Assembly: GCA_009773765.1 (NCBI GenBank)
Contig: WTWZ01000022.1
Coordinates: 11,081 to 72,283, forward strand
Direction: 5' to 3'
DNA: 61,203 nt
Source: Prolixibacteraceae bacterium
GTDB taxonomy: Bacteria > Bacteroidota > Bacteroidia > Bacteroidales > Prolixibacteraceae
In this document: piece by piece, positions 1-61,203 of the stretch
Layout of the letters: every line of letters begins with the position of its first letter
How positions within the stretch are numbered: position 1 is the first letter of the stretch
Notes under the pieces: model-generated
The model's database searches: none
Told to the model about the DNA's origin: nothing
The model's input: the letters and a program-made list of their open reading frames with translations, nothing else
Translations under genes and position numbers: made by a program

Positions 1-627
1 ACCCAGCCAACCATCATCCGGAACCAGGCAGGTGAAATCATTATTATCCCGGCCGATGCCGAATCGGAAATTTATTACACACTTGATGGTTCGGAAGCAA
101 CAAAAGAATCGGAAAAATACAACGGCCCGGTTCAAATCGAAGGAAAAGTGAAAGTAAGCGCCATTTCGGTTGAACCGTCATCTGGAAAAAGCAGCGATGT
201 AACTCTTGAAGAATTCGGGTTGCCGCGCAAAGACTGGAAAATTATCGGGATAGAAGATGAAAATACACATCGTATTCTGGATGGAAACCTTTCAACAGCC
301 TGGCGCCACGGCAATGAAACAAAACTTCCGGTTGACCTGGTAATTGACCTTGGCAAAGCGTTAACAATCAGTGGATTTAAATACTATCCAGAACAAAATT
401 CATGGCAACCCGGTATAATTACCCATTATGAGTTTTTCATTTCGGCAGATGGTAAAAACTGGAAAAAGGCCAGTGAAGGCGAATTCTCCAACATTAAAAA
501 CAACCCCTTGTGGCAGACAAAAAAAATTGAAACAGTATCAGCACGATTTATTAATTTGCGGGCTTTGAAAAACACCGAAAACAACACCAGGATTGGGTAT
601 GCTGAAATTGATGTGGTAACCGATTGA
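1..627 (+). CDS. Secreted glycoside hydrolase, C-terminal part (chitobiase-like + F5/8 type C domains)
   Basis: The reading frame is open from base 1, so only the C-terminal 208 residues are seen. About residues 1-60 match the chitobiase/beta-hexosaminidase C-terminal module, with a YYTLDGSEAT core. Residues from about 70 to the end form an F5/8 type C (discoidin-like) carbohydrate-binding domain, with ILDGNLSTAWRHG at its start and RFINLRAL near its end. This domain pair is typical of Bacteroidota GH29 alpha-L-fucosidases and some GH20 hexosaminidases. The catalytic domain lies outside the window, so the substrate cannot be decided. The last 80 or so bases recur in degenerate form at 1168-1256. 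Confidence 0.8.
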   Translation, partial: TQPTIIRNQAGEIIIIPADAESEIYYTLDGSEATKESEKYNGPVQIEGKVKVSAISVEPSSGKSSDVTLEEFGLPRKDWKIIGIEDENTHRILDGNLSTAWRHGNETKLPVDLVIDLGKALTISGFKYYPEQNSWQPGIITHYEFFISADGKNWKKASEGEFSNIKNNPLWQTKKIETVSARFINLRALKNTENNTRIGYAEIDVVTD

Positions 628-709
628 TTTTAAATTACTAACGACCGGGATTATAGTTATAAGGTAGCTAGCAAAAAACTATCTCGATAAATCCGGACAA
701 AAAATAACT

Positions 710-738
710 TTGAAATGTTAACTTAATAGTTAACTTTG
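710..738 (+). promoter_or_regulatory. Promoter with overlapping palindromic operator upstream of the antitoxin gene
   Basis: A Bacteroidota-type promoter is visible: TTG at 710-712, an 18-base spacer, then TAACTTTG (731-738), matching TAnnTTTG. A perfect inverted repeat TTAACT-TAAT-AGTTAA (718-733) lies between the elements and overlaps the -7 box. HigA-type antitoxins repress their own promoters from such sites, so autoregulation is inferred. Confidence 0.55.
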
Positions 739-817
739 CTGCGTGGAATTTGTAGAAAGAAAAATCATATTTCATGGAAGTCACTTTACTGACTTCTATC
801 TTGAACAAACAACAAAA

Positions 818-1123
818 ATGAAAAAGGAGGAAATAAAAAACGCTAAATCGTTTGACGAACTTTTGGACATCAAATATGGAAAAGTAGGTACTTCCATACG
901 AGACGAGTATGAAACCAAAGCTAACTATTTTGTAATTTCCGAAATGCTGAAAGAAGCCAGAATGGATGCTCATCTCACACAAGAGCAGTTAGCTGACAAA
1001 ATCGGGACAAAGAAAAGCTATATCTCCAGGCTTGAAAATGGGAAGGTTGACATTCAGTTATCGACGCTGTTCAAAATATTTGAAACTGGACTAGGCAGAA
1101 AGATTCAATTAACAATCTTATAA
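818..1123 (+). CDS. HigA-type XRE-family antitoxin, apparently without a toxin gene
   Basis: The 101-residue protein has an N-terminal arm (SFDELLDIKYGKVGT) and a C-terminal XRE helix-turn-helix (LTQEQLADKIGTKKSYISRL), the layout of HigA antitoxins of type II toxin-antitoxin pairs. The ATG at 818 sits where HigA homologues usually begin. The frame stays open back to a GTG at 743, but that codon lies at the likely transcription start, so I prefer the ATG. In HigBA loci the toxin normally lies directly upstream; here only about 190 bases separate this gene from the glycosidase and no HigB-sized frame is present. The 743-817 stretch (IIFHGSHFTDFY) could be a vestige of the toxin C-terminus, but this is weak. 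The gene lies between two copies of the glycosidase tail, suggesting insertion or rearrangement. Confidence 0.75.
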   Translation: MKKEEIKNAKSFDELLDIKYGKVGTSIRDEYETKANYFVISEMLKEARMDAHLTQEQLADKIGTKKSYISRLENGKVDIQLSTLFKIFETGLGRKIQLTIL

Positions 1124-1160
1124 TAAAAAAGGGCTGTTGCAAATAAAGCAATTTGAGGCG

Positions 1161-1247
1161 ATGGCTGCTCGCTACATTAAACTTCGGGCTTTAATAAACA
1201 GGGAGAACAATATCAGGAATGGGTACGCTGATGTGATAACAGATTGA
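1161..1247 (+). pseudogene. Remnant of a paralogous glycosidase C-terminus
   Basis: This stretch encodes ARYIKLRALINRENNIRNG and then YADVITD before a TGA. It aligns along its length with the last 28 residues of the glycosidase ending at 627 (ARFINLRALKNTENNTRIG, then YAEIDVVTD). The similarity continues past the stop codons in the shared string GATTGATTTTAAAT. No domain precedes it, so it is a 3' fragment of a second copy. Confidence 0.7.
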
Positions 1248-1262
1248 TTTTAAATATAAATT

Positions 1263-1649
1263 ATGAAGTTTAATCCAAAAATATATTATTCAATAGTTGC
1301 AATCGGATTTTGTATGTTTATTGCTATCACAGTTCTTAGAAATCGAACTGCGACAGCTAAATGGGAACAGACAGAATTATTTGGTCAAATAAATGATATT
1401 GCTCTTAAAAAGAATGATAAGGGAATTTATATGAATATTAATAATAACTGGTATGGATTTTCTTACGACAGAATATTTGAAGAAAAATCTTTTAAGATGT
1501 ATTATTTGATAAAATATAAAGGAGAAAAAATATTTTGGATAAAAAGAACACCGACTTCTACTGATTCTGTTTCATTTTGGAGTGGAGCTTCATTCATTGT
1601 TACAGATACAAATGAAATTAAAATGATTGAGAAAGGAATACTGAAATGA
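1263..1649 (+). CDS. Hypothetical membrane-anchored protein
   Basis: The 128-residue protein has one N-terminal membrane segment (about residues 8-24, YYSIVAIGFCMFIAITVL), then a polar domain rich in Asn, Lys and aromatics that would face the periplasm. I recognise no family. The gene starts with ATG at 1263, directly after the glycosidase-tail remnant, and is followed by the GC-rich structured element at 1699-1812. Its AT-rich composition contrasts with the GH43 gene downstream, hinting at recent acquisition. Confidence 0.55.
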   Translation: MKFNPKIYYSIVAIGFCMFIAITVLRNRTATAKWEQTELFGQINDIALKKNDKGIYMNINNNWYGFSYDRIFEEKSFKMYYLIKYKGEKIFWIKRTPTSTDSVSFWSGASFIVTDTNEIKMIEKGILK

Positions 1650-1698
1650 GAATGATATAAACAAAGAACACCATTCATTAACCAAAACCATATGTCAA

Positions 1699-1812
1699 TT
1701 GGGGTTTCCGTGCGGTCAACAAAGTTCGCGGCCCGCATTTCCGCTGGGCAGCGGGCCGGCTCGACAGAAAATCGCCCGTAATCCGCCTCTGCGTGGCTTC
1801 CAACCGTTAATT
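1699..1812. repeat. GC-rich structured intergenic element (possible attC-like or mobile repeat)
   Basis: Inside an AT-rich spacer lies a GC-rich block with a perfect 8-bp stem, CGGCCCGC (1729-1736) pairing with GCGGGCCG (1751-1758). It is followed by GCTCGACAGAAAATCGCCCG and ends near AACCGTTAA. The size of about 110 bases and the position right after a small lone gene resemble an integron cassette recombination site, or a family of structured intergenic repeats I recall from Bacteroidota. I could not match clean attC core sites (RYYYAAC / GTTRRRY), so the assignment is tentative. Confidence 0.35.
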
Positions 1813-1858
1813 TGAATATTTTTTAAAGAAGATTAAATTATTAGTAAATACAATTTTT

Positions 1859-3436
1859 ATGAAAACTAAATCATTTGTTGATTATCGGTTTTTAATCGTG
1901 ATTTTTTGTTTCTCTTTTAATACAATCAGGGCGCAAAATCCAATCATCCATGCCGACGTGCCCGATATGTCCATGATCCGCGTAGGTGATACATACTACA
2001 TGAGTAGCACTACCATGCACATGGCTCCGGGTGTACCGATTATGAAATCGAAAGACCTGGTGAACTGGACAATCATCAATTATGCCTACGATACGCTGGC
2101 CAATGTTGACGCGATGAACCTTGTGAACGGTAAAAGTACCTACGGAAAAGGCACGTGGGCAAGCTGTATCAATTTTCAGAAGGGAGTTTTCTATGTTTCC
2201 ACTTTTGCACAGACGACAGACAAAACCTATGTCTATAAAACCAAAGACATTGAAAAAGGCCAGTGGGAAAGAATCGTTTTCGCGCCTGCATACCACGACC
2301 ATACCATTTTATTCGACGATGACGGGAAAATATACATGATTTGGGGTGTCAGAAAACTACGGATAATTGAATTAAAGGACGATCTCTCGGGTGTAAAGGA
2401 AGGGACAGAAAGGGTTTTAATTGAAGATGCCAACGCGCCTGTCGGGGAAAATGTCGGTCTTGGCGAAGGTTCTCAGATTTTTAAGGTGAACGGAAAATAC
2501 TACTTGTTTAATATTGCATGGCCACGCGGCGGTATGCGTACCGTGGTGGTTCACCGTGCCGATAAAATTACCGGGCCGTGGGAAGGTAAAGTTGCCTTCG
2601 CCGATTTGGGAGTTGCCCAGGGCGGCATTGTTGACACCCCCGATGGAAAGTGGTTCGCCTATCTTTTCCGCGATTACGGATCTGTAGGCCGTATTCCGTA
2701 TATCATACCTATGAAATGGGAAGATGGCTGGCCCGTTATTGGCGTAGATGGTAAAGTTCCCGAAACCCTCAGTTTGCCCGCAAGCAAAGGTTTAATCCCG
2801 GGAATCGTTAACAACGATGAGTTCGGCCGCAAAAAGGGCGAACCTGCGCTGCCGTTGGTTTGGCAGTGGAACCACAACCCCGATAATTCGCTGTGGTCGG
2901 TTACCGAAAGAAAAGGCTTTCTGCGCCTCAAATCAGGACGCGTTGACAGTCTTTTCCTGAAATCGCGCAATACACTAACGCAACGCACTTTCGGACCTGT
3001 AAGTTCAGGCGTCACCAAACTTGATGCATCAAAATTGAAAGAGGGCGATTTTGCAGGATTAACTGTATTCCAACGGAAGTTTGGACAGGTGGGCGTAAAA
3101 ATTGCTGATGGTAAAAAGTATATTTTTATGGTGAGCAACAAAACCGACACGCCCACTGAACTTGAAAGCGTGCCGTTGATGCAAAACGAGGTTTACCTGA
3201 AAATTGAATGCAACTTTCGCGACAAAATTGATGTGGCTAAGTTTTTCTACAGCCTCGATGGCAAAACATGGACGGTGATTGGAGGCGAGCTGAAAATGGA
3301 ATACACGCTGATGGAGCATTTTATGGGTTACCGTTTCGGGTTGTTCAATTACGCCACCAAAAATACAGGCGGGTTTGCCGATTTCGATTACTTCCGAATC
3401 AGCGGCCAGATTTCAGATTTAACGATGAAGGAGTAA
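1859..3436 (+). CDS. Secreted glycoside hydrolase family 43 enzyme (beta-xylosidase/arabinofuranosidase type)
   Basis: The 525-residue protein has a signal peptide (residues 1-25, ending RAQ). A five-bladed beta-propeller GH43 domain covers roughly residues 28-310. Landmarks are HADVPDMSMI (putative base Asp36), HDHTILFDDDGKIYMIWG (the conserved Asp region) and GLGEGSQIF (putative acid Glu). A C-terminal concanavalin-like beta-sandwich (about residues 330-520) is typical of GH43 beta-xylosidase-type enzymes. Such enzymes cut terminal xylose or arabinose residues from hemicellulose or pectin in the periplasm or at the surface. The ATG start gives a good signal peptide. No transporter pair adjoins it, so it is a lone hydrolase and not part of a classical utilisation locus. 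Confidence 0.85.
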   Translation: MKTKSFVDYRFLIVIFCFSFNTIRAQNPIIHADVPDMSMIRVGDTYYMSSTTMHMAPGVPIMKSKDLVNWTIINYAYDTLANVDAMNLVNGKSTYGKGTWASCINFQKGVFYVSTFAQTTDKTYVYKTKDIEKGQWERIVFAPAYHDHTILFDDDGKIYMIWGVRKLRIIELKDDLSGVKEGTERVLIEDANAPVGENVGLGEGSQIFKVNGKYYLFNIAWPRGGMRTVVVHRADKITGPWEGKVAFADLGVAQGGIVDTPDGKWFAYLFRDYGSVGRIPYIIPMKWEDGWPVIGVDGKVPETLSLPASKGLIPGIVNNDEFGRKKGEPALPLVWQWNHNPDNSLWSVTERKGFLRLKSGRVDSLFLKSRNTLTQRTFGPVSSGVTKLDASKLKEGDFAGLTVFQRKFGQVGVKIADGKKYIFMVSNKTDTPTELESVPLMQNEVYLKIECNFRDKIDVAKFFYSLDGKTWTVIGGELKMEYTLMEHFMGYRFGLFNYATKNTGGFADFDYFRISGQISDLTMKE

Positions 3437-3877
3437 ATATATTTAAATCAATAATTGGGCTGCATCGAAAAGCAAGAAATGAAACGAGCCATGACAAAAT
3501 TTTGCCACACAGATGGAACATTATAATGCGAGTTACAGCGAATACCTTTAAAAATTAGCAATTTAGCTCACTCCGAAAAGTAGGAATTTCAATGATTCTC
3601 ATCTTTTTGACCCCTAACCCCAAAGTGGAACATCTGAAAATCATTGAATCTGGAAGTCCCAAGTATAAAGGGGGGGGAAATCAATATATATCCGGGATTG
3701 ACCACCATTGGCCTTCTTCGCCTGATTTTATTATGGTTTTGCCCTGCGGGTTATCCATTATCCTTTTTCGGGGAACCGCGGTTAAATCCAGCCATTTAAA
3801 TTAGTTTTTTTAAGTTATATAATATGTATAGCATTGATTAATAAATAGATATACATTAGACAGGAAGTCAAAATAAG
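3437..3877. other. Intergenic stretch without recognisable genes
   Basis: About 440 bases separate the GH43 gene from the tRNA-Lys promoter. Short open frames here have no protein-like features. A run of eight G residues lies at 3670-3677. I see no repeat or convincing terminator. Confidence 0.5.
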
Positions 3878-3907
3878 TTTGGGAAACAATATTTTTTGCT
3901 ATTTTTG
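3878..3907 (+). promoter_or_regulatory. Promoter of tRNA-Lys
   Basis: TTTG (3878-3881), an 18-base spacer and TATTTTTG (3900-3907) match the Bacteroidota -33/-7 consensus, ten bases before the tRNA. Confidence 0.7.
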
Positions 3908-3916
3908 CACCCAATT

Positions 3917-3989
<73 letters not shown>

Positions 3990-4139
3990 CTTTTAAAATG
4001 GTTAAACATTTTTAAAAAGAAAATGCCCGTTACTTTTGCCCGCCCAACAATTCAGGGTCCCCGCCATACTTTTTCAAAAATAATTCGCATCTTTATTTAA
4101 ACTTTTAGTCCGAATTTAACCGATTAATATTCAACCGAT

Positions 4140-5447
4140 ATGCTGGAAAAGAACAATAAACGGCTCGTAAACGCCTGGGCATCTTTCGACTGGTCGAACT
4201 CAGTGTATAACCTCATCATCACCACCGCCATTTTCCCGATTTACTACCTTAGCGTTACAGAAAGCTCCTTTGGCGGCGAAACGATTGAATTCTTTGGGCT
4301 TCCGATGGTTAATTCCGTGCTCTATTCCTATGCCATTTCGTTTTCGTTCCTGCTCATTGTTTTTTTGGCGCCGGTGCTTTCAGGGATTGCCGATTTCAGC
4401 GGACGAAAAAAGCGGTTTATGCAGTTTTTCACCTATCTCGGCTCTGTTTCGTGTATTGGCCTCTATTTTTTTACCGGCGAAAACGTTGAATTTGGCATAT
4501 TGTGCACCGTTCTGGCAAGCGTGGGATTTGCCGGTTCGCTGGTGTTTTACAATGCCTTTTTGCCCGAAGTGGCCACCGGGAACAAAATGGACCGCGTGAG
4601 CGCACGTGGTTTTGCCATGGGATACACAGGCAGTGTTATTTTACTGATTGCAAACCTCGTGCTTTACATGAAAGCTGAAATGTTTGGCTTTAAAGACGGG
4701 GGCGCCGCCACAAGGTTCGGATTTATCCTGGTGGGCTTGTGGTGGATGGGATTTGCCCAGATTGCCTTTTATTATCTCGAAGACCGGCCTACCGGTAAAA
4801 AAATCACTTTCGACATACTGGGAAACGGCGTACGCAAACTTAAAGATGTTTTCAGCGTGGTCCGCAGGAAAACGGCAATGCTGCGGTTTCTAATTTCATT
4901 TTTTATTTACAGTATGGGCGTGCAAACCGTTATGCTGCTGGCTCCACTGTTTGGCGACAAGGAGGTGGGCATGACTGCCAACGAAATGATTATCGTGGTG
5001 CTTATCCTCCAGATTGTGGCTATTGCAGGGGCATACTTTTTTGCATTGATTTCGAAATTCAGGGGAAACGGGTTTGCCATCAGCGCCACGCTCATTATCT
5101 GGATTTTTATTTGTGTGGCCGGATATTTTCTGAAAGATAAAATGTCGTTTTACGGACTGGCCGGACTGCTGGGTTTTGTTATGGGCGGGGTGCAATCCAT
5201 TTCACGATCAACCTGGTCGAAACTGATTCCGGAAGGCACCATAAACACTGCTTCATTCTTCAGCTTTTACGATGTTACAGAAAAACTTGCCATTGTAATT
5301 GGCACCTTTTCGTACGGTTTAATCGACCAGATTACAGGCAGTATGCGCAACAGCATGGTTTTTATGGCACTTTTCTTTATCGTTGGGTTTGCTATTCTTC
5401 AATTCGCCCGGCTGAAAAAAAGTTTAAACCCTGCAACAGGAAACTGA
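4140..5447 (+). CDS. MFS transporter, UMF1 (Atg22-like) family
   Basis: The 435-residue protein has about 12 hydrophobic helices in two halves separated by a polar loop near residues 215-245. The start, LVNAWASFDWSNSVYNLII, matches the UMF1/Atg22-like branch of the major facilitator superfamily (AWxxYDWAxSay motif). The cytoplasmic loop ADFSGRKKRFM after helix 2 is the MFS motif A. Substrates are unknown for bacterial members; the yeast relative exports amino acids from the vacuole. The gene is monocistronic and converges on the reductase at 5650. Confidence 0.85.
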   Translation: MLEKNNKRLVNAWASFDWSNSVYNLIITTAIFPIYYLSVTESSFGGETIEFFGLPMVNSVLYSYAISFSFLLIVFLAPVLSGIADFSGRKKRFMQFFTYLGSVSCIGLYFFTGENVEFGILCTVLASVGFAGSLVFYNAFLPEVATGNKMDRVSARGFAMGYTGSVILLIANLVLYMKAEMFGFKDGGAATRFGFILVGLWWMGFAQIAFYYLEDRPTGKKITFDILGNGVRKLKDVFSVVRRKTAMLRFLISFFIYSMGVQTVMLLAPLFGDKEVGMTANEMIIVVLILQIVAIAGAYFFALISKFRGNGFAISATLIIWIFICVAGYFLKDKMSFYGLAGLLGFVMGGVQSISRSTWSKLIPEGTINTASFFSFYDVTEKLAIVIGTFSYGLIDQITGSMRNSMVFMALFFIVGFAILQFARLKKSLNPATGN

Positions 5448-5608
5448 AAGGACGAGGGAATGAAAGACTGAGAGTTGGCCAATGCCTGCCCGACTGGATG
5501 TTTCAGCCGGGGCCATCAGTAAAATTTGGAAATGGTTATTGAATATTCATTGTTGAATATATCAATGTTTGCCAACAGCCTGCTGCCGCTTTTTGCCAGG
5601 TTTCCTTT

Positions 5609-5644
5609 CGTCATTCAGCATTCGTTAATCGTCATTCAGCATTC
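5609..5644. repeat. Short direct repeat between convergent genes
   Basis: The 15-mer CGTCATTCAGCATTC occurs at 5609-5623 and again at 5630-5644, with TATTCATTGTTGAATA nearby upstream. Its function is unknown; it may be a fragment of a simple intergenic repeat. Confidence 0.4.
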
Positions 5645-5649
5645 CCGTT

Positions 5650-6597
5650 TCAGCTCCACTCCGGGAACTGCGTTTTATTCAAATCAAGTGTGGCAATGGC
5701 CTGTAAATCTTTTTTATCGAGTTTAAAATCGAAAATCTGCAGGTTTTCTATCATGTGCGCTTTGTTCTGCGACCGCGGTATGGCCACAACTCCGCGCTGG
5801 TAGTGCCAGCGCAGGCAAACCTGTGCGATGCTCTTGTTGTGCTTTTTGCCAATTTCAGCCAGCACCGGATTACTGAAAATGCCATTGCGGCCGGCTGCAA
5901 ACGGCGACCACGCTTCATGTTGCACCGCCTCTTTTTTCAGCACATCGTATAAATTGTGCCCCTGAAAGAAAACATGCGTTTCAATCTGGTTCACTGCGGG
6001 TTTTATTTTGGCATAAATCATCATTTCGGCCAGTTGGCGGGGTTCGAAATTGCTTACGCCGATGGCCTTGATTTTACCCGCGTTGTACAGTTCTTCCATC
6101 GCAAGCCACGAACCTTTCACATCGCCCCGGGGCCGGTGGATGAGGTACAAATCGAGGTAATCCGTGCCCAGTTTGTCAATGGATGTTTGAAAAGCCTTTT
6201 TTGTGCCTTCGTACCCCGCAAAGTCAACCCACAGTTTTGAGGTAACAAACAACTCCTTACGGTCAATGCCGCTGCGTTTAATTGCCGCGCCCACTGCTCC
6301 CTCGTTTCCGTAAACGTGCGCAGTATCAATCGACCGGTAACCCACCGAAATGGCGTCGAAAACACTCCGTTCGCCCACTTCGCCGTTCAGGGTGTTGGTG
6401 CCAAAACCAAGCATTGGCATGGGTAAGCCGTTGTTGAGCTTAACTGTTGGGATTGAAGTTTTCGCATTTGCAGCGTTAAAAGCGCCAAACACTTTTGCTG
6501 CGCCGAAAGGGACAAACAGTGCGGTAGCTGCCAAACCTGCGCCGGCTTTCAAAAATCCGCGGCGGTTTATTTCGTTGTGCTGATGTTGTTTTTCCAT
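5650..6597 (-). CDS. Tat-exported aldo/keto reductase
   Basis: The ATG at 6597 gives a 315-residue protein with a twin-arginine signal, NRRGFLKAGAGLAATALFV, so it should be exported folded with NADP(H) bound. The AKR barrel starts with VKLNNGLPMPMLGFGT. The catalytic tetrad is visible: Asp and Tyr in DTAHVYGNEG, Lys in VTSKLW and His in LIHRP. Cofactor-loop motifs VAIPRSQN and the C-terminal LDLNKTQF fit AKR5-like (2,5-diketo-gluconate reductase type) enzymes. The frame extends 26 codons upstream, but that extension has no Tat-compatible start, so 6597 is preferred. The gene stands alone; the substrate is unknown. Confidence 0.85.
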   Translation of the reverse strand: MEKQHQHNEINRRGFLKAGAGLAATALFVPFGAAKVFGAFNAANAKTSIPTVKLNNGLPMPMLGFGTNTLNGEVGERSVFDAISVGYRSIDTAHVYGNEGAVGAAIKRSGIDRKELFVTSKLWVDFAGYEGTKKAFQTSIDKLGTDYLDLYLIHRPRGDVKGSWLAMEELYNAGKIKAIGVSNFEPRQLAEMMIYAKIKPAVNQIETHVFFQGHNLYDVLKKEAVQHEAWSPFAAGRNGIFSNPVLAEIGKKHNKSIAQVCLRWHYQRGVVAIPRSQNKAHMIENLQIFDFKLDKKDLQAIATLDLNKTQFPEWS

Positions 6598-6725
6598 TTT
6601 TTTTAATTGATAGTTTTTCCAAATATATAGTTTTAAACCCAAATTAAGTAAGTGTACCAGGAGCCAGCAGCCCAAAAGTCAGGTTTCCTTTAATTTTTAT
6701 ACCTTTACTAAAACGTTTTACCACG

Positions 6726-7139
6726 ATGGGCGATGTACATAACACCGCAACCCGTAGCTATAACATGAGCCGCATTAAGGGGAAAAACACAAAACCCGAA
6801 ACGCTCGTGCGGAATTTTTTGTTTGCCAATGGATACAGGTACAGGCTGAATGTAAAAACCCTCCCCGGGAAACCCGATATTGTTTTACCCAAATACAAAA
6901 CCGTCATTTTTATTAACGGCTGTTTCTGGCACGGACACGAAGGCTGCCGTTATTTTGTTATTCCCAAAACCCGCACCGATTGGTGGCTGAATAAAATTGG
7001 CGATACCCAAAAACGCGACCACGAATCTGAAAATCAGTTGACCGATTTGGGATGGAAAGTGATTGTAATCTGGGAATGTGGATTGAAAAAAGATGCTTTA
7101 AATAAAACATTGAGCGAGTTAACAAAAATCCAAAATTAA
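6726..7139 (+). CDS. vsr: Very short patch repair (Vsr) endonuclease
   Basis: The 137-residue protein matches Vsr from start to end: RSYNMSRIKGKNTKPE at the N-terminus, the catalytic-region KPDIVLPKYKTVIFINGCFWHGH (Asp and the His of WHGH), a WWLNKI segment and the C-terminal GWKVIVIWEC. Vsr nicks 5' of the T in T:G mismatches made when 5-methylcytosine deaminates, in the E. coli case within CT(A/T)GG. Its position just upstream of a 5mC methyltransferase operon fits that job. The length agrees with the family (about 130-156 residues). The gap to the regulator holds the inverted repeat, so it may be transcribed separately. Confidence 0.92.
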   Translation: MGDVHNTATRSYNMSRIKGKNTKPETLVRNFLFANGYRYRLNVKTLPGKPDIVLPKYKTVIFINGCFWHGHEGCRYFVIPKTRTDWWLNKIGDTQKRDHESENQLTDLGWKVIVIWECGLKKDALNKTLSELTKIQN

Positions 7140-7232
7140 CAAGGATTTTATTTTTTACCCTCAACTTAATTTAACCTTAACAACTTCCCCAACGCAAAAA
7201 AATACTCTTATAAAGTTTTAATAATGAACAAC

Positions 7233-7263
7233 GTGACTTATATGCAAATGTATTATAAGTCAC
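7233..7263 (+). promoter_or_regulatory. C-box-like inverted repeat upstream of the HTH regulator
   Basis: GTGACTTATA (7233-7242) and its exact complement TATAAGTCAC (7254-7263) flank an 11-base spacer, with arm centres 21 bases apart (two helical turns). The core GACTTATA resembles C-boxes of restriction-modification controller proteins. It ends 19 bases before the regulator ATG, so autoregulation is likely. A weaker related string, ACTCTTATAAAGT, lies at 7203-7215. Confidence 0.7.
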
Positions 7264-7282
7264 ATTTAATAATTTTCGAAAA

Positions 7283-7510
7283 ATGGATTTAAAAAGGAAA
7301 ATTGGTCAACGAATAAAAGGATTACGGGAAGAAAAAAACCTAAAACAAGAAGAACTTGCCTGGCAATCAAATCTCGACAGAACCTATTTGAATCATGTTG
7401 AAACAGGTAAAAGAAACATTACGGTTGCGAGCTTGCAGAAGATTGTTGTGGACGGATTAAAAATTACACTTTCAGATTTCTTTAATCATGAATTCTTTAA
7501 AGAAAATTAG
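7283..7510 (+). CDS. XRE-family regulator resembling restriction-modification controller (C) proteins
   Basis: The 75-residue protein is almost entirely a helix-turn-helix: IGQRIKGLREEKNLKQEELA, then DRTYLNHVETGKRNITVASLQKI, ending LSDFF. Size and sequence style match C proteins, which bind operators as dimers and time the expression of restriction genes. Its stop codon overlaps the methyltransferase start by 23 bases, so the two are translationally coupled. Because methyltransferase and effectors share this transcript, it would control the whole DISARM operon and not the nuclease alone, unlike a classical C-controlled restriction system. Confidence 0.8.
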   Translation: MDLKRKIGQRIKGLREEKNLKQEELAWQSNLDRTYLNHVETGKRNITVASLQKIVVDGLKITLSDFFNHEFFKEN

Positions 7511-8771
7511 TTTAAACTTTATTGATCTTTTCTCGGGTGCAGGAGGACTTTCAGAAGGTTTTATACGTGCCGGATTTAACCCGGTTGCACATGTTGAAAT
7601 TGATGAAGCAGCGTGTAATACTTTACTTACAAGAACAGTTTACCACAAACTTAAAAATACAACTGGATTTGAACTGTATAAATCATATCTGAAAGGGAAA
7701 TTGTCCAAGGAAAAATTACACGGATTACTGAATGTGGACGAATATAATTCCGTTATAAATCTGGCTATATCAGATGAAAATAATCCTGTCATTTTTAAAA
7801 GAATAGATGACCTTATAAATGGAAAATCCATTGATTTAATAGTCGGCGGGCCACCATGTCAGGCTTATTCGCTGGCAGGTAGGGCAAGAGATAAGAAAAA
7901 AATGAAAGGCGACAGCCGGAATTATTTGTTTCAGCAATACGCAAAATATCTTGAATATTACAAACCCAAAATATTTGTCTTTGAAAATGTATTAGGTCTT
8001 TTATCAGCAATGAATGAAGATGGTTCAAAGTACATCGATCAAATGATTTCTCTTTTTTCAGAAGTTGGATATATAACTGAGTACAAGTTGGTAAATGCTT
8101 CAGATTTTGGTGTTTTACAAAATCGGAAAAGAGTAATACTTATTGGTAAAAAAGGTAAGGAAACTGGTTTCTATCCTGAATTTGAAAAAAATGCAGATAA
8201 TAAAACTGCACTGGTAAAAGAAATACTGGCAGATTTGCCCGAAATCCAGGCTGGTTCAGGAGACTGGTTTAATGTAAAATATAAAAATAAAGGGAGTGAA
8301 TATGTTTTTGATGCCAGTATCAGAAATGGAATTGATTTTACTACCCAGCATATAGCAAGACCACACAATAATCAGGACAAAGAAATTTATAGAATTGCTG
8401 TTAAAAAATGGAACTCCGGACAAACACGGCTTGATTACAATGATTTACCAGATGAATTAAAGAGCCATAGTAACAGACATTCTTTTGTTGACCGTTTTAA
8501 AGTTGTAGCCCCCGATTTAACAAAAACACAGACAGTTGTTGCGCATATTGCAAAAGACGGACATTATTATATACATCCTGATATATTCCAGAACCGTTCA
8601 TTAACGGTGCGTGAAGCTGCACGGCTTCAATCATTTCCCGATGATTATTTTTTTGAAGGTATTGATGAAAAACCAAGCAGGACTGCAGCTTTCAAACAAA
8701 TTGGCAATGCTGTACCTCCTCTTTTAGCTGAACAAATAGCAAAAAAAATAAAACAGTTGATAAAAATTTGA
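7488..8771 (+). CDS. drmMII: DNA (cytosine-5) methyltransferase, DrmMII of DISARM
   Basis: The 427-residue protein carries the 5mC methyltransferase motifs in order: motif I FIDLFSGAGGLSEGF (about 11-25, AdoMet binding), motif IV GGPPCQAYS with catalytic Cys124, motif VI ENV (Glu166), motif VIII QNRKRV (211-216), motif IX near LTVREAARLQSFPD and motif X GNAVPP (406-411). The target recognition region lies between about 217 and 370. In DISARM the DrmMII enzyme marks host DNA, at CCWGG in the Bacillus system studied, so that the DrmA/DrmB machinery spares it. The specificity here cannot be read from sequence, but the neighbouring Vsr is consistent with a Dcm-like site. The start at 7488 overlaps the regulator gene. 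Confidence 0.9.
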   Translation: MNSLKKISLNFIDLFSGAGGLSEGFIRAGFNPVAHVEIDEAACNTLLTRTVYHKLKNTTGFELYKSYLKGKLSKEKLHGLLNVDEYNSVINLAISDENNPVIFKRIDDLINGKSIDLIVGGPPCQAYSLAGRARDKKKMKGDSRNYLFQQYAKYLEYYKPKIFVFENVLGLLSAMNEDGSKYIDQMISLFSEVGYITEYKLVNASDFGVLQNRKRVILIGKKGKETGFYPEFEKNADNKTALVKEILADLPEIQAGSGDWFNVKYKNKGSEYVFDASIRNGIDFTTQHIARPHNNQDKEIYRIAVKKWNSGQTRLDYNDLPDELKSHSNRHSFVDRFKVVAPDLTKTQTVVAHIAKDGHYYIHPDIFQNRSLTVREAARLQSFPDDYFFEGIDEKPSRTAAFKQIGNAVPPLLAEQIAKKIKQLIKI

Positions 8772-8795
8772 TATAACCCACTAACTCTTTATACC

Positions 8796-11303
8796 ATGAA
8801 CCAAGAACTAACTCAAAAACTGCAATATTCTTATTTAGGGGAGCTTGATAAATTTCCACTTCCTCAACCAATTAAGGAATCGCTTCAAATCATTTCAAAT
8901 TTTTTCGATAACAACACGAACAATAAACTTTGTATAGTTTTTCCAACAAAGGAATTTGCAGCGCAATGGCTTTCTATTCCAACAGTTTTATTACTAATCG
9001 AATCTGACTTTGCACAATTTAAAAACGAAATAGTTGATTCATTAGAAAAGTATAAAAAAGGTGATCGATTAATTCTGAATAATGAGGCGGTTGTTGAATG
9101 GCATGGAAGAAGCCCGGACGGATTTATATTTAAGCATAAAGAGTATAATAATATAGATGAAATCAGCATAGAAATCAAGAAAATTTCAAAGATTCAACCT
9201 GCTCCATGCAATCGCAAAGCTTTATCAGGTCTCAATAGAGTTATGCAAGCTATTGCAAAAAGCAATGAAAATCCGACAGATAAAATTCTTGGGATACAAA
9301 CGGATGGAAATAAACTCTATCAGAAAAATTCTATTTGCTTAGTCAGCAAACACATTTCATTTGAGAATTCAATTTCAGAAATCGCAATAAACAATTTTTT
9401 AGTTGACGAGTATTTTAAACGAGGGAAAATTGATGATGCTGGAGAAGCTGATATGAAAAGTCCGCTTTTAATTACTAACAACTTGACAAATCTTGCTTTG
9501 TATGTAACACTATCAGACACTGTTTCGAAAATTATTATTGACGGCTATTCTACAATTCAAGAAAGGAAATTAGACTTCAACGATATTGATGCAAAGAAAA
9601 TTCCTACGATTTTAATTACTGACCTTTCGGAGGTTGGAAATTTTGAGAACATTGGAGAATATGGTTTTGATTTTTACAATTTCACAAAAGAAAATTTACA
9701 ACTTGATGAGATAAAAGTATTATCTCCTTTTAGTTCCTTTGACAAGAAACTTCACAAATATGTTTCTTTCAATTTGCAAAAAGAAATTTGTGAAAATGCT
9801 GACCTTGAAAGTATAACAAAACTAATTCACTCAATTGACAAAGATGAATCGGTTAAGGAGTTAATTAGTCTGAAAATTCTATTGATTCAACTCATAAATC
9901 ATGTTGCAAGAATTGCTCATCCCCTAACCCAAAATGAAGTTGCAGTGTACAGAGGCATGTTAAACAAGGCAGAAACACTTTTGTTTGAAAACAGATTTTA
10001 TTTAGGTGGTTCTCGCAAAGCAATTGAGGATTCAATTTCCTTATTGAAATTTGTTATTGAAAAATTCTCAAGTACTCCGTCAGAAAAAAGTGCCAAGTTG
10101 AGTGAATTAATGCAAAAAAATCAATATGACTGTATCATTTGCCCAACCGAAGATGAAGCACTTTCTTTGACTTTGCATTTGAACTCACTTCGTCTTGCGG
10201 TCAAGCCTAAGGTTATTACAGTTGCAGATGTAAACAACAGTTTGCTAGAAATCCAGCCAGTGAAAGCAATTCTGACAGGATGGGCAAAGACTAATAATGT
10301 GAATCGACTATTATCAAGTTTTTTATTTACTGAATTAACAGTTTTGTTCTATCAATTTGAGTGCAAGTATCTCAATTCACTTCAAAACAGGAACAAGAAA
10401 TTAAGCGGCAATGTAAAATCAACCATCAATAAAAAAGGAATTCGCTCCGAAAAAGAAACGAAAAACGAATCCGGCTATGCCGATTTATTTAAAAGCGAAT
10501 CAACATCTGATACCGAACCAAATTTTGACATAGTAGAGTTTGAATTGAAATTAGACAACGCACAATTTTCAAAATACATAGTAAGAGGGAGTATAGCAGA
10601 AAGTGTGAAAGCAAAAAGAGTTGAATTCAAGAACGACAAGTTTATTTATCTTACAGATACGCATAGTCTGCTTGTCTTGGAGAATTTCTATCAATCCACA
10701 AGCAATTCTTTATACATTCATAAAAGCCGTATTGAGAATCTGCATTATGGAGATGTAATTGCATTTCTGAAAACAGAAAGAGAGTTGCTTAGTAAAATAG
10801 TTGGAAGACAAACTACTCCGGCAGCATTGGCAGAAACTAATAGATGGATTGAACTTTGGAAAACCGTACTTAAGAATCATTACAAATTCCTCCACAATAA
10901 TTTCAATAAGTTGGCAAATGATTTAAAGGAACAAGGTTGTGACCGTGACCCTGTTACAATTCGTTCATGGTTATTTGATGACTTAAGAATTGGTCCAAGG
11001 AAAGATGATGACCTAATTGCCATTGCAATTATGACTAATGGAACGGAGCTAATGGACAATATCAATCAAGTTAGGGCAGCAATCAAACAAATGACAAGTT
11101 GGAGGATGAAAGCTTCTGACTTTGTGGTTGAACAATTAAAAGCAAAAATCAAAAGCACACACTCAGATATTCAAGTTAACAATGTTATTGATTTTGAAGA
11201 TTTAGGTGAGGTTGAAATTTTGGAAATAACCGAAATAAACAATTCACATGACAACATTGATATTAGAAATGTAAACCGACTTCTGGAAAAGGCAAAACTG
11301 TAA
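8796..11303 (+). CDS. drmE: DISARM protein DrmE (class 2 signature component)
   Basis: The 835-residue protein begins with ELDKFPLPQPIKESLQIISN, then a block that looks like a helicase-like fold without a Walker A lysine loop (LCIVFPTKEFAAQW, then KKGDRLILNNEAVVEWHG). A second block near residues 445-500 (YDCIICPTEDEALSLTLHLN) resembles the second RecA-like lobe. A charged linker about residues 530-580 leads to a C-terminal helical domain with DPVTIRSWLFDD. No intact NTPase or nuclease motif is visible. Identity rests on length, N-terminal style and position between a 5mC methyltransferase and DrmA/DrmB; its molecular role in DISARM is not settled. The gap to drmMII is 24 bases and the stop overlaps the next ATG by one base. 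Confidence 0.72.
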   Translation: MNQELTQKLQYSYLGELDKFPLPQPIKESLQIISNFFDNNTNNKLCIVFPTKEFAAQWLSIPTVLLLIESDFAQFKNEIVDSLEKYKKGDRLILNNEAVVEWHGRSPDGFIFKHKEYNNIDEISIEIKKISKIQPAPCNRKALSGLNRVMQAIAKSNENPTDKILGIQTDGNKLYQKNSICLVSKHISFENSISEIAINNFLVDEYFKRGKIDDAGEADMKSPLLITNNLTNLALYVTLSDTVSKIIIDGYSTIQERKLDFNDIDAKKIPTILITDLSEVGNFENIGEYGFDFYNFTKENLQLDEIKVLSPFSSFDKKLHKYVSFNLQKEICENADLESITKLIHSIDKDESVKELISLKILLIQLINHVARIAHPLTQNEVAVYRGMLNKAETLLFENRFYLGGSRKAIEDSISLLKFVIEKFSSTPSEKSAKLSELMQKNQYDCIICPTEDEALSLTLHLNSLRLAVKPKVITVADVNNSLLEIQPVKAILTGWAKTNNVNRLLSSFLFTELTVLFYQFECKYLNSLQNRNKKLSGNVKSTINKKGIRSEKETKNESGYADLFKSESTSDTEPNFDIVEFELKLDNAQFSKYIVRGSIAESVKAKRVEFKNDKFIYLTDTHSLLVLENFYQSTSNSLYIHKSRIENLHYGDVIAFLKTERELLSKIVGRQTTPAALAETNRWIELWKTVLKNHYKFLHNNFNKLANDLKEQGCDRDPVTIRSWLFDDLRIGPRKDDDLIAIAIMTNGTELMDNINQVRAAIKQMTSWRMKASDFVVEQLKAKIKSTHSDIQVNNVIDFEDLGEVEILEITEINNSHDNIDIRNVNRLLEKAKL

Positions 11304-13036
11304 TGGCTAAACTATCTCCACCATATATTGACAAAGATTGCAAAAGCACCGGAGAGAGAATGATTTTTGACATGCTCAAAAAAGATTCTTTCACCGAGGA
11401 TTGGATTGTTTTACACTCTCTCAATCTTTCGCAACATACCAAACGACTTTACGGCGAGATAGATTTTTTGCTTCTCATTCCAAACGCAGGTGTCTTTGTG
11501 ATGGAAGTAAAGGGCGGTGATGTGAGGTGCAAAAACGGAGAATGGGAATTTATTGACAGGCATGGAAATGTAAACAGAAACAAAAGCCCATTCAATCAGG
11601 CAAGGGATGCAATGTTTTCACTTCAAGCGGAAGTCAAAAAAGAATTTGGAGCAAAGCACAGGTTCAACAAAATCCAGCTTGGCTTTCTCGTTGCATTTCC
11701 ACAGGTGAACTTTGATAAAAATAGCGTAGAATATGAGCAGTGGCAAATCTTTGACAAGACAAATTACAATTCAAACCACGAAACATTTTTTAAAAACTTA
11801 ATCCAGCAGTTTACAGAGAAACATAAAACACAGCTTTGGTTTTCACCAACTGAATCGTTACCAAGCCGACAAGACCTTGAAGAACTTTGTCATTTTCTTA
11901 GGGGGGATTTTATGAGAGTTCGTTCAGCAAAAGAACGCCTAGCTGAATTTGATTCACAAGTTAAAACCTACACCGAAGAACAATTCGGCGTTCTTGAATC
12001 AATTGAACTCAATGAACGAAGTTTGGTTCAGGGAAGTGCCGGAACGGGAAAGACAATGATTGCGATTGAATCAGCAATCAGAGCAGCAGCGGAAGGTAAA
12101 AAGGTTTTTCTTACTTGCTACAATAGAATTATCGGAGAATGGATGCAGAAGCAACTTGAAGGATGGAGCAACATCACTGTTTCAAGTTTACACAGTTATT
12201 TGTTTGAATTGACAAAAGGTTTTGACTACGACAAAACGCAAGAAAATAAGCAAGATTTCTATTCAAAGTATTTGCCTAATCTTATGAAGGAATTTTTCAA
12301 GATTGGAGTAAAAGGAAAGTTTGATAAATTGATTATTGATGAAGGCCAGGACTTAATAAGAGAAGAATATTTAGGCTTATTTGACTCAATGCTCACAAAC
12401 GGTTTAGCAAATGGGAATTGGGAAATATACGGCGACTTTGAAAGGCAAGCGATATTTGCACAACTTTCAAAATCCGAAATGCTTGACTTGCTTAAAACTT
12501 TTGGACATCATTCAAAACATTTGTTGCGTATAAATTGCCGTAACACAAAAGAGATAGGAGAAGAAACATCTTTGATTTCGGGATTTGAAAAACCGCCATT
12601 CCTTTTAGAATATCTTGAGGGACTTCCGGTAGCTTACCATTTTTACAGAGATGAAGCACACCAAAAACAAATTCTTAATGAACAATTAAAAAAAGTAGCT
12701 GACGAAGGCTTACCTCTCAACGAAATGGTAATACTTTCTCCAAAGAAACTTGAAAACTCTTGTGTGAAATCCCTTCCTGACTATTCAATTAAAGAAATTA
12801 AAACAGCAAACGAAGTTTCCGCAACTCAAAAGTATTTTGGATTTGCAACAGTACAGTCATACAAAGGAATGGAAGGCAACTATATCTTGATTACTGACAT
12901 TGAAGATTTATCAAGCGAAGTTGCTAAATCTCTCTTGTATGTAGGCATGAGCAGGGCACGATATGGATTGATACTTTTAATTTCTGAAGCAATTCAACGC
13001 CAGTATTGCGAAATTTTACAAAACAAACTCAGATAA
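11303..13036 (+). CDS. NERD nuclease-related domain fused to UvrD-type SF1 helicase
   Basis: The 577-residue protein has an N-terminal NERD domain (about 14-135) with the PD-(D/E)XK-like residues Glu18, Glu52 and Asp54 (YGEIDFLLL), Glu68-Val69-Lys70 (VMEVKGG) and Gln99. From about residue 220 follows an SF1 helicase: Q-motif region TEEQFGVLESI, Walker A GSAGTGKT (244-251), Walker B LIIDEGQD (343-350), a motif III-like YGDFERQAIF, a motif V-like YKGMEGNYILITD and motif VI YVGMSRAR. It should be an ATP-driven DNA translocase able to cut or process DNA. It lies inside the operon, sharing one base with drmE and one base from drmA. NERD-helicase is not one of the canonical five DISARM genes; it may replace the missing DrmC nuclease. 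Confidence 0.88.
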   Translation: MAKLSPPYIDKDCKSTGERMIFDMLKKDSFTEDWIVLHSLNLSQHTKRLYGEIDFLLLIPNAGVFVMEVKGGDVRCKNGEWEFIDRHGNVNRNKSPFNQARDAMFSLQAEVKKEFGAKHRFNKIQLGFLVAFPQVNFDKNSVEYEQWQIFDKTNYNSNHETFFKNLIQQFTEKHKTQLWFSPTESLPSRQDLEELCHFLRGDFMRVRSAKERLAEFDSQVKTYTEEQFGVLESIELNERSLVQGSAGTGKTMIAIESAIRAAAEGKKVFLTCYNRIIGEWMQKQLEGWSNITVSSLHSYLFELTKGFDYDKTQENKQDFYSKYLPNLMKEFFKIGVKGKFDKLIIDEGQDLIREEYLGLFDSMLTNGLANGNWEIYGDFERQAIFAQLSKSEMLDLLKTFGHHSKHLLRINCRNTKEIGEETSLISGFEKPPFLLEYLEGLPVAYHFYRDEAHQKQILNEQLKKVADEGLPLNEMVILSPKKLENSCVKSLPDYSIKEIKTANEVSATQKYFGFATVQSYKGMEGNYILITDIEDLSSEVAKSLLYVGMSRARYGLILLISEAIQRQYCEILQNKLR

Positions 13037-13037
13037 A

Positions 13038-16000
13038 ATGAGAGACGATATTCTAAAATTTATAAAAAGAGAATTAATTGGCCCCGACCCAGTTAAGCCT
13101 CATATTCAGGAGAACGGAGAGGAAATTCTATTGAATGAGCCGCCTAGATTGAGATATGGTGCAGGAATTTTATTTCCATCGCCAAACAGAGACGGAGAAG
13201 GTGCAACTTATTCAGCAGCAGATTCAACAACGGCAACAGAAGAAGAAGTAATAAAAAACACAGAAGAAACAAGTATTGAGAGTTCAGAAACAATTGTTGA
13301 TAATAACACATCATCAAATGTTGGTGATGACTTTGAAGAAGAAATTGGATTAGCAAATAATTTCCTTCCTTCTGCAATGGGATTCAGTTGCTTTTCAAAA
13401 ATTCCAAACGAAGGTTTCAAAGTGCAGGTTAATGTTGGAATTTATGAAATTAATGATTACAGTTACAAAAAGGATGATGGAACAGATGTACATAGGAAAG
13501 CATATTACCGAACTTCATTAAACCAACCTTTGTCGATACCGTCAAGCGACATTCCGCTGATTTCCGGAACTTCAAAAGAGTTTACTTTAGTTGGTAAGGA
13601 TACAAAAAAAATTGAACTGGTTTTGAATATCAGAAACCGAACACATGGAAATAATTCCGATAAAAACATACATCTCCTGACTTTTACCTTAATAAACAAA
13701 AACAAAGGAGCAAGAGAAAATATCAGGAATGAAGATTGCTTTTTTCAGGTTTCTTTTTCAGTAAATGCAAGTGAAAAATGTTTTTGTCCTTACAAATTAG
13801 CAGCGTCAAAGACAGACCAAGATGATGAGAAATCAAACCAACTTCTTTTCCGAAAGAAAAAGACTTTTGCCGTTGGTCATGGCTGCTCTCCTGCATGGGC
13901 TGATGATGATTCTGAACTTGTAAACACAATTACAACAGAAGCAATTCCTTCATATGAAATAAAACCAATCGTTCCGAATGAATTAAAAAGTGTTGCCTTG
14001 AAAATGTTTGATATGAGTGATTTGACAGCAGGCGACATCACTTCAAATCTTATTCAGTTAAATGCAGAATATGAGAATTGGATTAACGAACAAGAAGGAA
14101 TTGCAAACAGGGAGCTGACAGGAGAATTTCTCACTACTGCCAAAAGACACATTTCAAGTTGCCGTGCATGTTTGAAACGAATGAAAGAAGGAGTTGATTT
14201 ATTAAAGAGTAATTCAAAAGTCAACCGTGCTTTTAGATTAATGAATAAAGCGATGTTGCTTCAACAACTTCATTATGGAATTGACACAAGGAATTGGATT
14301 GTAGAAAAAGGTTTAATCACTGGCCTGGAGAAAGCAATTATTCCTGACCTACATGACCAATCAACCTGGCAAAAGAATCCAGATGGAAGTTTACGAGTTG
14401 GTTCATGGAGGCCTTTTCAAATTGCATTCATCCTGATTAATCTTCATTCAATGCTGGATGAAAAACATCCTGACAGAAAAATGGTTGACCTCATTTGGTT
14501 TCCAACTGGTGGCGGTAAAACAGAAGCATATTTGGGATTATCTGCTTACACAATTTTTCTCAGAAAACTCAAAGACAAAACTGATTCAGGTACTTCTGTT
14601 CTGATGCGTTATACTTTGCGATTGCTGACAGCTCAACAATTCCAAAGGGCAGCAGCATTAATTTGTGCATGTGAAAAAATCCGTGAGGAAAACAAAGACG
14701 AATTAGGAACAGACCGAATCACAATTGGACTTTGGGTTGGAGAATTGACACCGAATAAGAGAGGAGATGCGACAAAAACATTAAAGAAGATGTCGCAAGG
14801 AAAAGAAGATGAAAGCCCCTTTGTGGTTTTGAAATGCCCCTGGTGTGGAAGTCAGATGGGATTGATTAAGGGAACTAAGAAAGATGAGATAAAGGGATAT
14901 AAAACAAGAAAGGTCGGAAGTCACGAAACTGTTGTTTTCAAATGCGACAACGAGAGTGAATGTGATTTTTCACATGAAGATTTTCGTTTGCCTTTGCTAG
15001 TAATTGACGAAGACATTTATGATTTTCCGCCTACTCTCTTAATCGGAACGGTTGATAAATTCGCAATGCTAACATGGAGACCAGAAGCAAGAAGTCTTTT
15101 CGGATTTATTGGCAACGAAAGAAAAACTCCACCAGAACTAATAATTCAAGATGAGTTACACTTGATTTCAGGCCCGTTGGGTTCAATGGTTGGTTTGTAT
15201 GAAACAATGATTGAAGAGCTTTGTACTGCCAATGACATCAAACCTAAAATTATTGCATCGTCAGCTACAATCAGCAGAGCTAAAGAACAAATCAATTCAC
15301 TGTACGGCAGAGGAGTTGAGAACGTAAATATTTTTCCATCACAATGCCTTAGTGCAGGCGATTCCTTTTTCGCCTACGAAGAAAGAAGTTCTGACAATGC
15401 CCCCGGACGATTGTATGTAGGGGTGTTTGCATCAGCATTGCCCTCACATGCAACAGCACAGGTAAGAGTTTTATCCGCATTACTTCAATCTGTAAAATCA
15501 ATTCCTGTTACAGATGAGAAATTGCGTGACCCATACTGGACTGCTATGACTTACTTCAACAGCATTCGTGAATTAGGTCATGCAGCAACTTTGATTCGTG
15601 CTGACATCACGGAATATCTGAACTCCATTTACATCAGAAAAAAAATCACAGGAACCGACAGAAGATTTATCAATGTTGACAGAGAGCTTACAAGCCGTAT
15701 CAACAGCAGTCAAATTACTGACATACTTGAAGAATTAATGAAGGAATACCCGAAAGAAAAATATCCAATTGATATTTGCCTTGCAACAAATATGATTTCG
15801 GTTGGAGTTGATATTCCACGATTAGGTTTAATGACAGTAATCGGACAGCCGAAAACAACATCGGAATACATTCAGGCAACAAGTCGTGTTGGTCGTTCAA
15901 AGAAGGGGCCCGGACTTATCTTTACAATATACAATTGTTCAAAACCGAGAGACCGTTCACACTTTGAACACTTCCAGGAATATCACTCAAAGATTTACAG

Positions 16001-16433
16001 CAAGGTAGAACCAACAAGTGTTACACCGTTTTCACCACCTGCCAGAGAACGGGCATTGCATGCAATACTTGTAGGGTTGATTAGATTTTATTCCGAAACA
16101 AACAGGGAGTTACCAACTCCATTTCCAACCAAAGAAATTATTCAGAAGGTCAGAGAAATAATTTTCCGCAGAGTATCTGAAATTGATAAAGAAGAAATTC
16201 AGAAAACAATTGAGATGGTTGAGAGAAGATTGGAACAATGGCAACATAATTTGCCAATCATTTACGGTTCGTTTGCACAAACAGATAATTTACCATTGAT
16301 GTACCCTGCAGGAACAAATCCACCGGAACAAACGAAGTTCAGAGCATGGTCAACACCAACTTCAATGAGAAATGTTGACTCAACCTGTGATGCAATCGTA
16401 ATTAATGAATATATAAACATTGATACTTTGTAA
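13038..16433 (+). CDS. drmA: DISARM helicase DrmA
   Basis: The 1131-residue protein is a large SF2-type helicase. An acidic low-complexity segment sits at about residues 55-100. Walker A is PTGGGKTEA from about 489, the Walker B box is DELH (705-708), motif III is ASSAT, and motifs V and VI are SVGVDIPRLGL (about 919) and QATSRVGRSKKG (about 946). A four-cysteine zinc site (CPWC at 600-603, C636, C642) is inserted in the first RecA lobe. Known DrmA forms a complex with DrmB that loads on unmethylated or overhang DNA. Length fits DrmA (about 1,100-1,300). Distances of 1 base upstream and 8 bases downstream mark one operon. Confidence 0.9.
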   Translation: MRDDILKFIKRELIGPDPVKPHIQENGEEILLNEPPRLRYGAGILFPSPNRDGEGATYSAADSTTATEEEVIKNTEETSIESSETIVDNNTSSNVGDDFEEEIGLANNFLPSAMGFSCFSKIPNEGFKVQVNVGIYEINDYSYKKDDGTDVHRKAYYRTSLNQPLSIPSSDIPLISGTSKEFTLVGKDTKKIELVLNIRNRTHGNNSDKNIHLLTFTLINKNKGARENIRNEDCFFQVSFSVNASEKCFCPYKLAASKTDQDDEKSNQLLFRKKKTFAVGHGCSPAWADDDSELVNTITTEAIPSYEIKPIVPNELKSVALKMFDMSDLTAGDITSNLIQLNAEYENWINEQEGIANRELTGEFLTTAKRHISSCRACLKRMKEGVDLLKSNSKVNRAFRLMNKAMLLQQLHYGIDTRNWIVEKGLITGLEKAIIPDLHDQSTWQKNPDGSLRVGSWRPFQIAFILINLHSMLDEKHPDRKMVDLIWFPTGGGKTEAYLGLSAYTIFLRKLKDKTDSGTSVLMRYTLRLLTAQQFQRAAALICACEKIREENKDELGTDRITIGLWVGELTPNKRGDATKTLKKMSQGKEDESPFVVLKCPWCGSQMGLIKGTKKDEIKGYKTRKVGSHETVVFKCDNESECDFSHEDFRLPLLVIDEDIYDFPPTLLIGTVDKFAMLTWRPEARSLFGFIGNERKTPPELIIQDELHLISGPLGSMVGLYETMIEELCTANDIKPKIIASSATISRAKEQINSLYGRGVENVNIFPSQCLSAGDSFFAYEERSSDNAPGRLYVGVFASALPSHATAQVRVLSALLQSVKSIPVTDEKLRDPYWTAMTYFNSIRELGHAATLIRADITEYLNSIYIRKKITGTDRRFINVDRELTSRINSSQITDILEELMKEYPKEKYPIDICLATNMISVGVDIPRLGLMTVIGQPKTTSEYIQATSRVGRSKKGPGLIFTIYNCSKPRDRSHFEHFQEYHSKIYSKVEPTSVTPFSPPARERALHAILVGLIRFYSETNRELPTPFPTKEIIQKVREIIFRRVSEIDKEEIQKTIEMVERRLEQWQHNLPIIYGSFAQTDNLPLMYPAGTNPPEQTKFRAWSTPTSMRNVDSTCDAIVINEYINIDTL

Positions 16434-16441
16434 ATTATATT

Positions 16442-18325
16442 ATGCCAGCAAATAAACCAATAAGAAGGTCACAGCTTATTTCGCCCTGGGGAGTAGGGCA
16501 AATGATAAACTTTCCGAAAGATGAATCTTTAATGGTAGCAGGTCTTGATTTGTGGGAACTGAAATTCAGAGAACTTGAAAGGTCAAAATCATTAGACGAA
16601 TTTATCGTTGAAGAAGAACGACTTGCAAAAAGATTACGGGTAAAAAACTTTCGTTTGCCGCCAGACTTCCGAGACAACATTCTTGAAAAGACAAATCAAT
16701 TTTTAAAAATCCCGTTTGTGCGATTTCCGAGATGGCATTACTGCACAAATTGCGGATATATGCACAAAGTCCCGATATTTCACCATGAAAAACCAAGATG
16801 TTTGGGATTGCCTTTTCAGGGAAAATCTTGTTCCACAATACCACAGAACAAAAGAAGAAAATTAATTCCAGTAAGATTCATTGCCATTTGTCCACAAGGA
16901 CACATTGAAGATTTTCCATTTGAAGAATGGGTTCACAATGGTTCAAAATGCACAGACACAAATCCAATAATGAGATTAAGGGCAGGAAGGAGTTCAGGTG
17001 CCTTGTCTGGTATTGAAATTCTTTGCAGTTGCGGACAAAATAAGTCAATGGCTGGAGCATTCAATGAAAACGCATTGCAACGAATTGGAGTAAATTGTCA
17101 TGCAGAAAGACCTTGGGTTGGTGAAGAATATGAAAAACATAACACTCAGCATTGCCCACAACAATTAAGGGTAGTTCAGAAAGGTGCATCAAATGTTTAT
17201 TTTTCAAATGTTCGAAGTTCAATTTATCTTCCGCAATGGCAACCGTCAGTTGATTCAGAACTCATAAATATTCTTGAAAAAAATTGGGGCTTTTTAAATG
17301 ATGGCAGGGTAAATGATGATTTTGACCGGAAAAGGTTCATGCTAGTTGTAATGCAAAAGTTGCAGGTTGATTTTGACAAAACAGATTTCTGGGTAGATAA
17401 ATTAATTGATGCAGCAAAGAAAAAAATTATCGGTTACGATGCGATGCCTGCAACAGATTCGGAAGAGTTCTATAGAAAGATGGAATACGATGCTATTCTT
17501 ACAGAGCCAGGTTCAGAAAAGCAGGATTTTTATGTTTCTAAAGTAAAGGTTGATGAATACACTGAAAACAAAATCATTTCAAAAGGTTTTGACAGCATTT
17601 GCTTATTGCACAAGCTAAGAGAGACAAGAGCATTTACAGGCTTTTCAAGATGGTTGCCTGTTGATGGAAAAGCTTTGGAAGCAAAGAAAGATTTCATAAA
17701 ACTTGGAGCAAGCATAAACTGGTTGCCGGCAATTGTAGTGCGGGGTGAAGGAGTGTTCTTTAAATTCAGTGAAAAGTCATTGAAAGAGTGGGCTGCAAAA
17801 AAGGAAGTGATTGAAAGAGTAAATGGACTTGCAAAGAATTTTAACAAAACAAAACTTGACAAAGGACAGGAAGCAAGAAACATTTCACCCGAATTTATCT
17901 TGATTCACACCTTTGCTCATTTAGTTATAAACCAATTCAGCTATGAATGTGGCTATGGAAGTTCTGCATTGCGGGAAAGAATTTACTGCAATCTTGAATT
18001 TCCAGACGAAGTAATGAACGGAGTATTGATTTACACCGCTTCTGGGGATTCAGAAGGGTCTTTAGGTGGTCTTGTAAGGCAGGGAAAACCAGGTAATCTT
18101 GAAACAATAGTTTACAATTCAATTGAAAATGCAAGATGGTGTTCAAGCGATCCAATCTGTATTGATAGTCATGGACAAGGCCCAAACTCATGCAATTTAG
18201 CTGCTTGTCATAATTGTGCATTACTCCCTGAAACTTGTTGTGAGGAATCAAATATGTTACTTGATAGGGCAATGTTAATTGGTACTTTAGATAATCCTGA
18301 AATGGGTTATTTTAATAGCATTTAA
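16442..18325 (+). CDS. drmB: DISARM protein DrmB (DUF1998 domain)
   Basis: The 627-residue protein opens with RRSQLISPWGVGQMINFP, typical of DrmB. A zinc ribbon is visible (HYCTNCGYMHK, Cys101/Cys104, with a later Cys), plus another cluster LCSCGQNK. The C-terminal DUF1998 domain carries LIHTFAHLVINQFSYECG (His489, His493), the glycine-rich YTASGDSEGSLGGL and the Cys cluster CNLAACHNCALLPETCC. DUF1998 is the partner module of MrfA/DrmA-type helicases; DrmB binds DrmA and helps engage DNA. It is the last intact gene of the operon; where drmC would be expected there is only the HNH remnant. Confidence 0.9.
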   Translation: MPANKPIRRSQLISPWGVGQMINFPKDESLMVAGLDLWELKFRELERSKSLDEFIVEEERLAKRLRVKNFRLPPDFRDNILEKTNQFLKIPFVRFPRWHYCTNCGYMHKVPIFHHEKPRCLGLPFQGKSCSTIPQNKRRKLIPVRFIAICPQGHIEDFPFEEWVHNGSKCTDTNPIMRLRAGRSSGALSGIEILCSCGQNKSMAGAFNENALQRIGVNCHAERPWVGEEYEKHNTQHCPQQLRVVQKGASNVYFSNVRSSIYLPQWQPSVDSELINILEKNWGFLNDGRVNDDFDRKRFMLVVMQKLQVDFDKTDFWVDKLIDAAKKKIIGYDAMPATDSEEFYRKMEYDAILTEPGSEKQDFYVSKVKVDEYTENKIISKGFDSICLLHKLRETRAFTGFSRWLPVDGKALEAKKDFIKLGASINWLPAIVVRGEGVFFKFSEKSLKEWAAKKEVIERVNGLAKNFNKTKLDKGQEARNISPEFILIHTFAHLVINQFSYECGYGSSALRERIYCNLEFPDEVMNGVLIYTASGDSEGSLGGLVRQGKPGNLETIVYNSIENARWCSSDPICIDSHGQGPNSCNLAACHNCALLPETCCEESNMLLDRAMLIGTLDNPEMGYFNSI

Positions 18326-18393
18326 TTTTTTTTCTATGTTTAATTTAAAAAAATTAATGACCAAACTTCTCCAAAATATCCTTTTCCTAATCT

Positions 18394-18647
18394 ATGCACC
18401 AACAAAATAACGATTCAATCAAAAACGGTTTGGCTTTGTCACCCATTTTTCACTATGCTTTCGACAGGGAGTTGATTGCCATTTCAAATAATTACAAAGT
18501 CCTTGTTTATCCAAAACCCAAACATTTCAAACCCGGCCCAGGAATCAGGAAGTACGAAACCGGAAAATTTATCTGTCTGCCGCCGAAAAGTTGCATCCTT
18601 CGTTGTACAGCCTTCGCGGGCACTGCGTAAAATTAGGGTATAACTAA
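18394..18647 (+). pseudogene. Truncated and frameshifted HNH endonuclease remnant
   Basis: Residues NNDSIKNGLALSPIFHYAFD followed by RELIAISNNYKVLV match the C-terminal half of HNH restriction-type endonucleases (NDSIxNGIALxPxxHRAFDRGLI). The first half with the other metal-site residues is missing, and a stop codon (18388-18390) lies just upstream. Near 18590 the frame breaks in an AAAA run: reading on with one extra A gives KKLHPSLYSLRGHCVKLGYN, the expected tail, ending at 18647. So it is broken twice. It follows drmB on the same strand and may be the relic of a nuclease once linked to this defence locus. Confidence 0.65.
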
Positions 18648-18656
18648 AGTTCATCT

Positions 18657-18866
18657 CTATAATTTTCCCCACCACTTTCCGGCTTTGCGGAATAGGCCCA
18701 GGGTTACCTTTTCCATTGATTCTCCTGCTTTGCGGTAGGGTTCGCTTTTATAAATTTTATTGGTGGTTTCATCTATCAGTTCTTCCGCTTTATCAATCAA
18801 TTTGTCGGTTATGCCATCAACAAAACCTTTTTTCTTTTTCTCTATCACGTTTTTATCAGGTTCCAT
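18657..18866 (-). CDS. Small hypothetical helical protein
   Basis: The 69-residue protein is highly charged (KKKKGFVDGITDKLIDKAEE) and predicted all-helical, with an amphipathic C-terminus (GLFRKAGKWWGKL) that could touch membranes. It has no signal peptide. A plausible ATG start lies in an A-rich context. I recognise no family. It converges with the HNH remnant and precedes gdhA on the same strand. Confidence 0.5.
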   Translation of the reverse strand: MEPDKNVIEKKKKGFVDGITDKLIDKAEELIDETTNKIYKSEPYRKAGESMEKVTLGLFRKAGKWWGKL

Positions 18867-19008
18867 ACTTTAATTTTTTCTGATTTCGGCTAAATTAATC
18901 ATTTGGCAGGAATTCCGTCAATCCCAAAATGCAATAACACGGTTTTAAACCGAATGGTTCGGCTTAGCTTCCTTCGGGCACACAGGTGATTTTGCGGTGT
19001 AATGATAT

Positions 19009-20361
19009 TTAAACCAATCCCTGTGCAATCATTGCATCGGCAACTTTAATAAAACCGCCGATATTGGCGCCTTTCACGTAATTAATAAAATTGCCTTCGG
19101 TTCCGTGTTTTACGCAGGTACTGTGGATATCCTTCATAATCTGGTGTAAACGGGCGTCCACTTCCTCGCGCGACCATAGTAAACGCATTGAGTTTTGGGT
19201 CATTTCAAGTCCCGATGTGGACACGCCGCCGGCATTCGACGCCTTGCCCGGTGCATACATGATTTTTGCGTTCAGGAACACTTCAACCGCCTCGGGGGTG
19301 GATGGCATATTGGCGCCTTCAGCCACGAGGTAACATCCGTTTTTAACCAGCGTTTTGGCTTCCTCTTCGTTCAGTTCGTTTTGAGTTGCACAGGGCATTG
19401 CAATATCGCATTTTACAGCCCACGGGCGCTGGCCCTCAACATATTTTGCTTTCGGGTATTTTTCGCAGTACTCCTGTATGCGGCCGCGTTTCACGTTTTT
19501 CAGTTCGAGAACGTAGGCCAGTTTTTCGTTGTCGATGCCATCGTGGTCATAAATATAACCGTTCGAATCGGAGAGGGTAACCACTTTGCCGCCCATCATG
19601 TTCACTTTTTCAACAGCATATTGTGCCACATTTCCTGAGCCTGAAACTGTAACAATTTTGCCTTTCAGTCCCATGCTGCGCATTTTGAGCATCTCTTCGG
19701 CAAAATAAACGGTTCCGTAGCCTGTTGCCTCGGGCCGTATTAAACTTCCGCCCCATTCGATTCCTTTTCCGGTAAGCACACCGGTAAACTCGTTCCGAAG
19801 TCTTTTGTACTGGCCAAACATGTAACCAATTTCGCGCCCGCCCACTCCAATATCACCTGCGGGCACGTCGGTATTGGGGCCGATGTGGCGTTGCAGTTCG
19901 GTCATAAAACTCTGGCAAAAACGCATAACTTCATTATTCGACTTTCCTTTCGGGTCGAAATCGGAACCACCTTTCCCACCGCCCATTGGCAGCGTGGTGA
20001 GGCTGTTTTTAAATACCTGTTCGAAGGCAAGGAATTTCAAAACCCCGAGGTTTACGGTAGGGTGAAAACGCAAACCTCCCTTGTAAGGGCCAATGGCGCT
20101 GTTCATTTCAATGCGGTAACCTTTGTTAATGTGTATTTCGCCTTTATCGTCCTGCCACGGAACACGGAACATGATAATCCGCTCGGGCTCCGAAACCCTT
20201 TCGAGGATTTTGGCCTGTTTGTAGTGCGGGTTCTCTTCGATAAACGGCATTACCGATTCTACCACTTCCTGAACTGCCTGGTGAAACTCCAGTTCATTTG
20301 GATTCCTGGCAATGAGTTTTGCCATGAAATCGTTTACTTTTACTTCGAATGTATTCGACAT
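19009..20361 (-). CDS. gdhA: Glutamate dehydrogenase, NADP-type (hexameric)
   Basis: The 450-residue protein matches bacterial NADP-dependent glutamate dehydrogenases over its full length. The glutamate site includes KGGLRFHPTVN and the catalytic-lysine motif PMGGGKGGSDFDPKG. Then come DVPAGDIGVGGREIGYM and the Rossmann motif VSGSGNVAQYAVEK, followed by the C-terminal GGVSTSGLEMTQN. It interconverts 2-oxoglutarate plus ammonium and glutamate, the main ammonium entry route in many Bacteroidota. It is monocistronic. The length is as expected (about 445-450). Confidence 0.96.
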   Translation of the reverse strand: MSNTFEVKVNDFMAKLIARNPNELEFHQAVQEVVESVMPFIEENPHYKQAKILERVSEPERIIMFRVPWQDDKGEIHINKGYRIEMNSAIGPYKGGLRFHPTVNLGVLKFLAFEQVFKNSLTTLPMGGGKGGSDFDPKGKSNNEVMRFCQSFMTELQRHIGPNTDVPAGDIGVGGREIGYMFGQYKRLRNEFTGVLTGKGIEWGGSLIRPEATGYGTVYFAEEMLKMRSMGLKGKIVTVSGSGNVAQYAVEKVNMMGGKVVTLSDSNGYIYDHDGIDNEKLAYVLELKNVKRGRIQEYCEKYPKAKYVEGQRPWAVKCDIAMPCATQNELNEEEAKTLVKNGCYLVAEGANMPSTPEAVEVFLNAKIMYAPGKASNAGGVSTSGLEMTQNSMRLLWSREEVDARLHQIMKDIHSTCVKHGTEGNFINYVKGANIGGFIKVADAMIAQGLV

Positions 20362-20381
20362 GATGAAAGATTTTTAAGTTA

Positions 20382-20731
20382 ATTGACCTTATTTTTTATC
20401 CCTGGTTTTTCTTTTGAAAACTCATTTTTCAACCCTGAAATTAGGGAACAATTATGGATGACAGGCTTGCGAGACTGATGTTTATTTCAAAATTCCGTGT
20501 TTCACGGAAGGAACAGGGGAAGAACGTTAAATTGATGTTAAGAGGGAAGGGAAATGCCGGAAATGAGAATGTATTAATGCGGGAATGCCTGAATGGGGAA
20601 GAAGGGAAAATAATGGATTGGTTGATTGGGGAAGAACTGAAACCTGTTTTTTTACTTTTCGGGCTGGAAAACAGTTGATTCTTCAGCCCGCAGGAAATCT
20701 GTGAACCTGTGGCAATGGATATAAAAAACCT
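20382..20731. other. Intergenic stretch with a dispersed repeat half
   Basis: No convincing gene is seen. The 74-codon frame at 20454-20678 has purine-rich, low-complexity composition and no family features. The 17-mer AATCTGTGAACCTGTGG (20696-20712) nearly equals one arm of the hairpin at 45880-45922, so it looks like half of a repeated extragenic element. Confidence 0.45.
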
Positions 20732-21388
20732 TTAAACATTAATCAAATTGTTTCTAATCGCGAATTTCAGCAGGTCGATACTGGTTTTGAAATTCAGCTT
20801 CAACATAATATGGTTTTTGTGCGATTCAACGGTACGCGTACTGATAAACAGCTTTTCGGCCATTTCCTTGTTGGTAAGCCCGTCGCCCCAGTACCTGATA
20901 ATTTCGATTTCGCGTTTGCTGAGGTTTCCGGGGAATCCGGTCTTCCCGGGTTCTCCACCGTCCATCGACCGTATGTAACTGTTAAGAATGATATTTGAGA
21001 TGGAATTGTTGTAATAATCGTACCCGCCACGCAGCGAATAAATGGCCATCAGGATTTCGCTGCCAGGGTCCTGCCTCGTGAGATAACCTTTTGCCCCGGC
21101 TTTTATCGATTCGTAAATTGCGCTTTCCTGCATTTCCATTGAAATTACGAGCACTTTTATGCGCGGTGTCCCACTGCTGATTTTCTTTATCAGTTCAATT
21201 TCCCCGATGTGAGCTTTGTAAATGTTGATGATTAGCACATTAATTGTTACGGTTCGCGATGCTTTCAAAAAATCGTTTACAGAGTTAAACTGACCCGTAA
21301 CGGCAATTTCGTCTTTCCCCGAAAGCAGCGCTGCCAGGCTTTCGAGCATCAAAGGGTTGTGCGTGTCAATTATGGCTACCGAAATCAT
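20732..21388 (-). CDS. NarL/LuxR-type response regulator with degenerate receiver
   Basis: The 218-residue protein has an N-terminal CheY-like receiver (1-120) and a C-terminal LuxR/GerE helix-turn-helix (about 150-215: LSKREIEIIRYWGDGLTNKE, then STRTVESHKNHIM). The position of the phospho-acceptor Asp is Asn55 (VLIINIYKAH where families have LLDIxMP), and the usual acidic pair is reduced to one Asp (IIDTHN). The conserved Lys is kept in AKGYLTR. Phosphorylation by a normal kinase is therefore unlikely. Its ATG overlaps the upstream gene's stop by 4 bases, so it is coupled to the large PEP-synthase-like protein, which may control it by protein contact. Confidence 0.88.
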   Translation of the reverse strand: MISVAIIDTHNPLMLESLAALLSGKDEIAVTGQFNSVNDFLKASRTVTINVLIINIYKAHIGEIELIKKISSGTPRIKVLVISMEMQESAIYESIKAGAKGYLTRQDPGSEILMAIYSLRGGYDYYNNSISNIILNSYIRSMDGGEPGKTGFPGNLSKREIEIIRYWGDGLTNKEMAEKLFISTRTVESHKNHIMLKLNFKTSIDLLKFAIRNNLINV

Positions 21389-24300
21389 TCTTCCTTACTT
21401 TCGAGTATAATCGCCTTTCGTTTGCGGCCATCCATTAAAACTGTAACTGGCTTTGAAAAGCGGATATGTTTAAAATACCTGGTGCGGTGGACCATTAACT
21501 TCCCGTTTAATTTTTCCCATCTGAGAAAGTTTGACAAGTGCCCGTGCTGAACCGAAAAATAACCAATATTCATAGATGTTACATTGTGGAAAAAGTGCGA
21601 TCCCAGCGACGCATCGAGCGGAAAATCGGGCAGGCCAAGCTCCACAATAATTTTGGCGTTGCAGATTTGCGGCCAGGTAACCGGAATACCCACGCTTTTA
21701 TCCTGTGTTCCCCAACGGCCCGGGCCGATGAGGATGTACGGCCGGTTTTGTTTAAGCATCATCGAATTCAGGAATTCAATTTCCTGCGCCATTTCGAGGG
21801 TGCGCAGTTTGTTAAACCGGGCAATGTCCATAAAGATGATATCGGTAATATAGTCTATTTTGCCGTTGCCCATACTTGCTTCGCTGTACAGGATAACCTT
21901 TTCGGGGTCAACAAGCGCCGGATCAATGTCGAAACTCAACTGGTTGCCCACCAGCGGTTTAATTTGCAAAAGGTAAAACGACGCCTTCCCGTTTTCATCC
22001 AGGTCCAGGTCAACTGCAAACTCAATTTCCACGGGCGTGCCCAGCGCTTCCTTTACCGTTTTCAGGATAACTTCAATGGTGTTGCTAAGCGGAACAAAGC
22101 CGTAATTCAGTATGTTGGCGAAGTTCATCACCCGCGGCCCTTTCGCGTTAATGCCCGGCACCAGGCAATCGTTGTTTGCATTATAAACCGAAACACAATG
22201 ACGGATGGTATCGTGTTTTTCGGCCTCCGAAATATCGAGCGAAATCAGCGCTGCCTTGTCGCCATATTTGATGTAATTGATATCCTGGATACTCATATCA
22301 ACTGCAAAAAACTTCACCTGTGTAGTTCGCAGCAAATCTTTCAGCGAAATCACATCGGTTTGCGGGTATTTTGGCGAAAACCTGAACGAACGGCCTCCTT
22401 CCACAACATAAGTCCCAATTCCCATGGCAATTACTGCAAAACCATCGTCGGGGGTCATGTGCGAAACAGGATAGAAATTATAGCTCTGCGCGGTGCCGCT
22501 AATGTGCGGGTAATAGTATTTATCGTACAGGTTTCCAACGAGTTCCTGCAACACAACTGCCATTTTTTCTTCTTCTATCCGGTGATGGACGGCTTTGTAA
22601 TAGGTTCGGGCCTGGTTTGAAAATACCGATGCAAAAACAAGTTTGATGGCGGTTACCAGCGACTCGAGCCTCTCCTCGGTGGTTGGCTGATTGTTTGGAA
22701 TAATGTAAGTATCGAAAATGCCCGCAAACGGGTGCGACAATGAATCCTCGAAGATGCTCGACGACCTGACCGCTATCGGCTTTTTAACCTGGTTGAGAAA
22801 TACTTTCAGCCGTTTTATCAGCCGTTGGCTTAGTTGCCCTTCAATAAACAGCGCTTTTGTTTTTTCGAAGTTTTTTTCTTTGTAAATCTTGTCGAACAAT
22901 TCATTGCGGTTCATAAAAGTCACAAACTCATCGGTCCCGATAATTGCGGTAATCGGGGTGCGGATATTGATTTCCTGTGTGTAGGCCGAAAAATCGAGGT
23001 TATAAATCATTGTGTTGATGAAGGCCAGTCCGCGGCCTTTTCCACCCAGCGAACCGCTTGCCAGCGAGACAATATTTTTCTCGGTAAAATCAAACGACTC
23101 GTCGAAACTGAGCACCTTGCCGCGTTTCTTGTCTTCGCGGGCCGTGTCGATGGTTTTCAGCAGGAATTTTCTAACTTCTTCCTGGTCTTCGTTATCCATG
23201 GTTTTGATGGGATTGAGGATTTTGGCGATATGAATTTCGCCCCTCGCCATCAACCAGAAAGAGAAATGGTTTTTCTTCCCGTGATATAAGAGCGACTCGG
23301 GGGGTACGGTAAGCAAAAGGGTTTCAAACTCGCGAAGGTTTCGGGCCACGGCAATGCGTTTATTATTTTCGTCGCGGAAAACAAAATCGCCAAAACCAAT
23401 ATTGTCGATAATGAAATTCATTAATTCGTTCGACAGGTTTTCAGAATTTTTATCGATAAAACCTACTCCAAGGTTTTTCGCCTTCGCAGCATTTCTTTTG
23501 TCCGAAGATTGCAGCAACATTGGCAGTTCGCAATCCTGAGATTTTACGTATTTTAAAAAATTGATCCCTGCGGTTCGGTTTAATACCCCATTTTTTTCAA
23601 ATTCAACATCCGATATCACACATTGCATAAAGTTGCGGTATTTGTTGTAAATGTAAACCGCTTCTTCGTAATTGGTTGCATAAAGTATTTTGGGGCGCGA
23701 CCGCATTTTCGATATTTTGTCGAGTTCGTTTTTCTCGGAAGCAATAATTTTCTGGATATGTCCGAAAACAATGGAATACAGCACTGAAAGGTATTTTGAA
23801 TAGTATTGCGGCGAATCCTCGATTAAAAGTATCACCCTTACAAGCCCCACTGCCGTGTCGTTCTCAACATTCGTGCGGTCTTCGATGGATTTTACGATGG
23901 CAAAGAAAATTTGTGAATCGCCATGCCATATAAAAAGTTTATCGATAAATTTTGAGGTCCCAACCAGAGTTTCGAAATATTTTACATTTCCTTTTTTGTT
24001 AAGCAGCATAAAAACGGGCAGATCGGGGCGGAGTTGTTTTATCTTTTTAGCCAGTTCCACCGGGGCTTTTTCATCTTCGCCAACCGTGAGGATGACAAAG
24101 TCGAATTTTGACGATTCGGCCAGACAGAGCGCCTGTTCATTGGAAGTAACAGCGGTAATGCGGGGCAGGGAAAAAAGGCTGTACTGGTAAATCTCGCCCA
24201 TAAACTGCTCGAAAAAAGCATCTTCGTTTTCCAGGATAAAGGCGTCGTAAAAAGTGGCCACAAACAATATCTCCTTTACCTTGTATTTCATCATGTCGAG

Positions 24301-25620
24301 GTAAATGTACTTGTCGAGGGTTTGCTGGTTGAAATACTGCTGAAGCGGCTTGCTTTTTTTAATCAGGGAGTCGCGGTATTCATTGGGTTTATAATCGGTA
24401 ATTTTTATTATCTCACGCTTGTTTAAAGCATCGCGCCCGATAAAATTATTGAGATATCCGGCAATCAGTTGTGCAATGTTCACAATCAGATTACGTTCCT
24501 CCTTCATAAAAGGGCCTTCGTAGAGTTTGGGAAATTCTTCGAGATAAAATATTTCAACCCACCCCTTTTTATTGTCGATTGTGACAAACGATTCCATTTG
24601 CCTCCAGATAGTTTCCTGAAAAGGACGGCTGGCCGCCACAACATCTTCATATATGATGCGCGCCGCGGTTTGTTCGGGATATTGCCACGACGCCGGTAAA
24701 ATGTCGCAGATTTCCTGCAATGTTTCTTCAACTGTTTTTCCGGCAGAAATAATTGCCGTAGTTTTGTTGATGGCTTCCAACTCTTTTAACCGCTCCGTGT
24801 TATCGGCTACCAGGTTGCTGAGCAGTTTCTTGGCAGCAATCCCCGAAATAATATCGGCAAGGTTATCAATAAGGTTTCGCTCTTCTTTCAGGAAAGGGCC
24901 TTCGTCGCTCATTGGAAAATCCTTCAGGTAATACACTTCAATAGTACCCTTTTTACCGGTTTGCGTTTCGAAGGTTTGTCGCAAGGCCCAGCGTGTTTTA
25001 TAAAAGAAATTGGAAGTGTAAACCTGGTTATCGTAAATGATGCGGGCGGCCGTATATTCGGGATATTGCCAAGCCCCGGGCAGCGTGTTGCAGATTTCTT
25101 TTAAAGCATCCTCAAGGTTCCGTTCCTGTTTCAGGATGTTCGAAATCTGGTTAATCCCGCGCAATTCCTTCAGTCTTTCGCTGTTTTCGGTTACCAGTTT
25201 CCGGAGCAAATCTTTGGTAAGTGAACCCGAAATGAGATTGGCAAAATTATCGATAAGATCGCGTTCTTCCTTCATAAACGGGCCCTCATCGAGTTCGGGG
25301 AATTCCTTCAGATAAAAAACTTCGATATAACCCGGTTTCCCTCCCGGTATTTCAAACGCCTGACTTTGTTTCCAGATAGTTTCGCTAAAATTTTTGCTGA
25401 CAAACGTGTTGTTATCGCAGGTAATGCGCACACAGGCAAACTCGGGGTATTGCCATGCCTGCGGAATAAGGCTGCAAATCTCCTGCAACGACTCGTCGAG
25501 CGGCTTATTTTGGTTCAACAGGGCAACTGTTTTGTTGATCCCCTGCAATTCTTTCAGCCTTTCGGTGTGTTGAAAAAGAATATTTGCCAGATCGGCGCCA
25601 GCATCCTTGTTTTTCTTCAT
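21385..25620 (-). CDS. Multidomain protein: three GAF-like repeats, two receiver-like domains, PEP-synthase-type ATP-grasp domain
   Basis: From the ATG at 25620 the protein has 1411 residues. Three tandem repeats of exactly 128 residues start at Glu20, Glu148 and Glu276 (ERLKELxxIN, then AWQYPE, then DEGPFMKEERDLI); these look like the GAF-like sensor repeats of some histidine kinases. Two receiver-like domains follow: one degenerate (about 450-560) and one with VILLIEDSP, ISDVEF and FIDKNS. From about 850 comes the pyruvate phosphate dikinase/PEP-synthase N-terminal ATP-binding domain (SLGGKGRGLAF, VRSSSIFEDSLSHPFAG). The swivelling phospho-His domain and the PEP TIM barrel are absent, so it cannot be a full PEP synthase. 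It is likely a signalling protein acting with the coupled regulator at 20732. A start 13 codons upstream is possible. Confidence 0.8.
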   Translation of the reverse strand: MKKNKDAGADLANILFQHTERLKELQGINKTVALLNQNKPLDESLQEICSLIPQAWQYPEFACVRITCDNNTFVSKNFSETIWKQSQAFEIPGGKPGYIEVFYLKEFPELDEGPFMKEERDLIDNFANLISGSLTKDLLRKLVTENSERLKELRGINQISNILKQERNLEDALKEICNTLPGAWQYPEYTAARIIYDNQVYTSNFFYKTRWALRQTFETQTGKKGTIEVYYLKDFPMSDEGPFLKEERNLIDNLADIISGIAAKKLLSNLVADNTERLKELEAINKTTAIISAGKTVEETLQEICDILPASWQYPEQTAARIIYEDVVAASRPFQETIWRQMESFVTIDNKKGWVEIFYLEEFPKLYEGPFMKEERNLIVNIAQLIAGYLNNFIGRDALNKREIIKITDYKPNEYRDSLIKKSKPLQQYFNQQTLDKYIYLDMMKYKVKEILFVATFYDAFILENEDAFFEQFMGEIYQYSLFSLPRITAVTSNEQALCLAESSKFDFVILTVGEDEKAPVELAKKIKQLRPDLPVFMLLNKKGNVKYFETLVGTSKFIDKLFIWHGDSQIFFAIVKSIEDRTNVENDTAVGLVRVILLIEDSPQYYSKYLSVLYSIVFGHIQKIIASEKNELDKISKMRSRPKILYATNYEEAVYIYNKYRNFMQCVISDVEFEKNGVLNRTAGINFLKYVKSQDCELPMLLQSSDKRNAAKAKNLGVGFIDKNSENLSNELMNFIIDNIGFGDFVFRDENNKRIAVARNLREFETLLLTVPPESLLYHGKKNHFSFWLMARGEIHIAKILNPIKTMDNEDQEEVRKFLLKTIDTAREDKKRGKVLSFDESFDFTEKNIVSLASGSLGGKGRGLAFINTMIYNLDFSAYTQEINIRTPITAIIGTDEFVTFMNRNELFDKIYKEKNFEKTKALFIEGQLSQRLIKRLKVFLNQVKKPIAVRSSSIFEDSLSHPFAGIFDTYIIPNNQPTTEERLESLVTAIKLVFASVFSNQARTYYKAVHHRIEEEKMAVVLQELVGNLYDKYYYPHISGTAQSYNFYPVSHMTPDDGFAVIAMGIGTYVVEGGRSFRFSPKYPQTDVISLKDLLRTTQVKFFAVDMSIQDINYIKYGDKAALISLDISEAEKHDTIRHCVSVYNANNDCLVPGINAKGPRVMNFANILNYGFVPLSNTIEVILKTVKEALGTPVEIEFAVDLDLDENGKASFYLLQIKPLVGNQLSFDIDPALVDPEKVILYSEASMGNGKIDYITDIIFMDIARFNKLRTLEMAQEIEFLNSMMLKQNRPYILIGPGRWGTQDKSVGIPVTWPQICNAKIIVELGLPDFPLDASLGSHFFHNVTSMNIGYFSVQHGHLSNFLRWEKLNGKLMVHRTRYFKHIRFSKPVTVLMDGRKRKAIILESKEE

Positions 25621-25769
25621 CAGCAAATAATTTCGAACAAAATTAAGATAGAAAAGCAAAAAGAAAACCTAATATTGATAAATTGCAGTTTTTGGGGCAA
25701 CAGTTCAAAAAAACATACTCTTCAACCTTGTTGAAAAAAGATTTTTAACCAATTAAAATTAATTTGACT

Positions 25770-26756
25770 ATGACTTACATTGCTGGTGAAAACCGCTACG
25801 AAACCATGAAATACAACCGCTGCGGGAAGTGGGGATTAAAACTACCGGCCATTTCGCTGGGATTGTGGCACAACTTCGGGGATATTGATACCATTGAAAA
25901 TGGCAGGGCGATGTTACGCAGAGCATTCGATTTGGGCATCACGCATTTCGATCTTGCCAATAATTACGGGCCGCCTCCCGGATCGGCTGAAGAAAACTTT
26001 GGCAAAATTCTGAAACAGGATTTTGGCCCATACCGCGATGAACTGATAATTTCGACTAAGGCAGGCTACCTGATGTGGCCCGGGCCTTACGGCGAATGGG
26101 GCAGCCGCAAATATCTACTTTCGAGCCTCGACCAGAGCCTGAAAAGAATGGGGCTGGAATATGTAGATATTTTCTATTCACACCGTCCCGACCCCGAAAC
26201 ACCTATCGAAGAAACCATGAAGGCGCTTGATCAGGCTGTGCGTTCGGGAAAAGCGCTGTATGTGGCCATTTCGAACTACCCCGCTGATATGACCCGTGAA
26301 GCTGCGCGTATTTTGAAAGAACTTGGAACACCTTGTTTGATTCACCAGCCAAAGTATTCGATGTTTGTTCGCTGGGTTGAAGATGAATTGCTGGATGTTC
26401 TGGAAGAGGAAGGAATTGGCTGTATTCCGTTTTCACCGCTGGCACAGGGGTTGTTGACCGACCGCTACCTGAATGGAATTCCTGAAGGAAGCCGCGCCAC
26501 ACGCGAAATTTTTCTGAAAAAAGAACACGTTGGTTCAGCGCACGACAAAATTGTTAAACTGAATGAAATCGCGCAGCTACGTGGCCAGTCGCTGGCTCAA
26601 ATGGCGCTGGCCTGGGTGCTGAAAGACAAGCGGATAACCTCTGTATTGATTGGCGCCAGTTCGGTTAAACAGATAGATGATAACGTGGGAACATTGAAAA
26701 ACACGGGCTTTTCGGATGAAGAGTCACAATTGATTGAGGAAGTTCTTAAAGGGTAA
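25770..26756 (+). CDS. Aldo/keto reductase, YghZ/Gpr-like (L-glyceraldehyde 3-phosphate reductase family)
   Basis: The ATG at 25770 gives 328 residues. The AKR14-type signature is clear: RCGKWGLKLPAISLGLWHNF at the start, FDLANNYGPPPGSAEENFG (Asp and Tyr of the tetrad), IISTKAGYLMWPGPYGEWGS (Lys), FYSHRPDPETP (His), and SVLIGASSVKQIDDNV binding NADPH. E. coli YghZ reduces L-glyceraldehyde 3-phosphate and methylglyoxal, suggesting aldehyde detoxification. An in-frame TTG two codons upstream is less likely. The gene is cytoplasmic, monocistronic and divergent from the PEP-synthase-like gene, 150 bases away. Confidence 0.9.
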   Translation: MTYIAGENRYETMKYNRCGKWGLKLPAISLGLWHNFGDIDTIENGRAMLRRAFDLGITHFDLANNYGPPPGSAEENFGKILKQDFGPYRDELIISTKAGYLMWPGPYGEWGSRKYLLSSLDQSLKRMGLEYVDIFYSHRPDPETPIEETMKALDQAVRSGKALYVAISNYPADMTREAARILKELGTPCLIHQPKYSMFVRWVEDELLDVLEEEGIGCIPFSPLAQGLLTDRYLNGIPEGSRATREIFLKKEHVGSAHDKIVKLNEIAQLRGQSLAQMALAWVLKDKRITSVLIGASSVKQIDDNVGTLKNTGFSDEESQLIEEVLKG

Positions 26757-26841
26757 ATGTAACAGGTTCCTCCTCGTCCCTCATCGGAACAACAATCTTA
26801 ATTGTGAACCTGACGGGAGAAAATGCGATAAAATCAGTATT

Positions 26842-26921
26842 TTACATCGCCGATTCAAACTGCTTCAAAAACCTCACATCGTTTTCGAAAAAATGGCGGA
26901 TATCCTTAATGAGTAATACGC
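26842..26921 (-). pseudogene. Frame-displaced C-terminal segment of pheS
   Basis: In another minus frame this stretch encodes IKDIRHFFENDVRFLKQFES followed by AM and a stop at 26842, the conserved end of PheS. It cannot be reached from the main pheS frame, which stops at 26906. Confidence 0.75.
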
Positions 26922-27847
26922 TCAATTCCCATCCCGAAAGCAAAACCGGTGTATTTTTTACTGTCGATGTTACAGGCTTCCAAAACATTAGGATCAACCA
27001 TTCCGCAGCCCAGGATTTCGAGCCAACCGCTGTATTTACACACATTGCAGCCTTTGCCGCCACATATTGAGCAACTTACGTCCATTTCGGCGCTGGGCTC
27101 AGTGAATGGAAAATATGACGGGCGTAACCTGATTTGCGTTCCCTCGCCAAACAGTTCTTTTGCAAACTGCAACAGGGTTTGCTTCAAATCGGCAAACGAC
27201 ACATTTTCATCAACATACAAACCTTCAATCTGATGAAAAATACAATGCGAGCGGGCAGAAATAGCTTCATTCCGGAAAACGCGCCCCGGGAAAATCATCC
27301 GGATTGGTGGCTGTGTACGTTCCATCACACGGATTTGTACGCTCGATGTGTGCGTCCGCAATAAAACATCAGGATTTTTTTCTATGAAAAAAGTGTCCTG
27401 CATATCGCGGGCGGGGTGTTCGGGCGGAAAATTCAAAGCCGAAAAAACATGCCAGTCGTCTTCAATTTCAGGGCCTTCGGCAACGGTAAAACCAAGGCGG
27501 CCAAAAATGGCAATTATCTCATTTTTTACCAGCGACAACGGATGGCGGGTACCCAGTTTAACTGAATCCCCGGGCAGGGTCAGGTCCGAATCCAAATCGT
27601 TGGTTACGGCAGATTCAAAAGATTCCTTTAAAATGTTGATTTTTTGCAGGGCAATGTTTTTCAGTGTGTTCAAGGCTTGCCCAACTTCCTTTTTCTGTTC
27701 GGGCGAAACAGTTTTAAAATCTTCGAACAACTGACTTATAACGCCTTTTTTACTGATATATTTTAAACGAAGCCCCTCAACTTCTTCCTTCCCCGAAACA
27801 ACTATTTTTTCAATTTCTTCCTGTAAAGCCTTGATTTTGTCTAACAT
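26906..27847 (-). CDS. pheS: Phenylalanyl-tRNA synthetase alpha subunit, C-terminus lost by frameshift
   Basis: The start MLDKIKALQEEIEK at 27847 is the usual PheS start; 313 residues follow. A coiled-coil tRNA-binding arm (1-90) precedes the class II catalytic core, with motif 2 region IRMIFPGRVFRNE, the tRNA/Phe-site HQIEGLYVDE and motif 3 GFAFGMGIERIT. The frame then ends at a TAA immediately after, while homologues continue about 24-28 residues more. That tail exists in a different frame (26842-26921), and the join lacks about 14 bases relative to homologues. As pheS is essential and normally single-copy, either this is a sequence or assembly error, or a truncated PheS is tolerated. Expression likely starts from the TAnnTTTG box just upstream. 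Confidence 0.88.
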   Translation of the reverse strand: MLDKIKALQEEIEKIVVSGKEEVEGLRLKYISKKGVISQLFEDFKTVSPEQKKEVGQALNTLKNIALQKINILKESFESAVTNDLDSDLTLPGDSVKLGTRHPLSLVKNEIIAIFGRLGFTVAEGPEIEDDWHVFSALNFPPEHPARDMQDTFFIEKNPDVLLRTHTSSVQIRVMERTQPPIRMIFPGRVFRNEAISARSHCIFHQIEGLYVDENVSFADLKQTLLQFAKELFGEGTQIRLRPSYFPFTEPSAEMDVSCSICGGKGCNVCKYSGWLEILGCGMVDPNVLEACNIDSKKYTGFAFGMGIERITH

Positions 27848-27871
27848 GAGTTCCTTTGCTATATTGAACCG

Positions 27872-27879
27872 CAAAGATA
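27872..27879 (-). promoter_or_regulatory. -7 promoter element of pheS
   Basis: On the minus strand TATCTTTG matches TAnnTTTG, about 25 bases before the pheS ATG. No clear TTG lies at the ideal -33 distance. Confidence 0.45.
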
Positions 27880-27929
27880 ATTATTCAAATGAAACATGAG
27901 TGTAATGCATGTCTTACCAACAACATTTG

Positions 27930-29276
27930 TTAACCACCGGTTCCCGGAACAGGTATTTTTGCGTTTTTAATATAACCAATGTCACCCATTATAAAAACAG
28001 CAGGCTCCAGTTTCATGTTAGAATTCATCATTTCGTCGAAAGTAACTTCTTTGCCAGTGTACGCTGAAACTCTTCCCATAATTGCCACCAGGGTAGAAAT
28101 GGCAGTTTGTTCAGCCTCATTGACAGGGATATTATTCCGGATACAAGTAACCAGATCGATTTGCTCCTGGGCATGGCCCCCGATTTTGGCTTTTTCAATT
28201 GATTCTATTACATTTCCGTGCAAATCAAGAATTTTAGGATTTTCCCAATCATCGGTGGTTGCAATTCCTTTTGTACCGTGAAAAATATCTGAAACTTTTC
28301 CGTCGGTACCATTAATTTGCCTGCACATGCTGTGCATTTGCCTGCCGTCAGCAAAAGTATAATCCACGCTAAAATTATCGTACTGATCCCCGGTTGGTCT
28401 TTTTTGTCGTGACCCAAAACCGAGGGCTTTAACCGGATGAGTTCCAAAAAACCAGTTGGCAATATCAATATTGTGTACGTGCTGTTCAACAATGTGATCG
28501 CCCGAAAGCCAGCACCAGTTCACCCAATCGCGGATCATCCATTCCATCTCCGACCAACCGGCATCGCGGTTTCGATACCAAAGTTGCTGCATGTTAAAAT
28601 AGATGTTTGCTGAAATTATTTCACCTATGGCATCATCATTTACCCTTTGGAGCAATTGCACAAAACTTTTTTCGTGGCGTTTGTGAGTTCCTGAAACGAT
28701 TTTAAGGCCCAGTGATTCAGCCATTTTTGCCGTACTTATAACTGAACGGGCACCAACAGGATCAACAGCAACGGGTTTTTCCAGGAAAACATGCTTTTTG
28801 GCTTTTACTGCAGCTTCAAAATGTTTTGCACGGAATTTTGGGGGGCAAGCAAGCAGAATTACATCAACTCCAGAGTCAATTACATTTTCAAAAGCATCGA
28901 AGCCTGTAAAACAATTTTCAACCGGTACTTCCATCCCCCGTTCCGATTTTATTTTTTCGCGGCAACTGTCAACCCTGTCCTGAAAAACATCGCCCAAAGC
29001 AGTTATTTTCAATCCGTTTCCGGCGTCCAGAAAATTAATTGCCGCCCCGGTTCCGCGACCACCACAGCCTATCAAACCTGCTTTCAGTTCAATTCCATCG
29101 GGTGCCTTTTCCAACAGGGGAGGCAGGTTTAATTCTCTTTTTTTATAGGAATAAAGCGAATTTGCGTTTTCAGCCGTTGTACATGATGAAACTACACCGG
29201 AACCAACAGCGCCGGTAACTCCCAATGCTACGGCTCCTGACAAAAAATCACGTCGTGAAAAATTATTGGTGCTCAT
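27930..29276 (-). CDS. Tat-exported Gfo/Idh/MocA-family oxidoreductase
   Basis: The ATG at 29276 gives 448 residues with a twin-arginine signal (SRRDFLSGAVALGVTGAVG), followed by a Cys in VVSSCTT that could be lipidated. The Rossmann domain has LKAGLIGCGGRGTGAA (dinucleotide binding) and FLEKPVAVDPVGAR (the EKP motif with catalytic Lys). The C-terminal GFO/IDH/MocA domain includes WVNWCWLSGDHIVEQHVHNI, with His residues of the active site. Exported members are common in Bacteroidota, where many act on sugars and glycosides with a tightly bound NAD(P). The substrate is unknown. A 46-codon upstream extension of the frame overlaps a reductase remnant and is rejected. Confidence 0.87.
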   Translation of the reverse strand: MSTNNFSRRDFLSGAVALGVTGAVGSGVVSSCTTAENANSLYSYKKRELNLPPLLEKAPDGIELKAGLIGCGGRGTGAAINFLDAGNGLKITALGDVFQDRVDSCREKIKSERGMEVPVENCFTGFDAFENVIDSGVDVILLACPPKFRAKHFEAAVKAKKHVFLEKPVAVDPVGARSVISTAKMAESLGLKIVSGTHKRHEKSFVQLLQRVNDDAIGEIISANIYFNMQQLWYRNRDAGWSEMEWMIRDWVNWCWLSGDHIVEQHVHNIDIANWFFGTHPVKALGFGSRQKRPTGDQYDNFSVDYTFADGRQMHSMCRQINGTDGKVSDIFHGTKGIATTDDWENPKILDLHGNVIESIEKAKIGGHAQEQIDLVTCIRNNIPVNEAEQTAISTLVAIMGRVSAYTGKEVTFDEMMNSNMKLEPAVFIMGDIGYIKNAKIPVPGTGG

Positions 29277-29301
29277 TTTTTTAAGTTTTAAATGGTTATT
29301 A

Positions 29302-29565
29302 TCATGCGCCCAAGTCCCAGCGGCGGAAATACAAACTCTGCCGGACGATTGGTAACGTTTTAATTTCAATTTCTTCCATTTGGGCCTGGCTGATCGGCGA
29401 AAACCCGGAGGCAATTTTTACATTCTCCCCGATTTGAGCGAGGGATAATTTTTTCCGGTTCTTCTTAACTTCCTGCTATTTCAAGTGTTGCCTGTCCACC
29501 CAGGCTTAATACGCCTACCTTGTAACCGGTTTTAGACTTATAAAGGAATAAAAATACTAAATTGA
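29302..29565 (-). pseudogene. Aldo/keto reductase remnant with large internal deletion
   Basis: On the minus strand the 5' part encodes KSKTGYKVGVLSLGGQATLE, an AKR N-terminus (first beta strand and glycine turn), and stops. About 60 bases further, another frame encodes SGFSPISQAQMEEIEIKTLP followed by IVRQSLYFRRWDLGA and a stop at 29302, an AKR-like C-terminus. The catalytic core of about 250-300 residues is missing. The scar lies directly upstream of the Gfo/Idh/MocA gene. Confidence 0.55.
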
Positions 29566-29608
29566 TGTGAATTACAATTCAATAAATTACATAATATTCA
29601 ACTTCAGG

Positions 29609-29639
29609 TTTGCCACAAAAGAAGATTTAGCTATTTTTG
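29609..29639 (+). promoter_or_regulatory. Promoter of tRNA-Arg
   Basis: TTTG (29609-29612), 19 bases, then TATTTTTG (29632-29639): a consensus Bacteroidota promoter about 40 bases before the tRNA. Confidence 0.7.
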
Positions 29640-29678
29640 CAGGCCTGTAAAAGGAATCCGTCAACAGACGGAAAATTT

Positions 29679-29750
29679 GGTCTCATAGTTCAACGGATAG
29701 AATAGCGGTTTCCTAAACCGTAGATCTGGGTTCGATTCCCGGTGGGACTA
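29679..29750 (+). tRNA. tRNA-Arg (CCU anticodon)
   Basis: The 72-nt cloverleaf has acceptor GGTCTCA paired to TGGGACT with two G-U pairs, D-arm GTTCAACGGATAGAAT, anticodon stem GCGGT/ACCGT around loop TTCCTAA (anticodon CCT), and T-arm CTGGGTTCGATTCCCGG. No CCA is encoded. Confidence 0.95.
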
Positions 29751-29769
29751 CTTTTTTTATAAATGGCCG

Positions 29770-29800
29770 AAAACGAATGCTTTAACCGTGTTCGTTTTTT
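29770..29800 (+). terminator. Intrinsic terminator after tRNA-Arg
   Basis: AAAACGAA (29770-29777) pairs with TTCGTTTT (29791-29798), with a 13-base loop and a T-run continuing past the stem. Confidence 0.55.
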
Positions 29801-29873
29801 ATTTTGGTAAATATTTTGGGAAACCAATCGAAAATAAGTTATTCTTTGAATTATTATGCCTTTCTAATTTAAT

Positions 29874-30173
29874 TCAGTTTGCAGTTTTTGTTGTCGCTAA
29901 ACGGGTTGGTCTTAATTTGTAATACCCCTTTCTGAATTTGTTGGTCTTTGGGTTTAAAACCTTCACGAACATATTTTTTCTTTTTTTCTTGGCATCGTTG
30001 GCGAGAATCCGGTTGACCTTTCTCTTTAAAATATCGAAACCATTTTCATTCGCATCAGAAAAAAGGTTATTGTTGAGATTATGTATGTGCCGGGCAATGT
30101 GTTTGACATGTAACCCGTCACGTTTTGCCTTTTTGTTGGAAAGGATTAGGAGTATTGACTCTTTGAGGTTCAT
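29874..30173 (-). CDS. Small basic protein, possibly a HARE-type winged-helix
   Basis: The 99-residue protein is strongly basic. The N-terminus (MNLKESILLILSNKK) and a segment DGLHVKHIARHIHNLN, followed by DILKRKVNRILANDAKKK and an ending KFRKGYYKLR, have the helix-helix-wing order of HARE-HTH modules. These modules often sit in chromatin or restriction proteins and bind DNA. No partner gene is adjacent; it is transcribed toward the tRNA-Arg terminator. The family assignment is a guess from pattern. Confidence 0.6.
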   Translation of the reverse strand: MNLKESILLILSNKKAKRDGLHVKHIARHIHNLNNNLFSDANENGFDILKRKVNRILANDAKKKRKNMFVKVLNPKTNKFRKGYYKLRPTRLATTKTAN

Positions 30174-30340
30174 ATAAACTTTTTATTTTTTTTAATTCAA
30201 TTTTTTTAACTCAACAAATAAACTCAGTTTTTATCTACTTCTGCCATTTGCTTCCTAATCCGTTCCAAACATCTATTTTTCTGGTTTCTGGCACTTCCTG
30301 AAGAAGCATAACCCAGTTATATTCATTGTATAAATAATCA

Positions 30341-32281
30341 TCAATAATTTACTAAAATCGTCATCGATATTTCTTTCACTTCCACCATATCCGAAACAAC
30401 TTCGCCAATTCCCGATTCGTCAATTTCATTTCCCTTGGCCACTATTGAGAAGTTTCCTTCGGGAAGCGGAATTACAACCGGGCTGTTTTGTGCGTTGAAA
30501 ACGAGGATTATATGCCCCCACTGGTCGCCAACTTCTTTTCCGTGGATACAATACGAAACCACACCTGATTTATACTGTGTGCAAAAGTTGACATATCTGC
30601 GTATTTGTTCCGCAGATGTTAATCTGAAAGCCGGATGATTTTTTCGCAATTGTACCAGTTTCTGGAAATACTTAAAAACATCGTGATACTGCTCTTTTTT
30701 ATCCCAATCTATCTGATTTACCGAATCGGGCGATTTGTATGAATTCCCATCGCCATGTTTGGTGCGGCAAAACTCAACGCCGGCATGTAAAAAAGGCACT
30801 CCCTGCGAAGTAAGAACCAATGCTCCGGCAAGTTTCACCATTTTTCTCAGTTGCAAATCGGAAGGGTGAGAAACGCTCATTTTCAGTTTATCCCAAAGCG
30901 TGTAATTGTCGTGGCACGAAACGTAATTGATGCACTGGCCGGGTTCAGCGGCCCATGGATGTTTCGAGGTTTCAACATAATCGTAAACAATTTGCGGATG
31001 GCCGGTGGCTGCAATAACGCCAAATTTTACGGCTTCCTCGCGCAATTCAAGTCCGCTCACAAATCCTTTGCTTTTCTTCAAACCGTGGTTTCCTTTTAGC
31101 GCATCCCGAAAATCGTCGTTATACGCTGCAATACCTGGCAGTTGCGGAATATTGATTTTAACAGCCCGCAAATGTTCGGCAACCGGGCTTTGGTCGGCGG
31201 CCCAGCCTTCGCCATAAATCAGAATTCCGGGACTGAATTTATCCAACTCTTCCCGAATTATTTTCATCGTTTCCAGGTCGTAAATCCCCATCAGATCAAA
31301 CCTGAAACCATCGATATGAAATTCCTGTACCCAGTATTTCAGCGAGTCAATGATGTATTTCCTGACCATGCTGCGTTCGGTGGCAATTTCGTTTCCGCAT
31401 CCCGAAGCATTCGAAAAACTTCCATCACTTTTTTGCCTGTAAAAATAACCTGGTACGGTTTGGTTAAAAACCGACTCTTTGGCAAAGTAAGTATGGTTGT
31501 ACACCACATCGACAAAAACTCCAATTCCGTTATCGTGCAATGTTTTAACCAACATTTTTAATTCTTTTATCCGCACCGTTCCATCGAAAGGATTGGTTGA
31601 ATACGAACCTTCGGGGGCGTTAAAATGCTGCGGGTCGTAGCCCCAATTGTATTTTTCGTTTGGTTTCTCCTCGTCAACTGTGCAAAAATCCGATACCGGC
31701 AACAAATGAACATGCGTGATACCAAGTTCTTTTAAATGTGCCAGCCCTGTTAAAAACCCGTTTTTTGTTTTTGTATTTTCCTCGGTATATCCCAAATATT
31801 TGCCCCTGTTTTTTATACCCGAATTTTCGGCAATTGAAAAATCGCGGATATGGGTTTCGTATATAATTGCTTCGGTAAAACTGTTAATTCGCAGGCCTTT
31901 ATCCCTTTTCCACTTTTTGGGATTGGTTTTTTTCGGATTATAAATCATTCCCCGCTTTCCGTTTACTCCAACGCACCGCGCGTAAATATCTGGTATTTCT
32001 TCAAGCCACGCCCCGTCATTTATTCTGAAAGTATAAAATTTACCTTCATAATCACCCTTTAAAATGGTTGACCAAACTCCGTTGCCGACAGGTTGCAAAT
32101 TGGTTTTATGAAATGCTTCACCCGATTCACCATTTTTGTAAAGCCGAAATTCGACAATGTGTGCAGTTGGCGCCCATATTTTAACAACCGTTTTTTCAGG
32201 ACTCCAAAACACGCCCAAATCATCTCCTTCATAATGAGGATAAGTTGAAAAATCGATATAATTAAATTTCCATGTCCGCAT
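30341..32281 (-). CDS. pulA: Type I pullulanase (GH13), cytoplasmic
   Basis: The 646-residue protein has an N-terminal CBM48 (about 20-105; GVFWSPEKTVVKIWAPTA) and a GH13 barrel with the pullulanase motif YNWGYDPQHFNAPEGSYS. Conserved regions include VDVVYNHTY (I), GFRFDLMGIYD (II, nucleophile Asp), ILIYGEGWA (III, acid Glu) and NYVSCHDNYTLWDK (IV, Asp). No signal peptide is present, so it debranches alpha-1,6 bonds of glycogen or imported maltodextrins inside the cell. The length matches family members (620-660). The gene at 32283 ends one base before its start, so the two may be cotranscribed. Confidence 0.95.
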   Translation of the reverse strand: MRTWKFNYIDFSTYPHYEGDDLGVFWSPEKTVVKIWAPTAHIVEFRLYKNGESGEAFHKTNLQPVGNGVWSTILKGDYEGKFYTFRINDGAWLEEIPDIYARCVGVNGKRGMIYNPKKTNPKKWKRDKGLRINSFTEAIIYETHIRDFSIAENSGIKNRGKYLGYTEENTKTKNGFLTGLAHLKELGITHVHLLPVSDFCTVDEEKPNEKYNWGYDPQHFNAPEGSYSTNPFDGTVRIKELKMLVKTLHDNGIGVFVDVVYNHTYFAKESVFNQTVPGYFYRQKSDGSFSNASGCGNEIATERSMVRKYIIDSLKYWVQEFHIDGFRFDLMGIYDLETMKIIREELDKFSPGILIYGEGWAADQSPVAEHLRAVKINIPQLPGIAAYNDDFRDALKGNHGLKKSKGFVSGLELREEAVKFGVIAATGHPQIVYDYVETSKHPWAAEPGQCINYVSCHDNYTLWDKLKMSVSHPSDLQLRKMVKLAGALVLTSQGVPFLHAGVEFCRTKHGDGNSYKSPDSVNQIDWDKKEQYHDVFKYFQKLVQLRKNHPAFRLTSAEQIRRYVNFCTQYKSGVVSYCIHGKEVGDQWGHIILVFNAQNSPVVIPLPEGNFSIVAKGNEIDESGIGEVVSDMVEVKEISMTILVNY

Positions 32282-32282
32282 T

Positions 32283-32828
32283 TTAAAACCTGATTAGTGT
32301 TTTACGAAGGTAAATAACCGATTTACCCAATCTCTTTCCTTTTACATTGAATATCAGCACTTTTAATTTTGGGTACCTGATGAGTTTTTTATCGTAAGAA
32401 TAAAAAGGGCTTAAATCGATGTTCAGATGATGAACTTTATTTTTATCGAGATAGAGAGGATAAAAAGTGCGTCCATCTGTTCCTTTCAACCTGAATTTCC
32501 GTTTCAGCCAGAAATTATCGAAAACCAACAATGGCCGGTCTATATCAATATCGGTATTCCCAATATTTTGTAATTCCATTTTCACATTATCGGGATAATA
32601 AAGGCGATCTTTCTGAAGGCTGACTTTCACTTTTTCGCGCACATAGAGCGGTTTCCTTTTTTGTCCCGTTAAGATTCTGAAAATAAAGAATATAACAATC
32701 CCCAACAACAAAATCGCGAAAAACCAGATTAGTTTATCGCCATCAGGGCCAATCTCGTTCTGGGCAAAAATTTTCAGCGTTGAAACAAGAAGGATAAACA
32801 GGAGAAAATATTTCTTTTCAAGAATCAT
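32283..32828 (-). CDS. Hypothetical membrane protein with signal-like N-terminus
   Basis: The 181-residue protein starts with a hydrophobic segment ending in KIFAQN (signal peptide), then a second membrane helix LIWFFAILLLGIVIFFIFRI (about 33-52), and a C-terminal beta-rich domain about 70-181 with LENIGNTDIDID-like sandwich strands. It probably sits in the inner membrane. I do not recognise a family. It lies one base upstream of pulA, suggesting an operon. Confidence 0.6.
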   Translation of the reverse strand: MILEKKYFLLFILLVSTLKIFAQNEIGPDGDKLIWFFAILLLGIVIFFIFRILTGQKRKPLYVREKVKVSLQKDRLYYPDNVKMELQNIGNTDIDIDRPLLVFDNFWLKRKFRLKGTDGRTFYPLYLDKNKVHHLNIDLSPFYSYDKKLIRYPKLKVLIFNVKGKRLGKSVIYLRKTLIRF

Positions 32829-32938
32829 AACTGTCGCAAAAATAAAAGAAAAATAACCTCAGTCAACCTTAACGGAACAATGTTTTTTAAATGTTCAAAA
32901 TGATTTTGATTAAGGGAAAATGATACAACAGGAATATT

Positions 32939-33241
32939 TTATTCGCAGGTGCAGGTATGCAGGCTGTCAACAATCTGGCTCAGAATTTCGTATTTCAGGA
33001 AGTAGAAAGTGTTCTTTCCCTCGCGTTTTGCACAGAGTACGCCTTTATCCTTTAAAATACCCAAATGATGGGACGTAGCTGATTGCTCAATTCCAAGTAA
33101 TTCGTGAATTTCGGTGACAGTTAATTTTTTGCCGCCTTCAAGGTGTTTTAAAATGGCAATACGCATCGGATGGGCCATTGCCCGGAGCATGTTTGCCGCT
33201 GTTTCCAGTTTGTCAATATCTAACTCCTTGATTTTTAACAT
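32939..33241 (-). CDS. ArsR-family transcriptional regulator
   Basis: The 100-residue protein is a winged helix of the ArsR/SmtB type: LRAMAHPMRIAILKHLEGG, recognition segment LLGIEQSATSHHLGILKDKG and wing REGKNTFYFL. The C-terminal SLHTCTCE could bind metal or act as a thiol sensor; the classical alpha-3 ELCVC motif is absent. Such proteins repress their own genes and release on effector binding. No transporter or arsenic gene is adjacent, so the target is unknown; it is divergent from the polyprenyl synthase gene and both could share the control region at 33245-33385. Confidence 0.88.
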   Translation of the reverse strand: MLKIKELDIDKLETAANMLRAMAHPMRIAILKHLEGGKKLTVTEIHELLGIEQSATSHHLGILKDKGVLCAKREGKNTFYFLKYEILSQIVDSLHTCTCE

Positions 33242-33244
33242 ATA

Positions 33245-33282
33245 TTAAGATATTTTATAAATGCAAATATATAAATATTTAA
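33245..33282. promoter_or_regulatory. Imperfect inverted repeat, candidate ArsR operator
   Basis: TTAAGATATTTTATAA (33245-33260) and TATAAATATTTAA (33270-33282) are near-complements with one indel, directly upstream of the arsR ATG. Further on, CCTAAAATAATTT is repeated at 33298-33310 and 33373-33385. Binding is inferred only. Confidence 0.4.
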
Positions 33283-33426
33283 GACTAATACTATTCTCCT
33301 AAAATAATTTGAATTTAATTTGAACAAGACATAATTTACATTTTTATTTTAGACAAATTATTCTGTTTTTCGCCTAAAATAATTTATGTTCGTTGTCAAA
33401 ATTCAAAAAAGATATGATCACATTCA

Positions 33427-34401
33427 ATGTCAACGATAAATAAAATCAAAAAGCCAATAGCGCAGGAATTGAAGGATTTTGAACCTTATTTTAACAAATC
33501 ATTGAAAAGTGATGTACCCCTGCTTTCAACTATCCTGAATTTTATTTACCGTTCGAAAGGGAAACAACTCCGTCCGATTTTTGTCTTTTTATCGGCAAAA
33601 CTTCATGGCGAAACCAACGAATTTTCTCAACTGGCAGCCTGTTCGGTGGAATTACTGCACACAGCCACCCTGGTACACGATGATGTTGTTGACGAATCGT
33701 ACGAACGCCGCGGGACTTTCTCGGTAAATGCGCTCTGGCGCAATAAACTCGCGGTTTTGGTGGGCGATTATATTCTTGCTAAAGGCCTGCAACTTCAGTT
33801 AGAACATCAAAAATATAATTTTCTCCATCTTATTTCACGGGCTGTTCAGGACATGGCTGAAGGGGAAATCCTGCAAATGAAAAAAAGCCGGAAACTTGAT
33901 ATAAACGACGAGGTTTATTTCGAAATCATCCGCAAAAAAACAGCCTCCCTCATTGCCACCAGTATGGCAATTGGCGCAGCATCGGTAACCAGCAACGGGC
34001 AAATTGTGGAAAAAATGTACCGAATCGGGCAGGACGTTGGCATTGCCTTTCAGATTAAAGACGACATTTTTGATTACCTTGCCAAAGGAATTATCGGCAA
34101 ACCAACCGGAAATGATATTAAGGAAAAGAAAATCACCCTGCCATTGCTTTATATTTTAAACAATTCTGAATCGGCCGAAAGGAAACGAATTTTGAGGTTA
34201 ATAAAACACAAAAACAAAAACCCGGCAGTAGTAAAAGAGCTGATTCACATGGTTACCGAAAAAGGCGGCCTTGAATATGCCGAACAAAAAATGAACAATT
34301 TCAAGGAAAAAGCAATAAACGGATTGATGGAATTTGAAGATTGCGAAGCCCGGCAGTCGCTGATTGAACTGATGGAATATATTACTACCCGGAAACAGTA
34401 A
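33427..34401 (+). CDS. Polyprenyl (octaprenyl/heptaprenyl-type) diphosphate synthase
   Basis: The 324-residue protein is a trans-long-chain isoprenyl diphosphate synthase. Motifs: GKQLRP, the first Asp-rich motif LVHDDVVDESYERRG (DDxxD), GDYILAKG and the second Asp-rich motif FQIKDDIFDY, followed by GKPTGNDIKEKKITLPLLY. It condenses farnesyl-PP with isopentenyl-PP to make the side chain of menaquinone. Chain length cannot be fixed from sequence alone. It is alone on the + strand and ends 9 bases from the convergent metF stop. Confidence 0.92.
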   Translation: MSTINKIKKPIAQELKDFEPYFNKSLKSDVPLLSTILNFIYRSKGKQLRPIFVFLSAKLHGETNEFSQLAACSVELLHTATLVHDDVVDESYERRGTFSVNALWRNKLAVLVGDYILAKGLQLQLEHQKYNFLHLISRAVQDMAEGEILQMKKSRKLDINDEVYFEIIRKKTASLIATSMAIGAASVTSNGQIVEKMYRIGQDVGIAFQIKDDIFDYLAKGIIGKPTGNDIKEKKITLPLLYILNNSESAERKRILRLIKHKNKNPAVVKELIHMVTEKGGLEYAEQKMNNFKEKAINGLMEFEDCEARQSLIELMEYITTRKQ

Positions 34402-34410
34402 AATATTATT

Positions 34411-35364
34411 TCAAAATACAGCTTTCACAATTTCCTTAACATTATCAGCAACCCCGTAAGTATAAATATGTAATGAAGGCACATTGTTAGCGACCAAATC
34501 TTTCGACTGGTAAATGGCCCACTCGGTGCCAACCCGTGCCGCTTCATGATTGGTTTTACATTTCCCAAGTTCTTTCGCCAGTTCAACGGGAATATCGATG
34601 CTGAATAATTTTGGAAGAACTGTTAACTGATTTAGCAGACTGATGGGTTTAATCCCCGGGATGATGGGGATATTAATTCCGATTTCGCGGCATCTTTTTA
34701 CAAAATCATAATAAATTTTATTATCGAAAAACATTTGGGTAACAATGTAGTCGGCGCCGGCATCCACTTTCTGTTTCAGGTAAAGCAGGTCCTGTTCCAT
34801 GTTGGGCGCCTCGAAATGTTTTTCAGGGTAACCAGCCACGCCAATGCAAAAATCGAGCGGAGTGTTGTTTTTCAGATCTTCCTCCAGATATTTACCTTTT
34901 CCCAAATCTTTTAACTGCAGAACCAATTCGTTGGCGTTTGAATGTCCGTTTGGTGTTGGCACAAAAACATGCTGGTTTTTTACACCATCGCCACGCAAGG
35001 CAAGCACATTATTGATTCCCAGAAAATTCAGATCGATTAAAACATGTTCGGTTTCGCTTTTGGTAAAACCCCCGCAAAGAATATGAGGTACAACCGGAAT
35101 CCCGTATTTTTGTTGAATAGCCGCTGCAATTGCAACCGTACCGGGGCGCTTGCGGACAGTACGTTTTACAATGGTCCCATCGGGCATTTCCTTAAATTCC
35201 AATTCGTCGCGGTGAGTGGTAATGTTAATATATTTTGGGTCGAAATCAGTCAGGCTTTCAATAGTTTGATATATTTTCCCCGCATCGTTTCCTTTCAGGG
35301 GAGGTAAAAGTTCAAACGAAAAAACCGTGCTTTTCGAGTTTTTAATAATATCTAAAATTTTCAT
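34411..35364 (-). CDS. metF: 5,10-methylenetetrahydrofolate reductase
   Basis: The 317-residue protein is the FAD-dependent MetF barrel: FSFELLPPLKGND, with the conserved Glu near the start, YINITTHRDE, HILCGGFTKSETEHVL, LALRGDG, the FAD-site AGYPEKHFEAPNMEQDL and TQMFFDN. It makes 5-methyl-THF, the methyl donor for MetH, whose gene lies just upstream on the same strand, with a small membrane gene between. The order metH, small ORF, metF suggests a methionine-synthesis unit. Confidence 0.95.
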   Translation of the reverse strand: MKILDIIKNSKSTVFSFELLPPLKGNDAGKIYQTIESLTDFDPKYINITTHRDELEFKEMPDGTIVKRTVRKRPGTVAIAAAIQQKYGIPVVPHILCGGFTKSETEHVLIDLNFLGINNVLALRGDGVKNQHVFVPTPNGHSNANELVLQLKDLGKGKYLEEDLKNNTPLDFCIGVAGYPEKHFEAPNMEQDLLYLKQKVDAGADYIVTQMFFDNKIYYDFVKRCREIGINIPIIPGIKPISLLNQLTVLPKLFSIDIPVELAKELGKCKTNHEAARVGTEWAIYQSKDLVANNVPSLHIYTYGVADNVKEIVKAVF

Positions 35365-35370
35365 TTTGTG

Positions 35371-35538
35371 TTACTTAAGTGCTTCTTCAATTTTTTGTTG
35401 TGCTTTGTTGATTTCCCTGTTGATTCCCTTTTCAACAGAATTGTTAAACTGAAAAATCATGTCAAGTGCAAGCATAACCAGCATTCCGAGAATGAAAAAC
35501 AATATTTTGCCCCCGAGGTTTTTCGTTTTCTTTGCCAT
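35371..35538 (-). CDS. Small single-pass membrane protein between metH and metF
   Basis: A 55-residue frame starts with ATG at 35538 and ends in TAA at 35371. It has a basic N-terminus (MAKKTKNLGG), one membrane helix (KILFFILGMLVMLALDMIF) and an amphipathic, coiled-coil-like tail (EINKAQQKIEEALK). It lies 6 bases upstream of metF. Composition and spacing suggest a real gene; the function is unknown. Confidence 0.6.
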   Translation of the reverse strand: MAKKTKNLGGKILFFILGMLVMLALDMIFQFNNSVEKGINREINKAQQKIEEALK

Positions 35539-35601
35539 TTCTATTTGTTTTATTTTAATACAAAATTTAAAAAGATACCTGTTAATATGAATGTTCCAAC
35601 T

Positions 35602-38600
35602 CTATTTGTAATTCAGGTTTGTGGGTAAAAACTTCTCGATAAACTCAACGGTTTCGCCTTTGCGGCGGGCATAGTCGGCAACCTGGTCGCGGCCAATTTT
35701 TTCGAGGCTGAAATAACGCGATTCAGGGTGTGCAAAAAACTGCCCCGAAACAGATGCGTTTGGGTACATCGCAAAATGCTCGGTGAGCGTAATCCCAACT
35801 TCCTGAGCTTTCAGCAATTTAAAAAGATTTTCTTTTTCAGAATGTTCAGGACAGGCCGGGTAACCAATGGCCGGGCGGATTCCCTGGTAATTTACCTTTA
35901 GCAAATCATCAAGTGTAAGATTTTCATCGGGTACATAACCCCAGTAATCTTTCCGAACCTGCAAATGCAATAACTCGGCAAAAGCCTCACTCAGCCTGTC
36001 GGCCAGCGCTTCAAGCATAATTGCCTTGTAATCATTATTATCAGCCCTGTATTCGTTTTTCCATTTTTCAATACCAATTCCACCGGTAGTGGCAAAACCC
36101 CCGCAATAATCAATCTTCCCCGATTCAACCGGGGCCACAAAATCGGAAAGGCAAAAATTAAACAATCCATCTTTTTTCTTTTCCTGCTGGCGAATATGGT
36201 AAAACCGGCCCATTTCTTTCTGCCTCGACTCATCTTCATATAAAATTACATCGTCGCCATCGGCATTTGCCGGCCAGATTCCAAAAACTGCATTCGCATG
36301 TAACATCTTCTTTTCAATAATTTCATCAAGAAATTCATTGGCCTCTGCAAACAGTTTTTTGGCCTCTTCGCCTTGTTCTCCATCATCAAAAATCTGCGGA
36401 TAATGACCTTTTAAACCCCAGGTGATGAAGAAGAAAGTCCAGTCGATGTATTTCCGGAGCTCATCAAGGGGGTAATCAATCAGCTGTTTTACACCAATAA
36501 AATTGGGTTTGTAGATTGGCGTATTCTCCCAGTCGATTTGGAATTTATTTGCCTGCGCCTTTTCCAAAGTCAGGTATTCCTTCGGTTTCCGCTGTGCCTG
36601 AAATGAACGTATTTCGGCATATTCCGACTTTACCGATTCAATATAACCTGTATTTTTGGCGATGAGGTTCGAAACCACATTCACCGCCAGTGACGCATCT
36701 TTCACATGAATAACCGGATGCGAATATTCGGTTTCGATTTTAACAGCAGTATGTATTTTTGAAGTAGTTGCTCCGCCAATCAAGATAGGAATTGTCATTT
36801 TACGGCGCTCCATTTCTTTGGCTATGTCAACCATAATTTCAAGTGAAGGAGTAATTAAACCGCTTAATCCAATCACATCCACATTTTCTTTAATGGCTGT
36901 ATCGAGGATTTTTTCGGTGGGTACCATCACACCCAAATCGATGATATCGTAATTATTGCAAGCCAGAACAACTCCAACAATATTTTTCCCAATATCGTGA
37001 ACGTCGCCTTTAACCGTGGCCATCAACACTTTTTTACGGTTGTCAACCGTATTGTTTTTTAATTTGTCGGCTTCAATGTACGGCAATAAATAAGCCACGG
37101 CCTTTTTCATCACCCTTGCTGATTTTATTACCTGCGGAAGGAACATTTTTCCGGCGCCAAACAATTCACCTACTACGTTCATTCCATCCATCAGCGGACC
37201 TTCGATGATATTTAAAGTTGGCTGGTATTTGAGAATTGCTTCTGCCATATCTTCATCCACAAATTCCGGGAAGCCTTTTACCAGCGCGTGTTCGATTCGT
37301 TTTTCGAGCGGAAGTTCGCGCCATTCGTTTACTTTTTCTTCTTTTGCCCCACCCGATTTTACACTTTCAGCAAATTCCAGCAACCTTTCTGTAGCATCGG
37401 GGCGGCGGTTTAGAACCAAATCCTCGGTTCTTTCAAGTAAATCTTTTGGAATTTCATCGTAAATCTGCAACATTCCCGGGTTTACAATTCCCATATCCAA
37501 TCCGGCTTTTATGGCATGAAAAAGAAAAACCGAATGCATCGCTTCACGCACTTTATCGTTTCCGCGGAAAGAAAACGAAACATTACTGATTCCACCGCTG
37601 GTTTTGGCGTGTGGCAGGTTTTCCTTTATCCATTTTACCGATTCGATATATTCAACCGCATAATTACTGTGCTCTTCCATGCCCGTTCCGATGGTCAAAA
37701 CATTTGGGTCGAAAATGATATCCTGTGGTGGAAAGTTGACTTTTTCGGTAAGAATTTTATAGGCGCGGGTACAGATTTCCTTGCGGCGTTCGAGGTTGTC
37801 GGCCTGCCCCTTTTCGTCGAAAGCCATTACCACCACTGCTGCTCCGTATCGTTTCAGTTGTCTGGCCTGCTGTACAAATGCTTCTTCCCCTTCTTTCAAA
37901 CTAATTGAATTTACAATGGCTTTCCCTTGAAGGCATTTCAATCCGGCTTCAATTACGCTCCATTTCGACGAATCAATCATCACCGGTAACTTGGCAATGT
38001 CGGGTTCGGCCATCAGCAGGTTCAAAAAAGTAACCATCTCTTTTTCGGCATCGAGCATGGCATCATCGAAATTCACATCGATAATTTGTGCGCCTTCTTC
38101 AACCTGGGCACGGGCAATCGAAAGCGCTTCCTCGTATTTCTTTTCGGCGATTAAACGGGCGAATTTGCGCGAACCTGCCACATTGCAGCGCTCGCCGATA
38201 TTCACAAAATTGTTGATTTCGGTCAATGTTACCGGTTCAAGTCCGCTCAGGCGGGTGTTCGAATCGGGTTCGTTTATGGTGTGCGGTTTTGCATGTTCCG
38301 CCATTTTTGCAAATTCGTGAATATGCCCGGGCGTGGTTCCGCAGCAGCCACCAACAATATTTACAAAGTTATTGTCGAGATAATCTTTGATGAAACCCGC
38401 CATAATTTCAGGGGTTTCGTCGTATGCGCCAAACTGGTTGGGCAACCCTGCATTGGGATGGGCGCTGATGTAAAACGGCGCTTTTGCCGAAAGTTCCTTA
38501 ACGTAAGGACGCAAATCGGTGGCTCCTAGCGAGCAGTTCAGCCCGATACTCAATAAATCGACATGTGAAACCGAATTCAGAAATGCTTCCAAAGTTTGCC

Positions 38601-39270
38601 CCGAAAGTGTACGGCCGCTGGCATCAGTTATTGTCCCCGAAATCATCAAGGGAAGTTTTATGTTTCGAGCTTCAAACGCTTCTTCAACGGCAAAAATGGC
38701 TGCTTTTGCATTTAGCGTATCGAAAATGGTTTCTATTAAAAGCAGGTCAACTCCACCATCAAGCAACCCTTCAACCTGTTCGCGGTAGGCACTTTTCATT
38801 TCGTCGAAAGTAATAGCGCGATAACCCGGGTCATTTACATCGGGCGAAAGCGAAAGGGTTTTGTTGGTCGGTCCCAGGCAACCGGCAACAAACCGAGGCT
38901 TTTCGGGATTTTCGACGGTGAACTTGCTGGCAGCAGTTTTGGCTATTTCGGCTGATGTTTTATTCAACTCATAAACAAATTCTTCGGTATGATAGTCGGC
39001 CTGTGAAATTCGGGTGGCGTTGAATGTATTCGTCAACAGAATATCAGCCCCGGCTTCGAGGTATTTACTGTGAATTTCCCTTATAATTTCAGGATGAGTT
39101 ATTGAGAGAATATCATTATTCCCTTTCTGGTCGAACGGAAAATCTTTTAGCCGTTGCCCGTGATAATCGGCTTCGGTTAATTTATATTCCTGAATAAGCG
39201 AACCCATTGCGCCGTCCATCACAAGTACGCGGGTTTTGAGTTCGTGGCGTATGTCTTTTTTAATGTTCAT
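35602..39270 (-). CDS. metH: Cobalamin-dependent methionine synthase
   Basis: The 1222-residue protein has all four MetH modules. The homocysteine-binding barrel (1-325) has [11 protein letters not shown] and the zinc site with NCSLGA and [11 protein letters not shown]. The methyl-THF pterin-binding barrel (about 350-620) has [19 protein letters not shown]. The cobalamin cap and binding domain (about 640-880) has the cobalt-ligand motif [11 protein letters not shown]. The C-terminal AdoMet reactivation domain has [12 protein letters not shown]. It transfers methyl from 5-methyl-THF to homocysteine. I find no cobalamin or SAM riboswitch in the 330 bases upstream. Confidence 0.97.
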
Positions 39271-39290
39271 TTTATTTTTTTTAATTTCCG

Positions 39291-39332
39291 CAGGGCGTTG
39301 CCCTGGGCTATTATATATCGCCCTTTCAGGGC
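39291..39332. repeat. Twin-hairpin extragenic repeat upstream of metH
   Basis: Two GC-rich hairpins lie close together in AT-rich DNA: CAGGGCGTTGCCCTG (39291-39305, 6-bp stem) and GCCCTTTCAGGGC (39320-39332, 5-bp stem). The wording GGGCGTTGCCCTGGGC is one I recall as a multicopy extragenic repeat in Bacteroidota. As it lies just before the metH start it would be in its leader. Confidence 0.45.
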
Positions 39333-39511
39333 TTTTATTTCAAAAATCTTATCTCAAACTCTCCCCGAATTCCAACTTTATCTTCACAAACAATCTTTTT
39401 CGGTAAAAATGTTTGATACCGGCACAAAATTAATCGAAAATGTCCGAAATCAAACAGAAATTCGGCAACGCTAATAATCGCGGAATACATAACACAATTT
39501 AGGGAATATTA

Positions 39512-39543
39512 TTTGTGTAATTTCGTGTAAAGTTGTAAACTTG
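39512..39543 (+). promoter_or_regulatory. Probable promoter of the CAU tRNA
   Basis: TTTG (39512-39515), a 20-base spacer and TAAACTTG (39536-39543), one mismatch to TAnnTTTG, about 65 bases before the tRNA. Confidence 0.45.
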
Positions 39544-39607
39544 CACACCGAATTTCGAATAAGAAGGTAAATGTTTTAAACATTGAACTTTAAACTCGAA
39601 ACTCTTG

Positions 39608-39681
39608 GGGCCTATAGCTCAGTCGGTTAGAGCATCTGACTCATAATCAGGGGGTCGCAGGATCATGCCCTGCTGGGCCCA
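39608..39681 (+). tRNA. tRNA with CAU anticodon (Met elongator or Ile2) and non-canonical T-loop
   Basis: The 74-nt cloverleaf has acceptor GGGCCTA/TGGGCCC (one G-U), D-arm GCTCAGTCGGTTAGAGC and anticodon stem TCTGA/TCAGG around CTCATAA (anticodon CAT). The T-arm stem GCAGG/CCTGC encloses ATCATGC instead of TTCRANY: position 54 is A and position 58 is T, both almost universal as T and A. The missing GGG/CCC anticodon stem rules out initiator tRNA. Met versus Ile2 cannot be settled from the sequence alone. Confidence 0.85.
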
Positions 39682-39710
39682 CCCTTCTGACAGGTAAAAT
39701 TCACGTAAAC

Positions 39711-39742
39711 GCCCGTTATCAATGATAAACGGGCTTTTTTTT
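39711..39742 (+). terminator. Strong intrinsic terminator after the CAU tRNA
   Basis: GCCCGTT (39711-39717) pairs with AACGGGC (39728-39734), followed directly by eight T residues. Confidence 0.85.
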
Positions 39743-39789
39743 AGCAACTACCCTTAAATTTTGGAAATAAAACGGTAAACAGTTTGGTG

Positions 39790-40221
39790 TTAATTGTACA
39801 CGCGTAACATAACACTACTCATCCTCGAAACATTGTACTGGCGCAACGGTGCTGCTGCCGGGCCTTTCGCAGGAAATGCACCTCCTGTAAACAAAAATTT
39901 CGATCCGCAACACCGGCATTCTCCCAAAACTCCGCTGTTAACCACTTTGCAGGTCTGGGTTATTTCATAGGTGCAGGTGGCATCAAATGCAAAATAGGTA
40001 TCGGGCATCTCGCAGAAAACGATAACGCCACCATAACCTGCACCCGGAAAATACATTGAATTTCCCGGAATTGCTAATTCGTTGGCAACAGTTAAATTTA
40101 TTGTAAATGTAAAGGGGACACTGGGAACCTGGGAATCCTGGATTTTATCGCACGAATTTGAAATAAAAAAAAGTGTAAATAAAAAAAATAAAAATACCCC
40201 TCTATTTAAAACTTGCTGCAT
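39790..40221 (-). CDS. Rieske-like lipoprotein lacking the histidine ligands
   Basis: The 143-residue protein has a lipoprotein signal (FFISNSCDK, Cys near residue 24). The C-terminal half has Rieske-type layout: a first ligand loop DATCTYE, then ECRCCGSKF and GPAAAPLRQYNV, which match the positions of CxH, CPCHGSxF and GPA..PL in [2Fe-2S] Rieske proteins. Here Tyr and Cys stand where the two His ligands should be, so a normal Rieske cluster is unlikely; an all-Cys cluster or disulfides are possible. It is monocistronic and runs toward the tRNA terminator. Confidence 0.7.
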   Translation of the reverse strand: MQQVLNRGVFLFFLFTLFFISNSCDKIQDSQVPSVPFTFTINLTVANELAIPGNSMYFPGAGYGGVIVFCEMPDTYFAFDATCTYEITQTCKVVNSGVLGECRCCGSKFLFTGGAFPAKGPAAAPLRQYNVSRMSSVMLRVYN

Positions 40222-40286
40222 TATTTTCTTATTTTTACTAAAAACAACAAAAGTAGAATTTTTATTGCTTATAAAAGAAACATAAA

Positions 40287-40670
40287 ATGGATGACCTGAT
40301 TGTAATAATAATGACTATACTGATTGCCGGAGCAGGCGCAATAGGGCAATTAAAAAAGAAGAAGCAAATTCCTGTTGCTGCTGAAGAGCCAAAAAATCCT
40401 GAAAATATATGGGATTTGTTCAGGGAAGAAACCCTTCTGCCTGAACGTAATACTGGACATGAATATTTTGAGATGGGGCAGCAGGAATCTGAACCGTATG
40501 AAAATGAGCAGGGATACAATTTTGCAGCAACCGATGAAGGTGGTACATTGATTAAAAAGGAAGTAAAAATTCAACCTGTCGTAAAAAGAACAACACAAAA
40601 AAACAAGGAAAAGTTTTCGTTGCGAAAAGCGGTCATTTACAGCGAGATTTTAAACAGAAAATATACCTGA
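40287..40670 (+). CDS. Hypothetical protein with N-terminal membrane anchor
   Basis: The 127-residue protein has a membrane helix at residues 3-20 (DLIVIIMTILIAGAGAIG), a flexible acidic middle and a basic C-terminal motif SLRKAVIYSEILNRKY, of the kind conserved among Bacteroidota hypothetical proteins in my recollection. No enzyme motif is seen. The start ATG is close to the divergent lipoprotein gene, 65 bases away. Confidence 0.6.
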   Translation: MDDLIVIIMTILIAGAGAIGQLKKKKQIPVAAEEPKNPENIWDLFREETLLPERNTGHEYFEMGQQESEPYENEQGYNFAATDEGGTLIKKEVKIQPVVKRTTQKNKEKFSLRKAVIYSEILNRKYT

Positions 40671-40735
40671 AAACACCTAATTCGTTCATTTATAATATTT
40701 CTTGAGAAGAATATTTTTAATTTCAATAAATTATA

Positions 40736-40743
40736 TAAATTTG
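40736..40743 (+). promoter_or_regulatory. -7 promoter element of greA
   Basis: TAAATTTG matches TAnnTTTG 80 bases upstream of the greA ATG. This would place transcription start near 40750, right before the leader hairpin. No TTG is seen at the ideal -33 distance. Confidence 0.5.
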
Positions 40744-40752
40744 CACCCGTAG

Positions 40753-40791
40753 GAAGAGTTCCGGACATCTGGAATTCTTTCTGTTTTTTTT
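40753..40791 (+). terminator. Terminator-like hairpin in the greA leader (possible attenuator)
   Basis: GAAGAGTTCC (40753-40762) pairs with GGAATTCTTT (40771-40780), 10 pairs including two G-U, loop of 8, followed after CTG by eight T residues (40784-40791). It lies between the -7 box and the greA ribosome-binding site, so transcripts could end after about 40 nt. Confidence 0.6.
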
Positions 40792-40822
40792 ATACGGTAA
40801 CTAGTAAATAAGGAGGATTATT

Positions 40823-41296
40823 ATGTCCAGGGTAGTATATGTGACAAAAGATGGGCTGCAAAAGATGAAAAAGGAGTTGGAACAGCTAACAAATATAGAG
40901 CGTCCGGCAATTTCCAAACTGATTGGCGAAGCCATCGAAAAAGGCGATATTTCTGAAAATGCAGAATATGATGCAGCCAAAGATGCTCAGGGAATGCTTG
41001 AAGCGAAAATTGCTGTCCTGCAGAACCAAATTGCAAATGCCCGGATTTTGGACGAGTCTAAAATCAATACATCAAAAGTTCAGATTTTGAATATCGTTAC
41101 GATTAAAAATCAGAAAAACGGTGCAACCATGAAATACACTTTGGTTCCGGAAAATGAAGCCGATTTGAAACAGGGAAAAATCTCGATTAACACACCCATT
41201 GCCAAAGGATTGATGGGGAAAAAAGTTGGCGACATTGTGGACATAAAAGTTCCTTCAGGAATTATTCCAGTCGAGATTGTTGAAATATCAGTATAA
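40823..41296 (+). CDS. greA: Transcription elongation factor GreA
   Basis: The 157-residue protein matches GreA: an N-terminal coiled coil (1-75; LQKMKKELEQLTNIERP, with the tip GDISENAEYDAAKDAQGMLE carrying the acidic residues that enter the polymerase channel) and the C-terminal FKBP-like domain (80-157, GKISINTPIAKGLMGKKVGD). GreA rescues backtracked RNA polymerase by stimulating transcript cleavage. A good Shine-Dalgarno sequence (AAGGAGG, about 10 bases before ATG) is unusual in this phylum, where most genes lack one. A terminator-like leader hairpin precedes it; the HIT gene follows 5 bases later. Confidence 0.96.
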   Translation: MSRVVYVTKDGLQKMKKELEQLTNIERPAISKLIGEAIEKGDISENAEYDAAKDAQGMLEAKIAVLQNQIANARILDESKINTSKVQILNIVTIKNQKNGATMKYTLVPENEADLKQGKISINTPIAKGLMGKKVGDIVDIKVPSGIIPVEIVEISV

Positions 41297-41301
41297 GAAA
41301 A

Positions 41302-41697
41302 ATGGCAAGTATTTTCAGTAAAATAGTAAATGGTGAAATACCGGCACACAAAGTTGCCGAAGATGAAAACTATTTGGCTTTTCTCGATATTTTTCCGGTG
41401 GCAAAAGGGCACACGCTGGTAATTCCGAAAAAGGAAGTCGATTACATTTTCGACCTGGATGATGATTTATACAATGGTTTACAGTCCTTTGCAAAGAAAG
41501 TAGCAATTGGATTGAAAAAAGCAATTCCCTGTCAGAAAGTGGGAGTTTTGGTTTTGGGGCTCGAGGTTCCACATGCCCATATTCATTTAATCCCGATGCA
41601 AAATGAGGCAGATGTTTTGAACTTTTCGAATAAAAAAAAGTTCACCCTGGAAGAGTTTACTGAAATTAAAGAACTGATTTCTTTAAATATTGGATAA
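41302..41697 (+). CDS. HIT-family (HinT-like) nucleotide hydrolase
   Basis: The 131-residue protein has the histidine-triad signature HAHIHLIPM (residues about 91-99) and the N-terminal block SIFSKIVNGEIPAHKVAEDE of HinT/PKCI-type proteins. These hydrolyse adenosine phosphoramidates and acyl-adenylates. Five bases separate it from greA, so both form one operon that ends in the terminator after its stop. Confidence 0.94.
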   Translation: MASIFSKIVNGEIPAHKVAEDENYLAFLDIFPVAKGHTLVIPKKEVDYIFDLDDDLYNGLQSFAKKVAIGLKKAIPCQKVGVLVLGLEVPHAHIHLIPMQNEADVLNFSNKKKFTLEEFTEIKELISLNIG

Positions 41698-41721
41698 AAG
41701 CCTGGTTTTTACCGGGCTTTT
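41698..41721 (+). terminator. Terminator after the greA-HIT operon
   Basis: AAGCCTGG pairs with CCGGGCTT around a TTTTTA loop (one G-U pair), followed by a T-run. Confidence 0.7.
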
Positions 41722-41834
41722 TGATTTCCCAAAAATCTTCCTTTTTTTATTAACACTGGCAAATCCTCGCCCCAAAATCAGTAACTTTATGGCACTATTT
41801 TTTCTGATGTCTGTATTAATTAAGCTATAAAGAA

Positions 41835-44800
41835 ATGATTCCGTTTACACACCTGCATGTACATTCACAATATTCGATATTAGACGGGGCAGCCAGCGTT
41901 AACGCCCTTGTGGACAAGGCAAAAAAGGATGGCATGAAGGCGCTTGCCCTCACCGACCACGGAACCATGTTTGGTATTAAGGAATTTCATGAGACATGCA
42001 AAAAATCGGGTATCAAACCCATACTCGGATGCGAAACTTATGTTGCAGAACGAACCATTCACGATAAAAAAGACAAAGTGGACCGCAGTGGTTATCACCT
42101 TATTTTGCTTGCCAAAAACGAAAAGGGATATAAAAATCTGATAAAACTGATTTCAATTGCAAACAACGAAGGTTTTTATTACAAACCCAGAACAGATAAA
42201 ACGTTGCTCGAAAAATACAGTGAAGGATTAATAGTTTCTTCATCGTGCCTGGGTGGCGAAATCCCGTCGTTACTTATGAACAACCAGATTAAAGATGCTG
42301 AAGATGCAATTTTGTGGTACAAAAGTATTTTTGGCAGCGATTATTATCTCGAACTTCAGCGCCACCCATCCGAATTGCCCAGGCAGCGCGAAGAAGTTTA
42401 CGACAAACAGGTACAGGTGAATAAACTGATTATTTCGCTTGCCAAAAAATTTGGGGTAAAAATGATTGCCACCAACGATGTACACTTTACAAATGCCGAG
42501 GATGCCGATGCACACGATTTACTGATTTGCCTGAACACAGGTAAAGATGTTGACGATCAGTCGCGTATGCGCTACACCAAACAAGAGTGGTTTAAAACGC
42601 AAAAAGAAATGAACGGGCTTTTTGCGGATGTACCTGAGGCAATATTCAATACAGCAGAAGTTGTTGAAAAAATATCTGATTACGAACTGAACGCGGCGCC
42701 CATTATGCCGGTTTTTCCAATTCCCGCTGCATTTGGGACTGAAGCTGATTTCCAGGTCAAATACCCCGAATATGTCTTGCGACAGGAATTTACCGATGAA
42801 TCGTTTGAACGTTTGGGAGGTTTCGAAAAAGTGGTCAGGGTTAAGCTGGAAGCTGCTTATCTGAAACACCTGACTTACATTGGTGCAAAAGAAAGATATG
42901 GTGACCCGGCACCCGAAGATATTGTTGCACGCCTGGAATTCGAGCTCGATACCATTAAAAGAATGGGGTTCCCCGGCTATTTTCTCATTACGCAGGATTT
43001 TATTAACAAAGCCCGCGAAATGGGCGTTATTGTAGGGCCGGGCCGCGGTTCGGCTGCGGGCTCTGCTGTGGCGTACTGCACGGGTATTACCAATATCGAT
43101 CCCATTAAATACGATTTACTTTTCGAACGTTTTCTAAACCCCGACCGTATTTCGCTCCCTGATGTTGATATTGATTTTGACGACGACGGACGCCAGCTTG
43201 TACTCGATTATGTTACCGAAAAATACGGCGCCGACAGAGTTGCACACATTTGCACATTTGGTACAATGGCAACAAAAATGGCAATACGCGATGTGGCCCG
43301 CGTGTTAAAACTCCCGCTGCCGGAAGCCGACCGGTTGGCAAAACTGGTTCCCGACACCCCGAAGATGACTTTCGAAAAAGCCTTTAAAGAAAGTCCGGAT
43401 TTAAAAAAAGAGAAATTCTCGAATAACCAATTGGTGGTTAAAACACTTAAATTTGCTGAGACACTCGAAGGTTCAGTTCGGCAATCGGGTGTTCATGCCT
43501 GTGGCGTTATCATCAGCCGCGACCCCATAACCGACCACATTCCTCTGATGCCGACAAAAGACGAAGCAAAATTGTTGACCACCCAGTATGACGGGCGCTT
43601 TGTCGAAAGTATCGGTTTGCTGAAAATGGATTTTCTCGGGCTGAAAACTTTATCGATAATCCGTGAAGCCCTTGATAACATTAAACTATCGAAAGGTTTG
43701 AAAATTGATATCGACCACATTCCGCTCAATGACGAAAAAACTTACGAGTTATTTAGCCGTGGCGAAACTACAGCGGTTTTTCAGTTCGAATCAGATGGAA
43801 TGAAAAAGCACCTGCGCGACCTTAAACCCAACCGTTTCGAGGATCTGGTGGCAATGAATGCCCTTTACAGGCCGGGCCCAATGAAATACATAGCCAATTA
43901 TGTTGCCCGTAAACATGGCAGGGAAAAGGTAGATTACGACCTTCCGCTGATGGAAAAATACCTCAGCGAAACCTACGGGATTACAGTATTTCAGGAACAG
44001 GTAATGTTACTCTCGCGTTTACTGGCCAATTTTACCCGCGGCGATTCTGATACCCTCCGAAAATCAATGGGCAAAAAAGATATTCAGGTAATGAACAAAC
44101 TGAAAGTGAAATTTGTGGAAGGTTGCAAAGCCAATTTTCAGTTTATTGACGAGTGTAATTTAAAAGGGAAAAAAGTTGAAGATATTATCGAGAAAATATG
44201 GAAAGACTGGCAGGCGTTTGCCGAATACGCATTCAACAAATCGCACTCGGTTTGTTATGCATACATCGCTTACCAAACCGGTTATTTAAAAGCGCATTTC
44301 CCTGCCGAATTTATGGCGGCCAACCTGAGCCGTAACCTCAGTAACATTACCGATATCACCAAACTGATGACCGAATGTAAACGAATGAAATTAAATGTTT
44401 TAGGCCCCGATGTAAACGAAAGTTTCATCAAATTTACAGCCAGCAAAGCCGGAGGCATAAGGTTTGGTATGGGCGCCATTAAAGGCGTTGGCGCCGGGGC
44501 TGCCCAGGATATAATTACCGCGCGCCAGAAACATGGCGAGTTTAAAAACATTTTCGAATTTGTTGAAAATGTTAACCTGCAAACCGTAAACAAGAAAAAC
44601 CTCGAAGCTCTTGCAATTGCCGGCGCTTTCGATAACCTCGGCGGTATTAAGCGCAGCAGTTTGTTTGCCGGCGACGATGAAAACGATTCCACCACTTTCA
44701 TCGAAAAACTCATCAGGTACGGAAACCTGGTCCAGCAGGAAAAAAACAGTGCACAACAAAGTTTGTTTGGCGCTATGGGCAGGAGCCAGTCGATAAAAAA

Positions 44801-45482
44801 GCCTCCAATCCCACAGGTTGAAGAGTGGGCAAAACTCATCCTGCTTGAAAAGGAAAAAAGCCTTATCGGGATTTACCTTACCTCACATCCTCTCGATGAT
44901 TACCGGCTCGAAATTGAAAGTTTCTGCTCGCGCGATGTATTTCTGAAAGACCTGAACAACGATATTGAAAACTATAAGAACAAAGACCTTACTTTTGGCG
45001 GAATGGTTACAGCATCGCGCGAGGCAACCTCGAAAAACGGAAACCCGTTCAGTTCATTTACTTTGTCAGATTATACCGATACGTATGAATTTTTTCTGTT
45101 CGGGCAGGACTATGTAAACTTTCAAAAATACTGCAAAACAGGTCTGTTCCTGCTGGTAAAGGGCAGCGTAAAACAACGGTACAATGGCGACAGTTACGAA
45201 TTCAAAATAGCTCAAATCGAGTTACTTTCCGAAGTCAGGAAAAACTATGTAAAAAGTATTACACTCAACCTTCCGGTTCAGATTTTGAGCAACGATGTCG
45301 TAGAACGTATTGAAACAATGGCGGTAAACAATAAAGGAAATACATTGTTGAAATTCAATTTTTACAACCTGGAGAATAACATGAATGTCCAGATGTTCTC
45401 GCGAACTGCAAAAATAAACCTTACCGATTCGTTCTTAAAGTTCTTTGATGAGGAGCTGAACATTACGTATAGGATTAATTAA
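41835..45482 (+). CDS. dnaE: DNA polymerase III alpha subunit
   Basis: The 1215-residue protein is a DnaE1-type replicative polymerase. The N-terminal PHP domain has THLHVHSQYSILDGAAS and LALTDHGTMFG. The palm carries VGPGRGSAAGS and the catalytic Asp pair PDVDIDFDDDGRQLV. The fingers and helix-hairpin-helix follow (FQEQVMLLSRLLANF, AFNKSHSVCYAYIAYQTGYL), and a C-terminal OB fold lies at about 1010-1100 (LTFGGMVTASREAT). Length fits the family. It starts with ATG at 41835; 52 bases separate its stop from trxA, so the two could be cotranscribed. Confidence 0.97.
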   Translation: MIPFTHLHVHSQYSILDGAASVNALVDKAKKDGMKALALTDHGTMFGIKEFHETCKKSGIKPILGCETYVAERTIHDKKDKVDRSGYHLILLAKNEKGYKNLIKLISIANNEGFYYKPRTDKTLLEKYSEGLIVSSSCLGGEIPSLLMNNQIKDAEDAILWYKSIFGSDYYLELQRHPSELPRQREEVYDKQVQVNKLIISLAKKFGVKMIATNDVHFTNAEDADAHDLLICLNTGKDVDDQSRMRYTKQEWFKTQKEMNGLFADVPEAIFNTAEVVEKISDYELNAAPIMPVFPIPAAFGTEADFQVKYPEYVLRQEFTDESFERLGGFEKVVRVKLEAAYLKHLTYIGAKERYGDPAPEDIVARLEFELDTIKRMGFPGYFLITQDFINKAREMGVIVGPGRGSAAGSAVAYCTGITNIDPIKYDLLFERFLNPDRISLPDVDIDFDDDGRQLVLDYVTEKYGADRVAHICTFGTMATKMAIRDVARVLKLPLPEADRLAKLVPDTPKMTFEKAFKESPDLKKEKFSNNQLVVKTLKFAETLEGSVRQSGVHACGVIISRDPITDHIPLMPTKDEAKLLTTQYDGRFVESIGLLKMDFLGLKTLSIIREALDNIKLSKGLKIDIDHIPLNDEKTYELFSRGETTAVFQFESDGMKKHLRDLKPNRFEDLVAMNALYRPGPMKYIANYVARKHGREKVDYDLPLMEKYLSETYGITVFQEQVMLLSRLLANFTRGDSDTLRKSMGKKDIQVMNKLKVKFVEGCKANFQFIDECNLKGKKVEDIIEKIWKDWQAFAEYAFNKSHSVCYAYIAYQTGYLKAHFPAEFMAANLSRNLSNITDITKLMTECKRMKLNVLGPDVNESFIKFTASKAGGIRFGMGAIKGVGAGAAQDIITARQKHGEFKNIFEFVENVNLQTVNKKNLEALAIAGAFDNLGGIKRSSLFAGDDENDSTTFIEKLIRYGNLVQQEKNSAQQSLFGAMGRSQSIKKPPIPQVEEWAKLILLEKEKSLIGIYLTSHPLDDYRLEIESFCSRDVFLKDLNNDIENYKNKDLTFGGMVTASREATSKNGNPFSSFTLSDYTDTYEFFLFGQDYVNFQKYCKTGLFLLVKGSVKQRYNGDSYEFKIAQIELLSEVRKNYVKSITLNLPVQILSNDVVERIETMAVNNKGNTLLKFNFYNLENNMNVQMFSRTAKINLTDSFLKFFDEELNITYRIN

Positions 45483-45534
45483 CTATTTTTGCGCGGACAT
45501 TGAATGAAATATTAACAGTTAAAAAAACAATATT

Positions 45535-45852
45535 ATGGCTTTAGAAATTACAGACGCCAATTTTGAAGAATTGGTGGTAAAATCGGACAAACCGGTAATG
45601 ATTGATTTTTGGGCAGTTTGGTGCGGGCCATGCCGTATGATTGCACCTATTGTTGAGGAAATGGCGCACGAATACGAGGGGAAAGCAGTGATTGGCAAAG
45701 TGGACGTTGACTCAAATCCCAATGTGGCAATGAAATACGGAATCAGGAATATTCCGACAGTTCTTTTCGTAAAAGGCGGACAAGTGGTTGACAAACAGAT
45801 TGGCGCCGCACCTAAAGCTGCATTTACCGCAAAATTAGATGCTATATTATAA
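45535..45852 (+). CDS. trxA: Thioredoxin
   Basis: The 105-residue protein has the thioredoxin fold with the active site WCGPCRM (Cys32-type pair within FWAVWCGPC) and the cis-Pro loop RNIPTVLFVKGG. It reduces protein disulfides in the cytoplasm. The ATG lies in an AAACAATATTATGG context typical of the phylum. A long perfect hairpin with a T-run follows. Confidence 0.97.
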   Translation: MALEITDANFEELVVKSDKPVMIDFWAVWCGPCRMIAPIVEEMAHEYEGKAVIGKVDVDSNPNVAMKYGIRNIPTVLFVKGGQVVDKQIGAAPKAAFTAKLDAIL

Positions 45853-45879
45853 AGGAATGAATTATTCGGTTATTTCAAG

Positions 45880-45922
45880 CCACAGATTCACAAGTGCTTA
45901 AATCTGTGAATCTGTGGTTTTT
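45880..45922 (+). terminator. Long perfect hairpin with T-run after trxA
   Basis: CCACAGATTCACA (45880-45892) pairs perfectly with TGTGAATCTGTGG (45905-45917) and is followed by TTTTT. One arm also occurs at 20696-20712 with one change, so this terminator belongs to a dispersed repeat. Confidence 0.8.
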
Positions 45923-45975
45923 GTATTATTTCCCACAACAATTTCCATTTCTGATTTATAACCATTTTAATCATT

Positions 45976-46905
45976 TTGAAAAACATTTTCGATATAGAAC
46001 AGTTTCACCAGTTCGATAACCTGGGTTTGATTGCCCGCGAGGTGGTTGAAGGGTTTATTACCGGTTTGCACCGAAGCCCGTTTCATGGGTTTTCGGTTGA
46101 ATTTGCCGAACACCGCCTTTACAACCAGGGAGAATCGACAAAAAACATCGACTGGAAACTGTTCGCCCGTACCGATAAATTATTTGTAAAACAGTACGAG
46201 GAGGAAACCAACCTGCGCTGCCAGTTGGTTATTGATACCTCTTCGTCAATGCTTTTCCCATATTCAAAAGGCGAAAAACATTTACGCAACAAACTGGCTT
46301 TTTCGGTTTACACTGCGGCCGCGCTCATTTATCTTTTACGCCAGCAGCGCGATGCCGTCGGCCTGACACTTTTTTCAAACGAAATTGAGTTCAACGCCAG
46401 CCCAAGAATTTCGTCGGTAAATGCCGAGCTGATGTACGGAAAATTATCGGAACTGATAATGCCCGAAAATGCCCACCTGCGGAAAAACACAAACACCACC
46501 GGAGTTTTGCACCAGATTGCCGAAAATATCCACAAACGTTCGCTGGTAATAATTTTCAGCGATATGCTCGACAACCGGAAAACCGACGAACTTTTTTCGG
46601 CGCTTCAGCATTTGCGGTACAATAAACACGAGGTTATTTTATTTCACGTAACCGATCATGCTTTGGAGCGCGAATTTCAATTCAGCTACCGGCCACACAA
46701 ATTTGTTGATTTGGAAAGCGGACAAATTGTAAAATTCAACCCGGCTGAAGTTAAAGCCCACTATATTTCAACCGTAAATTCCTATTTCGAAGATTTAAAA
46801 GTGAAATGCGGCCAGTACCAGATTGACCTTGCCGAAGCCGATATCAACAAAGATTTTGCACAGGTACTGCTTTCGTTTTTGGTAAAGCGGAAAAAGCTTT
46901 ATTAA
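45976..46905 (+). CDS. DUF58 (vWA-like) protein
   Basis: The 309-residue protein has the DUF58 signature GESTKNIDWKLFARTDKLFVK (residues 52-72, split here only by the motif's own length) and a von Willebrand A-like domain with the metal-site DTSSSM and a later IFSDMLD. It lacks membrane helices. DUF58 proteins often pair with a MoxR ATPase and other vWA proteins in envelope maintenance, but no such partner is adjacent here. No ATG is available near the start; TTG at 45976 is the likely initiator, following ACCATTTTAATCAT. Confidence 0.87.
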   Translation: MKNIFDIEQFHQFDNLGLIAREVVEGFITGLHRSPFHGFSVEFAEHRLYNQGESTKNIDWKLFARTDKLFVKQYEEETNLRCQLVIDTSSSMLFPYSKGEKHLRNKLAFSVYTAAALIYLLRQQRDAVGLTLFSNEIEFNASPRISSVNAELMYGKLSELIMPENAHLRKNTNTTGVLHQIAENIHKRSLVIIFSDMLDNRKTDELFSALQHLRYNKHEVILFHVTDHALEREFQFSYRPHKFVDLESGQIVKFNPAEVKAHYISTVNSYFEDLKVKCGQYQIDLAEADINKDFAQVLLSFLVKRKKLY

Positions 46906-47018
46906 CCTCCAGGTTGCTTTTCTGTTTCAATTCCTTATTTTTGCCCTGATTTTCGATTTACCACGACTTCAAATTAAAATGAAGTGAAAGAAACCGATAA
47001 CCTGAAAATTTTGGAAAA

Positions 47019-48806
47019 ATGAACTTGCAAAAGCGTTTAATCATCGCATCTTTTATCTTGATTTTACCGGTTTTTAATTCCATTGCCCAACCCGGTGGGC
47101 CAATTCCCGATTTAAAGCAATTCTGTTCGCAGCAAAAAGGTTTTAATCTTTTGGGGAAGTTTGATGTTTCGTGGAGCAACACAGGTTTTACCCAGAAGGA
47201 ATTCAGCACAATTAAAGAATTGGGTTTTAATTTTGTCCGCCTTCCGCTCGATTACAGAACATACACACAGGCCGGCAACTGGGACAATTTCATTGAAACC
47301 CAGATAGCTAAAATTGATCAGGCCATTGTTTGGGGCGAACAATATAATGTGCATGTTTGCATCAACCTGCACCGGGCGCCCGGATATTGTGTAAACCCCG
47401 CAACACTCCCTGCCAGTCAGCAGTTAAATCTCTGGACCGATAGCGTGGCGCAAAAGGCATTTGTAAAACACTGGGAATTTTTTGCCAATCGTTACAAAAA
47501 CGTTCCAGCCGGCCGTCTAAGCTTCAACCTTGTAAACGAACCCAGCAATGTTACAGAATTGGTTTACGTTACAGTAATGAAAAAGGCAATTGGTGCAATA
47601 CACAAAATCACCCCCCACCGGGTGATTTTTGTTGACGGCCTGGACTACGGGCGAAAAATTCTGATTTCGTTGAAGGACGAGCCAAACATCGCACAGGCAA
47701 TGCACAGTTACGACCCCTTTCAGCTTACACATTACAGGGCCGAATGGGTAAACGGTTCGTTTGACTGGCCCGTTCCGAAATGGCCAATGCTGAATGTTTC
47801 GAATTATTTGTATGGCTCCTGGAAAAGCGATTATAAAAGTACGCTTGTTCTTCAAGGTAATTTCCCGAAAGGAACTGAAGTTATTGTGAATGTCGGGCAG
47901 GTTTCTACAGAATCCACACTCCGGATATTGGCCGGAAATAAGGCTTTATTATCGAAAAAGTTTGTTTGCGGGCCTGAATTAGGGGCCGATTTCACCAAAA
48001 TTGTGCAAACCCAGTGGGGTTACCAGAACATTTCAAATAAGGACTTTTCGGCAACATTAACCGAACAGGCATCGGGAATTTCGTTCGACAACACTTCGGG
48101 TGATTGGATGACCATTAATTCCATATCAATTAAATTGGGCGATTCGATAAAAACTTACACACTCTCCGACAATACCTGGGGGAAAAAACAGGAAACTTAC
48201 ACGATTGATGATAACGGTAACCTGAAAGATTCGAAAGGCGAAAATTTACTCCCGTTTAAAGATTACAAACTGTTTTTCGATACGGCAAATGAGAATAATA
48301 TTCCGGTGATGGTGCAGGAATTTGGGGTACATAACCAAACACCGCATTCAGTGGCAGTTGCTTTTCTTGCCGATTTGAGCGCATTTTTCAGGGAACAAAA
48401 TGTTGGCTGGGCGCTTTGGAACTTAACCGGAAGTTTTGGCATTTTGAACAGTTCGCGGACCGATTGCGCTTACGAAACATACCAGGGCTACAAACTCGAC
48501 CGCGCCATGCTTGATGCACTGACCAAATCTGGAACTACATTTTCTTCATCGTTGAACAACCGCTTTTCAGAACTGGTTTACCCCTCGCCGGCCAGAAATA
48601 AATTGTTTTTTAAAGTAAACGGTTTCAACGGCTGGCTTAAAATTGAAATCAGGGATATTACAGGCAGGCTGCAAAAATCATTCAAATTAGAACCATCAGG
48701 ATCAGAAACCATTACACTTGATATTTCGGGAATAAAAACAGGCTTGTACTTACTTTCTGCAACAAACAGGGCGCAGGTTTTTACCTCTAAATTTCTGGTT
48801 GAATAA
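47019..48806 (+). CDS. Secreted GH5 endoglucanase-type enzyme with T9SS sorting domain
   Basis: The 595-residue protein has a signal peptide (1-24, ending SIAQ). The GH5 barrel includes FNLLGKFDVSW, LGFNFVRLPLDYRTY, HVCINLHRAPGY, acid/base Glu in SFNLVNEPSN and nucleophile Glu in VMVQEFGVHN. A beta-rich insertion of about 130 residues (about 275-405) sits between the two catalytic glutamates. The C-terminal 75 residues (VYPSPARNKLFF, then IRDITGRLQKSF, then GLYLLSA) form a type A T9SS sorting domain, so it is exported to the surface. It likely cuts beta-glucan or mannan. It is monocistronic. Confidence 0.92.
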   Translation: MNLQKRLIIASFILILPVFNSIAQPGGPIPDLKQFCSQQKGFNLLGKFDVSWSNTGFTQKEFSTIKELGFNFVRLPLDYRTYTQAGNWDNFIETQIAKIDQAIVWGEQYNVHVCINLHRAPGYCVNPATLPASQQLNLWTDSVAQKAFVKHWEFFANRYKNVPAGRLSFNLVNEPSNVTELVYVTVMKKAIGAIHKITPHRVIFVDGLDYGRKILISLKDEPNIAQAMHSYDPFQLTHYRAEWVNGSFDWPVPKWPMLNVSNYLYGSWKSDYKSTLVLQGNFPKGTEVIVNVGQVSTESTLRILAGNKALLSKKFVCGPELGADFTKIVQTQWGYQNISNKDFSATLTEQASGISFDNTSGDWMTINSISIKLGDSIKTYTLSDNTWGKKQETYTIDDNGNLKDSKGENLLPFKDYKLFFDTANENNIPVMVQEFGVHNQTPHSVAVAFLADLSAFFREQNVGWALWNLTGSFGILNSSRTDCAYETYQGYKLDRAMLDALTKSGTTFSSSLNNRFSELVYPSPARNKLFFKVNGFNGWLKIEIRDITGRLQKSFKLEPSGSETITLDISGIKTGLYLLSATNRAQVFTSKFLVE

Positions 48807-49317
48807 TCCGGGAATTACTCCTCCGATCCCTTTATTACAGATGGTTTTTTTACCTGCCTTGTTCATGTAAATTCAATGTCCGGGGGAAAAATTTCATTTT
48901 CCGGGGGCACAGCGGAAATGGGTTTTATCCCATAAAACTGCGATTTGATTTCAAACAGAAACTGGTTTGCCCGAAATTATAATGTAGCCAGGCCGTTTAA
49001 GTTCCGCAATGGCAGCCATACGCATATTTTTTCACATATAATGTTAATAACACTCAAATAGGTTTTTATTTGCCTAAATATCAATGATATAAACAATTAA
49101 AAAATGTTAATATTTTTATGGGCCAACCAAACAAATGTTTTGATTTAATAATTTGTGAAATGATATATTTATTCACTTTTGTTTGAAAAACTCAACTTAT
49201 TGTCTGTCAGCATTTATTAATAACTGGAAGATAGCCTGAAATAAAGCAATGTATTAAAAACAGTGATATTTAATAATCGTTTAATAATTTTTTACAATGT
49301 TAAAATAAACTAAAAAC
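48807..49317. other. Long AT-rich intergenic region upstream of the TonB-dependent receptor
   Basis: About 510 bases hold no gene. CCGGGGG occurs twice (near 48880 and 48900). The rest becomes very AT-rich toward the promoter. Long leaders are common before receptor genes of this type, but I see no defined operator. Confidence 0.45.
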
Positions 49318-49325
49318 TATTTTTG
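49318..49325 (+). promoter_or_regulatory. -7 promoter element of the Oar-like receptor
   Basis: TATTTTTG matches TAnnTTTG, 24 bases before the ATG. The -33 element is not clear. Confidence 0.5.
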
Positions 49326-49349
49326 CAAACTAATTTTTAAAATACCAAT

Positions 49350-52300
49350 ATGAATAAAATGAAAAAACTATTATTGTCGATTTTAATGGTTTTCCTTACA
49401 GGGATTACCGTTTATTCACAGGTTACAACTTCAGGTTTAAGTGGAATAGTTTCCACTGCCGGGGGAGAAAAACTAGCGGGGGCAACAATTGTTGCGATAC
49501 ACGAACCTTCTGGTACTCAGTATGGAACAATCACAAACACCGAAGGGCAATTCACAATTCAATCAATGAGAGTTGGTGGTCCCTACACAGTGACAGTTAA
49601 TTTTGTGGGCTACGAAAAGGCGACTTACAACAACATTGCCTTGAGCCTGGGTTCGGCAGCCAGTTTAAATGTTACGTTATCCACCTCTGTTATAGAAGTT
49701 GACGAGGTTCTTGTTACGGGACGTAAAAGCGCGGTGTTCAGTTCATCCAGAACAGGGGCTGCAACTTCGGTAACCCGCGATGCAATTGACGCTTTACCTA
49801 CCATTAACCGTTCAATCAACGATTTTACCCGTCTGACGCCTCAAGCTTCAGGCCGTTCGTTTGTTGGGGCCGATGCCCGTTTTAACAATATTACCATCGA
49901 TGGTTCAATTTTTAATAACAGCTTCGGTTTGGCCGATCAACCTGGCGGAAGAACAGGATCTGCCCCTGTTTCCCTCGATGCTATAGAAGAAATACAGGTA
50001 AACATTGCCCCATACGATGTGCGTCAGGCAGGTTTTGTCGGCGCAGGCGTTAATGCCGTTACCCGAAGCGGTACCAACGAAATTAAAGGATCTGCATTTT
50101 ACACAAACCGGAACGAAAACCTGATTGGCAATAAAGCTTACGGAAAAGATGTGCTTTCAACAAACTTCAATGTAAATCAATATGGGGCAAGCCTTGGAGG
50201 CCCCATTATTAAAAACAAACTTTTCTTTTTTGCCAACGTTGAATTCGAACGCGATGCACGCCCGGGAACATCGTTTGTTGCCAACGATGGGACACAAAAA
50301 GTTGAAGGCAATGTTACAAGGGTTTTACGCACCGACCTTGATCAGCTCAGCACATTTCTAAAGGATAAATTTAATTATGCAACCGGCCCGTACGAAGGGT
50401 ACAACAATGAAACCCAAAGTAATAAAGCTTTGTTTAAAATCGATTACAATATCAGCGAAAACCATAAACTGAGTATCCGCTACAATTGGCTTGATTCAAA
50501 AGCCGATATTCTTGCTTCAAACAGTTCTTCATTGGGTTTCGGAAACCGCAGGACCAATTCAACTGCATTAAATTATCAGAACACCAATTATATTCAGTTT
50601 GAACAGATACATTCGGTAATTGCTGAGCTGAACTCAACATTTGGCAAATTCTCAAACAATTTGATTGCCGGTTATACTTACCAGAACGAAGACCGGGGTT
50701 CAAGGGGCGATTTCTTCCCATTGGTTGAGATACAGAACCAGACAACAACATATATTTCTTTCGGGTTCGAACCATTTACGCCAAACAACAGGCTGAAATA
50801 TTCAACCTTCCAGTTACAGGACAATATTTCATATTTAACAGGCAAACACCTGTTAACAGCAGGTTTTAATATTGAAAGGTTTTCTTTTGAAAATGTTTTC
50901 TTCCCGGGTTCGCAAAGTGTGTATGTATATAATAGTCTGGCCGATTTTTATACCGATGCCAACGCATATATTTCAAACCCAAATCAAAGCGCTTCAAATG
51001 TTACGCTAAGAAGGTTCCAGTTGCGTTATTCGGCATTGCCGGGCGGCGCCGAACCAATACAGCCAACCAAAGTAACTTATGCCGGTTTTTACCTTCAGGA
51101 CCAATTTACACTGAACGAAAGGGTTAAATTAACTGCCGGTATCCGTTTTGATGTTCCGTTCTTTGACGAAACAGGTTATGAAAACACTACAGTAACCGGG
51201 CAAACTTTCAGGGATCGTGATGGCAAAGACTACAAAATCAATACGGCCAAATTGCCCGACCCACATTTGCTTGTTTCCCCGCGTTTTGGGTTTAACTGGG
51301 ATGTTACCGGCGACAGGGCGTTGCAAATCAGGGGTGGTACTGGTATCTTCACCGGCCGCCCTGCTTTCGTGTGGATTTCAAACCAAATCGGGAATAACGG
51401 GGTACTCACCGGTTTCGATCAGACAGACAATACCAAAAACAGGCCTTTCAACCCTGATCCAAAGAAATACATTCCTGCAAACGCCAGTTTACCTTCGTCT
51501 TACGAACTTGCAGTTACCGATCCTGAATTCAGGTTCCCGCAAACCTGGAGATCGAATGTGGCTGCCGACGTAAAAATTCCTTTCGATCTGGTTGGTACAA
51601 TGGAATATATTTACAGCAAGGAAGTAAATGGCATGGGATATTTTAATGCCAACCTTCCGGCGCCAGCCAGGAACCTTGCAGGCGCCGATACGCGTCCGGT
51701 GTACACAAGCACCCGTATTAATTCAAACGTTGTAAACGCCATTACACTCGACAATTCAAATAACGGTTACAGCCACTCATTTGCAGTGAGCCTCGAAAAA
51801 CCGATGGACAAAGGATTTTTTGGAAAAGTGGCTTATGCATATGGTATTGCCAAAAATACAGTCGATCCAGGTTCAATTGCTGCAGGCTCTTATAACAACA
51901 ACCCAATCTCTGTTGACCCGAATAACGCTCCTTTGGCTTTCTCGGGCAACGATCAGCGCCACAGGTTTATTACTGCATTGTCGTACCGGATTGAGTATGC
52001 TAAATTGGGGGCAACACAGATGGGCCTTTTCCTCGAAGGCCGTACACAGGGCCGTTTTAATTATATTGCCTCTTCAGACCTGAACGGCGATGGCAACCGC
52101 AATGATTTGATTTTTGTTTCTAATACATCAGCCGATATGATTTTTGAAGATTACACACCCACAGGCGCATCAAAACCTTATACTGCCACAGAGCAGTCGG
52201 CCGATTGGGAAGCATTTATTTTACAGGATGCATATTTGAGTTCCATCAGGGGCAATTATTCAGAAAGAAATGGGGCTATTCTTCCGTGGGTTTGGAGGGC

Positions 52301-52607
52301 TGACTTTAACTTTACCCAGGATTTCTTTATTAATATTCAGGGTAAAAGAAACACAATTCAGTTAATGGTTAATGTGTTAAACATTGGCAACTTTATTAAT
52401 GACAAATGGGGTGTGGGATATATGGTTAATTCAACACAGCCTTTGAACTATCGAAGACTCGATGCAAATGGCAAACCGGTTTACCGCTTAAACACTATGG
52501 GTGTAGCCAGCGGCGAAATAGTGAAACTGGTTGATTCGTACAGCCGCAGCGCAAACATTGGCGATGTTTGGTCGGCACAGATTGGCATCCGCTATATTTT
52601 CAATTAG
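49350..52607 (+). CDS. TonB-dependent outer-membrane receptor, Oar-like
   Basis: The 1085-residue protein has a signal peptide (1-23, ending VYSQ). A carboxypeptidase-regulatory-like beta-sandwich (about 28-112; SGIVSTAGGEKLAGATIVA, GYEKATYNN) precedes a plug domain (VDEVLVTGRKSAVFSSSRTG, ARFNNITIDGSIFNN, LDAIEEIQVNIAPYDVRQAG). A beta-barrel with alternating aromatic strands ends QIGIRYIFN. This is the Oar/CarboxypepD_reg receptor group, linked in Bacteroidota to protein or peptide uptake and surface translocation and not to a SusD partner, and none is present here. A terminator follows, so it is monocistronic. Confidence 0.93.
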   Translation: MNKMKKLLLSILMVFLTGITVYSQVTTSGLSGIVSTAGGEKLAGATIVAIHEPSGTQYGTITNTEGQFTIQSMRVGGPYTVTVNFVGYEKATYNNIALSLGSAASLNVTLSTSVIEVDEVLVTGRKSAVFSSSRTGAATSVTRDAIDALPTINRSINDFTRLTPQASGRSFVGADARFNNITIDGSIFNNSFGLADQPGGRTGSAPVSLDAIEEIQVNIAPYDVRQAGFVGAGVNAVTRSGTNEIKGSAFYTNRNENLIGNKAYGKDVLSTNFNVNQYGASLGGPIIKNKLFFFANVEFERDARPGTSFVANDGTQKVEGNVTRVLRTDLDQLSTFLKDKFNYATGPYEGYNNETQSNKALFKIDYNISENHKLSIRYNWLDSKADILASNSSSLGFGNRRTNSTALNYQNTNYIQFEQIHSVIAELNSTFGKFSNNLIAGYTYQNEDRGSRGDFFPLVEIQNQTTTYISFGFEPFTPNNRLKYSTFQLQDNISYLTGKHLLTAGFNIERFSFENVFFPGSQSVYVYNSLADFYTDANAYISNPNQSASNVTLRRFQLRYSALPGGAEPIQPTKVTYAGFYLQDQFTLNERVKLTAGIRFDVPFFDETGYENTTVTGQTFRDRDGKDYKINTAKLPDPHLLVSPRFGFNWDVTGDRALQIRGGTGIFTGRPAFVWISNQIGNNGVLTGFDQTDNTKNRPFNPDPKKYIPANASLPSSYELAVTDPEFRFPQTWRSNVAADVKIPFDLVGTMEYIYSKEVNGMGYFNANLPAPARNLAGADTRPVYTSTRINSNVVNAITLDNSNNGYSHSFAVSLEKPMDKGFFGKVAYAYGIAKNTVDPGSIAAGSYNNNPISVDPNNAPLAFSGNDQRHRFITALSYRIEYAKLGATQMGLFLEGRTQGRFNYIASSDLNGDGNRNDLIFVSNTSADMIFEDYTPTGASKPYTATEQSADWEAFILQDAYLSSIRGNYSERNGAILPWVWRADFNFTQDFFINIQGKRNTIQLMVNVLNIGNFINDKWGVGYMVNSTQPLNYRRLDANGKPVYRLNTMGVASGEIVKLVDSYSRSANIGDVWSAQIGIRYIFN

Positions 52608-52630
52608 TAAGTTTTTAACTCAATTTAATA

Positions 52631-52659
52631 AGGGGTTCTTTCACAGGAGCCCCTTTTTT
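52631..52659 (+). terminator. Terminator after the Oar-like gene
   Basis: AGGGGTTC pairs with GAGCCCCT (one G-U pair), followed by six T residues. Confidence 0.75.
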
Positions 52660-52743
52660 GTATTCCACCCCCAAAAATATAGCATTCTAAAGCACAGAAA
52701 ATGAGCAACATAAAAATTATTTTAAAAATAATTTAATAATTTT

Positions 52744-52786
52744 AGTACTTTGTGTTGCATAGTACTGAAGTTATTATATATATTTG
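52744..52786 (+). promoter_or_regulatory. Promoter with twin AGTACT boxes, candidate PadR operator
   Basis: TTG (52755-52757), a 21-base spacer and TATATTTG (52779-52786) form a consensus promoter. Two copies of the palindrome AGTACT (52744-52749 and 52761-52766) bracket the -33 element. The PadR gene lies downstream in the same unit, so autoregulation is likely. Confidence 0.6.
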
Positions 52787-53021
52787 CAATACCAATAACA
52801 AGGTAAATGATAGTAGCAGTTTAAAAAAAGTTCTTTACAAGTTGTAACATTTAAAAACAAGCAGCGTCTTAAAGTTGAAATATTCAGAAAACAGAAACAG
52901 AAAACAAAGTCATTAAAACAAACAAAGCCATGAAACGAGCAATCACAAAAGCAGAAACAGAGAATACAATCCGATTGCGAGTTCCATCGAGTTCCATTAA
53001 AAAACAAAAAAATTAAACGAG

Positions 53022-53450
53022 ATGAAAACAAAAAACAATGTTCAGAAAACAGTTTCACGCTCATTAGCGGTAGTAGTAAGTTTTGTACTTATTAGTTTTA
53101 CAGTAACAGCACAGGATTTTTGGAAAACAGTTTTAACCAACAGCAGTTTTAATCAAATTGCGCTGGCCATGGTTGAAACATCGAAAAAGAAACATGTTTC
53201 TGAAAAAACATCCGGAACGAATGCCGTAAATTATTTTTATGAAAACGAAAGTGATGCAGTTCTGGTTGTTGAAAACTGGATGACCGGAAACGATTATTTT
53301 AAACCGGCAGCATTTATTCCGGCGGAAAAAGAAAAAGGTTTACGGGTAGAGGATTGGATGTTCAATGAAAATTTATTTTCAATTGAATCAGAAACAGAAA
53401 CTAAATTAAAGGTGGAAAACTGGATGATAAACAGCAAGGTTTGGAACTAA
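53022..53450 (+). CDS. Secreted protein with three VE(N/D)WM repeats
   Basis: The 142-residue protein has a signal peptide ending VTAQD (about 1-31). Its second half carries three spaced repeats: VLVVENWMTGNDYF, LRVEDWMFNENLF and LKVENWMINSKVW, each (V/L)xVE(N/D)WM followed by a Phe or Trp. I do not recognise a family. The gene is first in the unit with PadR, PspC and DUF4252 genes, behind a long A-rich leader of about 235 bases, pointing to an envelope role. Confidence 0.7.
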   Translation: MKTKNNVQKTVSRSLAVVVSFVLISFTVTAQDFWKTVLTNSSFNQIALAMVETSKKKHVSEKTSGTNAVNYFYENESDAVLVVENWMTGNDYFKPAAFIPAEKEKGLRVEDWMFNENLFSIESETETKLKVENWMINSKVWN

Positions 53451-53510
53451 AATTTCATCGTTTGCCCGCAAAAGTTAAGTTCGAATTATAAATCAGAAAA
53501 TATATATAAA

Positions 53511-53843
53511 ATGAAAATTGAAAATGCAAAGGCACAGATGAGGAAAGGGGTTCTGGAATACTGCATTTTGCTTGTTCTCGACGGAAAGCCACTCTATGCA
53601 AGTGATATTATAGCCGGACTGAAAGAAGCAAAAATGATAGTGGTCGAAGGAACGCTTTATCCATTACTTACCCGGCTCAAAAACACAGGTTTTTTAACCT
53701 ATCGCTGGGAAGAATCAACACAGGGGCCGCCCCGTAAATATTACGAATTAACCGACAGTGGACGTAAATTTCTGGGCGAACTCGAAGAATCGTGGAGAGA
53801 ATTGGTTGAAGCAGTCGCTAAAGTGAGAACTAACAAATCATAA
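53511..53843 (+). CDS. PadR-family transcriptional regulator
   Basis: The 110-residue winged-helix protein matches short PadR regulators: AQMRKGVLEYCILLVL, the recognition segment VVEGTLYPLLTRLKNTGFLT and the wing ESTQGPPRKYYELTDSGR. It lies between the secreted repeat protein and the PspC gene (60 and 46 bases). PadR-PspC neighbours are common in Bacteroidota; PadR would repress the operon until envelope stress. The twin AGTACT boxes upstream are the candidate site. Confidence 0.94.
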   Translation: MKIENAKAQMRKGVLEYCILLVLDGKPLYASDIIAGLKEAKMIVVEGTLYPLLTRLKNTGFLTYRWEESTQGPPRKYYELTDSGRKFLGELEESWRELVEAVAKVRTNKS

Positions 53844-53889
53844 TTTAAACTTATAGTCAACAGAATTTAATTCAAAAAAAATAAATGAA

Positions 53890-55467
53890 ATGAAAAAGAC
53901 ATTCACCATAAATATCAGCGGCACAGTTTTTCACATCGAGGAAGATGCTTACGAAGTGCTGCAAAAATATCTGGTAAACCTGAAAAACCATTTCGGTTCA
54001 AGCGAAGAAGGGAAAGAAATCCTCACCGATATTGAAGCCAGGATAGCTGAAATATTTATCGAGAAATCGACCAATGTACAAAACGTGGTTACCATTGAAA
54101 TGGTAAACGGAGCTATCGAAATTATGGGTACACCCGAAGATTTTGTCGAAGACGAAGGCGAAACAGAAGTACAGGCAGCCGAAAGTGATGAAACAAAACG
54201 CAGACGGAGGCTTTACCGCGATCCCGATCACCGTGTAATTGGCGGTGTGTGCGGCGGATTAGGCGCTTATTTCAATATGGATCCGGTAATTCTGCGAATT
54301 ATTTTTATTGCACTTTTGTTTTTAACTGGTGGAACAGCATTACTCGCCTACATTATTCTGTGGATAGCCGTTCCAAAAGCTAAAAATACAGCGCAACGGC
54401 TCGAAATGCGCGGACAGGAAGCCACAGTGAAAAATATCGAAAAATCGATAAAAGAAGAGGTGACCGAAATGAAAGAGAGTTTCAAAAAAATGAAAGATTC
54501 AGATACGTATGCAAAGGGAAAACGCTCGGTTGATGCTGCCGGGGATGTTGCCTACAGCGGGATAAAAGTAATATTGAGAGTCGCAGTAATTGTAATAGGC
54601 GTTCTGCTAATTATTTCGGGGTTTTTAGGATTGCTCGGATTTATTTCGTCGATGGTTATTGGTCATTCGTTTGTACAGGGCTGGCCAATGATTTGGAGTC
54701 CCGAAGTTGAAGTCCCCGGTTTTTTTAACCATTTTGTGAGTCCGGGAACAGTTACATTTGGAATGATTGCTGTTGGAATTCTTGCCGGAATTCCTTTGCT
54801 GGCCATGCTTTTTATCGGTACAAAACTTGTATTTCGTTACAAAACCAACAACACAGCAATCGGGTTAACAATGGTTGGTGTTTGGTTAATTGCCCTGGTT
54901 TCGTTAATAGTGGTTTCATTTAGTCAGTTAGGGAATTTTAAAAGTCAATCATCCTTTACCGAAACCAAAACCATTTCATGCGGCTTATGTCAAACGCTCA
55001 CTTTGAAACTTGGCGAAGACAAATATGCAGATTATGCAAAAATGGATTTCGAAATTGACAATGTGAAAATTGCAGTGGTCGATGGCGAAGAAGTGATGCT
55101 GGGTCATGCAAAACTTGATATTGAAAAATCCGGCAATGACGAATTTGTAATTCTGGTTAAAAAAGCATCGCGCGGAAAATCACGCGAATTGGCAAAAGAA
55201 AACTCCGAAAATATAATTTACCGTTACGATTTACAGGATTCAACCGTTGTGTTCGACCCGTATTTCATACTTGGAAAAGACGATAAATACCGCGGACAGC
55301 AGGTTGATATTACCATAAAAGTCCCTGAAGGAAAAGCAGTTTACCTGAGCGACGACCTGGTGAAAATCATCCACGACATTGAAAATGTTTCGAACACCTG
55401 GGATGGTGACATGGTAGGCAAAACCTGGGTAATGAAACCGGAAGGGCTTACGTTGAAAGAGAAATAA
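53890..55467 (+). CDS. PspC-domain membrane protein
   Basis: The 525-residue protein has an N-terminal cytoplasmic region (1-110; KTFTINISGTVFHIEEDAYE), then the PspC motif DPDHRVIGGVCGGLGAYFNMDPVILRIIF with one membrane helix and WIAVPKAKNTAQR. Three more membrane helices follow (about 225-345) and a C-terminal beta-rich domain (about 360-525) probably faces the periplasm. PspC proteins sense inner-membrane stress. It is one base from the DUF4252 gene downstream and follows padR, so the four genes act together. (The PspC motif spans residues about 113-141.). Confidence 0.92.
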   Translation: MKKTFTINISGTVFHIEEDAYEVLQKYLVNLKNHFGSSEEGKEILTDIEARIAEIFIEKSTNVQNVVTIEMVNGAIEIMGTPEDFVEDEGETEVQAAESDETKRRRRLYRDPDHRVIGGVCGGLGAYFNMDPVILRIIFIALLFLTGGTALLAYIILWIAVPKAKNTAQRLEMRGQEATVKNIEKSIKEEVTEMKESFKKMKDSDTYAKGKRSVDAAGDVAYSGIKVILRVAVIVIGVLLIISGFLGLLGFISSMVIGHSFVQGWPMIWSPEVEVPGFFNHFVSPGTVTFGMIAVGILAGIPLLAMLFIGTKLVFRYKTNNTAIGLTMVGVWLIALVSLIVVSFSQLGNFKSQSSFTETKTISCGLCQTLTLKLGEDKYADYAKMDFEIDNVKIAVVDGEEVMLGHAKLDIEKSGNDEFVILVKKASRGKSRELAKENSENIIYRYDLQDSTVVFDPYFILGKDDKYRGQQVDITIKVPEGKAVYLSDDLVKIIHDIENVSNTWDGDMVGKTWVMKPEGLTLKEK

Positions 55468-55468
55468 A

Positions 55469-55972
55469 ATGAAAACAATCACAACTATTTTATCCACAGT
55501 CATTTTACTGGTTTCGCAACTGGCAAACTCCCAGAGCAAATCCGATAAAATGTACGATGCATTTGCCAGCAAAGACGGGATTTCCAGTTTCACTTTTTCG
55601 AAAAATATGATCGATGCGATTAACCTCAATCTGGGTGAAAATGGCGACGAAAAAAAGGTTACCGGCGATTTGCACCAAATCCGTTTTATGTCATTCAATC
55701 CCGAAAAAGGTGATTTAACAGGGCCGCAGTTTCTTGAAAAAGCAATCGGTTACCTGCCAAAATCAGCATACACCAAATTCGAAGGTGACAGCGATGACAG
55801 CAACACCGAAATATGGCTGATGGGAAGTAAAAAGAAATTTCAGGAGTGCCATGTTTTTGTAAGAAACGAACAGGATAACCAGATGCAGTTTGTTGTGTCG
55901 TTTTTTGGCGATTTTACTGTAACCGATTTGGAAAAACTTCGAAAAACAGGTAAGGATTTTTCTGAAGAATAA
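55469..55972 (+). CDS. Secreted DUF4252 protein
   Basis: The 167-residue protein has a signal peptide (1-21, ANSQ) and matches DUF4252 (SKSDKMYDAFASKDGISSFT, EIWLMGSKKKFQECHVFVRN, VSFFGDFTVTDLEKL). DUF4252 proteins are periplasmic or lipid-linked and of unknown function, and often follow PspC or sigma-factor genes. One base separates it from the PspC gene; a terminator follows its stop. Confidence 0.87.
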   Translation: MKTITTILSTVILLVSQLANSQSKSDKMYDAFASKDGISSFTFSKNMIDAINLNLGENGDEKKVTGDLHQIRFMSFNPEKGDLTGPQFLEKAIGYLPKSAYTKFEGDSDDSNTEIWLMGSKKKFQECHVFVRNEQDNQMQFVVSFFGDFTVTDLEKLRKTGKDFSEE

Positions 55973-55979
55973 CCCGGGA

Positions 55980-56007
55980 CTTTGACTTTCCAAAGTCAAA
56001 GGTTTTT
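55980..56007 (+). terminator. Terminator after the PspC operon
   Basis: CTTTGACTTT and AAAGTCAAAG form a near-perfect palindrome, followed by GGTTTTT. Confidence 0.75.
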
Positions 56008-56426
56008 AAAAGCCAGCTAAATTGCTGCTTTTATTGAGCAGGTGGCGGAAAGTCACCAGTTCAACTTGCTGCACCCACCGAAGAGAACCGTGACTTTTGG
56101 GTTGAAAACAGAGGGAACGGTTTTTCATTTTGTAATTTCAATCCAGCGAAGTATTGGAATGTCCCGCCCCAAAGGATTTGTTTCCTGCTGATTATCAGCA
56201 CGAAACATTATCGACATTATCAACAGTCCCAAAATGAAAATACACATACAAATGTTGATAATTTACCCCTTTTAAAGTTTGGTTAAAGGATTGTATTTGA
56301 ATGATTTTGTTATATTCGCGCCAGAAAATCAATTTTTTGAACCGGGAATTAACTTTTTGCCTTCCTCCTTATTTTATTATTATTTGGAAGGCGTCTTTAA
56401 AACGATGTCAAATATTAAAATAAAGT
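56008..56426. other. Intergenic stretch before the adhesin gene
   Basis: About 420 bases have no clear gene. A small hairpin GGTGGCGGAAAGTCACC lies near 56040. A loose promoter, ATTTG then TATATTCG, lies near 56297-56325. Confidence 0.4.
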
Positions 56427-59400
56427 TTGGGTAGCATACTGAAATACAGAGCTTTAAAACCCATTTTCACGGAATACTTTGCCCGTAGAGTAGTCTTTGA
56501 GGAAAGTTGTATTCCCTTTATCTTCCGGCTGTCGGTTCATATCCAGCATCCTGTTTTGAGTGTTTTGTTTCTAATTGTTCTGTTCACAATGCTGATTGGG
56601 AATGTGAATGGTGCGACTTATTATTCAAGAGGTAACCTGGCCCCAAATTTAACAACAAGTTGGGCTGTAAATACTGATGGTTCAGGTAGCCAACCAGGCA
56701 ATTTCACCACAGCAGGCGATATATTTATTGTACAGAACGGACATTCAATGGCTATGTCTGCAAATTGGGCAGTTACCGGAAATGTAGTTATAAATAATGG
56801 GGGTACCCTTACTTCGGGAGCATATACATTAACAATATCAGGAACCACGACAGTTGGGGGTGGAACCAGTGGGGCTCTTAATATAACTTCCGCCACAGGG
56901 ACAAAAAGCTTTTATGGGCTTGTAACTATTAATACAGGAGCAACATGGAATAATTCGGTGAATGAGGCTGTAACTTTTAGAGGGGGTATTACCAACAACG
57001 GAACTTTTACAGCAGGTACAGGCATTCATACCTTTGATACAAATGCGCAGGCAGTTACTGAAACTATTTCAATACCAAATGTTACTGTAACTGTAATTAC
57101 ACTTACAAATAACGGGAATTTAACTGTTGGTACAGCCCTTGCCGGAACAGGAGGATTAACAAATTCGGCTACAGGAGTTTTAAATATTGGAGGTACTTCA
57201 GCTATAACTACCCTGACTGCCACAGCAGCCGGAAATACCGTAAACTATACTGGCGCTGCACAAACAGCAAAAGTAACAACTTACAGTAACCTTACACTTT
57301 CAGGCTCTGGTAATAAAACATTTAGCACTACACCAACGGTAAATGGATTACTTTCTTTGGAAGGGACTGCGGCTGTAATAGTTACAACTGGCGTAGTAAC
57401 TTACGGAACAAATGCTACACTACAATACAACAAACCAGCGGCATATACTGCTACTTCAGAAGAATGGATAACTACTTTCGCAGGGACTGGCGGAGTAATA
57501 ATCAGAAATACAGGAGCAATTACCACTAATTCGGCGAAAACCCTGAGTGCTGGTGTTCCACTTACAATAAATACCGGATCTCAATTAATAACAGGTGCAA
57601 CAAGTACATGGACTCTCAGTATTGGAGGAACAACCACTGTTTCCGGCACATTAACACTTGCAAATACTGGTACGAAAACATTTACCGGAGCAGTAACCAT
57701 TAATGCAAATGGCATCTGGAACAACACCGGAAATTCAGCTACCAGTTTTGCAGGAGGTATTACTCATAACGGAACCACTTTTAACAACGGTACCGGTGCG
57801 GCTGCATTCTCAGCAAACCAATCGTTTTCAGGGGCAAGCAATATGACATTTGGCGGGAGTGTTACCCCGGCAACAGGAACTACTCTTATAAACAGTAATT
57901 CAGGAATTGTTACTGTTAGTAGTATTGCACTAACTGGCAACTTTACACAAGGTTCCAATACCCCAACATTAGCGCTTACCGGTGCAACCCCGTTTAGCGG
58001 TACCGGTACTTTTAATGCAAATACAAATGCAAACACAGTTAACTATTCTGGCGCCGCCCAACCTGTTAAAGCCACCACATATTACAATCTTATTCTTTCC
58101 GGGAGTGGAGATAAAACAATTGCCTCCGGAACTTCCATAACAGGAAATTTAAGTATTGCACCAACAGGTAATGCAAAAGCCAGTGTAGGTAATGGGTTAA
58201 CTATAAATGCCGGAACTATGACAATTGGAGATACCGGGGCTATTAATGGCTTTTGGGGGCCAACAACCGCTACTACAGTAATTTATCAGGATGACACCTA
58301 TTTTGCTGCTACAACCGGAAGAATTAATGTATCAGCTTCTTCATGTATTACACCATCATCACCAACCACTACCAATGGACAAATTTGTGTTGGTTTAACA
58401 GCTACTTTATCAGCTTCAGGAGCTAGTTCTGGTTTGTTTTTCAGATGGTACGATGCTTCAAGTGGCGGAAATCTTTTAAAACTCAGCGCGGATTATAACG
58501 ATAATACTTATACTACGTCAGTTTTAGGAGCAACAACCAATTATTGGGTTTCCATTTCAAGTCGTGGGAGATGCGAAAGTTCCCGTATTCTGGTTACAGC
58601 AACTTTCCCGGCGGTGTCGGCTGACGACAGGAACAGGGCCGGAACAGGTACATGGATTGGCCATGTTTTTAAACGTTTGGATAGTTCACCAGGTGCACCT
58701 TCGGATGCAAATGCTTTTACCAATTATTATGGAACGATAACGGAACCCGAAACATTTAATGAATCATTTGTGGGAACAAATTCTTGTTTACCGCTAACTG
58801 CAACCGAGTCTGCCAGGTCAATTTACACCGAATATTTCGCAACAAGGTTCAGGATGAATTCTTCAAAAACCGGAGTTTATTTAGCTGACATCGGGAGTGA
58901 TGACGGAGCGCGGCTTACGGTGGATGGCGCTTTAATTTATAACCAGTGGGTTGAAAGGGGATACGTGACAGATGCAATGGTACTTTTTACACTAACGGGT
59001 ACAAGTAATCTTTTATTGGAATATTATGAGAGCACGGGGGGAAATCAGGTTTCGTTTCAAAATTTGGTGAAAGTACCTAATAACCTTACATCAGGAACAA
59101 ACCAAACAATTTGTGCAGCAACTCCCGGATCACAAATATCCGCCAATAATGCATTTACCAATTCGCCAATTTCCGGTAACGCAGCTTTTACAGTTACATA
59201 TCAATGGCAACAGGCAACTAATATCGCCGGACCATGGTCAGATATTCCGGGCGCTACATTTCAGGATTTTACTCCCCCTGGTTTAACGGCAGGATCCCAT
59301 TATTTCAGAAGAAAACTTACAGTTTCAAGAACAAATCCGGGAACTATTTCAGTTTCAGCAATTGATTACTCGGATATTGCAACTGTAACAGTTAACCCAC

Positions 59401-59432
59401 TGCCTGCCACCGGAGAAATTATACCTAATTAA
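56427..59432 (+). CDS. Large secreted repeat protein, adhesin-like, with PA14-like and Ig-like parts
   Basis: The 1001-residue protein has a long N-terminus before a hydrophobic signal (about 42-62, VLSVLFLIVLFTMLIGNVNG). Ser/Thr/Gly/Asn-rich beta-helix-like repeats fill about 65-620, with recurring units such as NTVNYTGAAQ/NTVNYSGAAQ and WNNSVNEAVTF/WNNTGNSATSF. An Ig-like part (about 640-720) is followed by a PA14-like domain (about 740-890; YLADIGSDDGARLTVDGALIY). It ends NPLPATGEIIPN without a T9SS domain, which would often follow. TTG at 56427 is the only start in range after an in-frame stop. Secretion is likely T9SS-linked; the role is surface adhesion by inference. Confidence 0.75.
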   Translation: MGSILKYRALKPIFTEYFARRVVFEESCIPFIFRLSVHIQHPVLSVLFLIVLFTMLIGNVNGATYYSRGNLAPNLTTSWAVNTDGSGSQPGNFTTAGDIFIVQNGHSMAMSANWAVTGNVVINNGGTLTSGAYTLTISGTTTVGGGTSGALNITSATGTKSFYGLVTINTGATWNNSVNEAVTFRGGITNNGTFTAGTGIHTFDTNAQAVTETISIPNVTVTVITLTNNGNLTVGTALAGTGGLTNSATGVLNIGGTSAITTLTATAAGNTVNYTGAAQTAKVTTYSNLTLSGSGNKTFSTTPTVNGLLSLEGTAAVIVTTGVVTYGTNATLQYNKPAAYTATSEEWITTFAGTGGVIIRNTGAITTNSAKTLSAGVPLTINTGSQLITGATSTWTLSIGGTTTVSGTLTLANTGTKTFTGAVTINANGIWNNTGNSATSFAGGITHNGTTFNNGTGAAAFSANQSFSGASNMTFGGSVTPATGTTLINSNSGIVTVSSIALTGNFTQGSNTPTLALTGATPFSGTGTFNANTNANTVNYSGAAQPVKATTYYNLILSGSGDKTIASGTSITGNLSIAPTGNAKASVGNGLTINAGTMTIGDTGAINGFWGPTTATTVIYQDDTYFAATTGRINVSASSCITPSSPTTTNGQICVGLTATLSASGASSGLFFRWYDASSGGNLLKLSADYNDNTYTTSVLGATTNYWVSISSRGRCESSRILVTATFPAVSADDRNRAGTGTWIGHVFKRLDSSPGAPSDANAFTNYYGTITEPETFNESFVGTNSCLPLTATESARSIYTEYFATRFRMNSSKTGVYLADIGSDDGARLTVDGALIYNQWVERGYVTDAMVLFTLTGTSNLLLEYYESTGGNQVSFQNLVKVPNNLTSGTNQTICAATPGSQISANNAFTNSPISGNAAFTVTYQWQQATNIAGPWSDIPGATFQDFTPPGLTAGSHYFRRKLTVSRTNPGTISVSAIDYSDIATVTVNPLPATGEIIPN

Positions 59433-59481
59433 AAACAATTTATATAAATAATTAATTATTAACATTTTAAATTTTATCATT

Positions 59482-60286
59482 ATGAAAAAGTTAGTTTTTT
59501 TATTCGCGGCAGTTTTGTTAACTGCAATTAGTGTTAACGTTTTTTGCACAAAGCACAGGTACTGCCCCCGCCCCGGGAGCTACCCACAGTTATTCGGTAA
59601 CCCCGGGCAATGTCGGCAATACCCTTTTATGGTCTGTTACAAAGGGCGATTTAACTACTCCGGCAGGAACTGATGCAGTAATTTCGGGTGCAGCAACGGC
59701 CACTGCCGAAATTACCTGGGCAGCCAGTTTAACCCCGGGCGACTGGTATTATGTACATATTGTAGAAACTGCAGCGGGTTGTTCAAACGAAAAAGTGCTG
59801 CCTGTACAAATCACCGCAAGCCAGTTCAACCTGACATTAGCCGCCGCCAATGCAACACAGTGTTATGACAATGCAGTTGTTGTTTCTTTGGCAAATCCAT
59901 CTACCCCAAATTACGATCATGGAAACACTACTGTTGTGTTCTCGGTTACCCCGGCAGGGTTAAGTTCTTCATACAGTGGTTATCAATTTGATTTGAGCCT
60001 GGTTGTTCCCGCTGGTTATACTTCAACTCCGGCATTCTCATTCAATGCATCGTTAACGGGCAGTACAGTAACTGTAACCAACAACGCCGCAGTTACAATT
60101 ACCTACACGGTTGACAACACAAATGTTTATACCAATGCCAGCGCTGCAAACGCTCAAAACTATACTGCAACTGCATCAATTTCAGGCGGTAAAGCTATCA
60201 ATGGCGTTTCCGATAATAACGGCGGGACTTATACCGGTGCAACTGCTGTTTCGCGTCCAAATACATCGGGTATTACAACCAACTAA
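59482..60286 (+). CDS. Secreted Ig-like repeat protein with a homopolymer frameshift in its signal peptide
   Basis: ATG at 59482 starts a good signal peptide, MKKLVFLFAAVLLTAISVNV, which then shifts out of frame at a run of six T (59540-59545). Removing one T joins it to FAQSTGTAPAPGATHSYSV, the mature protein of about 245 residues, in the frame ending at 60286. The mature part has two beta-sandwich modules rich in Thr, Val and Asn and no enzyme motif. As it stands only a GTG at 59531 could start the mature frame, without a secretion signal. It follows the adhesin gene by 49 bases and likely shares its transcript. Confidence 0.7.
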
Positions 60287-60296
60287 TATAATTTAG

Positions 60297-61203
60297 TTGA
60301 AGTTTAAGGCATTTTTCATAATGATAATAATCCTCCGGGCTGCCCTTTCTGGGGCAGCCCGGGAGGCTATTGTCGTTTATGAAGGTGCCACAACAAATCA
60401 CAATGTTGCCAATCACCCTGGCAGCACTTATAACTGGAGTGTTTACATTGATTTTAGCCCCGATATTAAAGCCCCTCCCGATGATTACGAAATCATTGGA
60501 TCTGCGGATGCATATAAAATCCAAATCAGATGGCTCAGTGCCGGTATTTACTACCTGAAAGTTACTGAAACCGATCTGAAAGGATGCGAAAACCTGAAGG
60601 CATTGCCTTTCAGGGTGATTTCGAACGACCGGAACATTGGTTTTATGACTACTGCAAGTAATTCATGTAATAATAAAAATGGAAACGGATTTGAAATTCC
60701 GATGGTAGTAACCGATAACAACGGCAGTCCGTTAACTTCTGATTACTATCCTCTTGTAGTTGAATTTTTCTTAAATAATACGGGTTATTCCCAGTTGCTG
60801 ACATTCGAAAATCAGACAATCAGAATTGAAAACGGTTGGCTTGGTAATGATTTTCAATCGGATAACGATGTAAAAATTGAAATAACCAAAACAGTTGATG
60901 CTTTTGGTAATTTGATTCAACCAACTGATAAATACAATGTTCATCAGAGAACAATTTTTGCCCGGCCCGAAATTGAATTTGTTAACGTTCCCTCGGAAAT
61001 CTATCAGGGAACAACCGTGGATTATCAGGTAAAATTAATTTCAGGTCAACCTGTTACTGCAAAATATACTTGGGAAGTAATTCCTGCAAACGGAACTTCA
61101 ACCGACCTGAATTTAATTGATACAAATTCAGCCGCTATCCTGTGGGACGGGCCTCCGGGAACTTATTCAACCAGGGTCTCAGTTAACGATGGTAATGATT
61201 GTT
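60297..61203 (+). CDS. Ig-like secreted protein, 5' part only, runs off the window
   Basis: The frame is open from an in-frame TAG at 60294 to the right edge. TTG at 60297 or ATG at 60321 could start it, giving KAFFIMIIILRAALSGAARE as a signal-like segment, with an odd Arg inside. The mature part (EAIVVYEGATTNHNV, YNWSVYIDFSPD, YYLKVTETDLKGC) resembles the modules of the preceding gene and of T9SS cargo proteins of gliding and adhesion clusters. The end is missing, so a sorting domain cannot be checked. Confidence 0.65.
   Translation, partial: MKFKAFFIMIIILRAALSGAAREAIVVYEGATTNHNVANHPGSTYNWSVYIDFSPDIKAPPDDYEIIGSADAYKIQIRWLSAGIYYLKVTETDLKGCENLKALPFRVISNDRNIGFMTTASNSCNNKNGNGFEIPMVVTDNNGSPLTSDYYPLVVEFFLNNTGYSQLLTFENQTIRIENGWLGNDFQSDNDVKIEITKTVDAFGNLIQPTDKYNVHQRTIFARPEIEFVNVPSEIYQGTTVDYQVKLISGQPVTAKYTWEVIPANGTSTDLNLIDTNSAAILWDGPPGTYSTRVSVNDGNDC
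60332..60366 (+). terminator. Strong GC hairpin overlapping the start of the last CDS
   Basis: CCTCCGGGCTGCCC (60332-60345) pairs with GGGCAGCCCGGGAGG (60352-60366) with one bulged G. Terminators of this phylum often have this form, but no T-run follows. Confidence 0.45.

What the first reader, a model, noticed from the sequence alone, without database searches (positions are those of the whole stretch)
7488..18325. Class 2 DISARM operon without DrmC, with a NERD-UvrD helicase inserted between DrmE and DrmA
drmMII, drmE, drmA and drmB are in one tight operon. The core DISARM gene drmC (phospholipase D) is absent, and a 577-residue NERD nuclease-UvrD helicase fusion with intact catalytic motifs sits inside it (one-base overlap with drmE, one base before drmA). 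The NERD nuclease could replace DrmC and add a second motor. If recurrent in other genomes this is a distinct DISARM subtype.
Basis: partly seen in the sequence, partly recalled or inferred. Interest (0 to 1): 0.9.

Follow-up and report, generated by a model that had tools for sequence, protein, structure and literature searches.

The report
DISARM variant with built-in nuclease-helicase
This is a bacterial anti-phage operon of the DISARM kind that lacks the usual nuclease gene and carries instead a fused nuclease-helicase gene, an arrangement that recurs in other bacteria and may supply the DNA-cutting part that many DISARM systems seem to lack.

Summary

NERD-UvrD is not a one-off insertion. 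Loci found by DrmE alone carry it in 11 of 13 examined (window included; 14 had a hit). Genomes found by DrmA alone carry it in 13 of 21, DrmC in 2, both in 0, neither in 6. A NERD-UvrD-keyed scan (capped) gave 34 loci, 22 beside DrmA or DrmB, none with DrmC. NERD active-site residues are kept in 39-40 of 40 DISARM copies; NERD-UvrD distances follow DrmA's (0.82-0.91), the methyltransferase's barely (0.24-0.31). Ten DrmC loci form one DrmA clade.

Best reading: a recurrent DISARM variant with NERD-UvrD as a standing component and likely nuclease effector beside the DrmA-DrmB motor. It fails PADLOC's type II rule, which requires DrmC. My searches of open-licence papers found no description. All function is inferred.

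The parts
6726..7139 (+). vsr, very-short-patch repair endonuclease; probable first gene of the operon
   Evidence: TIGR00632 145 bits, PF03852; in the relative L010 vsr overlaps drmMII, in L068 it meets the methylase gene with a one-base overlap
7233..7263 (.). inverted repeat (10-nt arms, 11-nt spacer), possible operator of the small HTH protein
   Evidence: function inferred
7283..7510 (+). 75-aa XRE/HTH_3 protein, possible controller of the R-M C-protein type; overlaps the drmMII start
   Evidence: PF01381 39 bits against 23; among small ORFs of loci L010-L117 only weak matches, L117 (9.5e-8) and L027 (0.002)
7488..8771 (+). drmMII, DNA cytosine-5 methyltransferase
   Evidence: PADLOC DrmMII 2.5e-168; PF00145
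8796..11303 (+). drmE, function unknown
   Evidence: NF038316 472 bits, PF24957 43 bits
11303..13036 (+). NERD nuclease - SF1 (UvrD/Schlafen-type) helicase fusion, 577 aa
   Evidence: PF08378; PADLOC RTasNERD-Hel 2.6e-36 and NERD+UvrD 3.5e-24; AlphaFold2 pLDDT 85.5, pTM 0.67; Foldseek hits SLFN11, Upf1, Dna2, UvrD
13038..16433 (+). drmA, YprA-like SF2 helicase
   Evidence: NF038325 978 bits; PADLOC DrmA 2.2e-231
16442..18325 (+). drmB, DUF1998/MZB partner of DrmA
   Evidence: NF038324 464 bits; PF09369

Best explanation
A DISARM variant in which the nuclease is a NERD-UvrD fusion instead of the PLD protein DrmC. Shown here: gene order, recurrence, absence of DrmC from the loci, kept active-site residues, and shared divergence of NERD-UvrD with DrmA and DrmB. 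Inferred: DrmMII marks host DNA with 5-methylcytosine (Vsr beside it fits, since Vsr repairs deaminated 5mC, recalled); DrmA-DrmB loads on unmodified DNA with free or unwound single strands, as others showed for a DrmAB complex; DrmE, translated in step with NERD-UvrD, links or regulates the two; NERD-UvrD then moves along the exposed strand with its SF1 motor and cuts with its PD-(D/E)xK domain, so that the machine has two motors and one nuclease, in the manner of RecBCD or AddAB (recalled).
For: Found by DrmE, not by NERD: of 14 genomes with a hit 13 were fetched; 11 of 13 carry NERD-UvrD (window included), and all 8 with a hit over the DrmE cut-off do; DrmC 0 of 13, though L010 and L067 end before drmB (searches; loci). 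Found by DrmA at E <= 1e-40: 21 of 496 genomes; NERD-UvrD 13, DrmC 2, both 0, neither 6. Found by NERD-UvrD: 34 loci, 22 with DrmA or DrmB in the fetched DNA, DrmC 0. Genomes of 24 NERD-UvrD loci: DrmC over cut-off in 2, each time beside a separate drmA-drmB on another contig. Plasmids: 21 records with NERD-UvrD, 22 with DrmC, none shared; 11 and 18 of them are among the 60 listed of 85 DrmA records. NERD E18, D54, E68, K70 in 40 of 40, E52 in 39 of 40 DISARM copies. Distance correlation NERD-UvrD with DrmA 0.82 (37 loci) and 0.91 (15 loci of the window's clade); methyltransferase with DrmA 0.31 (22) and 0.24 (14). One-base overlap drmE/NERD also in L010 and L068 and, at the same position, in L032; four bases in L017.
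Against: No activity, complex or phage protection has been measured. 6 of 21 DrmA genomes have neither gene in the fetched DNA (G1081 and G616 are cut by a contig end), 31 of the 60 listed DrmA plasmid records were hit by neither query, and drmA-drmB loci with a DrmE-like gene but no NERD-UvrD exist (L077; L050, L051; L107 with DrmE_C just under cut-off), so it is not strictly required. 12 of the 34 loci had no DrmA or DrmB in reach (L021, L029, L030, L040 lie at contig ends), so relatives can stand outside DISARM. The helicase motifs are kept too (K250, D346, E347, R551 in 40 of 40), but the scan selected on two of those motifs, so that is partly by construction. The methyltransferase correlations are weak but not nil (p 0.005 and 0.025). 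17 of the 24 genomes have PLD matches to the DrmC model, 15 of them only below cut-off, some in short proteins (G395, G404), so an outside PLD nuclease is not excluded. The best Foldseek hits include human Schlafen RNases, so the substrate could be RNA.
Confidence: 0.72

Rival explanations
1. NERD-UvrD is a backup effector that attacks the cell's own DNA or RNA (abortive infection) when DrmA-DrmB is blocked, not the main nuclease.
For: NERD domains in PglW and DndF are proposed to act so (PMC12839542 and PMC10853773, passages). The model's best Foldseek hits include Schlafen 11 and 14.
Against: The gene shares its divergence with DrmA (0.82-0.91), stands between drmE and drmA rather than at the operon edge in the window's kind, and was not found in one locus with DrmC. 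None of this rules out self-targeting.
Confidence: 0.15
2. A separate defence gene that travels with DISARM operons but acts on its own, like NERD-helicase genes elsewhere.
For: NERD-UvrD relatives without DrmA or DrmB exist (L013; 12 of 34 loci; L130, L131, L134); the best PADLOC match is the reverse-transcriptase-associated NERD helicase.
Against: Tight spacing on both sides in the window and in L068; shared divergence with DrmA and DrmB; present in 11 of 13 DrmE-found loci.
Confidence: 0.08
3. Ordinary class 2 DISARM that happened to lose drmC, with NERD-UvrD of no special role.
For: DrmC is dispensable and often missing (PMC9142583, passages).
Against: No NERD-UvrD locus examined holds DrmC (0 of 34), and NERD residues are kept in 39-40 of 40 copies.
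Confidence: 0.05

Closest known systems
Class 2 / type II DISARM (DrmA, DrmB, DrmC, DrmE, DrmMII)
   Same: DrmMII, DrmE family, DrmA (short form) and DrmB as separate genes in one operon
   Different: No DrmC; NERD-UvrD between drmE and drmA; DrmE not matched by PADLOC's models; vsr and a small HTH gene at the 5' end
Class 1 DISARM (DrmD, DrmMI, DrmA, DrmB, DrmC)
   Same: DrmA-DrmB core
   Different: No DrmD, no adenine methylase, no DrmC; the ten DrmC loci in the tree form a separate DrmA clade
TALON (Bell et al. 2025, PMC12458937, passages)
   Same: YprA-family helicase with a NERD nuclease
   Different: TALON's helicase is ARMADA-like and comes with TPR-CSD and TBP genes; here DrmA and DrmB are separate DISARM proteins and NERD is fused to an SF1 helicase
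Gabija, Druantia III, Hachiman (helicase-nuclease defence systems)
   Same: helicase motor coupled to a nuclease; UvrD-like motor in GajB (profile hit)
   Different: different proteins and architecture; works-like comparison only
RT-associated NERD-helicase (PADLOC RTasNERD-Hel)
   Same: full-length homologue of the NERD-UvrD protein (2.6e-36)
   Different: no reverse transcriptase found in the proteins scanned

Membership tests
DISARM in the broad sense | DrmA helicase and DrmB DUF1998 protein as separate adjacent genes | tested here: met
   NF038325 978/950 bits, NF038324 464/240
DISARM in the broad sense | DNA methyltransferase in the operon | tested here: met
   DrmMII 2.5e-168
DISARM in the broad sense | protects against phage | not testable with these tools
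   needs an experiment
Class 2 / type II DISARM (PADLOC definition, PMC9252829 Fig. 1 legend) | DrmE present | tested here: inconclusive
   NCBIfam DrmE_fam 472 bits but no PADLOC model matches (likewise L068 and L087 DrmE)
Class 2 / type II DISARM (PADLOC definition, PMC9252829 Fig. 1 legend) | DrmMII present | tested here: met
Class 2 / type II DISARM (PADLOC definition, PMC9252829 Fig. 1 legend) | DrmC present | tested here: not met
   best 29 bits against 133 in the whole genome, on another contig; no PLD hit on contig C99
TALON | ARMADA-like YprA helicase, TPR-CSD and TBP genes | tested here: not met
   DrmA and DrmB are separate; Pfam and NCBIfam scans of the six operon proteins show no TPR, CSD or TBP
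RT-associated NERD-helicase (DRT) | reverse transcriptase in the locus | tested here: not met
   no RT domain in the six operon proteins nor in ten large flanking proteins; smaller ORFs were not all scanned

The most novel reading that the evidence does not exclude
NERD-UvrD is the older and more common nuclease of DISARM and DrmC a later replacement confined to one branch. Then DISARM in general would be a two-motor helicase-nuclease machine, and many drmC-less DISARM loci would be explained. The DrmA tree fits this (ten DrmC loci are one clade, with NERD-UvrD loci on several sides of it), but most rows were found through NERD-UvrD, the tree is quick, unrooted and carries long-branch and composition warnings, and drmC-bearing class 2 loci were not in the sample.
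Probability: 0.3. Interest if true: 0.85.

Novelty: new variant of a known kind. Interest (0 to 1): 0.68.

Why it matters
How DISARM destroys phage DNA is open: Bravo et al. 2022 (passages) call it a mystery how degradation is achieved, since DrmC is dispensable and often missing, and propose that an outside PLD nuclease is recruited. A NERD-UvrD gene inside the operon, with kept active-site residues and not seen with DrmC in any locus examined here, is a candidate that can be tested gene by gene. A type II rule that requires DrmC would not count these loci as type II, so DISARM diversity is probably understated.

Tried and rejected
Rejected: chance or misreading of the ORFs (scores over cut-off); DrmC elsewhere in the genome at cut-off; a PLD gene in L098 (the 238-aa gene beside DrmB is HNH).

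Led nowhere: DrmE search of plasmids (no match) and of viral contigs; AlphaFold of DrmE (pLDDT 54, pTM 0.36) and Foldseek with it (no hit at E <= 0.001), so DrmE's fold stays unknown; the flanking glutamate dehydrogenase in 21 genomes of the genus was not followed to an empty site.

Weak points in my own labels. The two-gene DrmE models were built from genes chosen partly by position: L014, L016, L017 and L021 gave no match to the Rhodococcus two-gene DrmE, so their DrmE labels, and those models' hits on them, are by construction (L014's second gene has a sub-cut-off NF038316 match, 22 bits). L021's next gene does not look like DrmA. L032's 918-aa gene has no NCBIfam match. The C part of the two-gene form compares well with intact DrmE (E 2e-6), the N part weakly (E 0.08); L069 and L078, found by NF038316 itself, match both models.

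An earlier correlation run (27 loci, NERD-DrmA 0.64; 15 loci, 0.87) wrongly included L050, whose hit is annotated as a pentapeptide-repeat protein; one search replaces it. Of 43 loci labelled NERD, one search leaves out L035, L096, L112 (no full NERD-UvrD in the fetched piece) and, for the 37-locus correlation, L039 and L044 (distant DrmA) and one without DrmB. The methyltransferase control takes the best cytosine methylase in each fetched stretch, which may lie outside the operon. DrmC in plasmids was sought with one query only.
Full report
Observation. The NERD-UvrD protein has a NERD domain over cut-off; its helicase half is under the Pfam cut-offs but has the SF1 motifs. AlphaFold2 gives a good model (pLDDT 85.5, pTM 0.67) whose best Foldseek hits are SF1 helicases, among them Schlafen 11 and 14, Upf1, Dna2 and UvrD; the profile search agrees (HelD, PcrA, UvrD, Schlafen 11, GajB). 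DrmC is absent from the locus, and from the genome at the model's cut-off.

Two 5' genes were missed. A Vsr endonuclease lies at 6726-7139, and a 75-aa HTH_3 protein at 7283-7510 overlaps the start of drmMII and follows an inverted repeat. Vsr overlaps the methylase gene in the relatives L010 and L068, so it probably belongs to the operon. The HTH protein resembles controller proteins of restriction-modification systems (resemblance recalled, not tested); only weak matches were seen in other loci.

Recurrence, three ways. (a) Selecting on DrmE only: 395 genomes of the window's class and 395 of its phylum (overlapping sets), 296 of the phylum of Microtetraspora glauca, 348 of the phylum of a Paenibacillaceae genome. 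14 genomes had a hit; G1342 (18.5 bits) was not fetched. Of the 13 fetched, 11 have NERD-UvrD beside DrmE, and 0 have DrmC in the DNA held; L010 and L067 end before drmB. The misses are L077 and a broken copy in L091. The hits over the DrmE cut-off are 8, all with NERD-UvrD. L068 has the window's order vsr-methylase-drmE-NERD/UvrD-drmA-drmB. L088 and L089 are near-copies of each other. (b) Selecting on DrmA only at E <= 1e-40 in 249 and 247 genomes: 7 and 14 genomes (the 14 from 8 genera). NERD-UvrD in 5 and 8, DrmC in 0 and 2, both in none, neither in 6 (G1050, G1081, G194, G616, G472, G545), of which G1081 and G616 are cut by a contig end. In G1201 NERD-UvrD and DrmA lie at opposite ends of one contig. 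In G165 NERD-UvrD is more distant in sequence and one gene apart from DrmA.

Whole genomes and plasmids. In the genomes of 24 NERD-UvrD loci the DrmC model matches at E <= 0.001 in 17 and over cut-off in 2, both beside a separate drmA-drmB on another contig. Plasmids: 21 NERD-UvrD and 22 DrmC records, no overlap. Of the 60 listed of 85 DrmA records, 11 carry NERD-UvrD, 18 DrmC and 31 were hit by neither; the chance of no overlap between 11 and 18 of 60 is 0.012 if records were independent, which they are not. On predicted viral contigs 4 of 7 NERD-UvrD loci sit beside DrmA or DrmB.

Architectures. The main arrangements are: drmE (whole or as two genes) - NERD/UvrD - drmA - drmB, the window's kind; drmA - drmB with a small UvrD-like gene, an unknown gene and NERD/UvrD, in two orders; and UvrD helicase - drmA - drmB - NERD/UvrD, seen on several Alphaproteobacteria plasmids; L103, L106, L098, L039 and L044 differ again. 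The window's kind is firm in the window's phylum, in Actinomycetota (L011, L015, L018, L019, L076, L078) and in the phylum (L087-L090); in Pseudomonadota (L014, L017) and a Thermoanaerobaculia genome (L016) the DrmE label rests mainly on gene position (see Tried and rejected).

Integration into the system. Over 37 loci the pairwise distances of NERD-UvrD follow those of DrmA (0.82) and DrmB (0.73); over 15 loci of the window's clade 0.91. The methyltransferase follows DrmA far less: 0.31 (22 loci, p 0.005) and 0.24 (14 loci, p 0.025). So NERD-UvrD appears to have stayed with the DrmA-DrmB core while methyltransferases were exchanged more. NERD residues E18, D54, E68 and K70 are kept in 40 of 40 copies and E52 in 39; helicase residues K250, D346, E347 and R551 in 40 of 40, but the scan selected on helicase motifs. 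In a quick DrmA tree of 64 loci the ten DrmC loci form one clade (support 100), the window lies in a group of 20 with 18 NERD-UvrD loci and 2 with neither (support 100), and NERD-UvrD against all other labels needs 10 changes, shuffled mean 17.8. The tree warns of long branches and uneven letter make-up. In the NERD-UvrD tree the copies labelled drmE fall in one half of the tree, on a weakly supported branch (75), needing 3 changes of the label.

Mechanism. Shown: anatomy, recurrence and shared divergence. Inferred: self-marking by 5mC, DrmA-DrmB sensing of unmodified DNA (structure and biochemistry by others, PMC9142583, passages), hand-over through DrmE, and cutting by NERD driven by the SF1 motor. 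Rivals are a self-targeting backup effector, an independent passenger, or a decayed class 2 system.

Known or new. [quoted passage not shown] the window fails DrmC and its DrmE is not matched by PADLOC's models. Bell et al. 2025 (PMC12458937; abstract, outline, 12 passages and the figure legends) describe PLD DrmC for DISARM, name NERD in the passages shown only for TALON, and mention many uncharacterised DISARM-like classes. Searches combining DISARM with NERD, DrmE, DrmA, DUF1998, UvrD, Vsr and related terms listed no paper that, by the abstracts and passages I saw, describes NERD-UvrD in DISARM; most listed papers were not opened. The library holds open-licence papers only, Ofir et al. 2018 was not held and supplements could not be read, so novelty is provisional.

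Noticed in passing
window 7233-7510: Small HTH_3 gene with a GTGACTTATA/TATAAGTCAC inverted repeat 19 bases upstream, overlapping drmMII: looks like a restriction-modification controller and its operator in front of a DISARM operon.
   Followed up: partly
L102, about 12969-19201: A 690-aa gene with a Piwi domain and an unknown 559-aa gene stand directly before an 816-aa gene, drmA and drmB: an Argonaute-like gene next to DISARM.
   Followed up: no
L104 9066-14063: DrmA and DrmB in one 1665-aa reading frame, followed by the small UvrD-like gene and its unknown partner, without NERD-UvrD.
   Followed up: no
L128, L129, L132, L133: Predicted viral contigs carry drmA and/or drmB with NERD-UvrD; three of the four (L128, L129, L133) also hold a cytosine methylase.
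   Followed up: partly
L113 14333-14935: A gene annotated as DarT ssDNA ADP-ribosyltransferase family follows the NERD-UvrD gene on an Azospirillum plasmid.
   Followed up: no
L012 1832-7271 and L114 1-5147: A cytosine methylase, an unknown gene, a DUF2357 gene and vsr stand in the same order beside the DISARM genes in both: a possible second cassette.
   Followed up: no
L116 2436-11517: Lactiplantibacillus plasmid locus cytosine methylase - 801-aa unknown gene - drmA - drmB with neither NERD-UvrD nor DrmC; the 801-aa protein has no NCBIfam match.
   Followed up: partly
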